In this document: one piece after another, positions 1-48,978 of the stretch | Numbering within the stretch: the stretch's first letter is position 1 | Layout of the letters: each line of letters opens with the position of its first letter | Assembly: GCA_025361935.1 (NCBI GenBank) | Contig: JANYJB010000095.1 | Coordinates: 1 to 48,978, forward strand | Length of the DNA: 48,978 bases | Reading direction: 5' to 3' | Origin: Verrucomicrobiota bacterium | Lineage (GTDB): Bacteria > Verrucomicrobiota > Verrucomicrobiia > Opitutales > Opitutaceae | Translations under genes and position numbers: made by a program | The notes under the pieces: generated by a model | The model's input: the letters and a program-made list of their open reading frames with translations, nothing else | The model's database searches: none | Told to the model about the DNA's origin: nothing

Positions 1-393
1 GACGCCGTCATCCTCGGCGGCCTGCTCGCCGGCTGCCGCGAAGCCCCCGGCGAGATCATGGAGATCAACGGCAAACTCTTTAAACAATATCGCGGCATGG
101 GCTCGCTCACCGCGATGAAGGCCGGCAGCGCCGCCCGCTACGGCCACGACAAAACCGACAGCACCCGCAAACTCACCGCCGAAGGCATCGAGGCGCTGAA
201 GGAAGTCTCCGGCTCCGCCGACGACGTCCTCTCGACTCTCGTAGGCGGCGTCCAGAGCGGCATGGGCTACCTCGGCGCGAAGAACCTCCCCGAGCTCCGC
301 GAAAAAGCCCGCTACATCCGCGTCTCCCCCGCCGGCCAAAAAGAGGCCGCCCCGCACGACGTCGTAGAGATCAAGACTCAGACCAAGGACTGA
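1..393 (+). CDS. guaB: IMP dehydrogenase, C-terminal part (partial)
   Basis: This is the C-terminal end of inosine-5'-monophosphate dehydrogenase, which oxidises IMP to XMP in GMP synthesis. The frame is open from base 1, so the gene starts outside the window; about 130 residues are visible. The family pattern is clear: [13 protein letters not shown], then the flap motif [12 protein letters not shown], and near the end the [12 protein letters not shown] motif. The catalytic cysteine loop lies upstream of the window. The stop is a TGA at 391-393. The next gene is purA on the same strand, so the two branches from IMP (to GMP and to AMP) sit side by side. Confidence 0.94.
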
Positions 394-470
394 TGATCAG
401 CGCCTAGGAAGGCCGGGGAAACTTGGACGTTGAACGTTGCCCCCAAAGGCTTTTCCTTTGGCGGTTTGCC

Positions 471-2015
471 ATGTCCCTCCTTCCCTTTTCCAGCCAGCTC
501 ATTGCAGACGTCGGTATCTCCCTTGGTGATGAGGGCAAGGGCCGCCTGATCCCCGAAGTCGTCCACGAGCTGCGCGGCACCGCCTCGCCCGTCACAACCG
601 TTCTAAAGGTCAACGGCGGTGCCAACTCCGGCCACACCGCCGCCGGCATCAAGCTCAACCTCCTCCCCTCCGGCGTCGTCGAAAAGGAACTCGCCCACCT
701 CGCCATCGGCGCCGGCGTCGTCGCCGACCCACGCAAAGTCTGGTGGGAAGCCCAGCCCCTGGAGAAAAAAGGCTATAACGTCCTCGCCCGCCTCGTCATC
801 GACGAGCGCACAATGGTCTCCGATTTCACCCATCGCCTGCTCGACCTCGCCTGGGAAGACTACCGCGAAAAAGTCCTCGCCGAGGAGCCGCGCGGCTCAA
901 CCGGTCGCGGCATCACCCCCGCCTACGCCGACGAGGTCGGCCAGTGGCAGATCACCTACGCCGACTTCCTCGGCGGCCCGAATTTCTTCGCCCGCAAACT
1001 CGCCCAGCGCGCCGACCGCGCCCTCCGCACCATCCAGCACGTCTGCCGCGTCAGCCCCGAGACCTTTGCCGGCTTCTTCGACAAACTCTCCGCCGCCGAA
1101 CTCCGCGCCAACTCCGAAGCCATCGAACTCGGCGTGTTCGACAAATCCGAATTCGATTTCACCGTGTTTCGCGGCCCCGAGCCCTACAGCTTCAACCTCG
1201 AAAAACTCACCGCGACCTACTGGCAGGCCGGCCAGCGCCTCGCCAAAAACATCGGCGAAGTCCGCGAACTCATCCTCCGCGAAGTCCTCGCCGGCCACAC
1301 CATCATCGGTGAATTCGGCCAGGCCTACTGGCTCGACAAACGCCACGGCTACTCGCCCAACGTCACCGCCTCGCACACCTTCACGCCCGAGTTCTTCGAG
1401 AGCGCCGGCATCCCCGTGCAGGCCATCCACACCTTCGGCGTCGCCAAAGCCTACGACACCAAGGTCGGCACCCACGTCTTCCTCACGCAGATGGACGACT
1501 CCCACCCGCTCTCCGTGCTCCTCAAGCGCCTCGAATTCGGCACCTCCACCGGCCGCCAGCGCATGGTCGGCTGGTATGACGCCGTGGAAAAAGGCGACGC
1601 CCTCCGCTACGGCGGCTTCCAAGACGTGATGATCAACAAGCTCGACGCCCTCACCCACCGCGGCGAGTGGAACTCCGACCTCCTCATCGCCACCGCCTAC
1701 GAAGACGCCTCCGGCAAACGCTACCACCACGTCCCCCGCAACGACGCCATCCGCAAACAGCTTCGCCCCGTTTACACGAAGCACCCCGGCTGGACCGAGG
1801 ACGTTTCGCAAGTGCGCACCTTCGACGCTCTCCCAAAGAATGCCCAACGCTACGTCGCCGCGATGGTGAAATCTCTCCTCGACGTCGCCTACCACGGCGA
1901 GCCATTGCCAGTCCCCGAAAAGCTCCCCAACCTCCGCTACCTCGGAGTCGGCCCCGACCCGTCCCAGATCATCAAAGACGTCCCCGCGACATCCGACCTG
2001 ATCAAGCTGGTCTGA
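471..2015 (+). CDS. purA: Adenylosuccinate synthetase, long divergent form
   Basis: This enzyme joins IMP and aspartate with GTP to make adenylosuccinate, the first AMP-specific step. Seen: GDEGKG near the N-terminus with the catalytic Asp kept, NSGHT with the catalytic His, [11 protein letters not shown] (IMP loop), [19 protein letters not shown], the arginine loop STGRQR, and NKLDAL near the C-terminus. At 514 residues it is some 80 longer than typical bacterial PurA (about 430). Most of the excess appears to lie between the TGRGI loop and the EFGQ motif. An in-frame TTG at 423 would add 16 residues, but the ATG at 471 places the protein just before the conserved N-terminal strand. The divergence is real but the active-site set looks complete, so function is probably normal. 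Confidence 0.86.
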
Positions 2016-2104
2016 GGTTTAATCTGGAAAGCGGGAACGATCTCCGGGTGCGGAGTTTCGGGGAATGCCGATTCCTGATTTCCAGCTTTCCAGATTAAAA
2101 ACCT
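2015..2104. repeat. 18-bp inverted repeat between convergent purA and folC
   Basis: The left arm is AGGTTTAATCTGGAAAGC at 2015-2032. The right arm at 2085-2104 is its reverse complement with two extra A residues. About 52 bases separate the arms. It fills the whole gap between the convergent stops of purA and folC, starting on the last base of the purA stop codon. The A/T-rich outer ends could supply U-tracts in both directions, so a bidirectional terminator is plausible. A short mobile or REP-type repeat is the alternative. Confidence 0.6.
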
Positions 2105-2106
2105 GA

Positions 2107-3399
2107 TCAGAAATCCTGTAGCCGGCTCTCGATCGCTCCTCGGCCCGGCTCGATCCGCGCCATCACCTCGCCCAGCAGATAGATCGAACCGGTGACTACC
2201 ACCGTGTCCGCCGCTCCGCCCACCGCGCAGGTCTGCGCATCGGGAAACACCTCTGCCACAGTCGCGCGTTTCACCACACCGCCGAAACTAGACGGCACCA
2301 ACGCCTCCAACTCCTCAAACGACGACGCCCGTGACTGCTGCGGCATCACGAGATGAATTTCCGCCGCATACCGGCTGATCGTCTCCAGCAACGGCCTGGC
2401 CCGCGCCGCGCCCAGCACGCCCGTCACGACGACCGGCTTGCGCCCCGTCTCCGCCACCAGCGCCCGCAACTGCTGCGCCAGCACGCCCGCACCCTCGGGA
2501 TTGTGCGACGCATCCAGAATCAGAGGACGCCCCCCAATCATCGTCCGCTGCCAGCGACCCGGCCAGCGCGCCGCGTGCAACCCGCGCGCCACAACCTCAG
2601 GCGTCAGTTTCCACCTCTCGCCCATGCAACGCGCCACCAGCACCGCCGTCGCCGCATTCCAGCGTTGATAATCCCCCTCAAAAGCCGTCGTCGGATACCC
2701 CGCCAACTCTTCGCCAAAAATCTCGCGCACCGAATGCACCGCCGCCCCGCGCTCCGCCGCCACCCGCCGTATGACCGCCTCGGCCCCGGCCGGCACGCGC
2801 CCCATCACCACCGGCCGTCCGTCCTTGAGGATGCCCGCCTTCTCCGCCGCGATCTCCGCGATCGTGTTGCCCAGCATCTCGCAATGATCGAGTCCGATGG
2901 ACGTGATCACTGCGACCTCCGGCATGACGACATTTGTCGCGTCGAGCCGCCCTCCCAACCCCGTTTCGATGAACGCGATGTCACAGCCTTTCCTCGCAAA
3001 CTGCAAAAACGCCATCGCCGTCATAAACTCAAAAAAACTCGGGTGATCATCCACGCAGCCAAGCCCGATTTTCTCCGCCACCGGCCCGAGTTCCTTCGTG
3101 TAGGCGACGATCTCCGCCTCCGTTAAAATCTCCCGCCCCACCTGCACGCGCTCGCCCAGCTTCACGAGATGCGGCGAAGTGTAGAGCCCCGTGCGCCACC
3201 CCGCTTCCGAAAAAATCGCCTCCAACATCGCTGCGACGGACCCCTTGCCATTGGTCCCCGCGAGGTGAATCACCGGCACCGCTCGCTCGGGATGACCGAG
3301 CGCGGCGACCAGCGCACGCATACGGTCAACGCCGAACTTCACGCCCTTGGCCTTGAGCGAGAAAAGATATTCCTGCGTCGCCGCGTAGTCGGAAGGCAT
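2107..3399 (-). CDS. folC: Bifunctional folylpolyglutamate / dihydrofolate synthase
   Basis: A Mur-ligase-type ATP-dependent enzyme that adds glutamate to dihydropteroate and folates. Of 430 residues, the usual family length. The P-loop GTNGKGS is at about residues 48-54, followed by SPHLVKLGERVQV, the folate-side signature, then ETGLGGRLDATNVV and the Mur-type SIGLDHCEMLG. The C-terminal domain has LDASHNPEGA. It is the last gene of the minus-strand run from manC, separated from accD by a 110-base gap that contains an inverted pair of REP-like repeats. The ATG at 3397-3399 precedes a normal FolC N-terminus. Confidence 0.93.
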   Translation of the reverse strand: MPSDYAATQEYLFSLKAKGVKFGVDRMRALVAALGHPERAVPVIHLAGTNGKGSVAAMLEAIFSEAGWRTGLYTSPHLVKLGERVQVGREILTEAEIVAYTKELGPVAEKIGLGCVDDHPSFFEFMTAMAFLQFARKGCDIAFIETGLGGRLDATNVVMPEVAVITSIGLDHCEMLGNTIAEIAAEKAGILKDGRPVVMGRVPAGAEAVIRRVAAERGAAVHSVREIFGEELAGYPTTAFEGDYQRWNAATAVLVARCMGERWKLTPEVVARGLHAARWPGRWQRTMIGGRPLILDASHNPEGAGVLAQQLRALVAETGRKPVVVTGVLGAARARPLLETISRYAAEIHLVMPQQSRASSFEELEALVPSSFGGVVKRATVAEVFPDAQTCAVGGAADTVVVTGSIYLLGEVMARIEPGRGAIESRLQDF

Positions 3400-3410
3400 T
3401 GGATCGGAAT

Positions 3411-3496
3411 GTAGGAGCCCGTTTACGGGCGATGAACGGCGTAAGACAACTTCAGGGAATTCGATTATCCAACATCGCCCATAAATGGGCTCCTAC
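3411..3496. repeat. REP-like elements, inverted pair (BIME-like)
   Basis: Two copies of a short palindromic element face each other. The left copy (3411-3433) reads GTAGGAGC, then CCGT-TT-ACGG, then GCGAT. The right copy (3474-3496) is the reverse complement of the same pattern with CCAT-TT-ATGG at the centre. Each copy folds on itself with a 6-bp stem around TT, the two base changes in the stem compensate each other, and the two copies together can form a long cruciform. It fills the gap between accD and folC on the minus strand. The same family occurs at 15334 and 18369. It is probably a REP/BIME-type element and may also affect termination or mRNA stability in the operon. Confidence 0.78.
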
Positions 3497-3509
3497 AAAA
3501 CGTTTACCC

Positions 3510-4373
3510 TTACTTCTTCACCACCGGCAGTTTTCTCAAAAAGAGCGCGTGCAGGATGTCGCGCAGACGGTAACGCAATTCCAAGCGGCTCACGATCTGG
3601 TCAATCAAGCCGTGCGTCTGCAAAAACTCCGCCGTTTGAAAACCGGGAGGCAGGGTCTGCTTGACGGTGTCCTTGATGACGCGCGCCCCGGCAAAGCCGA
3701 TCAGCGCACCCGGCTCGGCAATGTTGATGTCGCCCAGCACCGCGAAACTGGCGGTGACGCCGCCCATGGTCGGATGAGTAAGAACCGAAATATAGGGAAG
3801 CTTTGCCTCCGCCAGCCGCCCCAGCGCCGCACTGGTCTTGGCCATCTGCATCAGGGAAAAAATACCCTCCTGCATACGCGCGCCGCCCGAGGCGCTGAAG
3901 ATGATGCAGGGAATCTTCTTCTTGAGGGCAACCTCGATGGCGCGGGTGATTTTCTCGCCTGCCGCCGAGCCCATCGCACCGCCGCAAAAACGAAAATCCA
4001 TGACCGCCACCGACACCTCGATGCCGTGGATGTCACCGGTGCCGCACACGACCGCCTCGGTGAGCCCGCTTTCCTTTTCGTATTTCTTGATGCGAGTGGG
4101 ATACGGCTGCGAATCGACAAACTTCAGCGGATCAGCCGAGCGAATCGTGGCGTCGATCTCCTTGAATGTGCCCTCGTCGACCAAAGCGGCAATCCGCTGA
4201 CGAGCGCCGATGGGGAAATGGTAGCCGGACTTGGGAACCACCATCAGGTTGTCCTCCAGCTCCTTGTTGAAGACGATCTCGCCGGAAAGCGGACACTTGG
4301 TCCACATCCCCTTGGGAATATCCTTCTTTTTGACTACGACCGTGGAATACTTCGGTTTGCTAAAAATCGACAT
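3510..4373 (-). CDS. accD: Acetyl-CoA carboxylase carboxyltransferase subunit beta
   Basis: With AccA, AccD transfers the carboxyl group from biotin to acetyl-CoA, giving malonyl-CoA for fatty-acid synthesis. Of 287 residues, close to normal length. The crotonase-like core is clear: [48 protein letters not shown] and IGFAGARVI. The N-terminal zinc ribbon is degenerate: the usual four cysteines (CPxC...CPxCG) appear as Cys27, Ser30, Val46 and Ser49, with spacing kept. Zinc binding there is therefore unlikely, although the fold may persist. It lies 9 bases after comF in an apparent operon. accA is not in the window. Confidence 0.94.
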
Positions 4374-4382
4374 GGCTAAGGG

Positions 4383-5117
4383 TTATCCGTGACCAAACGT
4401 GACGACTCGCAGATTCAAAGCACCCGCACGGCGGAGGACGCCAGCGCAGGAATTGAGAGTGGAGCCAGTGGTGAAAACGTCATCAATGAGGATGTAAGGT
4501 AAAGCCGGAGTTAAGGTCGTCCCGGAGCGGAGTGCAAAGGCATTTTTCAGGTTCGCCCGACGGGCTTGACGATCGAACGCCGTTTGCGACGGCGTATCTA
4601 TCACCCTCTTCAGCAACGATTCAACACGGGTTGAGCCACCGGCTGCACGCGCGAAGGCGTTGGCGAGCAGCTCCGTCTGGTTGTAGCCGCGCTCCCGTTC
4701 CTTGCGCGGATGCAGCGGCACGGGAACGATGATTGCATCGCGGACAAAGCCGACGACATGCGGCGACGAGCGCACGATGGCCTCGATGTCGGCGAGCACG
4801 TGCAACCCGTGATGATATTTCAGCTCGTGGATAAGCGCACGCGCCGGCCCTTTGAACAACGTGGCTGTGCGCCCCTCCGCATAAACCGGCCTCATGCCAT
4901 CGCAATGCGGGCACAGCCGCTCACCCTCGACTTCCCCGAAAAAGGGGCTGCCGCAAGTCGTGCAGTTGGGCGGCTCGACGCGGTGGATCATCGCTTCGCA
5001 ACGCACGCACACATGGCGCAACATCCCGCCCTCCACCACCTCGCCGCACTGGACGCACACCGGGGGAAACACCACGTCGGCCAGACCTTTTGCGAGCTGA
5101 CGAAACGCGAGGCTCAT
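4383..5117 (-). CDS. comF: ComF-family phosphoribosyltransferase-like protein
   Basis: Of 244 residues, with the ComF layout. The N-terminal zinc-finger part has CVQCG, CVRCE, CTTCG and CPHCD pairs. It is followed by a type I phosphoribosyltransferase domain with the PRPP loop LIDDVFTTGSTL and the RGYNQTELLA motif. ComF proteins are needed for DNA uptake in several bacteria and are kept in non-competent ones too; the exact reaction is unsettled. The start ATG shares one base with the truA stop codon (TGATG), so translation is coupled. No other competence gene is close by. Confidence 0.88.
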   Translation of the reverse strand: MSLAFRQLAKGLADVVFPPVCVQCGEVVEGGMLRHVCVRCEAMIHRVEPPNCTTCGSPFFGEVEGERLCPHCDGMRPVYAEGRTATLFKGPARALIHELKYHHGLHVLADIEAIVRSSPHVVGFVRDAIIVPVPLHPRKERERGYNQTELLANAFARAAGGSTRVESLLKRVIDTPSQTAFDRQARRANLKNAFALRSGTTLTPALPYILIDDVFTTGSTLNSCAGVLRRAGALNLRVVTFGHG

Positions 5118-5878
5118 CAGTAGAACACCTTCATCAAAAACAACCCTTGCGGCGGCGCCGTGACCACCCGATGGGTGCGCGTCTTGGTCGCCAGAATAGC
5201 CGTGATATCCTCCGGCGTAAGCCGGCCAAGACCAACATCCACCAGCGCCCCGACGACGCTCCGCACCATCTTATAGAGAAAACCGTCGCCCCGTGCGACG
5301 ATGCACAGGTGACACCCGCGCTCATTGATGGTCAACTCGTGGATGGTGCGCACGGTGTCCTCCTTCTCCACGCTACCTGCGGCGCTGTAGGCGCGAAAAT
5401 CATTTTTGCCCACGAGTCGGGCCGCCGCCTCGCGCATCGCCGCCACGTCGAGAGTCTGAGGCAGCGACCAGCGATAAGGCTGGTCGAACGGGTCCGCATA
5501 CCCACGGTGGTGGACGTGGTAGTGGTAGATTTTACCCTTGGCAGAAAACCGCGCATGAAACGCCGCCGGCACCCGCCGCGCCGACTGAACTTGGATCACT
5601 GGCGGCAGCCCGATGCGCAGCGCGGCCAGCAGTTTACCCGGATCGTGAGGCCAGTTCGCGTCAAAGTGAAACACCTGACCGCGTGCATGCACACCCGAGT
5701 CGGTGCGACCGCTGCCCTGGATGTTGATGGTTCCCTTAAAAATCTCCGCCAAACGCCGTTCGATAAAGTCCTGCACGGCGTTGTTGTCCGGCTGCGACTG
5801 CCAGCCGGAAAAATGCGTGCCGTCGTAGGCGACGATGCATTTCCAGCGACTCGACTTGGGCTGGGCCGTGGCCTTCAT
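5117..5878 (-). CDS. truA: tRNA pseudouridine(38-40) synthase
   Basis: TruA isomerises uridines 38-40 in the anticodon stem of many tRNAs. Of 253 residues, typical. Seen: the N-terminal YDGTHFSGWQSQP, the catalytic loop GSGRTDSGVHARGQV with Asp60 as nucleophile, and the C-terminal FLYKMVRSVVGALVDVG. The start ATG overlaps the ruvX stop by four bases (ATGA), and its stop overlaps comF by one base, so the three genes are translationally linked. Confidence 0.96.
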   Translation of the reverse strand: MKATAQPKSSRWKCIVAYDGTHFSGWQSQPDNNAVQDFIERRLAEIFKGTINIQGSGRTDSGVHARGQVFHFDANWPHDPGKLLAALRIGLPPVIQVQSARRVPAAFHARFSAKGKIYHYHVHHRGYADPFDQPYRWSLPQTLDVAAMREAAARLVGKNDFRAYSAAGSVEKEDTVRTIHELTINERGCHLCIVARGDGFLYKMVRSVVGALVDVGLGRLTPEDITAILATKTRTHRVVTAPPQGLFLMKVFY

Positions 5879-6309
5879 GCCGGCTCCTCCGGCAACGACG
5901 GCGGAAAACGCTGATCAAGGTAATCCTGCAACACGATCGCGGCGGCTCGGGAATCGATGATGCCCTGGGCGCGAATTTCGCGAAGCTCCATCTGCGTCAT
6001 TCCCGCCTCGGCCATGTGCGACGTGAGCCGCTCGTCCACGAGATGCACCGGCAGGCCAAATTCCTTGCGCAGACTTTCCGCAAACGCATCGACTTCCTTC
6101 GCCTTGAAGCCCGCAGTGCCGTCCATGTTGTAGGGATACCCGAGCACGATCTCGTCGATGCGGCGCTGCTTCACCACGGCGGCCAGTCCCTCGCGGCGTT
6201 TCTTCGGATCCGCATCGGTCAACGCCGGCAGCGGCGTCGCGAGGCCGAGCTCATCGCCGTGCGCGAGGCCGATGCGACGCGTGCCGTAATCTATGCCAAG
6301 AAAACGCAT
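5875..6309 (-). CDS. ruvX: Putative pre-16S rRNA nuclease, YqgF/RuvX family
   Basis: Of 144 residues, with an RNase H-like fold typical of YqgF/RuvX. The N-terminal FLGIDYGTRRIGLA contains the first acidic residue. Also present are VLGYPYNMDGT, LVDERLTS and the last acidic site in IIDSRAAAIVLQDYL. Members mature the 5' end of 16S rRNA or act on Holliday junctions; which role applies cannot be read from sequence. It lies 6 bases after manC and overlaps truA by four bases. Confidence 0.93.
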   Translation of the reverse strand: MRFLGIDYGTRRIGLAHGDELGLATPLPALTDADPKKRREGLAAVVKQRRIDEIVLGYPYNMDGTAGFKAKEVDAFAESLRKEFGLPVHLVDERLTSHMAEAGMTQMELREIRAQGIIDSRAAAIVLQDYLDQRFPPSLPEEPA

Positions 6310-6315
6310 CCCTGT

Positions 6316-7404
6316 TCAGAGCCACTTCGCGCCGGCCGGAAGCGCCTCGATGCGCTTGAGCAGCGCCTTGATGTCCTGCGCCTTGGACTTCGGGCAGATC
6401 ATGGTGGCATCGGCCGTGTGCACCACAATGAGATCGTTGACGCCGAGCACTGCCACCAGATGCCCGCCGTCGGAAAACACCAAATTACCGCCTCCCTGTT
6501 CGATGATCGTCAGCCCGCGGGCCACGTTGCCTGCGGCATCAGGTGTGAAATGTTTGCAGATCGCCGGCCAAGCGCCGACATCGTCCCAGTCGAAGCTCGC
6601 CGGCAGCACCACCACATTATCGGCCTTTTCCAGCAGCGCGTAATCGACGGATATTTTCTCCAGTGTCGGGTAGGTTTTTTTCAACGCTGCCGCGAGCGGA
6701 CGTTTCTTGGCGAGCGCCGCGCGGATCGGCTTCAGGCCGGCGTCGAGCGCAGGCGCATGCCGGGCAAGAGCCGTTTCCACGACGGGAACGCTCCACACAA
6801 ACATGCCTGCGTTCCAAAGATAATCACCGGAAGCCAGATAACCCTCGGCAACCTCCTGCTTTGGTTTTTCGACAAATCGTTTCACTTGGAAAACTTGTCG
6901 GCGATTGAACAATTTCCATTTTTCACCGCGCTGAATATATCCAAATCCTGTCGCCGGCTCGGTAGGCGGGATGCCTATGGTCACCATCACCGGCGCAGCC
7001 TCGGCGGCTGCAAACGCCGCCAAAAGATCGCTCGCATACGCTTTGGAAGCGTGAATGACGTGGTCGGCCGGCAGCACGGCGAACACCCCCTCGGGATCGC
7101 GTGCCGCCACCAGCGCGGCGGCCAGACCGACGGCGGCCGCAGTGTCCCGCCCCATCGGCTCGGCGATGATGTTGGCCTCCGGGATGCCTTTGCACACCGA
7201 GCGAACGGCCTTCTCCTGAACGGCGCTCGTGATGACGAAAATATTTTTCGCGGGGGCGAGCGGCTTCACCCGCTCAATCGTCTGCGTGAGCAGCGGCTTC
7301 GACCCGACAACGGGCAGCAGGTGTTTAGGCTTGGCCGCACGGCTCTGGGGCCAGAAACGCTCTCCCTTGCCTCCGGCAATGATGACAATGAAACGATGCG
7401 ACAT
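6316..7404 (-). CDS. manC: Mannose-1-phosphate guanylyltransferase
   Basis: It makes GDP-mannose from mannose-1-phosphate and GTP for polysaccharides and deoxysugars. Of 362 residues if started at the ATG at 7402-7404, which gives MSHRFIVIIAGGKGERFWP directly before the nucleotide-binding loop GGKGERFWPQSR; the following KPKHLLP is the usual second half. Later motifs are MGRDTAAAVGLAA, VLPADHVI, FVEKP, YLWNAGMFVW and SFDWDDVGAW, all typical of the family. The same frame stays open upstream to 7728, but that part is antisense to the rhodanese gene and lacks family sequence. The isomerase domain of bifunctional ManC is absent. It heads the run ruvX-truA-comF-accD-folC. Confidence 0.9.
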   Translation of the reverse strand: MSHRFIVIIAGGKGERFWPQSRAAKPKHLLPVVGSKPLLTQTIERVKPLAPAKNIFVITSAVQEKAVRSVCKGIPEANIIAEPMGRDTAAAVGLAAALVAARDPEGVFAVLPADHVIHASKAYASDLLAAFAAAEAAPVMVTIGIPPTEPATGFGYIQRGEKWKLFNRRQVFQVKRFVEKPKQEVAEGYLASGDYLWNAGMFVWSVPVVETALARHAPALDAGLKPIRAALAKKRPLAAALKKTYPTLEKISVDYALLEKADNVVVLPASFDWDDVGAWPAICKHFTPDAAGNVARGLTIIEQGGGNLVFSDGGHLVAVLGVNDLIVVHTADATMICPKSKAQDIKALLKRIEALPAGAKWL

Positions 7405-7488
7405 ACCCCGATTTGGATCGGCCCGAGCGCCCAGCGCAATTTCCATTTGCGACCTAAGCCCAACAGCATCTTGTAAACAAAACTCATC

Positions 7489-7824
7489 ATGACCGAAAAC
7501 TATCCGCTCGAAATTTCCGTCGAAGAAGCGAAACACCTGCTCGACACCAATCCCGGTCAGACGCAGCTCATCGATGTTCGCGAACCCGACGAACTTGAAG
7601 TCTGTCGCATCACGGGAGCTGAACCTATTCCGATGCGTCAGATTCCAGAACACGCCGGCACGTTGCCCAAGGAAAAACACCTGCTCATCCACTGCCATCA
7701 CGGCGGCCGCAGCCTGCGCGTGACGCAATTTTTGCGAGCCAACGGCTTCACTGCCGTCTCGAACGTCGCGGGTGGCATTGACGCCTGGGCTCAGGCCTTC
7801 GATCCAGCCATGCGCCGGTATTGA
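7489..7824 (+). CDS. Rhodanese-like domain protein
   Basis: A single rhodanese domain of 111 residues. Seen: LIDVREPDELEVCRI (the N-terminal CH2A-like motif), then the active-site loop HCHHGGRS with Cys69, and VAGGIDAWAQ at the end. Such proteins carry sulfur as a persulfide or act in redox signalling; the acceptor is unknown. It is divergent from manC across 84 bases and converges on the next gene with two bases between stop codons. Confidence 0.9.
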   Translation: MTENYPLEISVEEAKHLLDTNPGQTQLIDVREPDELEVCRITGAEPIPMRQIPEHAGTLPKEKHLLIHCHHGGRSLRVTQFLRANGFTAVSNVAGGIDAWAQAFDPAMRRY

Positions 7825-7826
7825 AC

Positions 7827-8741
7827 TCAGGCCGCCTGTTGCGGACGAGCCTTGGCGTAAGCCAGCGCATACTCCGTAAACGCGCGCTTAACACGCATCG
7901 TCACCGTGTCGGCACCCATGCGAAACACGGTCGCATCAATCGCCCGCACCGGCACGAGATCCTTGGTCGTCGCGGTAAGAAAACACTCCTGCATCCCACC
8001 TATATCCTCGGGACGGACAGTTTGCTCTACGACCGATACCCCGGCGGCGGGCGCAACATGGTCGATAAGAATACGACGTGTAATCCCCGCCAAAATGCCT
8101 GCTTCCAAGGGCGGCAATATAATCACGCCGTCCAGCACGAAGCCGATGTTGCTCACCGCCGCCTCGGTGATCTCGCCGGCGAGGTTGGTAATGACCACAT
8201 CGTCCGCCCCGCGCGAGCGCGCCTCGCGCAGGCAGAGCAGGTTGTTGAGATAGTTGCCCGTTTTCCAAGCGGGGTTGAGCGTCATCGGATGGTTGCGGTG
8301 CAACGTGCGGGCCAGAGACAACGTGATCCCGTTTTGCCCCTGCGCCGCCGAAAGCGCAGGACATGGTTGCACCAGCAGCACGAAATCGGGCTGGTCCGCC
8401 AGCGCCATATCCAAGCCGATGGCCCCGCCGCCGCGCGTAACCTGAAGACGAATATAAAGGTCACCCGCGTTACCAGCCTCTTTGCGATAGGCGGCCGCGG
8501 TTTTTTTAATTTCTTCAAGCATCGCAGCCTGCGACCACGGCAACGTCATATACAAAGAGACGGCCGAACGCTCTAGTCGCGACCAGTGTTCATCCCACGC
8601 AAAAATAACTCCATGATACGTGCGCCAGACTTCGTAAATGGCGTCTCCATAAAGGAACCCTCGGTTCAACGGGACGATGGACGGTTCATTGGCCGGATGG
8701 AGGCGACCGTTCGTATTGGCCTGTATAAAATGAGCGGGCAT
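7827..8741 (-). CDS. Class IV PLP-dependent aminotransferase
   Basis: Of 304 residues with the fold-type IV pattern: LNRGFLYGDAIYEVWRTY near the N-terminus, the PLP lysine in NPAWKTGNYLNN (Lys160), and ITEAAVSNIGFVLDG with the conserved Glu that contacts the pyridine nitrogen. The family includes branched-chain aminotransferase (IlvE), D-amino acid aminotransferase and aminodeoxychorismate lyase (PabC). The motif around the lysine and the overall length fit an IlvE/D-amino-acid type better than PabC, but the substrate cannot be fixed. It faces the rhodanese gene. Confidence 0.85.
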   Translation of the reverse strand: MPAHFIQANTNGRLHPANEPSIVPLNRGFLYGDAIYEVWRTYHGVIFAWDEHWSRLERSAVSLYMTLPWSQAAMLEEIKKTAAAYRKEAGNAGDLYIRLQVTRGGGAIGLDMALADQPDFVLLVQPCPALSAAQGQNGITLSLARTLHRNHPMTLNPAWKTGNYLNNLLCLREARSRGADDVVITNLAGEITEAAVSNIGFVLDGVIILPPLEAGILAGITRRILIDHVAPAAGVSVVEQTVRPEDIGGMQECFLTATTKDLVPVRAIDATVFRMGADTVTMRVKRAFTEYALAYAKARPQQAA

Positions 8742-8792
8742 AACTCAAAAAACATCGCACCACAGCCGTCTCGTCACGCCAAGCAACAAAAC

Positions 8793-8825
8793 AAAAAAGC
8801 CTGCGTGGCAAATCACGCAGGCTTT
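8793..8825 (-). terminator. Rho-independent terminator of the lysine-rich HTH gene
   Basis: On the minus strand a perfect 12-bp stem, AAAGCCTGCGTG with its complement, closes a 6-base loop and is followed by a T-run. It lies about 20 bases after the stop of the gene at 8845-9252 and separates it from the aminotransferase gene. Confidence 0.9.
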
Positions 8826-8844
8826 GGAAATCAAAAATCGTCGC

Positions 8845-9252
8845 TTAGGAAGCAGCAGGAGTGGAAGCACGAGCCTTCACAAGGCCGGCTTCCTTCTTGA
8901 TATTCTGCACGCTGGGCAAAGAGATACCAAAGTCCTTGGCAATTTTCGCACCCGGAGTGCCGGCTTGGACAGCGGCGATTACCTGCTGCTTGATTTCCGG
9001 GGTGATCTTGGCACGGGTGCGCTTGCCCGCTTTCTTGGCTGTTTTACCAGCGGTTTTGGAGGCTTTCTTGCCTTTGCCAGCCTTGCCGGCGGCGGCCTTT
9101 AGGGCCTTGATAAACTCATTGAGACTGTCGTAACCGTAATCGGACGGGAGTTTGGCGAGAGCCGATACGCGATCGGCGGAGAGCTTGGCTTCAGCCTGGG
9201 CAAGCTTGGCTTTGGCTTTTTCGAGTTCAGCGATTTGATCAATAAATGACAT
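8845..9252 (-). CDS. Small basic DNA-binding protein: coiled coil, Lys/Ala linker and C-terminal HTH
   Basis: Of 135 residues; I do not recognise a named family. Three parts can be seen. Residues 1 to about 32 are a charged Ala/Glu/Lys helix likely to form a coiled coil. Residues about 52-79 are a Lys/Ala/Gly-rich, histone H1-like stretch (KAGKGKKASKTAGKTAKKAG). Residues about 80-125 form a helix-turn-helix of the resolvase/transposase type (TPEIKQQVIAAVQAG, then AKIAKDFGISLPSVQNI). No catalytic domain is present, so a nucleoid-associated or regulatory role is likelier than recombination. It has its own strong terminator and a long AT-rich upstream region, which suggests a well-expressed single gene. 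Confidence 0.78.
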   Translation of the reverse strand: MSFIDQIAELEKAKAKLAQAEAKLSADRVSALAKLPSDYGYDSLNEFIKALKAAAGKAGKGKKASKTAGKTAKKAGKRTRAKITPEIKQQVIAAVQAGTPGAKIAKDFGISLPSVQNIKKEAGLVKARASTPAAS

Positions 9253-9579
9253 AAGAAGGTCTATGAACTAAATCTTATCGATCGTATCAAGGCTTATATC
9301 CATGTCACGAATATGCATTAGATGATCATCCTATAACAAACGTAATCCACCCCGATTCGTAATCCGCGATAAATATGCCACCGACAATTAAATCGCAAAA
9401 TATTTTCTATAAATACTTTATACTATAAAACTCCTGCCCCGCCGATTTGAAAATTAAGTTTCCATCGTTTCGCCTGCTTGTGATAAAAAAATTCCGAGTT
9501 TACAGGCCCGCAATTGTAGCCGACGCGCACGGCGTTCTCCCTTGCACGCTTCAAGGTGGGCACCGTTACTCAAGCCCAC
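9253..9579. other. AT-rich intergenic region between divergent genes
   Basis: About 330 bases without a credible gene, clearly more AT-rich than its surroundings, especially 9380-9430 (runs such as AAATACTTTATACTATAAAA). It separates the divergent HTH protein and the HTH/MBL fusion and must hold both promoters. I could not single out a convincing -35/-10 pair for either. A TATACT hexamer near 9418 is the best -10 candidate for the plus strand. Confidence 0.6.
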
Positions 9580-10404
9580 ATGGCCCGCATTCCCCTCGAA
9601 GATAACTTCACCGACATCATCAGCAAGGCCCAGCGTGGCCTTAAATTATCCGACTCCAATCTCGCCGAACGGGCCGCCATATCATCACAGGAGCTCGCCG
9701 ATATCAAAGCCGGGAATCTGCTAAACGACGTTATCCGGCGCATCGCGCGGGCTCTCAAGCTAAGTCCCGATGCATTGGAAGAACTTGCCCACAAGCGTTT
9801 TTATCCCATGGCACCGGTGTTCCCTCGCGGCTTCGCCATGTTTAACACCTCAGACGATGACCTGACTGTGAACAGCTACCTCATTTGGGACTCCGGGAGC
9901 CGGCTGGCCGCCGCCTTCGACACCGGAACTGATTGCTCTGCAATGCTTGATATCATCGCCACGGAACGGCTCACCCTGCGTTCCATATTTATCACCCACA
10001 CCCACCACGATCACATCGCCGCCCTGCCCGAGCTCACCGCCGCCACCAAAGCCGAAGTATGGAGCAGCGAGCTGGAACCGGTCGCTCACCCAGATGCTAA
10101 GACTTTCAAGGAAAACGCCCACTTTCATATCGGGGAACTTGCCATCAAAACCCTGCTCACCTCGGGCCATTCACCCGGCCTGACGACCTATTTCGTCACC
10201 GGCATGAGCTGGCCGCTGGCCATCGTGGGCGACGCCATTTTCTCCTGCTCGATGGGCGGCAGCCCAACCCATTACGCCGAACAATTACGCAACAACTGCG
10301 ATAAAATATTTACTCTGCCCCGCGACTCCGTGATCGCTCCAGGCCACGGCCCGCTCACCACGCTTGCGCTGGAAAAAAAACATAATCCGTTTTTCGCACA
10401 GTAA
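9580..10404 (+). CDS. HTH (XRE-like) domain fused to metallo-beta-lactamase-fold hydrolase
   Basis: Of 274 residues from the ATG at 9580; a GTG at 9556 would add eight. Residues about 8-65 look like a Cro/C1-type helix-turn-helix (LAERAAISSQELADIKAG and RRIARALKLSPDALEELA). From about 80 the protein is a metallo-beta-lactamase-fold hydrolase: the metal site THTHHDH at residues 139-145, a later histidine in SGHSPGLT, GDAIFS with the bridging Asp, and PGHGPLT near the end. This glyoxalase II-like pattern fits thioester or small-ester hydrolysis, but the substrate is unknown. The fusion suggests a regulator that senses or removes a metabolite, or an enzyme with a DNA- or protein-docking domain. 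A sensor kinase follows after about 100 bases. Confidence 0.85.
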   Translation: MARIPLEDNFTDIISKAQRGLKLSDSNLAERAAISSQELADIKAGNLLNDVIRRIARALKLSPDALEELAHKRFYPMAPVFPRGFAMFNTSDDDLTVNSYLIWDSGSRLAAAFDTGTDCSAMLDIIATERLTLRSIFITHTHHDHIAALPELTAATKAEVWSSELEPVAHPDAKTFKENAHFHIGELAIKTLLTSGHSPGLTTYFVTGMSWPLAIVGDAIFSCSMGGSPTHYAEQLRNNCDKIFTLPRDSVIAPGHGPLTTLALEKKHNPFFAQ

Positions 10405-10454
10405 CTAAACCAGCCAGCCTTGAAAAATATCCCCGAAGGCATAAGGTAATCACC

Positions 10455-10470
10455 CCATGTTTTAACATGG
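10455..10470. promoter_or_regulatory. Short palindrome ahead of the sensor kinase
   Basis: CCATGTT-TT-AACATGG is a 7-2-7 inverted repeat, 37 bases before the kinase ATG. The spacing is too tight for a hairpin loop, so it fits a dimeric protein site better than a terminator. Candidate binders are unknown; the adjacent HTH/MBL protein is one option. Confidence 0.35.
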
Positions 10471-10506
10471 ACTCCGTTGTAAGCTTCGGTCAGTTAATAC
10501 CACACA

Positions 10507-11985
10507 ATGAGTTCCCCGCAGAGCAGAAAGACCGCCCTTCTTTTCTCGTTGGTGTTCGCCTTGCTGGCTGCGGCTATTGGTCTGATTGCGCAGGCCAGCG
10601 ATCAAGAACAACTCAGCCCGCAATATTACGTTCTCTGCCTTTCGCTTATCGGATGCGTTCTGTTGATTCTGGCTGGATACGTATGGGATCGCACTTTGAT
10701 GCAGCGCCTTCGGGATCTGAACAAGACCTCGAACACTATAACGCTCCTCTCGGACGGTGATGAAGTTCATGACGAGGTCATCGGCCTCGCCCGACAGATC
10801 GAGCGCATGGCTCAGTCGCTTCAGAAACTTGAAGCCAGCTATCGCGCCGTGGTCGAAGATCAAGTTGACCTGATCTGCCGCTACAACGCCAACGGACAGC
10901 TCAGTTTCGTCAACGGTGCCTACGCCCGTTTTGTAGGTCACAAGCGACAGGAACTTCTCGGGCAACCCTTCGCGCTTTGTTCGGCCGGCCTGCTTTCGCC
11001 CAAGGACGGCCCGCTCCCGGAAGCCACCACTTTTGAATACGAATGGCATGACGCGGCAAAGAAACGCTTCATCCACGCTTGGACCCACCGTGCCATCAAA
11101 GACTCCAGCGGCAGCATCATAGAATACCAAGCCGTCGGTCACGATGTCACCACCCGCAAGGAAGCCGAACACGCCCTGCTCCTCGCAAAAGAGGCCGCCG
11201 AATCCGCCGACCGCGCCAAAAGCGAGTTCCTCGCCATCGTTAGCCACGAGATCCGCACCCCGATCAATGGCGTTATTGGCTTCGCCAAACTCCTCCAAGA
11301 CACCCCCCTTAATCCGGAGCAACGCACCTTTGCCGACATGATCACCAGCAGCGGCCGCACGCTGGAAACCCTGATCAGCGACATTCTGGATCTTTCCAAA
11401 ATCGAGGCCGGAAAACTCGAAATAGAACACGCACCCTTCTCCTTACGCGACTGCATCGACGAAGCCATCCACCTCTTCGGCCCTCGGGCCCGCGAAGCCG
11501 GCCTCTCGATCAAGACCAGCGTGGCCCCGGGCGTTCCGATTATCGTCAACAGCGACCACGGACGCCTGCGCCAGATCCTCAACAACCTTGTCGGAAACGC
11601 CATCAAGTTTACCGAGCACGGTGGTGTCGAGGTTGGCGTGGAATGCAGCCCCGGCGCAATCAATGCCGACGGCGTCCACCGTGATGTGCGCCTGCACTTC
11701 ACCGTGCGCGACACCGGTATCGGCATACCCGCCGAAAAAATAGAACAACTCTTCCGGCCATTCAGCCAGGTGGACACCTCGATCAAACGACGGCGCGGCG
11801 GCACCGGCCTGGGACTGATCATCGCCAAACGCCTCTGCGAACGCATGGGTGGCGCTATCTCGGTCGAAAGCCGCGTCGGCGAAGGCTCCGCCTTTTACTT
11901 TACCATTCAGGCCGACTACACCATCGGTGACAGCAGGGATCCTTTCGCCACGATTAAATCGGACAACGCCGGTTCTCCTGCGTGA
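10507..11985 (+). CDS. Membrane sensor histidine kinase with PAS domain
   Basis: Of 492 residues. Two membrane segments (about residues 8-27 and 40-60) enclose a very short outer loop, so it probably does not sense a large external ligand. A linker follows, then a PAS domain (about 105-225: YRAVVEDQVDLICRYNANGQ...YQAVGHDVTTRKEAE). The HisKA motif is FLAIVSHEIRTPINGVIGFA with the phospho-acceptor His247. The ATPase domain has the N box ILNNLVGNAIKFTE, G1 DTGIGIP, F box FRPFSQVD and G2 GGTGLGLII. There is no receiver domain, and no response regulator gene lies next to it, so its partner is encoded elsewhere. Confidence 0.93.
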   Translation: MSSPQSRKTALLFSLVFALLAAAIGLIAQASDQEQLSPQYYVLCLSLIGCVLLILAGYVWDRTLMQRLRDLNKTSNTITLLSDGDEVHDEVIGLARQIERMAQSLQKLEASYRAVVEDQVDLICRYNANGQLSFVNGAYARFVGHKRQELLGQPFALCSAGLLSPKDGPLPEATTFEYEWHDAAKKRFIHAWTHRAIKDSSGSIIEYQAVGHDVTTRKEAEHALLLAKEAAESADRAKSEFLAIVSHEIRTPINGVIGFAKLLQDTPLNPEQRTFADMITSSGRTLETLISDILDLSKIEAGKLEIEHAPFSLRDCIDEAIHLFGPRAREAGLSIKTSVAPGVPIIVNSDHGRLRQILNNLVGNAIKFTEHGGVEVGVECSPGAINADGVHRDVRLHFTVRDTGIGIPAEKIEQLFRPFSQVDTSIKRRRGGTGLGLIIAKRLCERMGGAISVESRVGEGSAFYFTIQADYTIGDSRDPFATIKSDNAGSPA

Positions 11986-12040
11986 TTTTACTGTCTTGCG
12001 GACGCGATTTTTTTTCTGCAACGTCCGCGCCTTCCTTCAA

Positions 12041-12114
12041 GGCGCGATAGCCAAGTGGTAAGGCCGAGCTCTGCAAAAGCTCTACCGCCGGTTCGATTCC
12101 GGCTCGCGCCTCCA
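12041..12114 (+). tRNA. tRNA-Cys (GCA)
   Basis: A 74-base cloverleaf. The acceptor stem GGCGCGA pairs with TCGCGCC, the anticodon arm is GAGCT-CTGCAAA-AGCTC with GCA at 12073-12075, and the T loop is GTTCGATTC. The CCA end is encoded. It lies between the sensor kinase and parA and has its own terminator. Confidence 0.97.
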
Positions 12115-12128
12115 ATTTCATGCCCACG

Positions 12129-12158
12129 CCGCCGGTCTCTCAAGACCGGCGGTTTTTT
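12129..12158 (+). terminator. Rho-independent terminator after tRNA-Cys
   Basis: A perfect 10-bp stem (CCGCCGGTCT / AGACCGGCGG) with a CTCA loop is followed by six T residues. It ends the tRNA-Cys transcript, so parA needs its own promoter within the next 70 bases. Confidence 0.92.
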
Positions 12159-12227
12159 GACCCCGGACCGGTCGTGTTCCGGACTTGCCCATTGGCCGTT
12201 CGTGATTGGTCATTGGTCATTCCCAAA

Positions 12228-13007
12228 ATGTCCTCTCTCGTCTTCACCATCGCCAACCAGAAAGGCGGCGTCGGCAAAACCACCACGGCCGTCAACCTCG
12301 CCGCCGCCTTGGCCGCCAAAAAAATCCACACCCTGCTCATCGACCTCGATCCGCAGGCCAACGCCACCAGCGCAGTAGGCGTGGAAAAACAGGTGGGACG
12401 CAGCCTCTACGGCCCGCTCCACGGCGAAGGCACCGCCCTGGAAATGGTCGTCCCCACCGCCTACGAACACCTCGCCCTCATCCCTTCTGAGGAAGACCTC
12501 GCCGCCGCCGAGATCGAGCTGGCGCAGACGGAAAACTACCTCTCCAAACTCCGCGCCGTCCTCGAACCCATCAAGAGTTCCGGCGGTTTTCGCGTGATCA
12601 TCATCGATTGCCCTCCCTCCATGGGCATGCTTTCGATGAACAGCCTCGCCGCTGCCGACTACCTGCTCATTGCCCTCCAATGCGAATACATGGCCCTCGA
12701 AGGCCTCGGACAGATCCTGCGCAACGTGGACCGCATCAAGTCCGCCGGCGTCAATAGCGGCCTCGAACTCGGCGGCATCGTGATGACGATGTTCGACATC
12801 CGCACCAACCTTTCGCGTCAGGTCGTTGACGAGGTCAAAAAACATCTGCCTGAAAAAATCTTCGACACGGTCATCCCCCGCACCATCCGCCTGAGCGAAG
12901 CCCCGAGCTTTGGAAAAACGATTTTTGCCTACGACCCGTTGTCCCCCGGCGCCACCGCCTACACCAACCTCGCGAAGGAACTCATCAAGCGCTTCGATCT
13001 GAAGTAA
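12228..13007 (+). CDS. parA: ParA/Soj-family ATPase (orphan)
   Basis: A deviant Walker A ATPase that dimerises on DNA with ATP and positions chromosome regions or other cargo. Of 259 residues from the ATG at 12228. Motifs: NQKGGVGKTTTAVNLA (residues 10-25, with both signature lysines), LIDLDPQANAT, IIDCPPSMGMLS, and VIPRTIRLSEAPSFGK near the end, which is typical of chromosomal Soj/ParA. parB normally follows parA, but here two ABC-2 permease genes follow. Chromosomal ParA is the best reading; positioning of another cargo is possible. No ParB or parS-like site was recognised nearby. Confidence 0.9.
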   Translation: MSSLVFTIANQKGGVGKTTTAVNLAAALAAKKIHTLLIDLDPQANATSAVGVEKQVGRSLYGPLHGEGTALEMVVPTAYEHLALIPSEEDLAAAEIELAQTENYLSKLRAVLEPIKSSGGFRVIIIDCPPSMGMLSMNSLAAADYLLIALQCEYMALEGLGQILRNVDRIKSAGVNSGLELGGIVMTMFDIRTNLSRQVVDEVKKHLPEKIFDTVIPRTIRLSEAPSFGKTIFAYDPLSPGATAYTNLAKELIKRFDLK

Positions 13008-13048
13008 CCCCCCCCAACACGATTACGGGAAACCCAGGAAAATAGCCC

Positions 13049-13855
13049 ATGTCCGCCCTTGCCAAATACCGGCACGCCTTCCTCCTCGGGCTCCAGAGCA
13101 ACATCGTCTATCGCTGGAACTTCGCCATCCGCGCGCTTTTCTCGCTCTTCCATCTCGCCTTCGTGTTCATCCTCTGGGGAGCAGCCTACAAAGGTCAGAC
13201 GGAAATCGGCGGTTTCAACCTCGACCAAACACTCACCTACTTCGTTTTGCTGCTCGTGATGCAGTTCTTCATCGGCGCCTTCAACGAAGACTACCAGATC
13301 AGCGAGGAAATCCGCAACGGCCTCATCAACCAGTTCCTGCTGAAGCCGATCAACTACTACGCCTACCGTTTCAGCATCTTCGTGGCCGCCCGCGCGGTCT
13401 CCGGTTTTCTCGCGCTCGTCCCCATTCTCTGCGCTCTTCCGCTGCTCAAAGATCATCTCGTGCTGCCCCACGACGGCTGGCGCATCGCCCTCGGTTTGCC
13501 TGCCATGGCCATGGCCGCGATGATCCAGTTCACCATCGCCTACTGCTTCGGCCTGCTCTCGTTTTGGTTTCTCGAAATCCAGTCGTTCATCATTCTCTCG
13601 CTCGCCGTCGAGACGGTCTTGGGCGGACAAATGTTCCCGCTCGACCTGATGCCGCCGTGGTTTTTCCACCTGTCGCAATGGCTGCCGTATTACTACCAGA
13701 TGTATTTTCCGACGGCGATTTTCACCGGCCGTTTGGACATGGCCTCGGCCCTTTCCGGTCTGGCACTCCAAGCCTTCTGGGTGGTCGCCCTGCTTGCCAT
13801 CGGACATCTGCTGTGGACCCGCGGCCTGCGCCGACACACTGCCGTGGGCGGATGA
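13049..13855 (+). CDS. ABC-2 type transporter permease (first of a pair)
   Basis: Of 268 residues with about six hydrophobic segments, in the ABC-2 permease group found as pairs (DUF990/PF06182-like). Visible features are the N-terminal amphipathic part (KYRHAFLLGLQSNIVYRWNF), the cytoplasmic stretch ISEEIRNGLINQFLLKPINYYAY typical of this group, and membrane helices to the end. It probably forms a heterodimer with the next gene. The usual partner ATP-binding protein is not encoded next to it; the upstream parA is a different NTPase class. Substrate unknown. Confidence 0.85.
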   Translation: MSALAKYRHAFLLGLQSNIVYRWNFAIRALFSLFHLAFVFILWGAAYKGQTEIGGFNLDQTLTYFVLLLVMQFFIGAFNEDYQISEEIRNGLINQFLLKPINYYAYRFSIFVAARAVSGFLALVPILCALPLLKDHLVLPHDGWRIALGLPAMAMAAMIQFTIAYCFGLLSFWFLEIQSFIILSLAVETVLGGQMFPLDLMPPWFFHLSQWLPYYYQMYFPTAIFTGRLDMASALSGLALQAFWVVALLAIGHLLWTRGLRRHTAVGG

Positions 13856-13859
13856 AACG

Positions 13860-14654
13860 ATGAACCTGCTTTCCTACTTTCGCATCTGGCTCGCCTGCGC
13901 CCGCTATTCGATTGTGCGCACGATGATGTTCCGCTTCGACTTCGTCATGTGGTCGCTGGTCGAGTTCGGCTGGATGGCGGTGAACCTCCTGCTTATCGCC
14001 GTCATTTACCGACACACCCAAGACATCGCCGGCTGGACCAAATACCAGATGCTGCTCCTCGTCGGCACCTCCATGCTGGTTCAGCGGTTCATCATGGGAT
14101 TTTTCTGGAGCAACCTCTTCGAGATGGCCCGCAACATCCGCAGCGGGCACTTCGACTTCTTCCTCTCCCAGCCCGGCAACCCTCTTTTCATGGTATCGAC
14201 ACGCAAGCTCGACCTCGACGGCATCGCTAACGCCTTTGTCGCCATGGCCGTGGTCGCCTACGCCGTCCGCGAACTCGGCCTCACTCCGTCCCTCGTCGAT
14301 CTCTCGCTCTACGCTCTGATGGTTTTCTGCGGCATCCTGATCAATTACGGCGCCCTGCTGATGATCGTGTCGCTCACCTTCTGGCTCGGCGCCGCCCAAG
14401 GCATCGAAGGCAGCTACTTCACCCTGATGGAGTTTTCCCGCCTGCCTCGCGAAACCTTTCGCGGCGCGGCCAACGTGATCTTCGTCTGGATTCTGCCCGC
14501 CGTAATTGTGAGCAATACTCCCGCTCGTGCCTTGCTGCACGGCTTCGAGCCGGTCAACGCCCTATGGCTCGTCGCCGCCACCGCCGTCTGGCTCGGACTC
14601 GGCGTGTCCGTCTTCAACCGCGGCCTTCGCCGCTACGCCAGCGCCAGCTCATGA
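13860..14654 (+). CDS. ABC-2 type transporter permease (second of a pair)
   Basis: Of 264 residues, hydrophobic, with about six membrane segments and the same plan as its neighbour: an N-terminal FRIWLACARYSIVRTMMFR, and a loop EMARNIRSGHFDFFLSQPGNPLF that matches the RNGLINQFLLKP region of the first permease. The start ATG at 13860 lies four bases after the first permease stop, and its end overlaps the rnc start (ATGA). Paralogous pairing of this kind implies a heterodimeric membrane part. The ATPase must come from another locus. Confidence 0.85.
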   Translation: MNLLSYFRIWLACARYSIVRTMMFRFDFVMWSLVEFGWMAVNLLLIAVIYRHTQDIAGWTKYQMLLLVGTSMLVQRFIMGFFWSNLFEMARNIRSGHFDFFLSQPGNPLFMVSTRKLDLDGIANAFVAMAVVAYAVRELGLTPSLVDLSLYALMVFCGILINYGALLMIVSLTFWLGAAQGIEGSYFTLMEFSRLPRETFRGAANVIFVWILPAVIVSNTPARALLHGFEPVNALWLVAATAVWLGLGVSVFNRGLRRYASASS

Positions 14655-15337
14655 GCGACTCCCTCGCGCAATTTCAAACCCGCCTCGGCCACGTTTTCCG
14701 CAAGCCCGAACTGCTGCGACAGGCCCTCACGCACCCCGGCTATGCCAACGAACACCCCGAGGACGGCCAACATTACCAGCGCCTTGAATTCCTCGGCGAC
14801 GCCGTGATCCAATTCGTCGTCACCGCCGCTCTCTTCAACCTGCGCCCCGCCGAGCGCGAGGGCGAACTCAGCCGCCTCCGCGTCGCCCTCACCAACGGCG
14901 TTTTCCTCGCAGGACTTGCCCGCGAACTCGGTCTGCCCGCCCACCTGCGCCTCTGCACCGCCGAGAAAAAATCCGGCGGATCGCCCACCGCCATCGGCGA
15001 CGCCTATGAAGCGGTTGTCGGAGCGATTTTCGTCGATGCCGGCCTGCCCGCCGCCGAGGCGTTTATTCACCGCAGCTATGGCGACCTCGAAGCGCGTCTC
15101 GCCAGCTTGAAGATCGAAGACGCCAACCCCAAGGGCCGCCTTCAGGAACGCGTGCAACCGCTCCACGGCACCGGTGCCTTGCGCTACGAAACCATCCAGT
15201 CCGGCGGCGCCGACCACGCCAAAGAATACGCCTCAAGCGTTTTTCTCGCCGACCGGCTCCTCGGAACCGGTCGCGGTTCCTCAAAGAAAATCGCCGAAGA
15301 AGCCGCCGCCCGCGCCGCGCTCGCCCACGAAATGTAG
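14651..15337 (+). CDS. rnc: Ribonuclease III
   Basis: RNase III cuts double-stranded RNA in rRNA and mRNA processing. Of 228 residues. The catalytic domain has QRLEFLGDAVIQFVV (the signature LEFLGDAV) and DAYEAVVGAIFVDAG with the second acidic pair. The C-terminal dsRNA-binding domain begins at NPKGRLQERVQ and ends with SSKKIAEEAAARAAL. The start overlaps the permease stop by four bases. The stop codon TAG is the second to fourth base of a REP-like element (TGTAGGAG), so the present C-terminus seems to have been set by that repeat. Confidence 0.95.
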   Translation: MSDSLAQFQTRLGHVFRKPELLRQALTHPGYANEHPEDGQHYQRLEFLGDAVIQFVVTAALFNLRPAEREGELSRLRVALTNGVFLAGLARELGLPAHLRLCTAEKKSGGSPTAIGDAYEAVVGAIFVDAGLPAAEAFIHRSYGDLEARLASLKIEDANPKGRLQERVQPLHGTGALRYETIQSGGADHAKEYASSVFLADRLLGTGRGSSKKIAEEAAARAALAHEM

Positions 15338-15362
15338 GAGCTTGCTTGCAGGCGATTCCTCC
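15334..15362 (+). repeat. REP-like element at the rnc stop codon
   Basis: GTAGGAGC-TTGC-TT-GCAG-GCGA followed by TTCCTCC. It matches the family seen at 3411-3433 and at 18369. The inner stem GCTTGC/GCAGGC closes around TT. The rnc stop TAG (15335-15337) lies inside it, and it fills most of the gap before mfd. Confidence 0.75.
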
Positions 15363-15394
15363 TTGCGTTCCGTCTCCATGCGTTACCGCGACTG

Positions 15395-18300
15395 ATGTCC
15401 GTCCTCAATCAAATCCCACGCCTCAAGCTCACCGGCATCTGTGCGCCCGCTCGCGGTGCCGTGCTCGCGGAGCTCGTGCGCGGACGCCCCGCGCCCGTCT
15501 GGCTCGTGGTCGCCGAAGAACTGAAACACGCCGAGCAACTCGCCGAAGATATCACTTTTTTTCACCGCTCCGCCGGCGGCAACCCCGCCGCGCTCGACGT
15601 CATCGTTTTCCCCGAGTCGATGCCCGACTCCCGCGACATGCGCGAAGCCTTCGCCGCCTCCTCCGACCGCATGACGGTGCTGTCAAAACTCCGCGCCACC
15701 CGCGCCGCCAGTCCGTTCACGCCACTCGCCGCCGCCAATTCCCAACTCATCGTCTTCACAACGCCCGCCGCCCTCCTCCAGCCCGTCCCCGCCATCGAGG
15801 CCTTTTCCACCCGCGAGTTCACCCTCAAGCGCGGACAAACCCAGCCGTTTCACGCCCTCCTCGAAACTCTCGGTTCCCTCGACTACGATTCCGAAGCCGT
15901 CTGCGAATCACCGGGCCACTACGCCATCCGTGGTGGCATCATCGACGTCTATCCGATCACCGCAAACCAGCCCTACCGCCTCGATTTCTTCGGCGACGAA
16001 ATCGAAGACATCCGCGCCTTTGATCCTGTTACCCAACGCTCCGGCGAACAGGTCGATTCGATCACCCTCTCCGCCTCGCCCCGCCTCAAGCTCGACTCGT
16101 CGAAAACCGGCCTGGCCGACTACCTCTCGCCTGCCACTCATCTGGTTTTTGTCGAACCCGCCGCGCTCGACGAGGAGTTCAGCGCCTTCGCTCGCGAGGG
16201 CTTTGACAACCTCACACCCATCCTCGCCCGCTGCGCCGCTGCCTTCGGCCTGAGCGACCTCGACGAAGCTTCCGCGCTGTTCGACGGCCCCGCAGTTGCC
16301 GAGTCCACCTGGGACACCGAAAGTCTACACCATCACCGCACCTATCCCTCGGACGAACTTGTCGCCCAGGAACGCCTCGCCGCCGAGGAGGAATCCCGCC
16401 GCGCCTTCCTCCAGCAACTCGTCGCCTGGAAAAAAGACGGCTACGGCCTCGCCTTCGTCGTCTCCAAGGAAGGCGAAGAGCAACGCGTCAAAGAAATCCT
16501 CGCCGAGGATTCCCGCTTCAAGGGCCTGCAACCGCTCTGGGTGCGCGGCTCGCTCAACGAAGGCTTCCGCTGCACCTACCGCGCCGACGCCGGCCTACTC
16601 TGGTCCACGTTGCCCAAACGCAAGCTCGGCGAGATCGGCGGCCTCGTGCTCGTCACCGAAACCGAACTCTTCGGCCGCCAGCGCACGCGCCGCGTTTCCA
16701 CGCCGCAGCGCGCCCTCGTCCAACGCGCGCAGGTGGACCAGCTCCTCGACTTCTCCGAGTTGGTCGAAGGCGATTTCGTCGTCCACCTCCAGCACGGCAT
16801 CGCCCTCTACCGCGGTCTCACCAAGCTCGACACGCGCGACGGCCAGCGCGAGGTCATCTCGATCGAGTTTGACGACGGCGTCACCCTTCACGTCCCGCTC
16901 CAGGAATCTCACCTCATCAGCCGCTACGTCGGCCTCGGGAAAACCAAACCCCAACTCGGAAAAATCGGTTCCGGTCGCTGGGAAAAAACCCGCCAAGCCG
17001 CCGAGCGCGCGACTATCGACCTCGCCGCCGAGCTGCTGAAAATCCACGCGATGCGCGAGGCCCAGCCCGGCCACGCCTTCGACCCAGACAACACGTGGCA
17101 AAAAGAATTCGAGGGCTCTTTCCCCTTCACGGAAACGCGGGACCAGTTGAAGGCCATCGAGGAGACCAAGGCCGACATGGAAAAAACCCGCCCGATGGAC
17201 CGCCTCATCTGCGGCGATGTCGGCTTCGGCAAGACCGAGGTCGCCATCCGCGCCGCCTTCAAGGCCGTGCAAGGTGGCAAACAGGTCGCCGTCCTCGTGC
17301 CGACCACCGTGCTTGCCCAGCAGCATCTCAACACGTTTCGCGAACGCATGGCCGGCTACCCCATCGCCGTCGAGATGGTCAGCCGCTTCCGCACCAAGGC
17401 CGAGCACACCCGCGTCCTCAACGCCACCGCCGCCGGCCAGGTTGACATCCTCGTCGGCACGCACCGCCTGCTCCAAACCGACGTCTCCTTCAACGACCTC
17501 GGCCTCGTCATCATCGACGAGGAGCAGCGCTTCGGCGTTAAGCATAAGGAGAAATTAAAAACCCTCCGCTCCACCGTGGACGTCCTCTCCATGAGCGCCA
17601 CGCCCATCCCGCGCACCCTCTACATGGCGATGACCGGCGCGCGCGACATGAGCGTCATCGAGACCGCGCCCACCAACCGACACCCGATCCAGACCATCGT
17701 CAAAACCTACGACGAAAAACTCGTCGTGGACGCCATCCGCCACGAAATCCGCCGCGGCGGTCAGGTTTTTTATCTTCATAATCGTGTCCAGACGATCGAG
17801 CTCGTCGCCGCCCGCCTCCGCGAACTTTTGCCCGACCTCACCATCGGCACCGGCCACGGCCAGATGGACGACGACGAGCTGGAAAAAACCATGACCGACT
17901 TCGTCGCCGGCACCTACCAGGTGCTCGTCTGCACGACCATCATCGAGAGCGGCCTCGATATCCCCAACTGCAACACGATCATCATCGAGGGCGCGGACCG
18001 CTTCGGACTCTCGCAACTTTATCAACTGCGTGGCCGCGTCGGCCGTTTCAAGCACCAGGCCTACGCTTATCTTTTGCTCCATCGTCACACGCGCCTCGTC
18101 GAGATCGCCCGCGAGCGTCTCAACGCCATGCGCACGCACAACCAGCTCGGCGCCGGCTTCCGCATCGCCATGCGCGACCTCGAACTGCGCGGTGCCGGCA
18201 ATCTCCTCGGCTCCCAGCAAAGCGGCCACATTATCGGTGTAGGCTTCGAGCTCTACTGCCAGTTGCTCCGCCAATCCGTCGCCCGCCTCAAAGGCGAAAA

Positions 18301-18826
18301 ACAAGCGTCCGCCATCCGCGCCAACGTGAAACTCGACTTCGTCTTCGTCGGCGAAAGTGCCTCCGAAGGTAGGAGCCTACTTGTGAGCGATTCCTCCTCC
18401 TACAAAGCCATCAAGGATGCCGAGCACACCGCCGACGGCGCCGTCGAAGTCGCCAAAATCCAGGCCCGCATTCCTCCCGCCTACATCACCGAAACTCGCC
18501 TGCGCATCGACCTCTACCGCCGCCTCGCGATGGCCGATACGCCCGCTAAACTGAAGGAAATCGAGAGCGACCTCCGCGACCGTTTCGGCAAGTTCGGCGA
18601 CGAAGTCCGCGCCCTGCTGCTGGTCACAGAAATCCGAATTCGCGCGGAACAAAAGGGCGTCATCTCCGTCGAAACCGATTCATCCCGCCTCAAGTGCCTG
18701 CGCAACACCGGCCGCCGCGACGACTTCGTGATGCTCAACACCCGGTTTCCAAGGTTGACCACCCCCAAGCCCCTCCTACGGTTAAAAGAGATCATCTCGT
18801 TTCTGAACAATCTGCCCACTCCATGA
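15395..18826 (+). CDS. mfd: Transcription-repair coupling factor
   Basis: Mfd removes RNA polymerase stalled at DNA lesions and recruits UvrA. Of 1143 residues, full length. Order of parts: UvrB-homology region (GHYAIRGGIIDVYP), the RNA polymerase-interacting domain (about residue 458, GDFVVHLQHGIALYRG), the translocase with Walker A GDVGFGKTEVA (about 606), DEEQRFGVKHKEKLK, SATPIPRTL, and TTIIESGLDIPN and QLYQLRGRVGR in the second RecA lobe. In the C-terminal part, residues about 992-1003 are encoded by a REP-like repeat in frame, just before the conserved PPAYITETRLRIDLYRRLA. That is a variable linker, so function is probably kept. The stop overlaps the next start (ATGA). Confidence 0.96.
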   Translation: MSVLNQIPRLKLTGICAPARGAVLAELVRGRPAPVWLVVAEELKHAEQLAEDITFFHRSAGGNPAALDVIVFPESMPDSRDMREAFAASSDRMTVLSKLRATRAASPFTPLAAANSQLIVFTTPAALLQPVPAIEAFSTREFTLKRGQTQPFHALLETLGSLDYDSEAVCESPGHYAIRGGIIDVYPITANQPYRLDFFGDEIEDIRAFDPVTQRSGEQVDSITLSASPRLKLDSSKTGLADYLSPATHLVFVEPAALDEEFSAFAREGFDNLTPILARCAAAFGLSDLDEASALFDGPAVAESTWDTESLHHHRTYPSDELVAQERLAAEEESRRAFLQQLVAWKKDGYGLAFVVSKEGEEQRVKEILAEDSRFKGLQPLWVRGSLNEGFRCTYRADAGLLWSTLPKRKLGEIGGLVLVTETELFGRQRTRRVSTPQRALVQRAQVDQLLDFSELVEGDFVVHLQHGIALYRGLTKLDTRDGQREVISIEFDDGVTLHVPLQESHLISRYVGLGKTKPQLGKIGSGRWEKTRQAAERATIDLAAELLKIHAMREAQPGHAFDPDNTWQKEFEGSFPFTETRDQLKAIEETKADMEKTRPMDRLICGDVGFGKTEVAIRAAFKAVQGGKQVAVLVPTTVLAQQHLNTFRERMAGYPIAVEMVSRFRTKAEHTRVLNATAAGQVDILVGTHRLLQTDVSFNDLGLVIIDEEQRFGVKHKEKLKTLRSTVDVLSMSATPIPRTLYMAMTGARDMSVIETAPTNRHPIQTIVKTYDEKLVVDAIRHEIRRGGQVFYLHNRVQTIELVAARLRELLPDLTIGTGHGQMDDDELEKTMTDFVAGTYQVLVCTTIIESGLDIPNCNTIIIEGADRFGLSQLYQLRGRVGRFKHQAYAYLLLHRHTRLVEIARERLNAMRTHNQLGAGFRIAMRDLELRGAGNLLGSQQSGHIIGVGFELYCQLLRQSVARLKGEKQASAIRANVKLDFVFVGESASEGRSLLVSDSSSYKAIKDAEHTADGAVEVAKIQARIPPAYITETRLRIDLYRRLAMADTPAKLKEIESDLRDRFGKFGDEVRALLLVTEIRIRAEQKGVISVETDSSRLKCLRNTGRRDDFVMLNTRFPRLTTPKPLLRLKEIISFLNNLPTP
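18369..18403 (+). repeat. REP-like element inside mfd, in frame
   Basis: GTAGGAGC at 18369-18376 is followed by a degenerate stem around TT, then GCGATTCCTCC, and ends with CTCCTAC (18397-18403), the exact reverse complement of the first seven bases. It is the same family as 3411-3496 and 15334-15362. It is translated as GRSLLVSDSSSY without a frameshift, inside the variable linker of Mfd. Confidence 0.75.
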
Positions 18827-19845
18827 CGTTGAGTCGTTTCCGGTCCCTCGGCATCCTCATTGCCCTCCTTCCCGTTGCCGTTCTCGCCCAAACGCCTCCG
18901 GTCTCACCGGATGCGTCCAAAAAAGCGCCCGCCGACAACCTCGACCTGCGCTTCGCCAACGGCATCGTCGCCGTTGCCGAGGACAAGGTCATCACTGTCG
19001 ATGATCTCCGCCGCGAGATCGCCCCACGCGTAAACAGCATCCAGCGCGCGGCCACCAGCGAGAAAGACTTTAACGACCGCATGGAGGCCCTCCAGGACGA
19101 TATCATCCAGCAGATGATCGACCGAGTCCTCATCGTGAAGGATTTCAAGAAAGACGAAAAGCGCCACATTCCTGACAGCATCATCGACAACGCCATCGCC
19201 GAGGAGCAGATCCGCCGCTTCGACGGCGACCGTTCCAAGTTCCTCGCCTACCTCCGCGCCATCGGCATGACCTTCCGCGAATACCGCAAGAAGATGGAGG
19301 AAGACATCATCTACGACTACATGCGCGGCCAGCAGCACCGCAACCAGGCCGTCGTCAGCCCCGCTCGCGTGGAAACCTTCTATTATGAAAACAAGGACCG
19401 CTTCTATCAGGAAGACCAGGTCCACATGCGCATGATCGCCCTCAACCGCGTCGAAAAAGAAACTGACGAGCAACTCCTCGCCAGAGCCGACAAGGTTGAG
19501 GTCCGCTTCAAAGCCGGTGAAAAATTCGACGATCTCGCCCGTGAAGTCAGCCAGGACGCCAAACGCGCCAAAGGCGGCGACTGGGGCTGGCAGCGCAAGA
19601 CCGACCTCAAGGCCGAGTTCAGCGATCCGCTCTTCAAACTCGAAAAAGGCCAGCTCACCGCGCCCATCATCACCGCCGAGGCGGCCTATATCCTTTACGT
19701 GGAAGACCGTAAACTCGCCGGCGTTCAGCCTCTTGCCGACGTCCGCGACCAGATTGAGAATAATCTCGCCAACCAGATGGCCCAGCAGTCGGAAAATAAG
19801 TGGCTCGAACGCCTCCGCCGCAACGCCTACATCCGCATTTACTGA
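18823..19845 (+). CDS. SurA/PpiC-like periplasmic peptidyl-prolyl isomerase
   Basis: Of 340 residues from the ATG at 18823, which overlaps the mfd stop. The N-terminus is a signal peptide (RFRSLGILIALLPVAVLAQ). A SurA-type chaperone domain follows (GIVAVAEDKVITVDDLRREI... QQMIDRVLIVKDF ... FREYRKKMEEDIIYDYMRG). After it comes a parvulin-like domain (HMRMIAL ... FDDLAREVSQDAKRAKGGDWGWQ ... FKLEKGQLTAPI). It should act outside the cytoplasmic membrane in outer-membrane protein folding. One parvulin domain is seen, against two in E. coli SurA, so I give no gene symbol. A strong terminator follows. Confidence 0.9.
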   Translation: MTLSRFRSLGILIALLPVAVLAQTPPVSPDASKKAPADNLDLRFANGIVAVAEDKVITVDDLRREIAPRVNSIQRAATSEKDFNDRMEALQDDIIQQMIDRVLIVKDFKKDEKRHIPDSIIDNAIAEEQIRRFDGDRSKFLAYLRAIGMTFREYRKKMEEDIIYDYMRGQQHRNQAVVSPARVETFYYENKDRFYQEDQVHMRMIALNRVEKETDEQLLARADKVEVRFKAGEKFDDLAREVSQDAKRAKGGDWGWQRKTDLKAEFSDPLFKLEKGQLTAPIITAEAAYILYVEDRKLAGVQPLADVRDQIENNLANQMAQQSENKWLERLRRNAYIRIY

Positions 19846-19866
19846 GGCCCCAAGCCCGGATCATTT

Positions 19867-19898
19867 AAAAGCCGGCCCCGAGACGGGTCGGCTTTTTT
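19867..19898 (+). terminator. Rho-independent terminator after the SurA-like gene
   Basis: An 11-bp stem AAAGCCGGCCC / GGGTCGGCTTT with one G-T pair and a CGAGAC-type loop ends in a run of six T. It closes the rnc-mfd-surA transcript and separates it from radC. Confidence 0.9.
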
Positions 19899-19956
19899 GT
19901 TGTCGTCTCCCTCCGATATGCAAGGTGCTCTCCATCGGCAAAGCCGCGCCGCCGCC

Positions 19957-20676
19957 ATGAGCACCCCCTATCTACCCGACAACCGCCTCAAGACCACCGC
20001 CGTCTCCGAGCGCCCGCAGGAACGCCTAGAACGCCACGGCGCCGCCGCCCTGAGCGACACCGAACTCCTCGCCATGCTCCTCCGCAGCGGCACCCGCGGC
20101 CACGACGTCCTCACCCTCTCGTCACGCCTTATCGCCGAGGCCGGCTCGCTCTCCGGCCTCATCCAGTGGAAAGAGACGGATTTCAAAAAACTCAAGGGCA
20201 TCGGCCGCGTGAAAGCGCTCCAGCTCATTACCGTGATGGAGGTCGCTCGCCGCGTTCTTAGCCAGAGTGCGGCGGTCGATCCCGTCATGAACGACGCCGA
20301 GGCGGCCGCCGACTACCTGCGCACTCTTGCCCACGGGCTGACCGTCGAGAAATTCTGGGTGCTCTGCCTCAACCGCAAAAACCGCCTCATCAAATGCGTG
20401 GAGGTCACCTCCGGCACCGCCACCAGCTCGCTGGCGCATCCGCGTGAAGTTTTCCGCGAAGCCATCCGCGAGTCGGCCACCGCTGTGATCTGCGCCCATA
20501 ACCATCCCTCGGGCGACCCCGCGCCAAGCTCCGCCGATATAAAAATCACCCGCCAGCTCCGCGAAGCCGGTCAAACCGTGGACATCACGCTCCTCGATCA
20601 CGTAATCCTTGGAAATCCGACCTCCGATCCTTTGGGCAGGGGCTACTACAGCTTCCGCGAAGCCGGGCTTGTTTAA
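19957..20676 (+). CDS. radC: RadC family JAB-domain protein
   Basis: Of 239 residues. The N-terminal half has a helix-hairpin-helix-like region (LSDTELLAMLLRSGTRG and LKGIGRVKALQL). The C-terminal half is a JAB/MPN metalloprotease-like domain with the metal-binding motif HNHPSGDPAPSSAD. The name is historical, since a DNA repair role is not well supported; the biochemical function is unknown. I chose the ATG at 19957 because the family begins close to DNRLKTTAVSERPQERL. An in-frame ATG at 19918 would add 13 residues. Confidence 0.9.
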   Translation: MSTPYLPDNRLKTTAVSERPQERLERHGAAALSDTELLAMLLRSGTRGHDVLTLSSRLIAEAGSLSGLIQWKETDFKKLKGIGRVKALQLITVMEVARRVLSQSAAVDPVMNDAEAAADYLRTLAHGLTVEKFWVLCLNRKNRLIKCVEVTSGTATSSLAHPREVFREAIRESATAVICAHNHPSGDPAPSSADIKITRQLREAGQTVDITLLDHVILGNPTSDPLGRGYYSFREAGLV

Positions 20677-20711
20677 ATCGCCGGCGCCGCGTCAATTTTC
20701 CCGCCGGGCGC

Positions 20712-20738
20712 AAAAAAACCTCCCTGGCCACAGGGAGG
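20712..20738 (-). terminator. Rho-independent terminator of tRNA-Tyr
   Basis: On the minus strand CCTCCCTG-TGGC-CAGGGAGG is followed by seven T residues, directly after the tRNA-Tyr 3' end. The plus-strand radC ends upstream, at 20676. Confidence 0.92.
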
Positions 20739-20743
20739 CAAAG

Positions 20744-20829
20744 TGGTGGTGGAAGCCGGAGTCGAACCAGCGAACGCGTGAGCGGGAGGATTTACAGTCC
20801 CCATCCTTTGGCCACTTGGATATTCCACC
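20744..20829 (-). tRNA. tRNA-Tyr (GTA)
   Basis: An 86-base class II tRNA with a long variable arm. The acceptor stem GGTGGAA pairs with TTCCACC, then A and an encoded CCA. The anticodon loop CTGTAAA has GTA (20793-20795 on the complementary strand), and the T loop is TTCGACT. The long variable arm and GTA anticodon make tyrosine certain. Confidence 0.96.
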
Positions 20830-20954
20830 AAAACCGAAGGGACAAAAAGGCGTTTCCCCCAAGTTAGTTCAAGTCCCAATTTGGCTAATTTCCCGTTTAC
20901 CCCGGTGACTTGCTTAACACCTCGCCCGGACCACTATGGGACTCAACCTCCACC

Positions 20955-22391
20955 ATGACCGAGGAAGTCACCGAAGCCGTCAGCACCAGCTACCTCTCCC
21001 ACTTGCTCACCGTGGGAGGCTTCCTTCTGGCCGTCTTCGCCATCGCCCGCCTCGTCGGCGAAAAACGCCAACCCAGCAACACTCTCGCCTGGCTGCTTGG
21101 CATCGTGCTCGTGCCCTACGTAGGCGTGCCCCTTTATCTCCTGGTCGGCGGACGCAAGCTTCGCCGACTCGCAGCCAGCAAGATCCATGTCGCCCCGCAC
21201 CTGCCGGGCGTGCGCGCCGTCTCCGCGTCCACCGCCGCCCTTCCGACCGTTCACGCCATTGCCAGCACCGGTGGCAGCCCTCCCGCCAGCGGCAACACCG
21301 TGCGTCTCATCACCACGGGCGAACAAGCTTTCGCAGAGTTGGAAGCCGCGATCCTCAACGCCCGCCACTCGATCCACATCACCACGTTCATCCTTAGCCG
21401 CGACGAAACCGGCCGGCGGCTCGTGCAACTGCTCGCCCAACGCGCCCGCGAGGGCGTGAAGGTCCGTCTGCTGCTCGACGCAGTCGGCTGCCTGTTCTCC
21501 AGCCGTGGATTCGTGAACCCGATCCGCGAGGCCGGCGGCGAAGTTGTGCGCTTCATGCCGGTCATCCCGCTCTCAAGTCGCGGTTCCGCCAACTTGCGCA
21601 ATCACCGCAAAATCGCCATCTTCGACCAGCACACCGCGATCATCGGTGGCCACAACATCGCCCGCGAATACATGGGGCCGCAGCCTTGGAAAAAACGGTG
21701 GAACGACTTCGGCGCGGTCATCAGCGGGCCGGGAGCAGCCTTGCTCAACGAGGTTTTCCTCGCCGACTGGTCCTTTGCCAGCGGACAGTCACTCGACACC
21801 CTCCACACAGAAATCGACCCAGCCGCCGTGCGCGGCAAAGGGGACGCCGAGCTGCAGATCATCGCCAGCGGCCCAGATGTGAACGGCGATCCGCTCTACG
21901 AGGGCATCGTCTCGATGATTCAGGAAGCCGAGCAGAGCATCTGGATCGTCACGCCCTACTTCATTCCCGACGAGGTGCTCCTGCGCTCCCTCATCGTCAA
22001 AGCACGCGCCGGCAAGGACGTGACGCTCATTATCCCCGCCCGCTCCAACCACCCCGTCACCGACTACGCGCGACGCCATTATGTGCGCCAGCTCATCCAG
22101 GCGGGCGCGCGCGTGCTTCACTACAAACACGGAATGATGCACTCGAAGGCCATCATCGTGGACGATCGCATGGCACTCCTCGGCTCGGCCAACTTTGATC
22201 TGCGCAGCCTCTTTGTTAACTTTGAAATCGGCGTAATGCTTTACTCTCCTGCCGACGTGCAGGCCATGCACTCATGGGCGGGCGAACTCATGCGCTCCTG
22301 CGTCTCACCGAAGCCCGAGAAAGTCCGCCGTTTTCGCCTGCTCGGCAACCTCGCCGAAGACCTTAGCCGACTGCTCGCGCCGTTGCTGTGA
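20955..22391 (+). CDS. cls: Cardiolipin synthase, phospholipase D type
   Basis: It forms cardiolipin in the cytoplasmic membrane. Of 478 residues from the ATG at 20955; an in-frame ATG at 20910 would add 15 with no family support. Two N-terminal membrane segments (LLTVGGFLLAVFAIARLV and LLGIVLVPYVGVPLYLLVG) come before two phospholipase D domains with complete HKD motifs: NHRKIAIFD...GG and MHSKAIIVDD...GSANFD. Together they form one active site. Its closest types are ClsA-like enzymes. It converges on cimA. Confidence 0.93.
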   Translation: MTEEVTEAVSTSYLSHLLTVGGFLLAVFAIARLVGEKRQPSNTLAWLLGIVLVPYVGVPLYLLVGGRKLRRLAASKIHVAPHLPGVRAVSASTAALPTVHAIASTGGSPPASGNTVRLITTGEQAFAELEAAILNARHSIHITTFILSRDETGRRLVQLLAQRAREGVKVRLLLDAVGCLFSSRGFVNPIREAGGEVVRFMPVIPLSSRGSANLRNHRKIAIFDQHTAIIGGHNIAREYMGPQPWKKRWNDFGAVISGPGAALLNEVFLADWSFASGQSLDTLHTEIDPAAVRGKGDAELQIIASGPDVNGDPLYEGIVSMIQEAEQSIWIVTPYFIPDEVLLRSLIVKARAGKDVTLIIPARSNHPVTDYARRHYVRQLIQAGARVLHYKHGMMHSKAIIVDDRMALLGSANFDLRSLFVNFEIGVMLYSPADVQAMHSWAGELMRSCVSPKPEKVRRFRLLGNLAEDLSRLLAPLL

Positions 22392-22470
22392 GGTAGGGAG
22401 GGACTGCTGGGCCGTCCGCTCCGAAAAAACGTCCGTCGATCCCGGCGGGCCCAGCGGTCCCGCCCTACCT
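22391..22470. repeat. 23-bp imperfect inverted repeat between cls and cimA
   Basis: The left arm at 22391-22413 starts AGGTAGGG-A-GGGAC. The right arm at 22448-22470 is its reverse complement with two mismatches. It starts on the last base of the cls stop codon and ends just before the cimA stop on the other strand. It is not of the GTAGGAG family. The size and position between convergent genes suggest a second dispersed intergenic repeat, possibly working as a bidirectional terminator. Confidence 0.65.
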
Positions 22471-22472
22471 GC

Positions 22473-24035
22473 TCACCCCTGCAGCAGCTTGTAGTTGACC
22501 GCGTCAGTCAATGCCTCCCACGAGGCGTCGATGATGTTGTCGCTCACACCGACCGTGCCCCAGACTTCGTGCCCGTCGCCGGACTCGATGAAAACGCGCG
22601 TGCGGGCGTTAGCGCCGGAACGGCTGTCGAGAATACGGACTTTGTAGTCGCGCAGTTCCACTTTCTGGAGCTGGGGATAAACGGATTCGAGCGCGACACG
22701 CAGCGCCTTATCGAGCGCGCCGACCGGGCCGGTGCACTCGGCGACGGTGTGCGTCGAGTGGCCGTTGACCTTGAGCTTCACGGTCGCCTCGGAAACGGAC
22801 TCGGTTCCGCGCCGCTCCACGCTCACGCGGTAGCCCTCGACCTCGAAAAACGTCTTCGCCTGGCCGAGCGCCCGGGCCATGAGCAGTTTGAGCGAGGCGT
22901 CGGCCGCCTCGAATTCGTAGCCCTTGAACTCAAGTTCCTTCAATTCGTCGATAAGGGTCTTCATCGCCGGATCTTTCTCGTCGAGCGCGAAGCCGAGTTC
23001 TTTCGCCTTCATGGCGATGCTGGAGCGGCCCGCCATGTCGGACACGAGCACTCGGGTGCGGTTGCCCACGAGGGACGGGTCGATATGTTCGTAGGAGGAC
23101 TTCACTTTTTGCGCGGCGTTAGCGTGGAGGCCGCCTTTGTGCGCGAAGGCCGACGCGCCGATGTAGGGCGCCTTGGTGTCGGGCTTAAGATTGGCAAGCT
23201 CGTCGAAGTAAAGCGCCAGATCGCGCAACTGGCCGAGGTTCTGGGCGCAACGGGCGGTGCGGCCCATCTTGAGGAACAGGCTCGGCAAGATGGTGAAGAG
23301 ATTCGCGTTTCCAGTGCGCTCGCCGTAGCCGTTAGCGGTGCCCTGCACGAGCGTCGCGCCCGCACCAATGCCAGCCAGCGACAGCGCAACGCCGAGACCG
23401 CTGTCGTTGTGGCAATGCACGCCGACCTTGTCGGCACCGAACTCTTTGACGACGCGGGCGACGATGGTCTTGAAATCATCGACAAGCGTGCCGCCGTTGG
23501 TGTCGCAAAGGGAAAGATTACTCACACCACCCTTGATCGCAGCGGCGAGCGTGCGCAGGGCGTAGTCGGGATCTGCGCGGTAGCCGTCGAAGAAATGCTC
23601 GGCGTCGTAGATCACCTCGCGGCCCTGCGCAGTGAGGTAGCGGGCGGAGTCCTCGATCATCGCGAGGTTTTCTTCGAGGGTGGTGCGCAGAATTTCGGTG
23701 ACGTGGAGCGTCCAGGTTTTACCCACGATGGTCATGACCGGCATGCCGCTGTCGAGGAGGGTCTTGAGTTGGGCGTCCTCGGAGGCCTTCACGCCAGCGC
23801 GACGGGTCGATCCGAACGCGGCGAGCTTGGCGTGCTTCAGCTTAAGTTTACGCGCCTCTTGGAAATACGTGATGTCACGCGGATTGGAGCCGGGGAAACC
23901 GCCCTCGATGTAGTCCACGCCGAACTGGTCTAGCTTCTCGGTAATGAGGAGTTTATCGGTGACTGAAAAGCTGATGCCTTCGCCCTGCGTGCCGTCGCGC
24001 AGTGTGGTGTCGTAGATTTTGACCGAGTTGCTCAT
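22473..24035 (-). CDS. cimA: Citramalate synthase
   Basis: It condenses pyruvate and acetyl-CoA into citramalate, a threonine-independent start to isoleucine. Of 520 residues from the ATG at 24033-24035. A DRE-TIM metallolyase barrel is seen: IYDTTLRDGTQGEGISFSV with the metal Asp and catalytic Arg, GVHCHNDSGLGVA with the HxH metal ligands, and VQGTANGYGERTGNANL. The C-terminal LeuA-type allosteric domain begins near the sequence KVELRDYKVRILD. The DGTQGEG motif and length match CimA rather than 2-isopropylmalate synthase (LeuA). It follows thrC on the same strand. Confidence 0.92.
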   Translation of the reverse strand: MSNSVKIYDTTLRDGTQGEGISFSVTDKLLITEKLDQFGVDYIEGGFPGSNPRDITYFQEARKLKLKHAKLAAFGSTRRAGVKASEDAQLKTLLDSGMPVMTIVGKTWTLHVTEILRTTLEENLAMIEDSARYLTAQGREVIYDAEHFFDGYRADPDYALRTLAAAIKGGVSNLSLCDTNGGTLVDDFKTIVARVVKEFGADKVGVHCHNDSGLGVALSLAGIGAGATLVQGTANGYGERTGNANLFTILPSLFLKMGRTARCAQNLGQLRDLALYFDELANLKPDTKAPYIGASAFAHKGGLHANAAQKVKSSYEHIDPSLVGNRTRVLVSDMAGRSSIAMKAKELGFALDEKDPAMKTLIDELKELEFKGYEFEAADASLKLLMARALGQAKTFFEVEGYRVSVERRGTESVSEATVKLKVNGHSTHTVAECTGPVGALDKALRVALESVYPQLQKVELRDYKVRILDSRSGANARTRVFIESGDGHEVWGTVGVSDNIIDASWEALTDAVNYKLLQG

Positions 24036-24104
24036 GGGAGGGGTCAGCCTTACGCGCCCGGCGGCGGCTGGCAAGCGGCGGTTTACCCCACATCCAAGAC
24101 TCGA

Positions 24105-25466
24105 TCAGACTGCATTTGCGTCGATGAAGGCACGGATCGCGCCGGTATCAGCCTTGAGGAGGTGCTTCTTGAGTGGGCGCTTTTTTAGAAGCTCCAAGCT
24201 GGGATCGGTCGGTTCGACGCCGATGGCGGCCTTGATCGTGTCGGGAAACTTCGCCGGGCTCGCCGTCGCCAGCACCAGGCTGGGGCGATCCTTCGCCAGA
24301 TCCGCGAAAGCACACGCCGTGTGCGGATCGACGATGTAATGAAAGCGTTCGTAAACTGACTTGATGATGCCGGGGATCCGCACGTCGTCGCAGCGCGAAG
24401 CGCTGAAGGTGTCGCGGTTGAAATTCTCAAACTTGTAGCCGCCTGTCGTCTTGAAGGTCTGCATGACCTCGCGGACTTTCGCGGCGTCGCGGCCTTCACT
24501 CAGGTAAAGAAACCGCTCAAAGTTGCTCGATACCTGGATGTCCATCGATGGCGCGAGCGACGGAGTTACGGCGGACACACGGTAGTCTCCCGTGGTGAAC
24601 AGGCGGTGGAGGATGTCGTTCTGATTGGTGGCAACCTTGAAACTACGGATCGGCACGCCCATTTTCTGGAGCATCCACCCGGCAAGCACGTTGCCAAAAT
24701 TGCCCGTGGGCACGACGAACTCCGTCTCGTTGCGCGTCGCGGCGGACAGCCTCAGGTAAGCGTAGAGGTAGTAAACGCACTGCGCGAGGACACGGGCGAG
24801 GTTGATCGAGTTGACCGCCGACAACCGGTGATGCGTGCGGAAAGTTTGGTCGGCGAAAATGTCTTTCAACGCCGCCTGCGCATCGTCAAATGAGCCGTTG
24901 ATCGCGAGCGCGTAGACGTTGTCCGCCTCGGTGCAGGCCATCTGACGCTCTTGGAGCGGCGAGGTGCGGCCGTCAGGATAGAGAATGAAAATCGCGGTGC
25001 CGGGCTTGCCGCGAAGTCCGTGGATCGCGGCGGAACCGGTGTCGCCGGAGGTGGCACCGAGGACGTTGATGGACTGGTGGCGTGTAGCGCACTGGTGCTC
25101 GTAGAGATTGCCGAGGAGCTGGAGTGCGAAATCCTTGAAAGCGAGCGTGGGGCCGTGAAAGAGCTCCAGAACGGACGTGCGTTCGTCGAGTGTGACGATG
25201 GGCGCGATGTCGGGATGGGAAAACTTCGTGTAGCTGCGGGCTATGATCGAACGCAGGACGGACGGCTCGATGTCGGTCGCAAAGAGTTTAAGAAACTCGA
25301 AGCAAAGCTCCGCGTAGCCGAGCCTTTGAAACCGTGCGAGATCGGCGGCGGTGAACTGCGGAAGCGTCTCCGGCAGGTAGAGTCCTCCATCCGGCGCGAG
25401 GCCAGTGGCTACAGCGTCGGAGAAGCCGAGGGCGGGGGTTTGTCCGCGGGTGCTTACGAATTTCAT
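24105..25466 (-). CDS. thrC: Threonine synthase
   Basis: A PLP enzyme that turns O-phosphohomoserine into threonine. Of 453 residues, the longer (E. coli/yeast-like) type. Lys111 in HGPTLAFKDFALQ is the PLP lysine, followed by GATSGDTGSAAIHGLRG (PLP phosphate loop) and PTGNFGNVLAGW. It lies between lysC and cimA; homoserine kinase (thrB), which supplies its substrate, is not in the window. The start is immediately downstream of a GTTCTC-rich inverted repeat. Confidence 0.95.
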   Translation of the reverse strand: MKFVSTRGQTPALGFSDAVATGLAPDGGLYLPETLPQFTAADLARFQRLGYAELCFEFLKLFATDIEPSVLRSIIARSYTKFSHPDIAPIVTLDERTSVLELFHGPTLAFKDFALQLLGNLYEHQCATRHQSINVLGATSGDTGSAAIHGLRGKPGTAIFILYPDGRTSPLQERQMACTEADNVYALAINGSFDDAQAALKDIFADQTFRTHHRLSAVNSINLARVLAQCVYYLYAYLRLSAATRNETEFVVPTGNFGNVLAGWMLQKMGVPIRSFKVATNQNDILHRLFTTGDYRVSAVTPSLAPSMDIQVSSNFERFLYLSEGRDAAKVREVMQTFKTTGGYKFENFNRDTFSASRCDDVRIPGIIKSVYERFHYIVDPHTACAFADLAKDRPSLVLATASPAKFPDTIKAAIGVEPTDPSLELLKKRPLKKHLLKADTGAIRAFIDANAV

Positions 25467-25556
25467 CGTTCTCGTTCTCTTACTCGTTCTCGTTCTCCTC
25501 CGGTTCTTTCATCCCGCCAAACAGAGAACGAGAAAGAGAACGAAGAACGAGAACGA
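25465..25556. repeat. GTTCTC-rich inverted repeat between lysC and thrC
   Basis: The left arm (25465-25497) consists of repeated CGTTCTC units. The right arm (25523-25556) is its near reverse complement, GAGAACGAGAA... type. Each arm is about 33 bases with a 25-base centre, so it can form a very long hairpin. It overlaps two bases of the thrC start codon, and its other end lies 8 bases from the lysC stop. It sits in the mRNA just before thrC and could limit read-through or ribosome access. It may also be a dispersed repeat. Confidence 0.75.
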
Positions 25557-25563
25557 TTTGGCC

Positions 25564-26781
25564 TCAGAGTTTCTCCAATTCAAAGCCGGTGTGGGCGACG
25601 CGGGCGGCCTCGTCGGCCTTGGCCTTGTCGATCACGACGGAGATTTTGATCTCGGAGGTGCTGATAAGCTCGATGTTGATACCCGCATCGGCCAGCGCCT
25701 GGAAGAGCGTGGCGGCGACGCCGGAGTGCGTCTTCATGCCGACACCGACGACGGAAAGCTTGGCGATGTTTTCGTGAACCGCCACTTCGCCGCCGCCGAG
25801 GGCGGCGAGCACGGGCTGGAGGGTGAGCTGGACCTTGGCAACATCGGTGAGGGGAACGGTGAACGTGAGGTTGGCGATGCCGCCACGTCCCATGTTCTGC
25901 ACGATCATGTCCACGATGATGCTGGCGTCGGCGAGGGCGCGAAAAACCTTCGCGGCGGAGCCGGGCTTGTCGGGAATATTTGAGATGATGACCTTGGCCT
26001 GGTCCTTATCCACGGCAACGCCGCGAACGACGACCTTTTCCATGTAGGCGATTTCTTTTTTCACGATGGTTCCTGGGTTGTAATTGAATGAAGAGCGGAC
26101 TTCGAAAACGACGTCGTATTTGGCGGCGAACTCGACGGAGCGGGACTGCATGACCTTCGAGCCGGACGAGGCGAGTTCGAGCATCTCGTCGTAGGAGATT
26201 TCCTGGAGTTTGCGCGCGTCCTTCACGACTCGCGGGTCGGCGGTGTAAACGCCGTCCACGTCGGTATAGATCTCGCACTTGTCGGCCTTGATGGCGGCGG
26301 CGAGCGCGATGGCGGTGAGATCGGAACCGCCGCGGCCGAGCGTGGTGATCTGGCCCTCTTCGTTGATACCCTGGAAGCCGGCGACGATCACGACCTTGCC
26401 GGCCACGAGGTCTTTCTCGATGGGCTTGGCGTTGATGGTTTTGATCTTGGCCTTGGTGTGGACCTTGTCGGTGAAGATGCCGGCCTGCGCACCGGTGTAG
26501 GAGACGGCGTCAACGCCGACGCCGTGCAGCGCCATGGCGGTGAGGGCAATGGTCTCCTGCTCGCCGATGGAAAGGAGCTGGTCCATCTCGCGCTCGCTGG
26601 GGTTGGAGCAAACCGCCTTGGCGCGGGCGATGAGTTCGTTGGTCACGCCGGCGCGGGCGGAGACGACAATGACGAGCTCGTTGCCTTCGTCGCGGATCGC
26701 CTTGATGCGCTCGGCGACCTTGCGGATGCGTTCGACGTCACCGACCGAGGTGCCGCCGTATTTTTGGACAATTCTGGCCAT
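25564..26781 (-). CDS. lysC: Aspartate kinase
   Basis: Phosphorylates aspartate, the first step towards lysine, threonine and methionine. Of 405 residues. The catalytic part has KYGGTSVGDVERI at the N-terminus, GFQGINEEGQITTLGRGGSD and YTDVDGVYTADPR. The C-terminal regulatory part has two ACT domains (ANLTFTVPL..., then KLSVVGVGMKTHSGVAATLFQALADAGINIELISTSEIKI), typical of the monofunctional class that is feedback controlled by lysine and/or threonine. It lies 43 bases after hom and before thrC. Confidence 0.95.
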   Translation of the reverse strand: MARIVQKYGGTSVGDVERIRKVAERIKAIRDEGNELVIVVSARAGVTNELIARAKAVCSNPSEREMDQLLSIGEQETIALTAMALHGVGVDAVSYTGAQAGIFTDKVHTKAKIKTINAKPIEKDLVAGKVVIVAGFQGINEEGQITTLGRGGSDLTAIALAAAIKADKCEIYTDVDGVYTADPRVVKDARKLQEISYDEMLELASSGSKVMQSRSVEFAAKYDVVFEVRSSFNYNPGTIVKKEIAYMEKVVVRGVAVDKDQAKVIISNIPDKPGSAAKVFRALADASIIVDMIVQNMGRGGIANLTFTVPLTDVAKVQLTLQPVLAALGGGEVAVHENIAKLSVVGVGMKTHSGVAATLFQALADAGINIELISTSEIKISVVIDKAKADEAARVAHTGFELEKL

Positions 26782-26824
26782 GGGTTTTGAAAGTCAGAAG
26801 GTGGAATGGAAAATGACGAACGGA

Positions 26825-28129
26825 TCAGGCGAAGGTCGCGATGCGGATGAGCACCGGTTCGCCGAGAACGCTGGAGAGCTTGCCGAGATGGGCGACCGTC
26901 GCGCGGATGGCCTTTTCGTTGCTGTCGTGGGTGGTGAGGATGAGCGATGCGGCGCCGGGAATCTCGCTGGGGCGCTGAAGCACGCTGGCGATACTCACGC
27001 CAAGCTTGGCGGTGGCGCCGGCGATCTTGGCAAGCACGCCGGGCTCGTCCTTCACCTCAAGGCGCAGGTAGTAGCGGCCGGTGATGGATTCGAGCGGAGA
27101 CAGCGGTGCGCGCGTCTCGGCCAACTCGGGGAGGTGGGAGTTGCCGCGATTGAGCAGGATAACGGCGTCGGCAATGTCGCCGATGACGGCGCTCGCGGTC
27201 GGGTCCTGCCCGGCGCCACGACCGATGTAAACGGTCTCGCCCACGACGTCGCCGGTGACGGATATGCCGTTGTAAACTTCGTTGACGTTGGCGAGGACCT
27301 TGGTGCTCGGGATGAGCGTCGGGTGGACGCGCACGAAAACTTCGCCGGTGACGGCGTCGCGGGTGATGACGGCAAGAAGCTTGATGGCGTAGCCGTTTTC
27401 GCGGGCGAACGAGAGGTCGGGCTGCGTGATTTTCGTGATGCCCTCGATGAGCATCTTGCCAGTCGGCACCCAGGTGCCGTGGGCGAGGAACGCGAGAATG
27501 GAGGCTTTGTGCGCGGTGTCCCAGCCATCGACGTCGAGGGATTCGTCGGCCTCGGCGTAACCGAGGGCCTTGGCCTCCTTGAGGATTTCCGGATAGGAGA
27601 GACCCTCGCGGTCCATGCGCGTGAGGATGTAATTACACGTGCCGTTAAGGATGCCGTAGATCAGCTTGAAGCGGTTGGCGACGAGGCCTTCACGGAGGGC
27701 CTTGATGATCGGAATGCCGCCGGCAACGGACGCTTCGAAGAAGAAGTGGCCGCCGTGTTTGCGGGCTACGGAGAAAAGCTCTGGGCCGTGCTTGCAGAGG
27801 AGAGCCTTGTTGGCGGAGACGACGGACTTGCCGGACTTGAGCGCGGCGAGTGTGACCTCGCGGGCGAGCGTGGTGCCACCGATGAGTTCGCACACGATGT
27901 GAATCGCGGGATCGGTGGCGATGGAGAGCGGGTCGGTCGTGAGCTTGGAAGTGGCGACCTTCACGGAGCGTTTCTTGGCGAGATCGCGGACGGAGGCGCG
28001 GGCGAGATGGAGCTTCACGCCAAGGCGGGACTCGAGGGCGGCGCGGTTGGACTCGATGTGTTTCCACACGCCCTGGCCGACGGTGCCGAGGCCGCAGATG
28101 CCGATGTTGACGGTAGCGAGGGTGCTCAT
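26825..28129 (-). CDS. hom: Homoserine dehydrogenase
   Basis: Reduces aspartate semialdehyde to homoserine with NAD(P)H. Of 434 residues. The N-terminal nucleotide loop is ICGLGTVGQGV, and the catalytic region has SVVSANKALL, ASVAGGIPIIKALREGL, GILNGTCNYILT and ADESLDVDGWDTAHK. A C-terminal ACT domain (YYLRLEVKDEPGVLAKIAGATAKLGVSIASV) is the usual threonine-sensing part. The start overlaps the plsY stop by four bases. With lysC and thrC it gives three of the five enzymes from aspartate to threonine. Confidence 0.95.
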   Translation of the reverse strand: MSTLATVNIGICGLGTVGQGVWKHIESNRAALESRLGVKLHLARASVRDLAKKRSVKVATSKLTTDPLSIATDPAIHIVCELIGGTTLAREVTLAALKSGKSVVSANKALLCKHGPELFSVARKHGGHFFFEASVAGGIPIIKALREGLVANRFKLIYGILNGTCNYILTRMDREGLSYPEILKEAKALGYAEADESLDVDGWDTAHKASILAFLAHGTWVPTGKMLIEGITKITQPDLSFARENGYAIKLLAVITRDAVTGEVFVRVHPTLIPSTKVLANVNEVYNGISVTGDVVGETVYIGRGAGQDPTASAVIGDIADAVILLNRGNSHLPELAETRAPLSPLESITGRYYLRLEVKDEPGVLAKIAGATAKLGVSIASVLQRPSEIPGAASLILTTHDSNEKAIRATVAHLGKLSSVLGEPVLIRIATFA

Positions 28130-28830
28130 GGGTTCTCAGAAGGGGCGGCGGCGGGCTTCTTGACGAATTTATTTTCGGTGCCGTTGAGGAGGCGTCCGAT
28201 GTTGGGGCGGTGCAGGACGATCACAAACGCGCCGATGAGCACGGCGAGGCCGACGAGAAGCTTGGGCTGATGAAGAAGAACCGCGCCGATCGGAATGGCG
28301 GCGGCGGCGAGGATCGAGGCGAGCGAGACGTAACGTGACGCAAAGAAAGTCACAAGCCAGACACCAAGGGCGATAAGCGTGACGACGGGCATCAGCACGA
28401 TAAAGCCGCCGGCGGAAGTGGCCACGCCCTTGCCGCCCTTGAAGCGCGTGAAGCAGGAGAAGCTGTGACCGAGGACGGCGAAGAGCAGGCCGACAACGGC
28501 AAAATAAGAAGCCTCCACATCGGTAAAAATGCGTGCCCCATCGGCCGAGCTTTCCGGAGCCGGACTGCCATCTGAGTGGGTTGCATGAAGCACCAAAACA
28601 GAGCAAATCCATAGCGGCCAGCCGGCGGCGATCGCGCCCTTGACGGCGTCGAGCGCGAAGACGGTGTTGCCCGCCTTTTTACCGAGGACGCGCTTCACGT
28701 TGGTCGCACCGGGACTCTTGCTGCCGTGCTCGAAAATATTGATCCCGTAGGCGCGAGCCACGAGATAGCCAAAGGGAATCGCTCCCAGAAAATAGCCGGC
28801 TACGGCCGCGATGGTAAGGGGGATCAACAT
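28126..28830 (-). CDS. plsY: Glycerol-3-phosphate acyltransferase
   Basis: An inner-membrane enzyme that acylates glycerol-3-phosphate with acyl-phosphate, the first step of phospholipid synthesis. Of 234 residues with several membrane segments. Family motifs are present: GAIPFGYLVAR, SKSPGATNVKRVLGKKAG, HSFSCFTRFKGGKGVATSAGG. A hydrophilic stretch (about residues 83-107, SDGSPAPESSADGARIFTD...) is an insertion not seen in standard PlsY of about 200 residues. It lies between serA and hom, although its pathway is unrelated. Confidence 0.93.
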   Translation of the reverse strand: MLIPLTIAAVAGYFLGAIPFGYLVARAYGINIFEHGSKSPGATNVKRVLGKKAGNTVFALDAVKGAIAAGWPLWICSVLVLHATHSDGSPAPESSADGARIFTDVEASYFAVVGLLFAVLGHSFSCFTRFKGGKGVATSAGGFIVLMPVVTLIALGVWLVTFFASRYVSLASILAAAAIPIGAVLLHQPKLLVGLAVLIGAFVIVLHRPNIGRLLNGTENKFVKKPAAAPSENP

Positions 28831-28842
28831 GAAGGATAGAAA

Positions 28843-28891
28843 GAGGCCCCGCAGTCCCGCCGGTTGATTTTAACCGGCGTCGCGAGGCCTC
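28843..28891 (-). terminator. Probable terminator after serA
   Basis: A long, stepped hairpin on the minus strand: an outer GAGGCC stem and an inner CGCCGGTT/AACCGGCG stem. Downstream on the minus strand it leads into CCTCTTTCT. The T-run is short and broken, so strong termination is not certain; partial read-through into plsY is possible. Confidence 0.55.
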
Positions 28892-28902
28892 CGTGAACCG
28901 AA

Positions 28903-30492
28903 TCAGAGCTGGATGAACTTCGCCTGCTTGATCGCGGGGTTGCCCTTGAGCTCGGTGCGAGCGGCTTCACTGGGCTCGGTGTCAACACGCACCACCATGT
29001 AGGCGGTGCTGCCGGGTGTGAGGCGCGAGAGGGACATGTCGGCGATGTTGACCTTGTCCTTGCCGAGGAGCGTGCCGACCATGCCGACCATGCCGGGTTG
29101 GTCGATGTTTTCGAGAACGAGCAGCTTGCCCTCGGCAGCGACCTCGACCTCGCGGCCATTGATACCGACGAGACGGGGAGCGTTGGACTTGCCGATAAGG
29201 GTGCCGCGCGCGGCGTGCAACGTGCCGTCGGCGGCCGTGGCTTCGACTTCGATGAGATCCGTGTAATCACCGGCGTCGGAGGACTTAACGACCTCGAAGG
29301 CGAGGCCGAGACGCTGCATCTGGGTGGGAGCATTGACGGCGTTGACACCATCGCCGCTGATGCGGCGCAAGTAACCGCACTGAAGGGCGCGGGTGATGGC
29401 GTTCACATCAAGGTCGGAAACCTTGCCCTGATAGGTGACGCGGAGCTTGGCGATCTGCTGCGGGGCGATCTGTTGCACGAGGGTGCCGAGCTTGGTGGCG
29501 AGATCGAGATAGGGCGCGATGGCCTTGGCGGCGGTGGCGTCCATCGAGGGCATATTGACGGCGTTGCGCACGGCGCCGTGTAGGAGCACGTCGGCGATCT
29601 GCTCGGCTATTTCGATGCCAACCGATTCCTGAGCCTCGGCGGTCGAAGCGGCAATGTGAGGGGTGAGGACAACGTTGGGCAATGTGCGGAGCTCGCTGTC
29701 CTTCGCGAGGGGTTCCTCGACGAACACATCGAGACCGGCGGCGGCAACGTGGCCGGACTTCAAGGCGGCAATGAGGTCGGCCTCGTTGATGATACCACCG
29801 CGGGCGCAGTTGAAAAGACGGACGCCCTTCTTGCACTTCGCGATGGCGGCCGCGTCGATCATGTTGAGGGTGTCGTCGGTCAGGGGCATGTGGACCGTGA
29901 TGTAGTCCGAGCCGGCGAGAAGCGCGTCGAGTGTGACAGCCTCAACTTGCATGGCGGCGGCGCGGCTGGCAGAGAGGTAGGGATCGTAGGCGAGCACGCG
30001 CATGCCAAAAGCTTGGGCGCGCTTAGCGACCTCGCTGCCGATGCGGCCGAGACCGACGACGCCGAGGGTCTTCTTGTAAATTTCAATGCCGCTGAGGGTC
30101 TTGCGATCCCAGTTGCCAGCCTTCATCGAAGCGGCGGCTTGGGCGATGGGACGGGCGCCGCAAAGGATGTGGGTGAACGTGAGTTCGGCCGTGGAGATGG
30201 TGTTGCCACCCGGGGTGTTCATGACGACGACACCGCGCTCGGTGGCGGCATCAACATCAACGTTGTCCACGCCGACACCGGCGCGACCGACGACCTTGAG
30301 CAACGGAGCGGCCGCAAACACGGCGCGACCGATTTTCGTCTCGGAACGCACGGCGATGGCGTGAACGTCCTTGACGAGTTCCAAAATCTTCTCGGAAGAG
30401 GAGCCGTAAGCCTCAACGACTTCAAAGCCCGGCTGCTGACGCAGGTAGGCAACTCCCTTAGGCGAGATCTTATCGGCAACGAGGATTTTCAT
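28903..30492 (-). CDS. serA: D-3-phosphoglycerate dehydrogenase
   Basis: Oxidises 3-phosphoglycerate, opening serine synthesis. Of 529 residues, the long form. The NAD loop is GVVGLGRIGSEVAKRAQ (residues 144-160), and the catalytic residues lie in NCARGGIINEADL, DVFVEEPL and TPHIAASTAEAQESVG. An intervening domain and a C-terminal ACT domain (VLENIDQPGMVGMVGTLLG) follow. It is the first gene of the minus-strand amino-acid block; a weak terminator separates it from plsY. Confidence 0.95.
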   Translation of the reverse strand: MKILVADKISPKGVAYLRQQPGFEVVEAYGSSSEKILELVKDVHAIAVRSETKIGRAVFAAAPLLKVVGRAGVGVDNVDVDAATERGVVVMNTPGGNTISTAELTFTHILCGARPIAQAAASMKAGNWDRKTLSGIEIYKKTLGVVGLGRIGSEVAKRAQAFGMRVLAYDPYLSASRAAAMQVEAVTLDALLAGSDYITVHMPLTDDTLNMIDAAAIAKCKKGVRLFNCARGGIINEADLIAALKSGHVAAAGLDVFVEEPLAKDSELRTLPNVVLTPHIAASTAEAQESVGIEIAEQIADVLLHGAVRNAVNMPSMDATAAKAIAPYLDLATKLGTLVQQIAPQQIAKLRVTYQGKVSDLDVNAITRALQCGYLRRISGDGVNAVNAPTQMQRLGLAFEVVKSSDAGDYTDLIEVEATAADGTLHAARGTLIGKSNAPRLVGINGREVEVAAEGKLLVLENIDQPGMVGMVGTLLGKDKVNIADMSLSRLTPGSTAYMVVRVDTEPSEAARTELKGNPAIKQAKFIQL

Positions 30493-30612
30493 GGGAATGA
30501 GAGGTCAATCGAAGAGCGCAGCACCCCGGCTAGCAAGGAAAAGCTTCGCTCGACCACTACTGGCGCCGATGGCGACTGTTCGCCGAACACAAGATCGGCT
30601 CCAAAGTATAAT

Positions 30613-30617
30613 GGAGG
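30613..30617 (+). promoter_or_regulatory. Shine-Dalgarno GGAGG that supports a GTG start
   Basis: GGAGG lies ten bases before the GTG at 30628. This is one of the clearest ribosome sites in the window and supports that GTG as the start of the OpgC-like gene; no ATG gives the same placement. Confidence 0.7.
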
Positions 30618-30627
30618 ATAAAATAAA

Positions 30628-31899
30628 GTGATTCATCGGGTTAATGAAATTGATAGCTCGGCATCCTCGCGCGCCTTGTCGGCTGGCTCGGTTTCCGCTT
30701 TAACTTCGGCAGTGAGTTCCCGGCCCCAAGTTCAGGAAAACCCCTCTCGCTTGGTTCATCTTGATGCCTTGCGAGGACTCATGCTGGTTTTCATGGCCGT
30801 AAACCACATCCCCACCGAGCTGCAAGTTTCTACCAACCACATTTTCGGTTTCGTAAGCGCCGCAGAGGGGTTTGTCTTCATGGCGGGACTGCTTGCAGGA
30901 TTAGTCTATACGCGAAAGCTGGACCAAGGGTCATTTTTGGACATGCGCAAGGCCGGTTTCCAGCGGGCGTTCAAAGTTTATAGCTACCACTTGGCCGCCT
31001 ATTTTTTGATTTTCGCTTGGGTGCTAGCCTTCACTTTGCAAACAGGCACCCCGCCCGCCTGCTCCCCGGCCTTGATGCATTCCTCGCCTTGGCTCTCGAT
31101 GCTGGCCGGACCTCTCTTGGTTTATCAACCCGGGATGCTCGATATTCTTCCGATGTATTGCGTCTTCATGCTGACGATGCCTTTTTTGATACGCCGGCTT
31201 GAACAAGGGCAACGGTTGTTTGTCCTGCTGGGAAGCCTCAGCCTTTGGGCGCTTTGCAACGTCTTCATTCCGCAGCACCCGTTCATTTTAGGACTCGTAA
31301 ACACAGGAGCTTTTGATCCGGGTGCCTGGCAATTGCTCTTCGTGGCAGGATTGATCTTTGGCCATGCCCGCGCCCGCCGGCAGGTTTTGTTGCCCGCCCC
31401 ACGCGCCGGCTTGGTCGGCCTGATGCTCGTGACAGCCGCCTTTCTTTACGCGGTGCGCCACGCCCTCCTTTCCCCGCCATGGTCCATGCCTGTGCTTGAC
31501 GCACTCGCCAACAAAAACAACCTCGCACCCCTTCGTCTCATCAACTTCGCACTTCTTGCTCTCCTTATCCACACCGCCATCACCCGTTTCCCCATGATCA
31601 TGCAATGGCGCCCGCTCGCCTTTCTGGGCCGCCACTCGCTGCCGGTGTTTTCAGCCCATGTTGTCCTTGCCACCATGCTTCTAGGAGTGCCCTCGGTTTT
31701 CTCCGAAACAGTCACCAGCCGCTGGATAAGCGCCACGATTTTACTCGGCGGCATGTTTGCCGCCGCCGCTCTGTCCCAAACGCTATCCACCCGGCGCGAC
31801 CCGGTGCCCACACTCCCGGCTCGCCTCTCGCGGCCTGCACCGGCATTCCTCCCACATGGAGAACGCACGATTGGCGCAGCAAATCCGGTTCATCGTTGA
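30628..31899 (+). CDS. OpgC-like membrane protein (acyltransferase-like)
   Basis: Of 423 residues with about ten membrane segments. The N-terminal motif HLDALRGLMLVFMAVNHIPTEL and the following FGFVSAAEGFVFMAGLLAGLVY match the OpgC family, whose best known member adds succinyl groups to osmoregulated periplasmic glucans. The family belongs to a wider acyltransferase-3 group, so here it could modify another polysaccharide; no opgG/H gene is nearby. A GTG start with a strong GGAGG is used. The codon usage looks less GC-rich than its neighbours. The 3' end overlaps the next gene by 44 bases. Confidence 0.82.
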   Translation: MIHRVNEIDSSASSRALSAGSVSALTSAVSSRPQVQENPSRLVHLDALRGLMLVFMAVNHIPTELQVSTNHIFGFVSAAEGFVFMAGLLAGLVYTRKLDQGSFLDMRKAGFQRAFKVYSYHLAAYFLIFAWVLAFTLQTGTPPACSPALMHSSPWLSMLAGPLLVYQPGMLDILPMYCVFMLTMPFLIRRLEQGQRLFVLLGSLSLWALCNVFIPQHPFILGLVNTGAFDPGAWQLLFVAGLIFGHARARRQVLLPAPRAGLVGLMLVTAAFLYAVRHALLSPPWSMPVLDALANKNNLAPLRLINFALLALLIHTAITRFPMIMQWRPLAFLGRHSLPVFSAHVVLATMLLGVPSVFSETVTSRWISATILLGGMFAAAALSQTLSTRRDPVPTLPARLSRPAPAFLPHGERTIGAANPVHR

Positions 31900-32449
31900 A
31901 GTTGATAAACTGAAGGACGTTTTCCGCCAAACGCTAGTCATCGGAAGCCGTCGGCACGAAAACGACGCCGAACATTCCTGGCACCTCTGCCTCATGGTTC
32001 TCGTGCTCGCAGAACACGCCAACACCCCCGACGTGGACGTGCTCCGTGTTTTAAAAATGCTCCTCATACACGACATCGTGGAGATCGATGCGGGCGACAC
32101 CTTCGCCTACGACACCGCCCGCATGGCCGACCAGCACGAGCGCGAAGCACTGGCCGCCGACCGCCTCTTCGGACTCCTTCCCGCGGACCAAGCGACGGGA
32201 TTCCGCGCACTTTGGGACGAATTCGAGGCGCGCGCCACGCCCGAAGCCCGGTTCGCCGCCGCCATGGACCGCTTCCAACCCATGCTCCTCAACTGCCTCA
32301 CTGAAGGCGCCGCCTGGCGGATGCACGGCGTCACCAGCGACCGCGTCCTCGCACGCAACGCCCACATCATAGACGGCGCGACCGAAGTCTGGAGCTACGC
32401 AGCCCGAATGATCGAACAGGCCGTCGCCTTCGGACATCTTCAAAAATAA
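31856..32449 (+). CDS. HD-domain phosphohydrolase (YfbR/HDDC2-like)
   Basis: Of 197 residues from the ATG at 31856. The HD metal site is seen as His34 in RRHENDAEHSWHL, His72-Asp73 in HDIVEIDAGD with Glu76, and a distal Asp in AAAMDRFQP. These match 5'-deoxyribonucleotidase YfbR and human HDDC2-like proteins, which act on nucleoside monophosphates. It overlaps the OpgC-like gene by 44 bases in another frame. The next gene is cytidine deaminase, which supports a role in nucleotide salvage. Confidence 0.86.
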   Translation: MENARLAQQIRFIVEVDKLKDVFRQTLVIGSRRHENDAEHSWHLCLMVLVLAEHANTPDVDVLRVLKMLLIHDIVEIDAGDTFAYDTARMADQHEREALAADRLFGLLPADQATGFRALWDEFEARATPEARFAAAMDRFQPMLLNCLTEGAAWRMHGVTSDRVLARNAHIIDGATEVWSYAARMIEQAVAFGHLQK

Positions 32450-32454
32450 CCTCC

Positions 32455-32856
32455 ATGACCACCGCCACCATTCGCCATCTCGAAAAACTCGCCCGCACCG
32501 CCGCCAAGGCATCCTACTCGCCCTATTCGCAGTTCGCCGTGGGCGCGGCCGTGCTCGCCGGATCGGGCAAAACCTACGCCGGCACTAACGTCGAAAACGC
32601 CTCCTTCGGCCTGTGCAACTGCGCCGAACGCACCGCTATCTTTAGCGCCGTCGCCGCCGGAGAAAAAAAGATAAAATGCGTCGTCGTTTACACGCCCACG
32701 CCGACCGCCACCCCGCCCTGCGGCGCGTGCCGCCAGGTGATCAACGAATTCGGACCTCAAGCCCGCGTCATTTCCGTATGCGATTCCAAAGACCGGCTCG
32801 ACCTTTCTCTCGAAACGCTTCTCCCCGGTGCCTTCGGTCCGGGAAACCTTGGCTGA
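32455..32856 (+). CDS. cdd: Cytidine deaminase
   Basis: Deaminates cytidine and deoxycytidine to uridines. Of 133 residues, the small tetrameric type. Zinc ligands are Cys56 (in NCAERTAIF, with catalytic Glu58), Cys89 and Cys92 (PPCGACRQVINEF). The substrate-binding TNVENASFGL is present. It lies five bases after the HD hydrolase and converges on hisS with nine bases between stops. Confidence 0.95.
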   Translation: MTTATIRHLEKLARTAAKASYSPYSQFAVGAAVLAGSGKTYAGTNVENASFGLCNCAERTAIFSAVAAGEKKIKCVVVYTPTPTATPPCGACRQVINEFGPQARVISVCDSKDRLDLSLETLLPGAFGPGNLG

Positions 32857-32865
32857 TCCGCAGAC

Positions 32866-34185
32866 TCACTCCGCTCCGCCCGAGAAAAAATCTCTCACCG
32901 CCGCCGCCACCTGGTCGCGCGGCACCTCGTGTTCGCTGCGGTCGCCCAGCACGCGGATTTTCACGACACCCTTGGCCAACTCATCGCCACCGTAGATCAA
33001 CGCCAACTTGGCACCCGACTCGGCCGCCACCTTGAACTGCTTGCCGAAGGCTAAATCCTTCAGCGGATAATCCACACGGAATCCCGCCGCGCGCAGGGCG
33101 AAAATATCGCCAAACGCCGCCGCCCGCTCCGCCTCGCCGCCGATCACCACATAAATATCCGTGGTCGGCACAAACGCCGGCGTCAGCCCGCGCTGCTCCA
33201 GCAACAGGGCGAACGTCATATCGCCCACGCCAAACCCCACCGCCGGCATCTCGCCGTAGCCGAGTTTGCCCACGAGACTATCGTAGCGACCGCCACCCGC
33301 CAGCGCGCGCAGCTCCCCCTTGCGATCAAACGCCTCGAATACAAATCCCGTGTAGTAGGCCAATCCGCGCACCACGCCGAAATCGACTTCGACAAAACCA
33401 CCCAGCCCCATGGCGGCCAGGTTGCCCAGCAGCTTGCGCCAGTCGGCCAATCGCGCCGTGAGCTTATCCCCGGGGATACCCGACACCGCGGTCTCCAGCG
33501 CCGCCAGCGATTTGATCTGCAAGAAGGCGAGCACCTTGGCCTTCACCCCTTCATCGAGTGCGCCAAACTGCGTTACATAGTCCTTGAACGCATCGTCCCC
33601 CAGCTTCTCGAAACGATCCACCGCGCTCAGCATCCCGCGCACGCGAACCTCGTCTAGGCCCAGCGCCTCCAGATAATAAAACCAAAGATTCCGGTCACTC
33701 AACCGCACGTAAAAATCCTCGGCCGTGAGACCGAAGCCTGCGAAGCACTGCACCAGCATCGCGATCAACTCTGTCTCCGCTTCAACGCCGGGCTCGCCAA
33801 AAATATCTGCGTTAAGCTGGAAGAAACAACGTCCGCGTCCCTTCTGCATGCGCTCGTAGCGGTAGAATTCCGCGATGCTGAACCACTTGATCGGCCGCTT
33901 GAGCGAATTAGCCTTCTCCCCCACGAGTCGGCAAACCGTTGGGGTCATTTCCGGACGCAGGGCAACCTCGCGCCCGCCCTTGTCGGTGAAGCTGAAAAGC
34001 TGCGCCTCGATTTCGTCGCCCGACTTGGTCTTGTAGAGTTCGAGCGGCTCGAGCACGGGCGCATCATATTCCTGAAAGCCAAACGTGTTAGCCGTCTGCC
34101 GCCACAGGCGGAAAATATGATTCCGACGCGCCAACGCATCGGGATAGAACTCGCGGAAACCGGGCAGGGACTGGAACTGGGCCAT
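32866..34185 (-). CDS. hisS: Histidyl-tRNA synthetase
   Basis: Charges tRNA-His. A class II synthetase of 439 residues. Motif 2 is in RYERMQKGRGRCFFQLNADIFG. The histidine-binding GVVRGLAYYTGFVFEAFD and motif 3 GGGRYDSLVGKLG...VGFGVG are present. The C-terminal anticodon-binding domain ends in KIRVLGDRSEHEVPRDQVAAAV. The IHF/HU gene upstream on the same strand has its own terminator, so hisS probably has a separate promoter. Confidence 0.95.
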   Translation of the reverse strand: MAQFQSLPGFREFYPDALARRNHIFRLWRQTANTFGFQEYDAPVLEPLELYKTKSGDEIEAQLFSFTDKGGREVALRPEMTPTVCRLVGEKANSLKRPIKWFSIAEFYRYERMQKGRGRCFFQLNADIFGEPGVEAETELIAMLVQCFAGFGLTAEDFYVRLSDRNLWFYYLEALGLDEVRVRGMLSAVDRFEKLGDDAFKDYVTQFGALDEGVKAKVLAFLQIKSLAALETAVSGIPGDKLTARLADWRKLLGNLAAMGLGGFVEVDFGVVRGLAYYTGFVFEAFDRKGELRALAGGGRYDSLVGKLGYGEMPAVGFGVGDMTFALLLEQRGLTPAFVPTTDIYVVIGGEAERAAAFGDIFALRAAGFRVDYPLKDLAFGKQFKVAAESGAKLALIYGGDELAKGVVKIRVLGDRSEHEVPRDQVAAAVRDFFSGGAE

Positions 34186-34251
34186 GGGAAAACAGACCTT
34201 GAAAAACGCCGCCGCCTAGGGCGAATACAAAAACAGCCTTCGTTCGGATAC

Positions 34252-34276
34252 AAAAAAGGCCGGCGCTATGCCGGCC
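34252..34276 (-). terminator. Rho-independent terminator after the IHF/HU gene
   Basis: On the minus strand a stem GGCCGGC / GCCGGCC with a five-base loop precedes a run of six T residues, about 30 bases after the stop codon at 34305-34307. Confidence 0.88.
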
Positions 34277-34304
34277 CTTGGAAAACGATTGGCTGGAAAG
34301 CCGA

Positions 34305-34613
34305 TCAGAGCTTGGTGATGTCGAGCTTCTTGAGAAGCTGTTTAAGAATCTTGCCGGACTTAAACTTTACCACCGCGCGCTCAGGGATGACGACCTCGGC
34401 CTCGGGCTTGTTCGGGTTACGACCGATACGGGCCTTGCGCTTCTGCACCTCCAACACACCGAAGTTACGCAACTCAACATTACGGCCATCGGCGAGAGCC
34501 TTCTGGACGATGTCGAGAGTCATTTGCACCGTGGCAACGACTTCCTTTTGGGGAAAGCCGGTCTTTTCGTAGATTTCGAGGACGATTTCGCGTTTGGTTA
34601 GGTTAGTGGACAT
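34305..34613 (-). CDS. IHF/HU-family DNA-bending protein
   Basis: A small histone-like protein of 102 residues. The family pattern is clear: TKREIVLEIYEKTGFPQKEVVATVQMTLDIVQKALADG, then LRNFGVLEVQKRKARIGRNPNKPE, the DNA-binding arm with the proline that intercalates, and a KFKSGKILKQ end. The RNPNKPEAEVVIPE arm resembles IhfA more than HU, but a single gene with no identified partner makes the choice uncertain. A clear terminator and an AT-rich upstream region suggest a monocistronic unit. Confidence 0.92.
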   Translation of the reverse strand: MSTNLTKREIVLEIYEKTGFPQKEVVATVQMTLDIVQKALADGRNVELRNFGVLEVQKRKARIGRNPNKPEAEVVIPERAVVKFKSGKILKQLLKKLDITKL

Positions 34614-34990
34614 GGGAATTGTTTTAGTTGGTATTAATAAATACTATCTTAAGTTATTTTCCAGTGTTAAATTACGTCAACTCATCTACTCACTTTTTTT
34701 ATAAAAAAAAGATGAAAAAGAACACAACAGACGCTTTACCAAGTGGCTAAGTAGATTGATTTTTAGGGAGAAAGTTCCGTTTTTTCAAAAAAGTGTCATA
34801 AATATTATTTTATATATTTAAAAAAGAATATGTTACGTCGATTTAAAATCAATCCGAGCAGACATGGATAAATATAAATGCCAACGGACTGCCCGATGAA
34901 TTAAACCGGCAGGAACAGCTTCGTCGTCCGCTTTATGCTCGTGCCAACGACGCCCGCCCGCTTAGAGCATTTGGTTTGGCTTCTCCCAAC
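34614..34990. other. AT-rich intergenic region between divergent IHF/HU and ubiE genes
   Basis: About 375 bases of AT-rich sequence with no credible gene. Runs of A and T at 34690-34710 and 34780-34830 and the palindrome GATTTAAAATC near 34840 suggest curved DNA. It must hold the promoters of both flanking genes. A possible autoregulatory site for the IHF/HU protein could lie here, but I cannot show one. Confidence 0.6.
34651..34680 (-). promoter_or_regulatory. Candidate sigma-70 promoter of the IHF/HU gene
   Basis: On the minus strand TTGACG (34675-34680) and TAACTT (34651-34656) are 18 bases apart. The -35 is a good match and the -10 is weak. The start codon lies about 40 bases downstream. 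Confidence 0.35.
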
Positions 34991-35692
34991 ATGCCCGATC
35001 CCATCGCCGTCAACTCCATGTTTGCACGTATTGCCCGTCGCTACGACGTGGCGAATCGTCTTTTGAGCGGGGGCGTAGACACATGGTGGCGGCGACGGTT
35101 GGTTGCGGCCGTCAATACCCACACCCCGGAGGACATCCTTGATCTTGCCACGGGCAGTGGAGACGTGGCCTTTGCCTTGAGCAAAAAGCTCCCCGGCCAC
35201 GTAAAAATCATCGGGATGGATTTTTGCCAACCGATGCTCGACGAGGCCATCGTCAAGCAACGCGCCGATAGCCATTATCCGAACATCGTTTTCCGGCAGG
35301 GCGACGGCATGGCCTTGCCCTTGGCCGATGCGACCTTCGACGCGGTCACCATTTCTTTCGGCCTGCGGAACATGGCCGATCGTCTTCAATCCCTGCGCGA
35401 AATGCACCGGGTGCTGCGGCCGGGCGGCAGGCTTTACGTCCTGGAGTTCTCGCAGCCTCAGCGCTGGTTCAAGCCGCTATACTATTTTTACACGAAACGC
35501 ATTCTGCCCAGCATCGCCGGTATCGTCACCGGAGACCGCCCCGCTTACGATTACCTCAACGCTTCCATCGAGCGTTATCCCGACCATCAATACATGTCCG
35601 CCGAAATCCTGCAGTCTGGTTTCACATCGGTGTCCGTGACCCGCATGACCTTCGGCATTGTAGCGCTCCACGCCGCCGTCAAAGCCTCCTGA
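34991..35692 (+). CDS. ubiE: Demethylmenaquinone / ubiquinone C-methyltransferase
   Basis: SAM-dependent methylation of the quinone ring, the last step of menaquinone synthesis. Of 233 residues from the ATG at 34991; a TTG at 34976 adds five. Motifs: FARIARRYDVANRLLSGGVD (family signature), ILDLATGSGDVAF (SAM motif I), GMDFCQPML, VTISFGLRNMADR, LRPGGRLYVLEFS and YHYMSAEI-like YQYMSAEILQ end. A menaquinone role is likely from gene lineage, but ubiquinone use cannot be excluded. It converges on erpA with only two bases between stops. Confidence 0.93.
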   Translation: MPDPIAVNSMFARIARRYDVANRLLSGGVDTWWRRRLVAAVNTHTPEDILDLATGSGDVAFALSKKLPGHVKIIGMDFCQPMLDEAIVKQRADSHYPNIVFRQGDGMALPLADATFDAVTISFGLRNMADRLQSLREMHRVLRPGGRLYVLEFSQPQRWFKPLYYFYTKRILPSIAGIVTGDRPAYDYLNASIERYPDHQYMSAEILQSGFTSVSVTRMTFGIVALHAAVKAS

Positions 35693-35694
35693 GC

Positions 35695-36012
35695 TTAGTT
35701 GAACGACTTGCCGCAACCGCAGGTGCTCTGCGCGTTGGGGTTTTTGATCTCAAAGCCTTTGCCGTGAAGACCGTCGTCGAAATCGATGTGTGAACCGTTC
35801 AGATACGCCAGGCTCGTGGGATCAACGAGGATTTTGACGCCTTCACTCTCGAACACTTGGTCGTCAGACTTGGTTGCGTCGAAGGACATCCCGTATTGAA
35901 AACCGGAACATCCGCCGGTTTCCATCAACACCCTGAGGGATTTACCATCGGACGGCAGTTCCGCCTGCATTGACCGGACCTGAGTGGCTGCGCGTGGGCT
36001 GAGGGTTATCAT
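35695..36012 (-). CDS. A-type iron-sulfur carrier (IscA/SufA/ErpA family)
   Basis: Delivers Fe-S clusters to target proteins. Of 105 residues. The three family cysteines are present: Cys35 in [12 protein letters not shown], and Cys98 and Cys100 in STCGCGKSF. Phylogenetic placement among IscA, SufA and ErpA is not possible by eye. The start ATG at 36010-36012 is chosen because the family begins with MITLSPRAA. It lies divergent from the Ser/Thr kinase gene. Confidence 0.95.
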
Positions 36013-36124
36013 GACCCCGCAGCCTAGATGGCTGAAACAATCTGTCAATCGGTGCAGCACTTTCCGTGCTAGATCTGATTTCGCCTCTTGCCAGAATCCA
36101 CGCTCTAGCCTTCGCTCCCATGCC

Positions 36125-37114
36125 GTGGCAGCCATCAAACACATCTTCAACGAACTGCATTACGAAATGATCCGCACCATCGCAGAAGGCGGCATGGGCG
36201 TGGTTTACGAAGCCGTCCAGCGGGGAGCCGGAGGCTTCACCAAGACGGTCGCCGTCAAACTCATCCGCGAGGAATACTCCACGATCCCCGAGTTTCAAAA
36301 AAACTTCATAGGCGAAGCCCGGCTCGTCGCCAATCTGATTCACACCAACATCGTCCAAACCTACCATCTCGGCCAGATCGGCGGGCAGTATTTCATGGTG
36401 ATGGAGTTTGTTAAGGGCGTTAACTTGGAACAGTTCCTCGAACGCCACGCCGCTCTGGGCCGCCGCATGCCGGTGGATCTGGCCGCATTCATCGTCTCCC
36501 GCATCGCGCGCGGGCTTACCTACGCCCATCAAAAGCGCGACCCAGAAGGCCGCCTGCTCGGTATCGTCCACCGCGACATCGGCCCGAAGAACGTCATGAT
36601 AGCCACCGAAGGCGACGTAAAGCTTACCGACTTCGGCATCGCGAAAGCCTTGGACCTCATGCACAATGAGGAGGGTCAGGTCATAGCAGGCAAAGACGAG
36701 TATCTATCGCCCGAACAGGCCAGCTACGCCGTGACCGACGCCCGTGCCGACCTTTTTCCGCTGGGCATCGTTCTCACGGAACTTCTCCTCGGCCGAAACA
36801 TTTTTCACGACACCGACCGCCTCACCTCGCGAAAAAACATCCTCGACCTGCCCATTCCCCAGTTTTCCACGCTTCGTTCCGAGATCGATCCGAAACTCGA
36901 GAAGATCATCCAAAAGGCTCTCCAGCGCGACCGAGAAAAGCGCTATGCCTGCGCCTACGACATGATGAACGACCTCGAGCTCTATCTTTATAGCGACGGC
37001 TACGGTCCCACCAACGAAAAGCTGGGCGTCTACCTCAAGGAAATCATGGATCAGAAAGACCCGGCCCCAACCCTCGACCCCACTACCCCTCTCCGACTCC
37101 GCGCGACTCCATGA
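36125..37114 (+). CDS. Serine/threonine protein kinase (PknB-like, single domain)
   Basis: Of 329 residues from a GTG at 36125; no strong ribosome site decides this, and an in-frame ATG at 36011 would add 38 poorly kept residues. All kinase landmarks are present: glycine loop [12 protein letters not shown], Lys45 in VAVKLI, Glu in [18 protein letters not shown], catalytic [10 protein letters not shown] (His149-Asp151), DFG at residues 169-171 and SPEQASY after the activation segment. The usual Lys of HRDxK is Gly153, an arrangement also known in some active bacterial kinases. There are no membrane segments, PASTA or FHA domains, so it is cytoplasmic. Its stop overlaps the rpoN start (ATGA). 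Confidence 0.9.
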
Positions 37115-38577
37115 GCGGTCCCGGATTCAGCCATGATCTGCGCCAGCGCCAAAACCAGTCCCTGGTTCTCGCGCCACAGCTGCGCCATTCGCTCAAAATC
37201 CTTCAGGTAGCCGCCCTCGACCTCCGCTCCGTCATTCAAGAGGAGCTCCAGAGCAATCCCACCCTCGAAGAGTTGCCCATGGATGGCGTGAGCCTCGACA
37301 AGGAGCAGCAAGACAGCGCCAGCGAAAACAACGAAAGCGGCGAAGGGGCGGACAACCGCGAAGAGATGGATTTCTCGAAGGAATACGACATCCTCACCAA
37401 GCTCGACGACGACTGGAAAGATTACATGTCGCAAGCGGGCGGCACCCAGCCCCACACCGCCGAAGACGCCGAACGCCGCCAGCACTTCTTCGATTCGCTC
37501 GTCACAGAAACCTCTCTTCAGGAACACCTGATCCGCCAAGCCGAGCTTGCTGACACTCCCGAAGACGTTCTGAAGGCCATGAGCTACCTTGTCGGCAGCA
37601 TCGACGACCGTGGCTTTCTCACCCAAAGCCCCTCCGATGTCGCCCTGCAATCAGGCCTGCCTCTCGACGCCGTCCAGGAAGCCGCGCGCCAGCTCAAGAC
37701 CTTCGAGCCCGCCGGCATTGGCGCATCCAGTCTCGAGGAATGCCTCCTACTCCAGCTTCAGGCCAAAGGCAGCGGCGAAGGCCTTGCCGGTCGCATCATC
37801 AAGGATCACTTTCTTCTGCTTACCCGTCGCCGGATTCCGGAAATCGCCCGCAAGCTCGGCGTCCACACCGACGACGTCCAGGAAGCGATTGAGGAAATCG
37901 GCGCCCTCGATCCCGCACCGGGCCGCCGCTTCGCCGAGGACAACAACCGCGTGGTCGTGCCCGACGTCACCGTGGAAAAGGACGACGGCGAGTGGAAAAT
38001 TCACCTCAACAACGACTACATCCCCCGCCTGCGCATCTCCAGCACCTACAAGGATCTCATCGCCAAGGGCTCCCTCTCAAAACAGGAACGCGACTACGTC
38101 CGCGAACGCATCCGCTCCGGCAAGTTCCTCATCAACTCCATCGAACAGCGCCAGCAGACCATCGAGCGCATCACCCGTGAAATCATCAAAGTCCAAGGCG
38201 ATTTCTTCGAAGAAGGCGTATCCAAGCTCCGCCCGCTCACCATGACGCAGATTGCTGATGTCGTCGGTGTCCACGAGACCACCGTCAGCCGCGCCATCGC
38301 CAACAAATACATCAAGACCCCCCATGGCGTCTTCGATTTCAAATTCTTTTTCACCCCCGGCTACCAGAACGACAGCGGCGCCTCCGTCTCCAACACCAGC
38401 GTCAAGGAGATGATCAACGAACTGATCACCGTCGAGGATCGCAGCGACCCCTTGAGCGACCAGGAAATCGTGGTCAAACTCCAGGAAAAGGGCATCAAGA
38501 TCGCCCGCCGCACCGTCGCCAAATACCGCGAGGAACTCGGGCTACTCCCCAGCAACCTCCGCAGAGAATACATCTGA
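37111..38577 (+). CDS. rpoN: RNA polymerase sigma-54 factor
   Basis: Directs RNA polymerase to -24/-12 promoters and needs an enhancer-binding ATPase. Of 488 residues. Region I is the Gln/Leu-rich start ([23 protein letters not shown]), region II is the acidic stretch (about residues 55-90), and region III holds the core-binding part, the HTH ([28 protein letters not shown]) and the RpoN box [17 protein letters not shown] near the end. It is translationally coupled to the kinase gene. I saw no convincing -24/-12 promoter in the window. Confidence 0.97.
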
Positions 38578-38601
38578 CCCAGCCGCCGCCACGCAGGACT
38601 G

Positions 38602-39150
38602 TCACTCGGGCTTTTTTATTGTCCACACGAAATCGGCGAAACCTGCGGCCTGCGTCTTCAATCGCGCCAGAATCTCGGGCGTCGTGATACCGCCGGCAAC
38701 ACCCAGATGTCCATGCACAGCCGGGATGAACACCCGCTCGGGATAAAGGTAGGCGTTGCGATAGCCAAAGACCGATTGCAACTGCTCGACCGGACGCAAC
38801 GCACCCCACACGCCCGCCGCGATGCCCGTAAAGGCCACCGGCCGATGCTCGAAACTCTCGGGAAACTTCAGCATATCGATGAAATACTTTAGGACGCCCG
38901 GCATGCCGCCGTTGTATTCCGGAGTCACCACGTGAAGTCCGTCGGCTGCGAGGATCGCGTCGTTAAAACGCGCAAACGACACCGGTTTCGCGGCATAGGA
39001 GGACGGCAGAAAAATCTCGGCGGGCAATTCAGCCAGATCGACGATAACTGGCTTGTGCCCGAGATCGCAGTAGATCGCCTCCAACTGGGCGACCACCTTG
39101 CGCGTGTTGCTGTCGGAGCGATTTGTGCCAGAAAGAAGGACGAGTTTCAT
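38602..39150 (-). CDS. NADPH-dependent FMN reductase family protein
   Basis: A flavodoxin-fold protein of 182 residues. The FMN phosphate loop is SGTNRSDSNTRKV, and the second flavin contact is TPEYNGGMPGVLKYFIDML, as in chromate, quinone and azo reductases. The reaction is reduction of FMN, quinone or a related acceptor with NAD(P)H; the true substrate is unknown. It converges on rpoN with 24 bases between stops. Confidence 0.9.
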   Translation of the reverse strand: MKLVLLSGTNRSDSNTRKVVAQLEAIYCDLGHKPVIVDLAELPAEIFLPSSYAAKPVSFARFNDAILAADGLHVVTPEYNGGMPGVLKYFIDMLKFPESFEHRPVAFTGIAAGVWGALRPVEQLQSVFGYRNAYLYPERVFIPAVHGHLGVAGGITTPEILARLKTQAAGFADFVWTIKKPE

Positions 39151-39259
39151 GCCTCAAACGTCGCCCGCCCGAACGCCTCTGGCAAGCACCGCCAGTTACT
39201 TTCAATGCGAACAATCACCCCCTCACTTCTCCCGTCACTTGCGTCAGTCCCAATCAAAA

Positions 39260-39952
39260 TCACCCCTGCTCCATCGCCTTCAGCAGACGATCTAGTAAAT
39301 CGTCCGCTCCCGCAGCATGACAGACAGATCCGGCGATGATGGCTTCGGGAGACTGCACATAGCGTCCCCCGGTCAATTCGTCGGCGCATGACCGCACAAT
39401 CTCGGCCACGTCATCCGTCGCCATTTCAAGGTGGAATTGCAGGCCAAGCACCCGCGAACCCACGGCAAAAGCCTGGTTTTCACATCCCGCGCTCCGCGCC
39501 AACCTCACGCTACCAGCCGGCAATGAAAAAGTGTCCCCGTGCCACTGAAAAACGACCGTCGCTTCAGGAAAACCAAACGGCGACCCCCGCCCCTCTTCGG
39601 TCGCCACCACCGAGAGCCAGCCAATCTCGCGCTCGCCGTTCTGATAAACTTTTCCGCCCAAGACATCCGCGATCAACTGCGCGCCCAGGCAAACACCCAG
39701 AACGCGTTTTCCGGCGTCGATCGCGTTGCGGATCGAGCGTTTCTCCTCAGGCAACCACGGATAATTACGGTATTGGTAGATGTTCATCGGTCCTCCCATG
39801 ACGATCAACCAATCAAAACCATCCACCGCGGCGGGCGGCGTCTCGCCGGCATAAAATCTCGTGACGGAAAGCGTGTGCCCGCGCGCCAGCATCCATCCCT
39901 TGATCGCCCCCAGCCCCTCGAACGGCACATGTTGAAACCAGTGGATTTTCAC
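39260..39952 (-). CDS. Class I glutamine amidotransferase-like protein
   Basis: Of 230 residues from a GTG at 39950-39952, since the family begins KIHWFQHVPFEG. The catalytic triad is complete: Cys88 in GVCLGAQL, and His174 and Glu176 in LQFHLEM. It resembles the stand-alone GMP-synthase-like amidotransferases often annotated as GuaA-like proteins of unknown substrate. The upstream frame stays open far into the uvrD gene, but that part is antisense and has no family match. Confidence 0.88.
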   Translation of the reverse strand: MKIHWFQHVPFEGLGAIKGWMLARGHTLSVTRFYAGETPPAAVDGFDWLIVMGGPMNIYQYRNYPWLPEEKRSIRNAIDAGKRVLGVCLGAQLIADVLGGKVYQNGEREIGWLSVVATEEGRGSPFGFPEATVVFQWHGDTFSLPAGSVRLARSAGCENQAFAVGSRVLGLQFHLEMATDDVAEIVRSCADELTGGRYVQSPEAIIAGSVCHAAGADDLLDRLLKAMEQG

Positions 39953-40069
39953 GCGCCCACTCTTGCGTAAAAAAACCAACCCCGCAAACCCCTTCCATCC
40001 GCCCTCCGGATTGTTTCCCGAATTCTTCTTTGCCTCCCCCGCCTTTTCCCAAAGCCTGAACGCCTGCGC

Positions 40070-42085
40070 ATGGAAATCTTTCTCGATAACAACGACCGCC
40101 CCGCCCACCCCGGCGTTCCGCCCATCGATTTCCGCGCGGCCCTCAACGACGAACAGTTCGCCGCCGTCACCGCCGAGCCCGGCCCCCTCCTCGTCCGCGC
40201 CGGCGCCGGCTCCGGCAAGACCCGCACCCTCACCTACCGCGTCGCCTACCTGCTCTCCAAAGGCGTGCGCCCCGCCGAGATCCTCCTCCTCACGTTCACC
40301 AACAAGGCCTCGAAGGAAATGCTCCACCGCGTGCAGGAGCTCACCGGCATCGAACCGGGCCGCTTCTGGGGCGGCACCTTCCACTCCATCGGCAACCGCG
40401 CCCTCCGCATCTACGGAGACGCCATCGGCCTCCAAAAAAACTTCACCATCCTCGACGCCGACGAGTCCGAATCGCTCCTCAAGCAGGTCGTCGAAACCGA
40501 GAACAAGCTCTTCTTCAAGGACAAGACCAACCCCAAGCCCGGCCCGCTCTTCAACGTCCTCTCCCTCGCCCGCAACACCCAGAAATCCATCGTTGAGACG
40601 GTCGAGCGCTTCTTCCCGCAATACGACGAGATCAAGCTCATGCTTCCGCCCTTCGCCGCCGCCTATGCGGAAAAGAAGCGCGCCCAAAACGTCCTCGACT
40701 ACGACGACCTCCTCGAACTCTGGCTCGAACTTCTCACCAAGGCCCACGACGTCGCCGCGTATTTCGCGAACCGCTTCCGCCACGTTCTCGTCGATGAATA
40801 CCAGGACACCAACACCATCCAGTCCCAGATCGTGGACGCCCTCGCCAAGCACCACCAGGTGATGGCCGTCGGCGATGACGCCCAGTGCATCTATTCGTGG
40901 CGCGGCGCCGACTTCGAAAACCTCATGACGTTCGAAGACCGCCACCCCGGCACGGTCATCCACCGCATCGAGACCAACTACCGCTCCACCCCGCAGATTC
41001 TCCAGCTCGCCAACGGCGTCCTCCAAGCCCAGCCCAAAGGCCGCCACTTCGACAAAGAACTCCGCGCCTCCCGCAAAAACGGACAAAAACCCCTCGTCGT
41101 CCAAGCCATCGACGACCGCGAGCAGGCCGAGTTTATCCTGAAGCGCGTCGGCTCGCTCATCGAAGACGACGGCGTCTCGCCCAACGAGATCGCCATCCTC
41201 TACCGCTCGCATTTCCACGCGCTCGAAATCCAGCTCGCGTTGTCCCGCGCCGGCATCCCCTACCAGATCACCAGCGGCGTGAAATTTTTCGAGCGCCAGC
41301 ACGTGCGCGACCTCATCGCCTTCATCCAGTTCGTCGCCAATCCGCGCAACGAATCCGCCTGGCAGCGCATCGCCATCCTCCTCCCCAAAGTCGGCGAAAA
41401 AGGCGCTCAAAAAATCCACGCCGCCGCCTACGACCACGCCAAGCTGATGCAGCGCGACTTCATCGACGCCCTCGCCACCGACGACGTGAAAAGCAAGGTC
41501 GCCAAAGACGCCAAAGACGAATGGGCCAGCTTCTGCGCCTCCCTCAAGCAGGTCTCCGACGTCATGCGCACCGGCAAGCCCGACTCCGTCGTCTCCACCG
41601 CCATCGACGGCTGGTATGGCGACTACCTCAAAGGCGCCTACGCCGACTACATCGACCGCCTGGAAGAGTTGAAAGCCCTCATCGGTTTCGCCGGCCGCTT
41701 CGACGACGTTGCCGAGATGCTCGCCCAAGTCGCCCTCATGAACGGCGAGACCAGCGAACGTCACGTCGAAGCCCCGCCCGACACCGTGAAACTCACCACC
41801 GTCCACCAATCCAAGGGCCTGGAGTTCGACGTGGTTTTCGTGATCGGCGTGGCCGACGGCATGTTCCCCGGACGCCGCGCCATCGAGGCCGACGACGTCG
41901 AGGAAGAACGCCGCCTCTTCTACGTCGCCGTCACGCGCGCCAAAAACGAACTCTACATTTGTTACCCGAAGGTCGCCACCCGCGCCGGCCCGGGCGGCAT
42001 GATGCTCACGCCCAGCCGCTTCCTCACCGAGCTCGACCCGTCCCTCTACGAACCCCTCCGCATCAAGCGCCAGTTCGGCTGGTGA
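40070..42085 (+). CDS. UvrD/PcrA-type superfamily 1 DNA helicase
   Basis: An ATP-driven 3'-5' DNA helicase of 671 residues. Motifs in order: Q motif LNDEQFAAV, Walker A AGAGSGKT (residues 44-51), TFTNKASKEM, Walker B VDEYQDTN, GDDAQCIYSWRGAD, ETNYRSTPQI, VHQSKGLEFDVVFV and EEERRLFYVAVTRAK. It is somewhat shorter than UvrD or PcrA and lacks the long C-terminal RNA polymerase-binding tail. Which of UvrD, PcrA or Rep it replaces cannot be decided. It probably serves repair and replication restart. Confidence 0.92.
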   Translation: MEIFLDNNDRPAHPGVPPIDFRAALNDEQFAAVTAEPGPLLVRAGAGSGKTRTLTYRVAYLLSKGVRPAEILLLTFTNKASKEMLHRVQELTGIEPGRFWGGTFHSIGNRALRIYGDAIGLQKNFTILDADESESLLKQVVETENKLFFKDKTNPKPGPLFNVLSLARNTQKSIVETVERFFPQYDEIKLMLPPFAAAYAEKKRAQNVLDYDDLLELWLELLTKAHDVAAYFANRFRHVLVDEYQDTNTIQSQIVDALAKHHQVMAVGDDAQCIYSWRGADFENLMTFEDRHPGTVIHRIETNYRSTPQILQLANGVLQAQPKGRHFDKELRASRKNGQKPLVVQAIDDREQAEFILKRVGSLIEDDGVSPNEIAILYRSHFHALEIQLALSRAGIPYQITSGVKFFERQHVRDLIAFIQFVANPRNESAWQRIAILLPKVGEKGAQKIHAAAYDHAKLMQRDFIDALATDDVKSKVAKDAKDEWASFCASLKQVSDVMRTGKPDSVVSTAIDGWYGDYLKGAYADYIDRLEELKALIGFAGRFDDVAEMLAQVALMNGETSERHVEAPPDTVKLTTVHQSKGLEFDVVFVIGVADGMFPGRRAIEADDVEEERRLFYVAVTRAKNELYICYPKVATRAGPGGMMLTPSRFLTELDPSLYEPLRIKRQFGW

Positions 42086-42746
42086 GTGTATAAACACCTC
42101 CTATTAAAACCCGTTTTGAGGGCCAACTGGATGAGCCCAAGTAGATTCCCCTTCCAGTGTTAGCATCAAATTCAACAAGACACGGAGCGCATTTATCGGA
42201 TGTAAGCACCCACACGGGCGTCGGCACTTCCGGCAACGGGATGACCACGCTAGACGACACCGTGACCTCGGGAACCGCTATCCGACGACGCGGACTCTGC
42301 TTATTTTTGATCTCTATCAGCGGGTGTGGAAACAACCACAATTCGGGCCGAAGCGCTTTTCCTATCAAACACTCCGCTGCAACAGTGAACACAAACATGT
42401 CGGCAACTTCCGGCGTGATTAACCCAAGCCCCGCATTTTGCTTCGCCATGTCTGCGCAATTCGACGTTAGTTCGTCCCTTTTATCTCGAAATGCCGATTT
42501 AGTTTTAGCGCCACTCGACACCTTTCCTTCTCGGAATGGGCGACTTATTCTACTTCTTAAGGTTATAGCGATTAGCTGCCACCAGGAACGAAGCCAACCC
42601 ACCCTCCGGTATGCTCCTTTAATCAAAGAAGATTCCAATATGGTTTGCATATACCACGAAGTCGCTGGCGAAGAAGGTAATTGGGTTCCAAAACCAGACC
42701 ATAGCACTACAACGAACCAACTTCTCCAATTTTTATAGTTTTTCAT
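42063..42746 (-). CDS. Hypothetical protein, low-GC orphan
   Basis: Open reading frame of 227 residues from an ATG at 42746; another ATG at 42758 adds four. I do not recognise a family. It has a possible N-terminal signal or membrane segment (SWFVVVLWSGFGTQL) and further hydrophobic stretches (WWQLIAITL and MFVFTVAAECLIGKAL), then a Pro/Val-rich, possibly extracellular end. Base composition is clearly lower in GC than the neighbours. Its 3' end overlaps the uvrD stop region by 23 bases. A plus-strand frame of 193 codons over the same DNA looks less protein-like. It may be an acquired gene. Confidence 0.45.
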   Translation of the reverse strand: MKNYKNWRSWFVVVLWSGFGTQLPSSPATSWYMQTILESSLIKGAYRRVGWLRSWWQLIAITLRSRISRPFREGKVSSGAKTKSAFRDKRDELTSNCADMAKQNAGLGLITPEVADMFVFTVAAECLIGKALRPELWLFPHPLIEIKNKQSPRRRIAVPEVTVSSSVVIPLPEVPTPVWVLTSDKCAPCLVEFDANTGRGIYLGSSSWPSKRVLIGGVYTLTSRTGA

Positions 42747-42835
42747 CACCCATAGCAATTCGACTTGGCCGCGTTATTTAATTGCATTAAAATCGCTCTT
42801 TATAACTCGTGCCGCATCCCCTAAGCGCTAAGTTT

Positions 42836-42865
42836 ATGATGAGGTTTTCATTTTTGATTCATCAT
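42836..42865. promoter_or_regulatory. Short inverted repeat in the region before trxB
   Basis: ATGATGA at 42836 and TCATCAT at 42859 form a 7-bp inverted repeat with a 16-base centre, about 90 bases before the trxB start, in an AT-rich stretch that must hold its promoter. It could be an operator or chance. Confidence 0.25.
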
Positions 42866-42953
42866 GCCTTCATGCTCATAGACTACGGTTTTCCCGCCCC
42901 TCCCAATCCCCTTGCCAATTTAGCGTCCACCCTTCCCTTCTGAGGAAATCATC

Positions 42954-43898
42954 ATGTCCTCTCCCGTTGAAAACGTCGTCATCGTAGGCACCGGTTGCGC
43001 CGGCCTCACCGCCGCCATCTATACCGCCCGCGCCAACCTCAACCCGCTCGTCCTCGAAGGCCCGTTGCCCGGCGGACAACTCACGACAACCTCCGAGGTG
43101 GAAAACTTCCCCGGCTTCGCGCACGGCGTGGACGGCTTCCAGCTCACCCAAAACATGCGCGAACAGGCCACTCGTTTTGGCACCCGCTTCGAGCAGGCCT
43201 TGGTTCAATCGGTCGATTTCACTTCTCATCCCCGCAAGCTCGTCCTCGACGGCCGCGTGATCTTCGCGAAGACCGTCATCATCGCCACCGGCGCCTCGCC
43301 GCGCATGACCGGCATCCCCGGCGAAAAAGAACTCTACGGCGGCAAAGGCGTGACCACCTGCGCCACCTGCGACGGCGCCTTTTACCGCAAGATGGAAGTC
43401 GCCGTCCTCGGCGGCGGCGACAGCGCGGCCGAAGAGGCGCTGTTCCTCACGCGCTTCGCCAGCAAAGTTTACCTCATCCACCGCCGCGACAGCCTCCGCG
43501 CCTCGAAGATCATGGCCGACCGCGCCGTCGCCCACGAAAAAATCCAGATGGTCTGGGACACCGTCCCGACCGAAGTGCTCGGCGTGCCCGAGGGCTCCGT
43601 CAGCGGCCTGAAGGTCAAAAACCTCAAAACCGGCGCCGAGTCCGTGCTGCCCGTCAAAGGCATCTTCGTCGCCATCGGCCACATCCCCAACACCGGCCCG
43701 TTCACGCCTGCGCTCGACGTGGACGAAGGCGGCTATTTCAAGCCCGCCGCCGGTTCCCAGGTGCAGACCCGCGTCCCCGGCGTTTATGTTGCGGGCGATT
43801 GCTCCGACCATGTTTATCGTCAGGCCATCACCGCCGCCGGCATGGGCTGCCAAGCCGCCATCGAGGCCGAACGCTGGCTCGCGGAACACGAAGGCTGA
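42954..43898 (+). CDS. trxB: Thioredoxin reductase
   Basis: An FAD enzyme that reduces thioredoxin with NADPH. Of 314 residues. FAD binding: [21 protein letters not shown] at the N-terminus; active disulfide CATC (Cys136, Cys139) in [16 protein letters not shown] binding: [15 protein letters not shown]; the C-terminal [27 protein letters not shown] is the usual FAD-contact end. It stands alone; thioredoxin is not next to it. Confidence 0.96.
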
Positions 43899-43954
43899 TC
43901 AGTCGGGCCAATCCGGCTGGCTTCAATCGCCGATCTAAAGGATCATTCACGATT

Positions 43955-46858
43955 TCAGAATTCGCCCTCCAACAATGTGACCGGTCCAAGCAGGCCGGAC
44001 GGCAGCAGCGGATCATTGGGCTTATAAGGGTTCCAAGTCGTCTTCGTCAGCCGCTCACTTGCGGGCAACCCAGCGTCCTTGATCAGACGGTTGGGCCATA
44101 GATTCGCGACACGAATACGCAGTTCATTGCCGCTGGGCTTCAATAAAACTGTCGGCACGGAAACCTGCCACGGAGCGCACCAGACCACACCGAGATCACG
44201 CCCGTTGAGTTCAACGCGCGCCAGACTATTGAGCGCGCCTAGATTAAGCACTGTTGTTTTGGCCGCAATAGCTGCCACCGGCGCATCAAAAAATTTCGCG
44301 TAGCTAGCGATGCCGGAGTAATATCGAATGCCATCTTCGGGACGCTTGGTCCAATCCTCCAACGTCTCGAACTTTACCGGCTCGCTCGGGCCGCCCCATT
44401 TCGGATCAAACGAAACCAGCCATGATTTGCTGAGTTCAGCCACTGGTTTTAGCTCGGTAAAATTGACACCCGTCGCCGGTTTACCTTTGCGAAAGACGAT
44501 GAAATAACTTTGTGACGGCGCAAATAGAAGCGGCACGGAGGTGCGTCCGTTAATTTCACGGAATTCTGGCAGCGGACGTTGCTCACCCGTAACCGCATCC
44601 CAGAGTTCGGGCCGTAATCCCGACACGCGAAAATTGCAGTCAGCTGATATGTTGGTGTCTGTTCGGTTCCCGACGAAATAGAGATCAAAATCTTTCTCGT
44701 GACGGTGAACATAACGTAAATCCGCGTTCGGCGTAAAATCCGGTTCGATGCCGTGCTGCGCGAGAATCCGCGCCGCCGTGTCATAGTCCGGATAAATTGC
44801 TTTAGCTGACGACTCTGCGGGCAAATCCTGCACGATATTTTTCGACTGCCAAATCTTGCCAGCCAGCGTTCTCACCTGATCGTCGCACGTGGGAAACCCT
44901 TGCAAGCCGGGTGCTCTTTCCGGCGGACGACCAAGCACCGGAACTCCAGCGGCAGCCAATTGTCCGATTTTCCGCAACAGTGCGGGCGTCATTGTAGTAG
45001 TGCGCGGCAGCACCAGCAGACTGTAGCTCATGCCATCCGGGAAAACGATACGCCCACCCTTTGCCTCGGCGCGGGCGATGAGCGTGTCCGGCGCGCAGCC
45101 GTCGAAGTTATAACCGCGCCGATCCTGGAATCCATCAAGCATGGCGGATTGTGGCGGTGTAAACACAGCCGGCGAATCCTCCACATCGAGATACAAGATG
45201 TCTGCCACCGGCATGCCCTGGCGCAGCATCTGTTGAGCGCGCGACAAATAGCGATGGTAGCCGTCCACCATGCTCCACCACGTCTCAGTGCGCTCCCAAT
45301 GCACGCCGTGACGCTTGCCGAACGTCATGCCCGGAGCTTCGTCCAAAGTCGGCTGGTGCTGATAGCGATGAAAGAGGAAACGGTTGATGCCATTGCAAAG
45401 CGCCCAGTCGCCTTGCTGCTTCATCGCCCACGGATATTGCCTCCAATCGTCATCGGTGGAAGTAAACGACTCGGCACCGATGATTCTCCGCCCAGTGGTG
45501 TGGCCGATGGAAACCGCCTCAAAACAACTGTATTCGGTGGGGAAGCCATAACCGTGCGACCAGAATTCTCCCATCGGCACATCCGCCGCTCCGCCGAGGA
45601 ATAGATCCCCGGCCGGATTCATGTCGTAGGTTTCAGAAGAGAAAGTCAGATTGTGCTTCCGGCCCAAATCCCGGAGATGCGCAACGTGATTTTCCAAAAC
45701 CAGTTCCTGCGCAGTCCGCCGCAAGTCCCACAGAAAGCGCTCGGAAATTTCCACGCTGCCGACCGGATGACCATACATCGCGGGCAGATATGGTAACGGA
45801 TCGTAGCCGCGCCGTTGTTGAAAATCGGCTCGGAAATTTTCCGACCAGTTCTGCGAACTCATTTCCCAACTGTCAAAGTGCAACCCCACAATCCCCTTCC
45901 CGTTTCCTTTCGGTTCACCGGTAGTTTTCAACAACCGCTCCGTGAAATTCTCAAAGTGCTTATCCAGAGAGGTCTTGCTGAATTTATCCGATTCAAAACC
46001 AAAGCCGGGCTGCGGCGCTGGACGCGTGGTCTGACCGGTAATGGTCCGCCCCAGCCGCACAATGGTCCAATTCCCAGCCGGCACGTCCCACGTCAACCGG
46101 CCGTCGGCCGACAGCTTGCTGGTCAGTTCGACGACTTGCCCAGGCGAAATGCATTGGTCTGCCGGCAACACTGTTTCGGCAGGCGTAAGCCGGGCTTTTA
46201 CGCCGGGTTTCGACGAATAAGGTGCACGCAGAAAAAGCGCTTTCTCGTCTGCATCGGGAATAAGATATTTGCCAGCCGGCCTAGGATAGGCCAGCACGGC
46301 AACATCGAGATAAAATTCCTGCCACTGCTTCTTCAACTCAGGCGTCAACGTTCCCATACCGAAGAAGGGTTTACGTGGCTTGGGTTTCGCCAACACGGCC
46401 TCAAAATGTTGCGGTCCGTTCACCGGCGTCTCGCTGGCGACGAGCACCTGCATGGATTCTTCAGGCTTCACCCAAGGCCCGCCCGTGCCGGCCCAGCCCG
46501 GACCAGAGCCGAGTGCAAGCTGTAACCCCAAAAGATCAGCTTCGCTGGCGGCGTGTTTCAACAATTCTTGCCACGGCTGGCTCATAAATTTGACCGGCCC
46601 GCGCGGAATACCGAGGTCCACCTCAAGAAAAATGGCGCCGCCAAGACCGGCTATTTTCATTGCCTCCAGATCGGCGGTCATGCCTTCGCGGGTCATGTTA
46701 CCATCCATAAAATACCAATAAACCCACGGCCGCGCCGCATCCGGCGGATTAAGGAAACTGGCTGCCAGCGTATCAACTGGCGCAGCCATTATCAGGCGCG
46801 TCAAACCCAACATACAGCAGCAAATGATCAAACAAGTTTTAAATGCGGTTGGTCTCAT
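43955..46858 (-). CDS. GH106-like alpha-L-rhamnosidase, exported
   Basis: Of 967 residues. The signal peptide (FKTCLIICCCMLGLTRLIMA) indicates export. The family pattern is that of glycoside hydrolase family 106: RPWVYWYFMDGNMTREGMTADLEAMKIAGLGGAIFLEV at the start, SGPGWAGTGGPWV, LHFDSWEMSSQNWSENFRADFQQRRGYDPLPYLP, and a C-terminal beta-sandwich galactose-binding-like part (VLNLGALNSLARVELNGRDLGVVWCAPW). Known members cleave terminal alpha-L-rhamnose from plant pectin (rhamnogalacturonan) or from glycosides. No other pectin gene lies nearby, so the natural substrate is inferred. A single gene facing trxB. Confidence 0.87.
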   Translation of the reverse strand: MRPTAFKTCLIICCCMLGLTRLIMAAPVDTLAASFLNPPDAARPWVYWYFMDGNMTREGMTADLEAMKIAGLGGAIFLEVDLGIPRGPVKFMSQPWQELLKHAASEADLLGLQLALGSGPGWAGTGGPWVKPEESMQVLVASETPVNGPQHFEAVLAKPKPRKPFFGMGTLTPELKKQWQEFYLDVAVLAYPRPAGKYLIPDADEKALFLRAPYSSKPGVKARLTPAETVLPADQCISPGQVVELTSKLSADGRLTWDVPAGNWTIVRLGRTITGQTTRPAPQPGFGFESDKFSKTSLDKHFENFTERLLKTTGEPKGNGKGIVGLHFDSWEMSSQNWSENFRADFQQRRGYDPLPYLPAMYGHPVGSVEISERFLWDLRRTAQELVLENHVAHLRDLGRKHNLTFSSETYDMNPAGDLFLGGAADVPMGEFWSHGYGFPTEYSCFEAVSIGHTTGRRIIGAESFTSTDDDWRQYPWAMKQQGDWALCNGINRFLFHRYQHQPTLDEAPGMTFGKRHGVHWERTETWWSMVDGYHRYLSRAQQMLRQGMPVADILYLDVEDSPAVFTPPQSAMLDGFQDRRGYNFDGCAPDTLIARAEAKGGRIVFPDGMSYSLLVLPRTTTMTPALLRKIGQLAAAGVPVLGRPPERAPGLQGFPTCDDQVRTLAGKIWQSKNIVQDLPAESSAKAIYPDYDTAARILAQHGIEPDFTPNADLRYVHRHEKDFDLYFVGNRTDTNISADCNFRVSGLRPELWDAVTGEQRPLPEFREINGRTSVPLLFAPSQSYFIVFRKGKPATGVNFTELKPVAELSKSWLVSFDPKWGGPSEPVKFETLEDWTKRPEDGIRYYSGIASYAKFFDAPVAAIAAKTTVLNLGALNSLARVELNGRDLGVVWCAPWQVSVPTVLLKPSGNELRIRVANLWPNRLIKDAGLPASERLTKTTWNPYKPNDPLLPSGLLGPVTLLEGEF

Positions 46859-46936
46859 AAACTTTTAAGCCCGTTTGCCGAGTCCATGTAAGTAAACTGC
46901 CCAGCGGCGAAATCCAGTTTCTTATCGCTAGTGAGC

Positions 46937-48184
46937 CTATTCTCCCGCAAGCGAGAGCATGGCAATGAAGGGCCAAACGATAAGGAAGTAACAGACATTC
47001 CCGCCGTGAAACTCCTCGGCATCCACGGTCCCGCGAACCCGTCCCCATAGCTCGATCAGGGCTATGATTAAAATCGGCGTGAAAAAGCGCGTCCCGATCG
47101 CAATCGGCATCCACCACGATGTCAGCGCGAAATAAAGCGCGACCAACGTGGCGAATAAAACGGCTCGGCGGGAATTGAACATGTTGCGCCGAAGCGCGAG
47201 GACCGGAACGGTCCATAAAATCAGCGCCGCAAAAAGACCAAGGACGCAAAGATTGATCACCCCGCCGTAAAAGAGCCTCCATAAAACATCCCACAGGTCG
47301 TGACGGTTGAAATACCAGCTTAACGAGGGAATATCCGCTTCCGGCATGGTCGGCCATCCGCCACGGTCTCCAAACGCCCGGGTTCCCCGTCTCACTTCCG
47401 CCCAAGAATCATACCAAAAATAAAACCGGCTGTTCACGTTATACAACCACTCGCCGTATTTGATCTTACTGTTGGCTAGATAATCGACCATCGGAATAAA
47501 AGCGGACGCTAGGTAGGCCCCCCCTCGTGCAAGCCGCATCCACCCTCCATATTTCTCATCCGTGAGAAGCATCAGAAAAACAATCGCCGTGAACGGGAGA
47601 AAGGACGCCTTGGTCAAGTAGGCCGCCCCCGTAAGCAATCCCGCAAGCGCCAGTCGATGGATTCCGCCATCCGGTTTTCGAACCAAGCCCCATGCCGCCA
47701 CAATAAGTCCGACTGCTAGCACGTCGGCCTGGACATAAAAAGCTCTCAGCGCAATCGCCCCGCCCCATAGCGCAAACCAAACAATGCCACCCTCTCGTTT
47801 GCCAAAAAGCTTCCGGAGCCAAAGCCACAACCCAAAGCCGACGCCCCCCGCAATCACTGCGGAAACGATTTTTCCGAAAAAAAACCAATCCCGGACGCCC
47901 ATCCAGCCACCCAAGGAAAGAATACAGGGAAACAGCGGCATCCGGTTGCGATCCCCCACAAACTCGTAATGCGACTCAAACAACGAACGCGCGTAGTTGA
48001 TGTAGGAATCCTGATCGCAACGCGTCACATCCCGGTTGAACCACCAGCCGTTGACAAAAACCCAGAACACCAAAAACACATGCAGGAAACTTTCGCGCAC
48101 CTTCGCGAGCCGGATAAAAAACGGGCGCAACCGGGCGCCGAATAAACGGACGATCGGAGATCCGCACTGATTGGGAAGTGCCAT
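46937..48184 (-). CDS. Membrane glycosyltransferase-like protein (PMT/ArnT fold)
   Basis: Of 415 residues with about nine or ten membrane segments. The first outer loop DQDSYINYARSLFESHYEFVGDRNRMPLFPCIL has the acidic start and the R-P/L-P pattern of the GT-C (PMT/ArnT) group, which transfer sugars from polyprenyl-phosphate carriers. The weak similarity and lack of a known motif beyond this make the donor and target open. It lies before the GH106 gene on the same strand but has no overlap with it. Confidence 0.7.
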   Translation of the reverse strand: MALPNQCGSPIVRLFGARLRPFFIRLAKVRESFLHVFLVFWVFVNGWWFNRDVTRCDQDSYINYARSLFESHYEFVGDRNRMPLFPCILSLGGWMGVRDWFFFGKIVSAVIAGGVGFGLWLWLRKLFGKREGGIVWFALWGGAIALRAFYVQADVLAVGLIVAAWGLVRKPDGGIHRLALAGLLTGAAYLTKASFLPFTAIVFLMLLTDEKYGGWMRLARGGAYLASAFIPMVDYLANSKIKYGEWLYNVNSRFYFWYDSWAEVRRGTRAFGDRGGWPTMPEADIPSLSWYFNRHDLWDVLWRLFYGGVINLCVLGLFAALILWTVPVLALRRNMFNSRRAVLFATLVALYFALTSWWMPIAIGTRFFTPILIIALIELWGRVRGTVDAEEFHGGNVCYFLIVWPFIAMLSLAGE

Positions 48185-48378
48185 GCCGCAACCGAAAGCA
48201 AATCGCCTTCAAGCGAAAGCATTTTAACCCGATCAAAACAGCCACTGCGGTCATTTTTGTGCCGCCCGCCCCTCCCGTCATCCTCGGATCGATTCGCAAA
48301 AAACATCCCATTTGCCTCAATCATCTACCCTGTAAATTGGGGAAATCTGTCAGAGTGGTGCGGACCTGAACAATAAGT

Positions 48379-48393
48379 TTAGAATAGTTCTAA
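48379..48393. promoter_or_regulatory. Fur/PerR-like 7-1-7 box upstream of the Fur-family gene
   Basis: TTAGAAT-A-GTTCTAA is a 7-1-7 inverted repeat with only the innermost pair mismatched; the core TTTAGAA-TAG-TTCTAAA (48378-48394) is perfect over 7 bp. It has the size and layout of Fur and PerR operators. A further TTAGAA lies at 48408-48413. It stands about 55 bases before the regulator start, so autoregulation is likely. Confidence 0.6.
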
Positions 48394-48447
48394 ATCTTAC
48401 TTGCTACTTAGAACCATTCCAATTTGTTGCTGTGTTTTCCGCTTTCC

Positions 48448-48876
48448 ATGTCATCAGACACACTCAACTCTGAGGCCCTTTCGCAAAAGCTCGCCCACAG
48501 CGGCCTACGCAATACCCCACAGCGTGAAGTCGTTTACAAGGCACTGCTTACGCGACGCGATCACCCCACGGCCGATGAGGTTTACGCCCGTGTTCGCACC
48601 GATCTTTCCACCATTTCTCTGGCGACCGTTTATAACTGTCTAGAAACCCTTGTGCAGTGCGACCTCGTCCGTGCGGTTAACTTCGAGCGCGGCCCTACCC
48701 GTTATTGTCCCAATCTCGCCCCGCACGCCCATTTCCACGATGAGGAGACCGGCTCGACCTTCGACATCGATCTCCCACCCGATCTTCTCGGCAAAATCAA
48801 AGACGTCCTACCCCCGGGCTACGACGCCGATGCCGTTGACATCATCTTCCGGGGGAAAACCACCGCCACGCGTTAA
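48448..48876 (+). CDS. Fur-family transcriptional regulator
   Basis: Of 142 residues from the ATG at 48448. The winged-helix part is typical: LAHSGLRNTPQREVVYKAL, ADEVYARVRTDLSTISLATVYNCLETLV and RYCPN. The metal-sensing part carries His93, His95 and His97 (HAHFHDEETGSTFDIDL), but the CxxC pairs that bind structural zinc in Fur and PerR are missing at the usual place and at the C-terminus. The remaining cysteines are at 64, 71 and 87. It stands 45 bases before a probable sufC, so it may control Fe-S assembly, and a palindromic box lies upstream. Confidence 0.9.
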   Translation: MSSDTLNSEALSQKLAHSGLRNTPQREVVYKALLTRRDHPTADEVYARVRTDLSTISLATVYNCLETLVQCDLVRAVNFERGPTRYCPNLAPHAHFHDEETGSTFDIDLPPDLLGKIKDVLPPGYDADAVDIIFRGKTTATR

Positions 48877-48921
48877 ATTTCCGCTTCCGAATTTCGACTA
48901 CTCACTACTTTCCTACAAGCC

Positions 48922-48978
48922 ATGTCCTCCCTCGAAATCCGCGACCTCGTCGTCGCTCTCGCCGCAACTCCTGACAAA
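48922..48978 (+). CDS. sufC: Probable Fe-S assembly ATPase SufC (N-terminus only)
   Basis: Only 19 codons lie in the window (MSSLEIRDLVVALAATPDK). The pattern (S)LEIRDLxVA is the usual start of an ABC ATPase, and the position after a Fur-type regulator fits SufC. The Walker motifs are outside the window, so another ABC ATPase is possible. Confidence 0.55.
   Translation, partial: MSSLEIRDLVVALAATPDK

Follow-up and report, generated by a model that had tools for sequence, protein, structure and literature searches.

A decayed GTAG-1-type REP read in frame in the variable linker of Mfd in an Opitutaceae genome

How does a short palindromic repeat of a kind that lies mostly outside genes come to be translated within a DNA repair enzyme? 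The question is raised by mfd, the gene for the transcription-repair coupling factor, in a window of 48,978 nucleotides (the whole stretch of DNA that was analysed). The window is contig C69 of G000, a 2.48-Mb draft genome that is 88% complete, and its relatives support its placement in the Opitutaceae (Verrucomicrobiota). The original prediction was that a 35-nt REP-like palindrome, with GTAGGAG at one end and CTCCTAC at the other, is read in frame in the variable linker of Mfd. A REP is indeed present there and in frame, but the element comprises the first 23 bases of the palindrome and not all 35 (Table 1).

Table 1. Coordinates in the window of mfd, its linker, and the REP units
Feature	Position	Strand	Description
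REP, left partner of inverted pair	3411..3433	+	
REP, right partner of inverted pair	3474..3496	-	
Second REP of the same family	15334..15356	+	Its GTAG provides the TAG stop of rnc (15335-15337)
mfd, transcription-repair coupling factor	15395..18826	+	1143 aa, frame intact; TIGR00580, 965 bits (cut-off 800)
Hypervariable Mfd linker	18356..18400	+	15 residues, SASEGRSLLVSDSSS, from the translocase part to the C-terminal TRCF domain
GTAG-1-type REP	18369..18391	+	23 nt, right stem half decayed; exact match to the genome-wide pattern GTAGGAGC-N4-TT-N4-GCGAT
CTCCTAC	18397..18403	+	Host codons for a conserved Ser-Tyr; also present in relatives whose linkers are unrelated

The repeat in the mfd linker

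The Pfam domains of Mfd follow the order UvrB_inter, CarD_TRCF_RID, DEAD, Helicase_C, and TRCF. In the C-terminal fragment, none of the columns between E120 and Y136 was invariant or nearly so among 40 homologues, and the alignment with E. coli Mfd stopped at residue 993 and resumed at 1007, with query residues 306 to 353 (48 residues) unaligned in between. In a structure model of the fragment, which was of moderate quality (mean pLDDT 61), residues 116 to 137 were predicted as coil and formed the part of lowest confidence (pLDDT <50). In relatives that lack the REP, the flanks were conserved, and the linkers they enclose were unrelated in sequence but similar in length. No mfd match was found in G011, a genus member whose genome is 98% complete, and a search of plasmids with mfd gave no useful match.

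At position 18369 the sequence is GTAGGAGCCTACTTGTGAGCGAT, and together with the preceding G the REP is read as GGT AGG AGC CTA CTT GTG AGC GAT, giving GRSLLVSD (Mfd residues 992 to 999). The copy is an intragenic in-frame REP, lying in an intact, conserved gene and read through without a stop. Its tag, loop, and tail are kept; two of the five scored stem pairs are broken and, unlike the family consensus, it folds no better than shuffled sequences. It looks like an old copy that is no longer mobile.

The 35-nt palindrome GTAGGAGCCTACTTGTGAGCGATTCCTCCTCCTAC (18369-18403) is the sole such match in the window, with a chance expectation of 0.05 at up to 2 mismatches. We rejected it as a single element, its right arm being ancestral Ser-Tyr codons: CTCCTAC stands at the equivalent place in G006, G009, G010, G005, and G004, while the rest of their linkers differs. 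The palindrome is a coincidence of the head of a REP and host codons. The GTAGGAG/CTCCTAC match at 18773-18779 was likewise rejected as a further copy; it consists of the Leu-Leu-Arg codons of a conserved PKPLLRL.

The repeat had also been expected to add about 12 residues to Mfd. It encodes 8, and the linker, at 15 residues, is the shortest among the ten genus members measured (15 to 22) and close to the median of 16 across 109 loci; there is therefore no net gain of residues, and a gain of 12 was rejected. The same residues in REP-less Mfd proteins had been named as the observation that would speak against the REP, and GRSLLVSD occurred in none of about 100 relatives. The proposed alignment of relatives for an insertion border brought out conserved flanks and varied linkers; as no two linkers in the genus are alike, none offers an empty site identical except for the REP, and the alignment does not prove the polarity of the insertion.

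A GTAG-1 REP family and an associated RAYT gene

Exact matches to the pattern of the mfd copy numbered 18 in G000, where the reversed pattern, used as a control, had none; slightly degenerate units brought the number to 25. Genome-wide comparisons drew on pattern searches and on the sequence surrounding their hits. The sister genome G006 had 37 exact copies, G009 had 45, and G011 had 18. Among the 33 genomes searched, the pattern was present in 7 of the 13 from the genus of the window and in none of the 20 from other genera, with three matches in all to the reversed pattern.

We examined 138 units from seven genus members, 119 of which had no broken stem pair. The stem bases that vary, four on either side of the loop, covary, so that the stem exists in at least five perfectly paired versions (CCTGC/GCAGG in 60 units, CCCAT/ATGGG in 16, CGAGC/GCTCG in 14, CCCGT/ACGGG in 14, and CGCAT/ATGCG in 9). 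The consensus, GTAG-GA-GCNNNN-TT-NNNNGC-GAT, fits the definition of GTAG-1 REPs given by Di Nocera et al. 2013 (PMC3733652), i.e., a 5' GTAG, two unpaired bases (GW), a stem, a short loop, and a 3-bp tail. Units were found singly or in inverted pairs, and the pairs in G006 and G009 are spaced like the 3411/3474 pair of the window.

The expectation that such elements stay mostly outside genes was borne out, with only 11 of the 138 units lying inside reading frames by codon score. Separately, 12 of 136 units across the genus supplied the TAG stop of a coding-like frame, in line with what has been published on GTAG REPs; in the window this frame is rnc (ribonuclease III; TIGR02191, 198 bits).

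The family appears to be linked to a REP-associated tyrosine transposase (RAYT). In G006, a RAYT gene (C62:9681-10076; NF047646, 93.5 bits, cut-off 80) lies between two inverted pairs of the same REP, at 9515/9581 and 10126/10177, forming a REPtron; mobilizing transposases are usually arranged in this way, which suggests that RAYT mobilizes the REPs. The single RAYT-like gene of G000 (C21:3983) scored 68 bits, below the cut-off of 80, and its locus contained no REP of this family; the responsible transposase is thus absent from the 88% complete assembly. Most of the comparable REP loci of G000 lie on sequence common to G006, several with the REP inside the shared stretch, which does not indicate a recent burst. 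Together with the decayed stem of the mfd copy, this leaves the recent spread that had been proposed unsupported.

Repeats in the linkers of other genes

The codon-usage census of in-frame units, which took units near the consensus and missed strongly decayed ones (e.g., a second unit in the uvrA gene of G011), recovered mfd (G000), alaS (G000 and G006), an lplA-like ligase gene (G000, G006, and G009), uvrA (G011), hsdM (G009), and one weak case; families were assigned by alaS TIGR00344, LplA-B_cat, UvrA, and hsdM. The L208 frame (G009:C33) passed the codon test weakly and was not counted as a case. Except for hsdM and the weak case, all in-frame REPs are read in the same phase, (N)GT AGG AGC NNN NTT NNN NGC GAT, which is free of stops with all stems observed, and yield peptides resembling [CG]xSxLAxD. 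In the uvrA gene of G011 (L305, G011:C97), we observed two in-frame units, CRSLLAGD and, some 300 residues further on, a decayed RSNELARD.

In alaS of G000, G006, and G008, the REP is read in the frame used in mfd, as CRSELARD or GGSELARD. The G008 gene carries GTGGGAGCGAGCTTGCTCGCGAT, the corresponding position in G001 holds a decayed form, and the alaS REP may therefore be ancestral there. The REP-bearing linker of AlaS has 41 residues, compared to 40 to 43 in most others. The lplA-like gene contains a whole inverted REP pair in G000 and G006 (CRSLLAGD...); in G009, one unit (CGSELARD) occupies that position. Anchor-to-anchor lengths in this protein were 33 to 39 residues without a REP and 56 to 58 with the pair, so the pair is clearly an insertion. 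Relatives had alaS and lplA-like genes that lacked the REP and kept the flanks. The 75-nt pair with its spacer, read in frame (L254/L255; G000:C57 and G006:C4), is identical in the two genomes; outside it, the locus has a mean mismatch of 12 per 75-nt window.

Where the REP is missing from these linkers in sister species, other repeats may occupy them. The mfd linker of G006 holds GAACGGACCTCCCGGTCCGTTTC, a palindrome with a perfect 8-bp stem, reached by 3 per 1,000 shuffles. This is its sole copy in G006; it is multicopy in G010, G011, and G003, in pairs about 50 nt apart, and in G011 palindromes of this type stand on both sides of another RAYT-like gene. The perfect-stem statistics were not significant for the mfd linkers of G001, G002, G007, and G009, and we do not claim these as palindromes. 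Repeats of 7 bases fill linkers in G005 (mfd and alaS), G004 (alaS and, more weakly, lplA), and G010 (mfd and, by eye, uvrA). One such pattern had 107 matches in G005, 81 in G004, and 43 in G010, counts for which the reversed pattern is a poor control, as the repeats resemble it. As a further observation, very many (TCTCARC)n-type 7-base repeats are dispersed in these three genomes and are also translated in linkers of mfd, alaS, lplA, and uvrA. The repeat in a linker thus tends to be one abundant in that genome, in a set of few genes that were chosen for having a REP.

Origin of the insert and known parallels

Taken together, we consider it very probable that the mfd insert belongs to the GTAG-1 superfamily of REPs, that RAYT spread it, and that it entered the linker in this Opitutaceae lineage and has since decayed, with the frame kept and the spacer likely neutral. 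RAYT would have delivered the element into the linker; the stop-free phase, and a length of 24 nt for the unit with one flanking base, would have let the mfd frame survive. The segment between the translocase and the C-terminal domain would accept hydrophilic sequence of nearly every kind, and its length would have stayed close to the usual one, either because small deletions trimmed it after the insertion or because the REP replaced earlier linker sequence. GRSLLVSD would then most likely be a neutral spacer.

An origin by recombination, in which a whole mfd segment was acquired from a lineage that already bore the REP and no transposition took place here, seems unlikely. Gene trees lend it something, as G006 groups with G005 for mfd (81/81) and with G000 for alaS (94/92), and so does the mfd linker of G006, which holds a palindrome multicopy elsewhere in the genus. 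These tree supports are modest, however, and a survey of about 100 loci turned up no donor whose mfd bears the same REP.

Still less probable is a selected role for the peptide or its DNA, such as hinge tuning in Mfd or control of mfd at the DNA level through gyrase or RNA structure. REPs do occur in several repair genes here (mfd and uvrA), published cases include uvrABC, recBCD, and polA (PMC3733652), and the REP pair in the lplA-like gene is identical in two genomes whose surrounding sequence has diverged. However, the last could result from gene conversion or recent exchange, uvrA of the same two genomes being 95% identical, and the mfd copy has a decayed stem, encodes residues conserved in no relative, and is replaced in sister species by unrelated sequence. 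The functional domestication that had been suggested thus found no evidence, and all observations agree with tolerance in a linker under no constraint. Finally, that coding sequence merely resembles a REP by chance is hardly credible, since, despite the mismatched 3' stem arm and a terminal CTCCTAC unrelated to the REP, all 15 fixed positions are exact, the reversed pattern is nearly absent, and the copy shares phase and orientation with those in alaS, lplA, and uvrA.

Beyond the probable insertion of a RAYT-borne REP, a wider reading can be offered tentatively: the linkers of mfd, alaS, the lplA-like gene, and uvrA might be recurrent landing or exchange sites in this genus, which each species fills in frame, and often at near-constant length, with its own abundant short repeat (7-base repeats, the GTAG-1 REP, or the second REP-like palindrome). 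Selfish repeats would then serve as an interchangeable source of linkers. This recurrence of different repeats in shared linkers is what deserves follow-up. The locus offers a concrete case of a selfish extragenic repeat being turned into part of a housekeeping enzyme. Sister species with different repeats in the same linkers are natural replicates, which would permit a direct test of whether the inserts are neutral or alter repair and translation enzymes. Caution is also called for with RSxLAxD-like stretches in Opitutaceae proteins, as they may be translated REPs and not motifs.

In-frame insertion of REPs has already been described in this group, and what is new is that different repeats have recurrently come to occupy the same linkers. 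Intragenic in-frame REPs were published in 2013, with Opitutus terrae the richest for the GTAG type (PMC3733652). As reported there, GTAG REPs have repair genes among their targets and supply TAG stops, and flexible linkers were proposed as the reason for their tolerance. The intragenic REPs of O. terrae resemble those studied here in phylum and class, in the GTAG tag, and in lying in frame in known genes, and they likewise hit repair genes, namely, both uvrA genes and DNA ligase (PMC3733652). In contrast, our host belongs to another genus and its mfd copy is a single decayed unit. The main text of PMC3733652 does not name mfd, we found no alaS among the tRNA synthetases it gives as examples, and that main text does not describe sister species in which other repeat families fill one and the same linker; the one comparable same-linker case in that paper concerns recB of two Xanthomonas species.

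The Rickettsia palindromic elements can be regarded as the better known parallel, as palindromic repeats found in frame in functionally unrelated genes (PMC10969869). RPE-1 is about 150 bp and without the GTAG tag, whereas the unit here has 23 nt and gives 8 residues; this comparison concerns behavior as described in the literature. Closer in form are the Pseudomonas-type GTAG-1 REPs (e.g., GTAGGAGCGAGCTTGCTCGCGA; with RAYTs and REPINs), which share the GTAG followed by two unpaired bases, a stem, a 2-nt loop, and a 3-nt tail, as well as inverted pairs about 50 nt apart and a RAYT between REP pairs. Here, however, copies number in the tens and not in the hundreds, the host is a member of the Verrucomicrobiota, and a fraction is translated. 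In a side observation at L231/L279 (G011:C24), members of a second REP-like family, GGAGGACGGACCTCCCGGTCCGTCC, border another RAYT-like gene.
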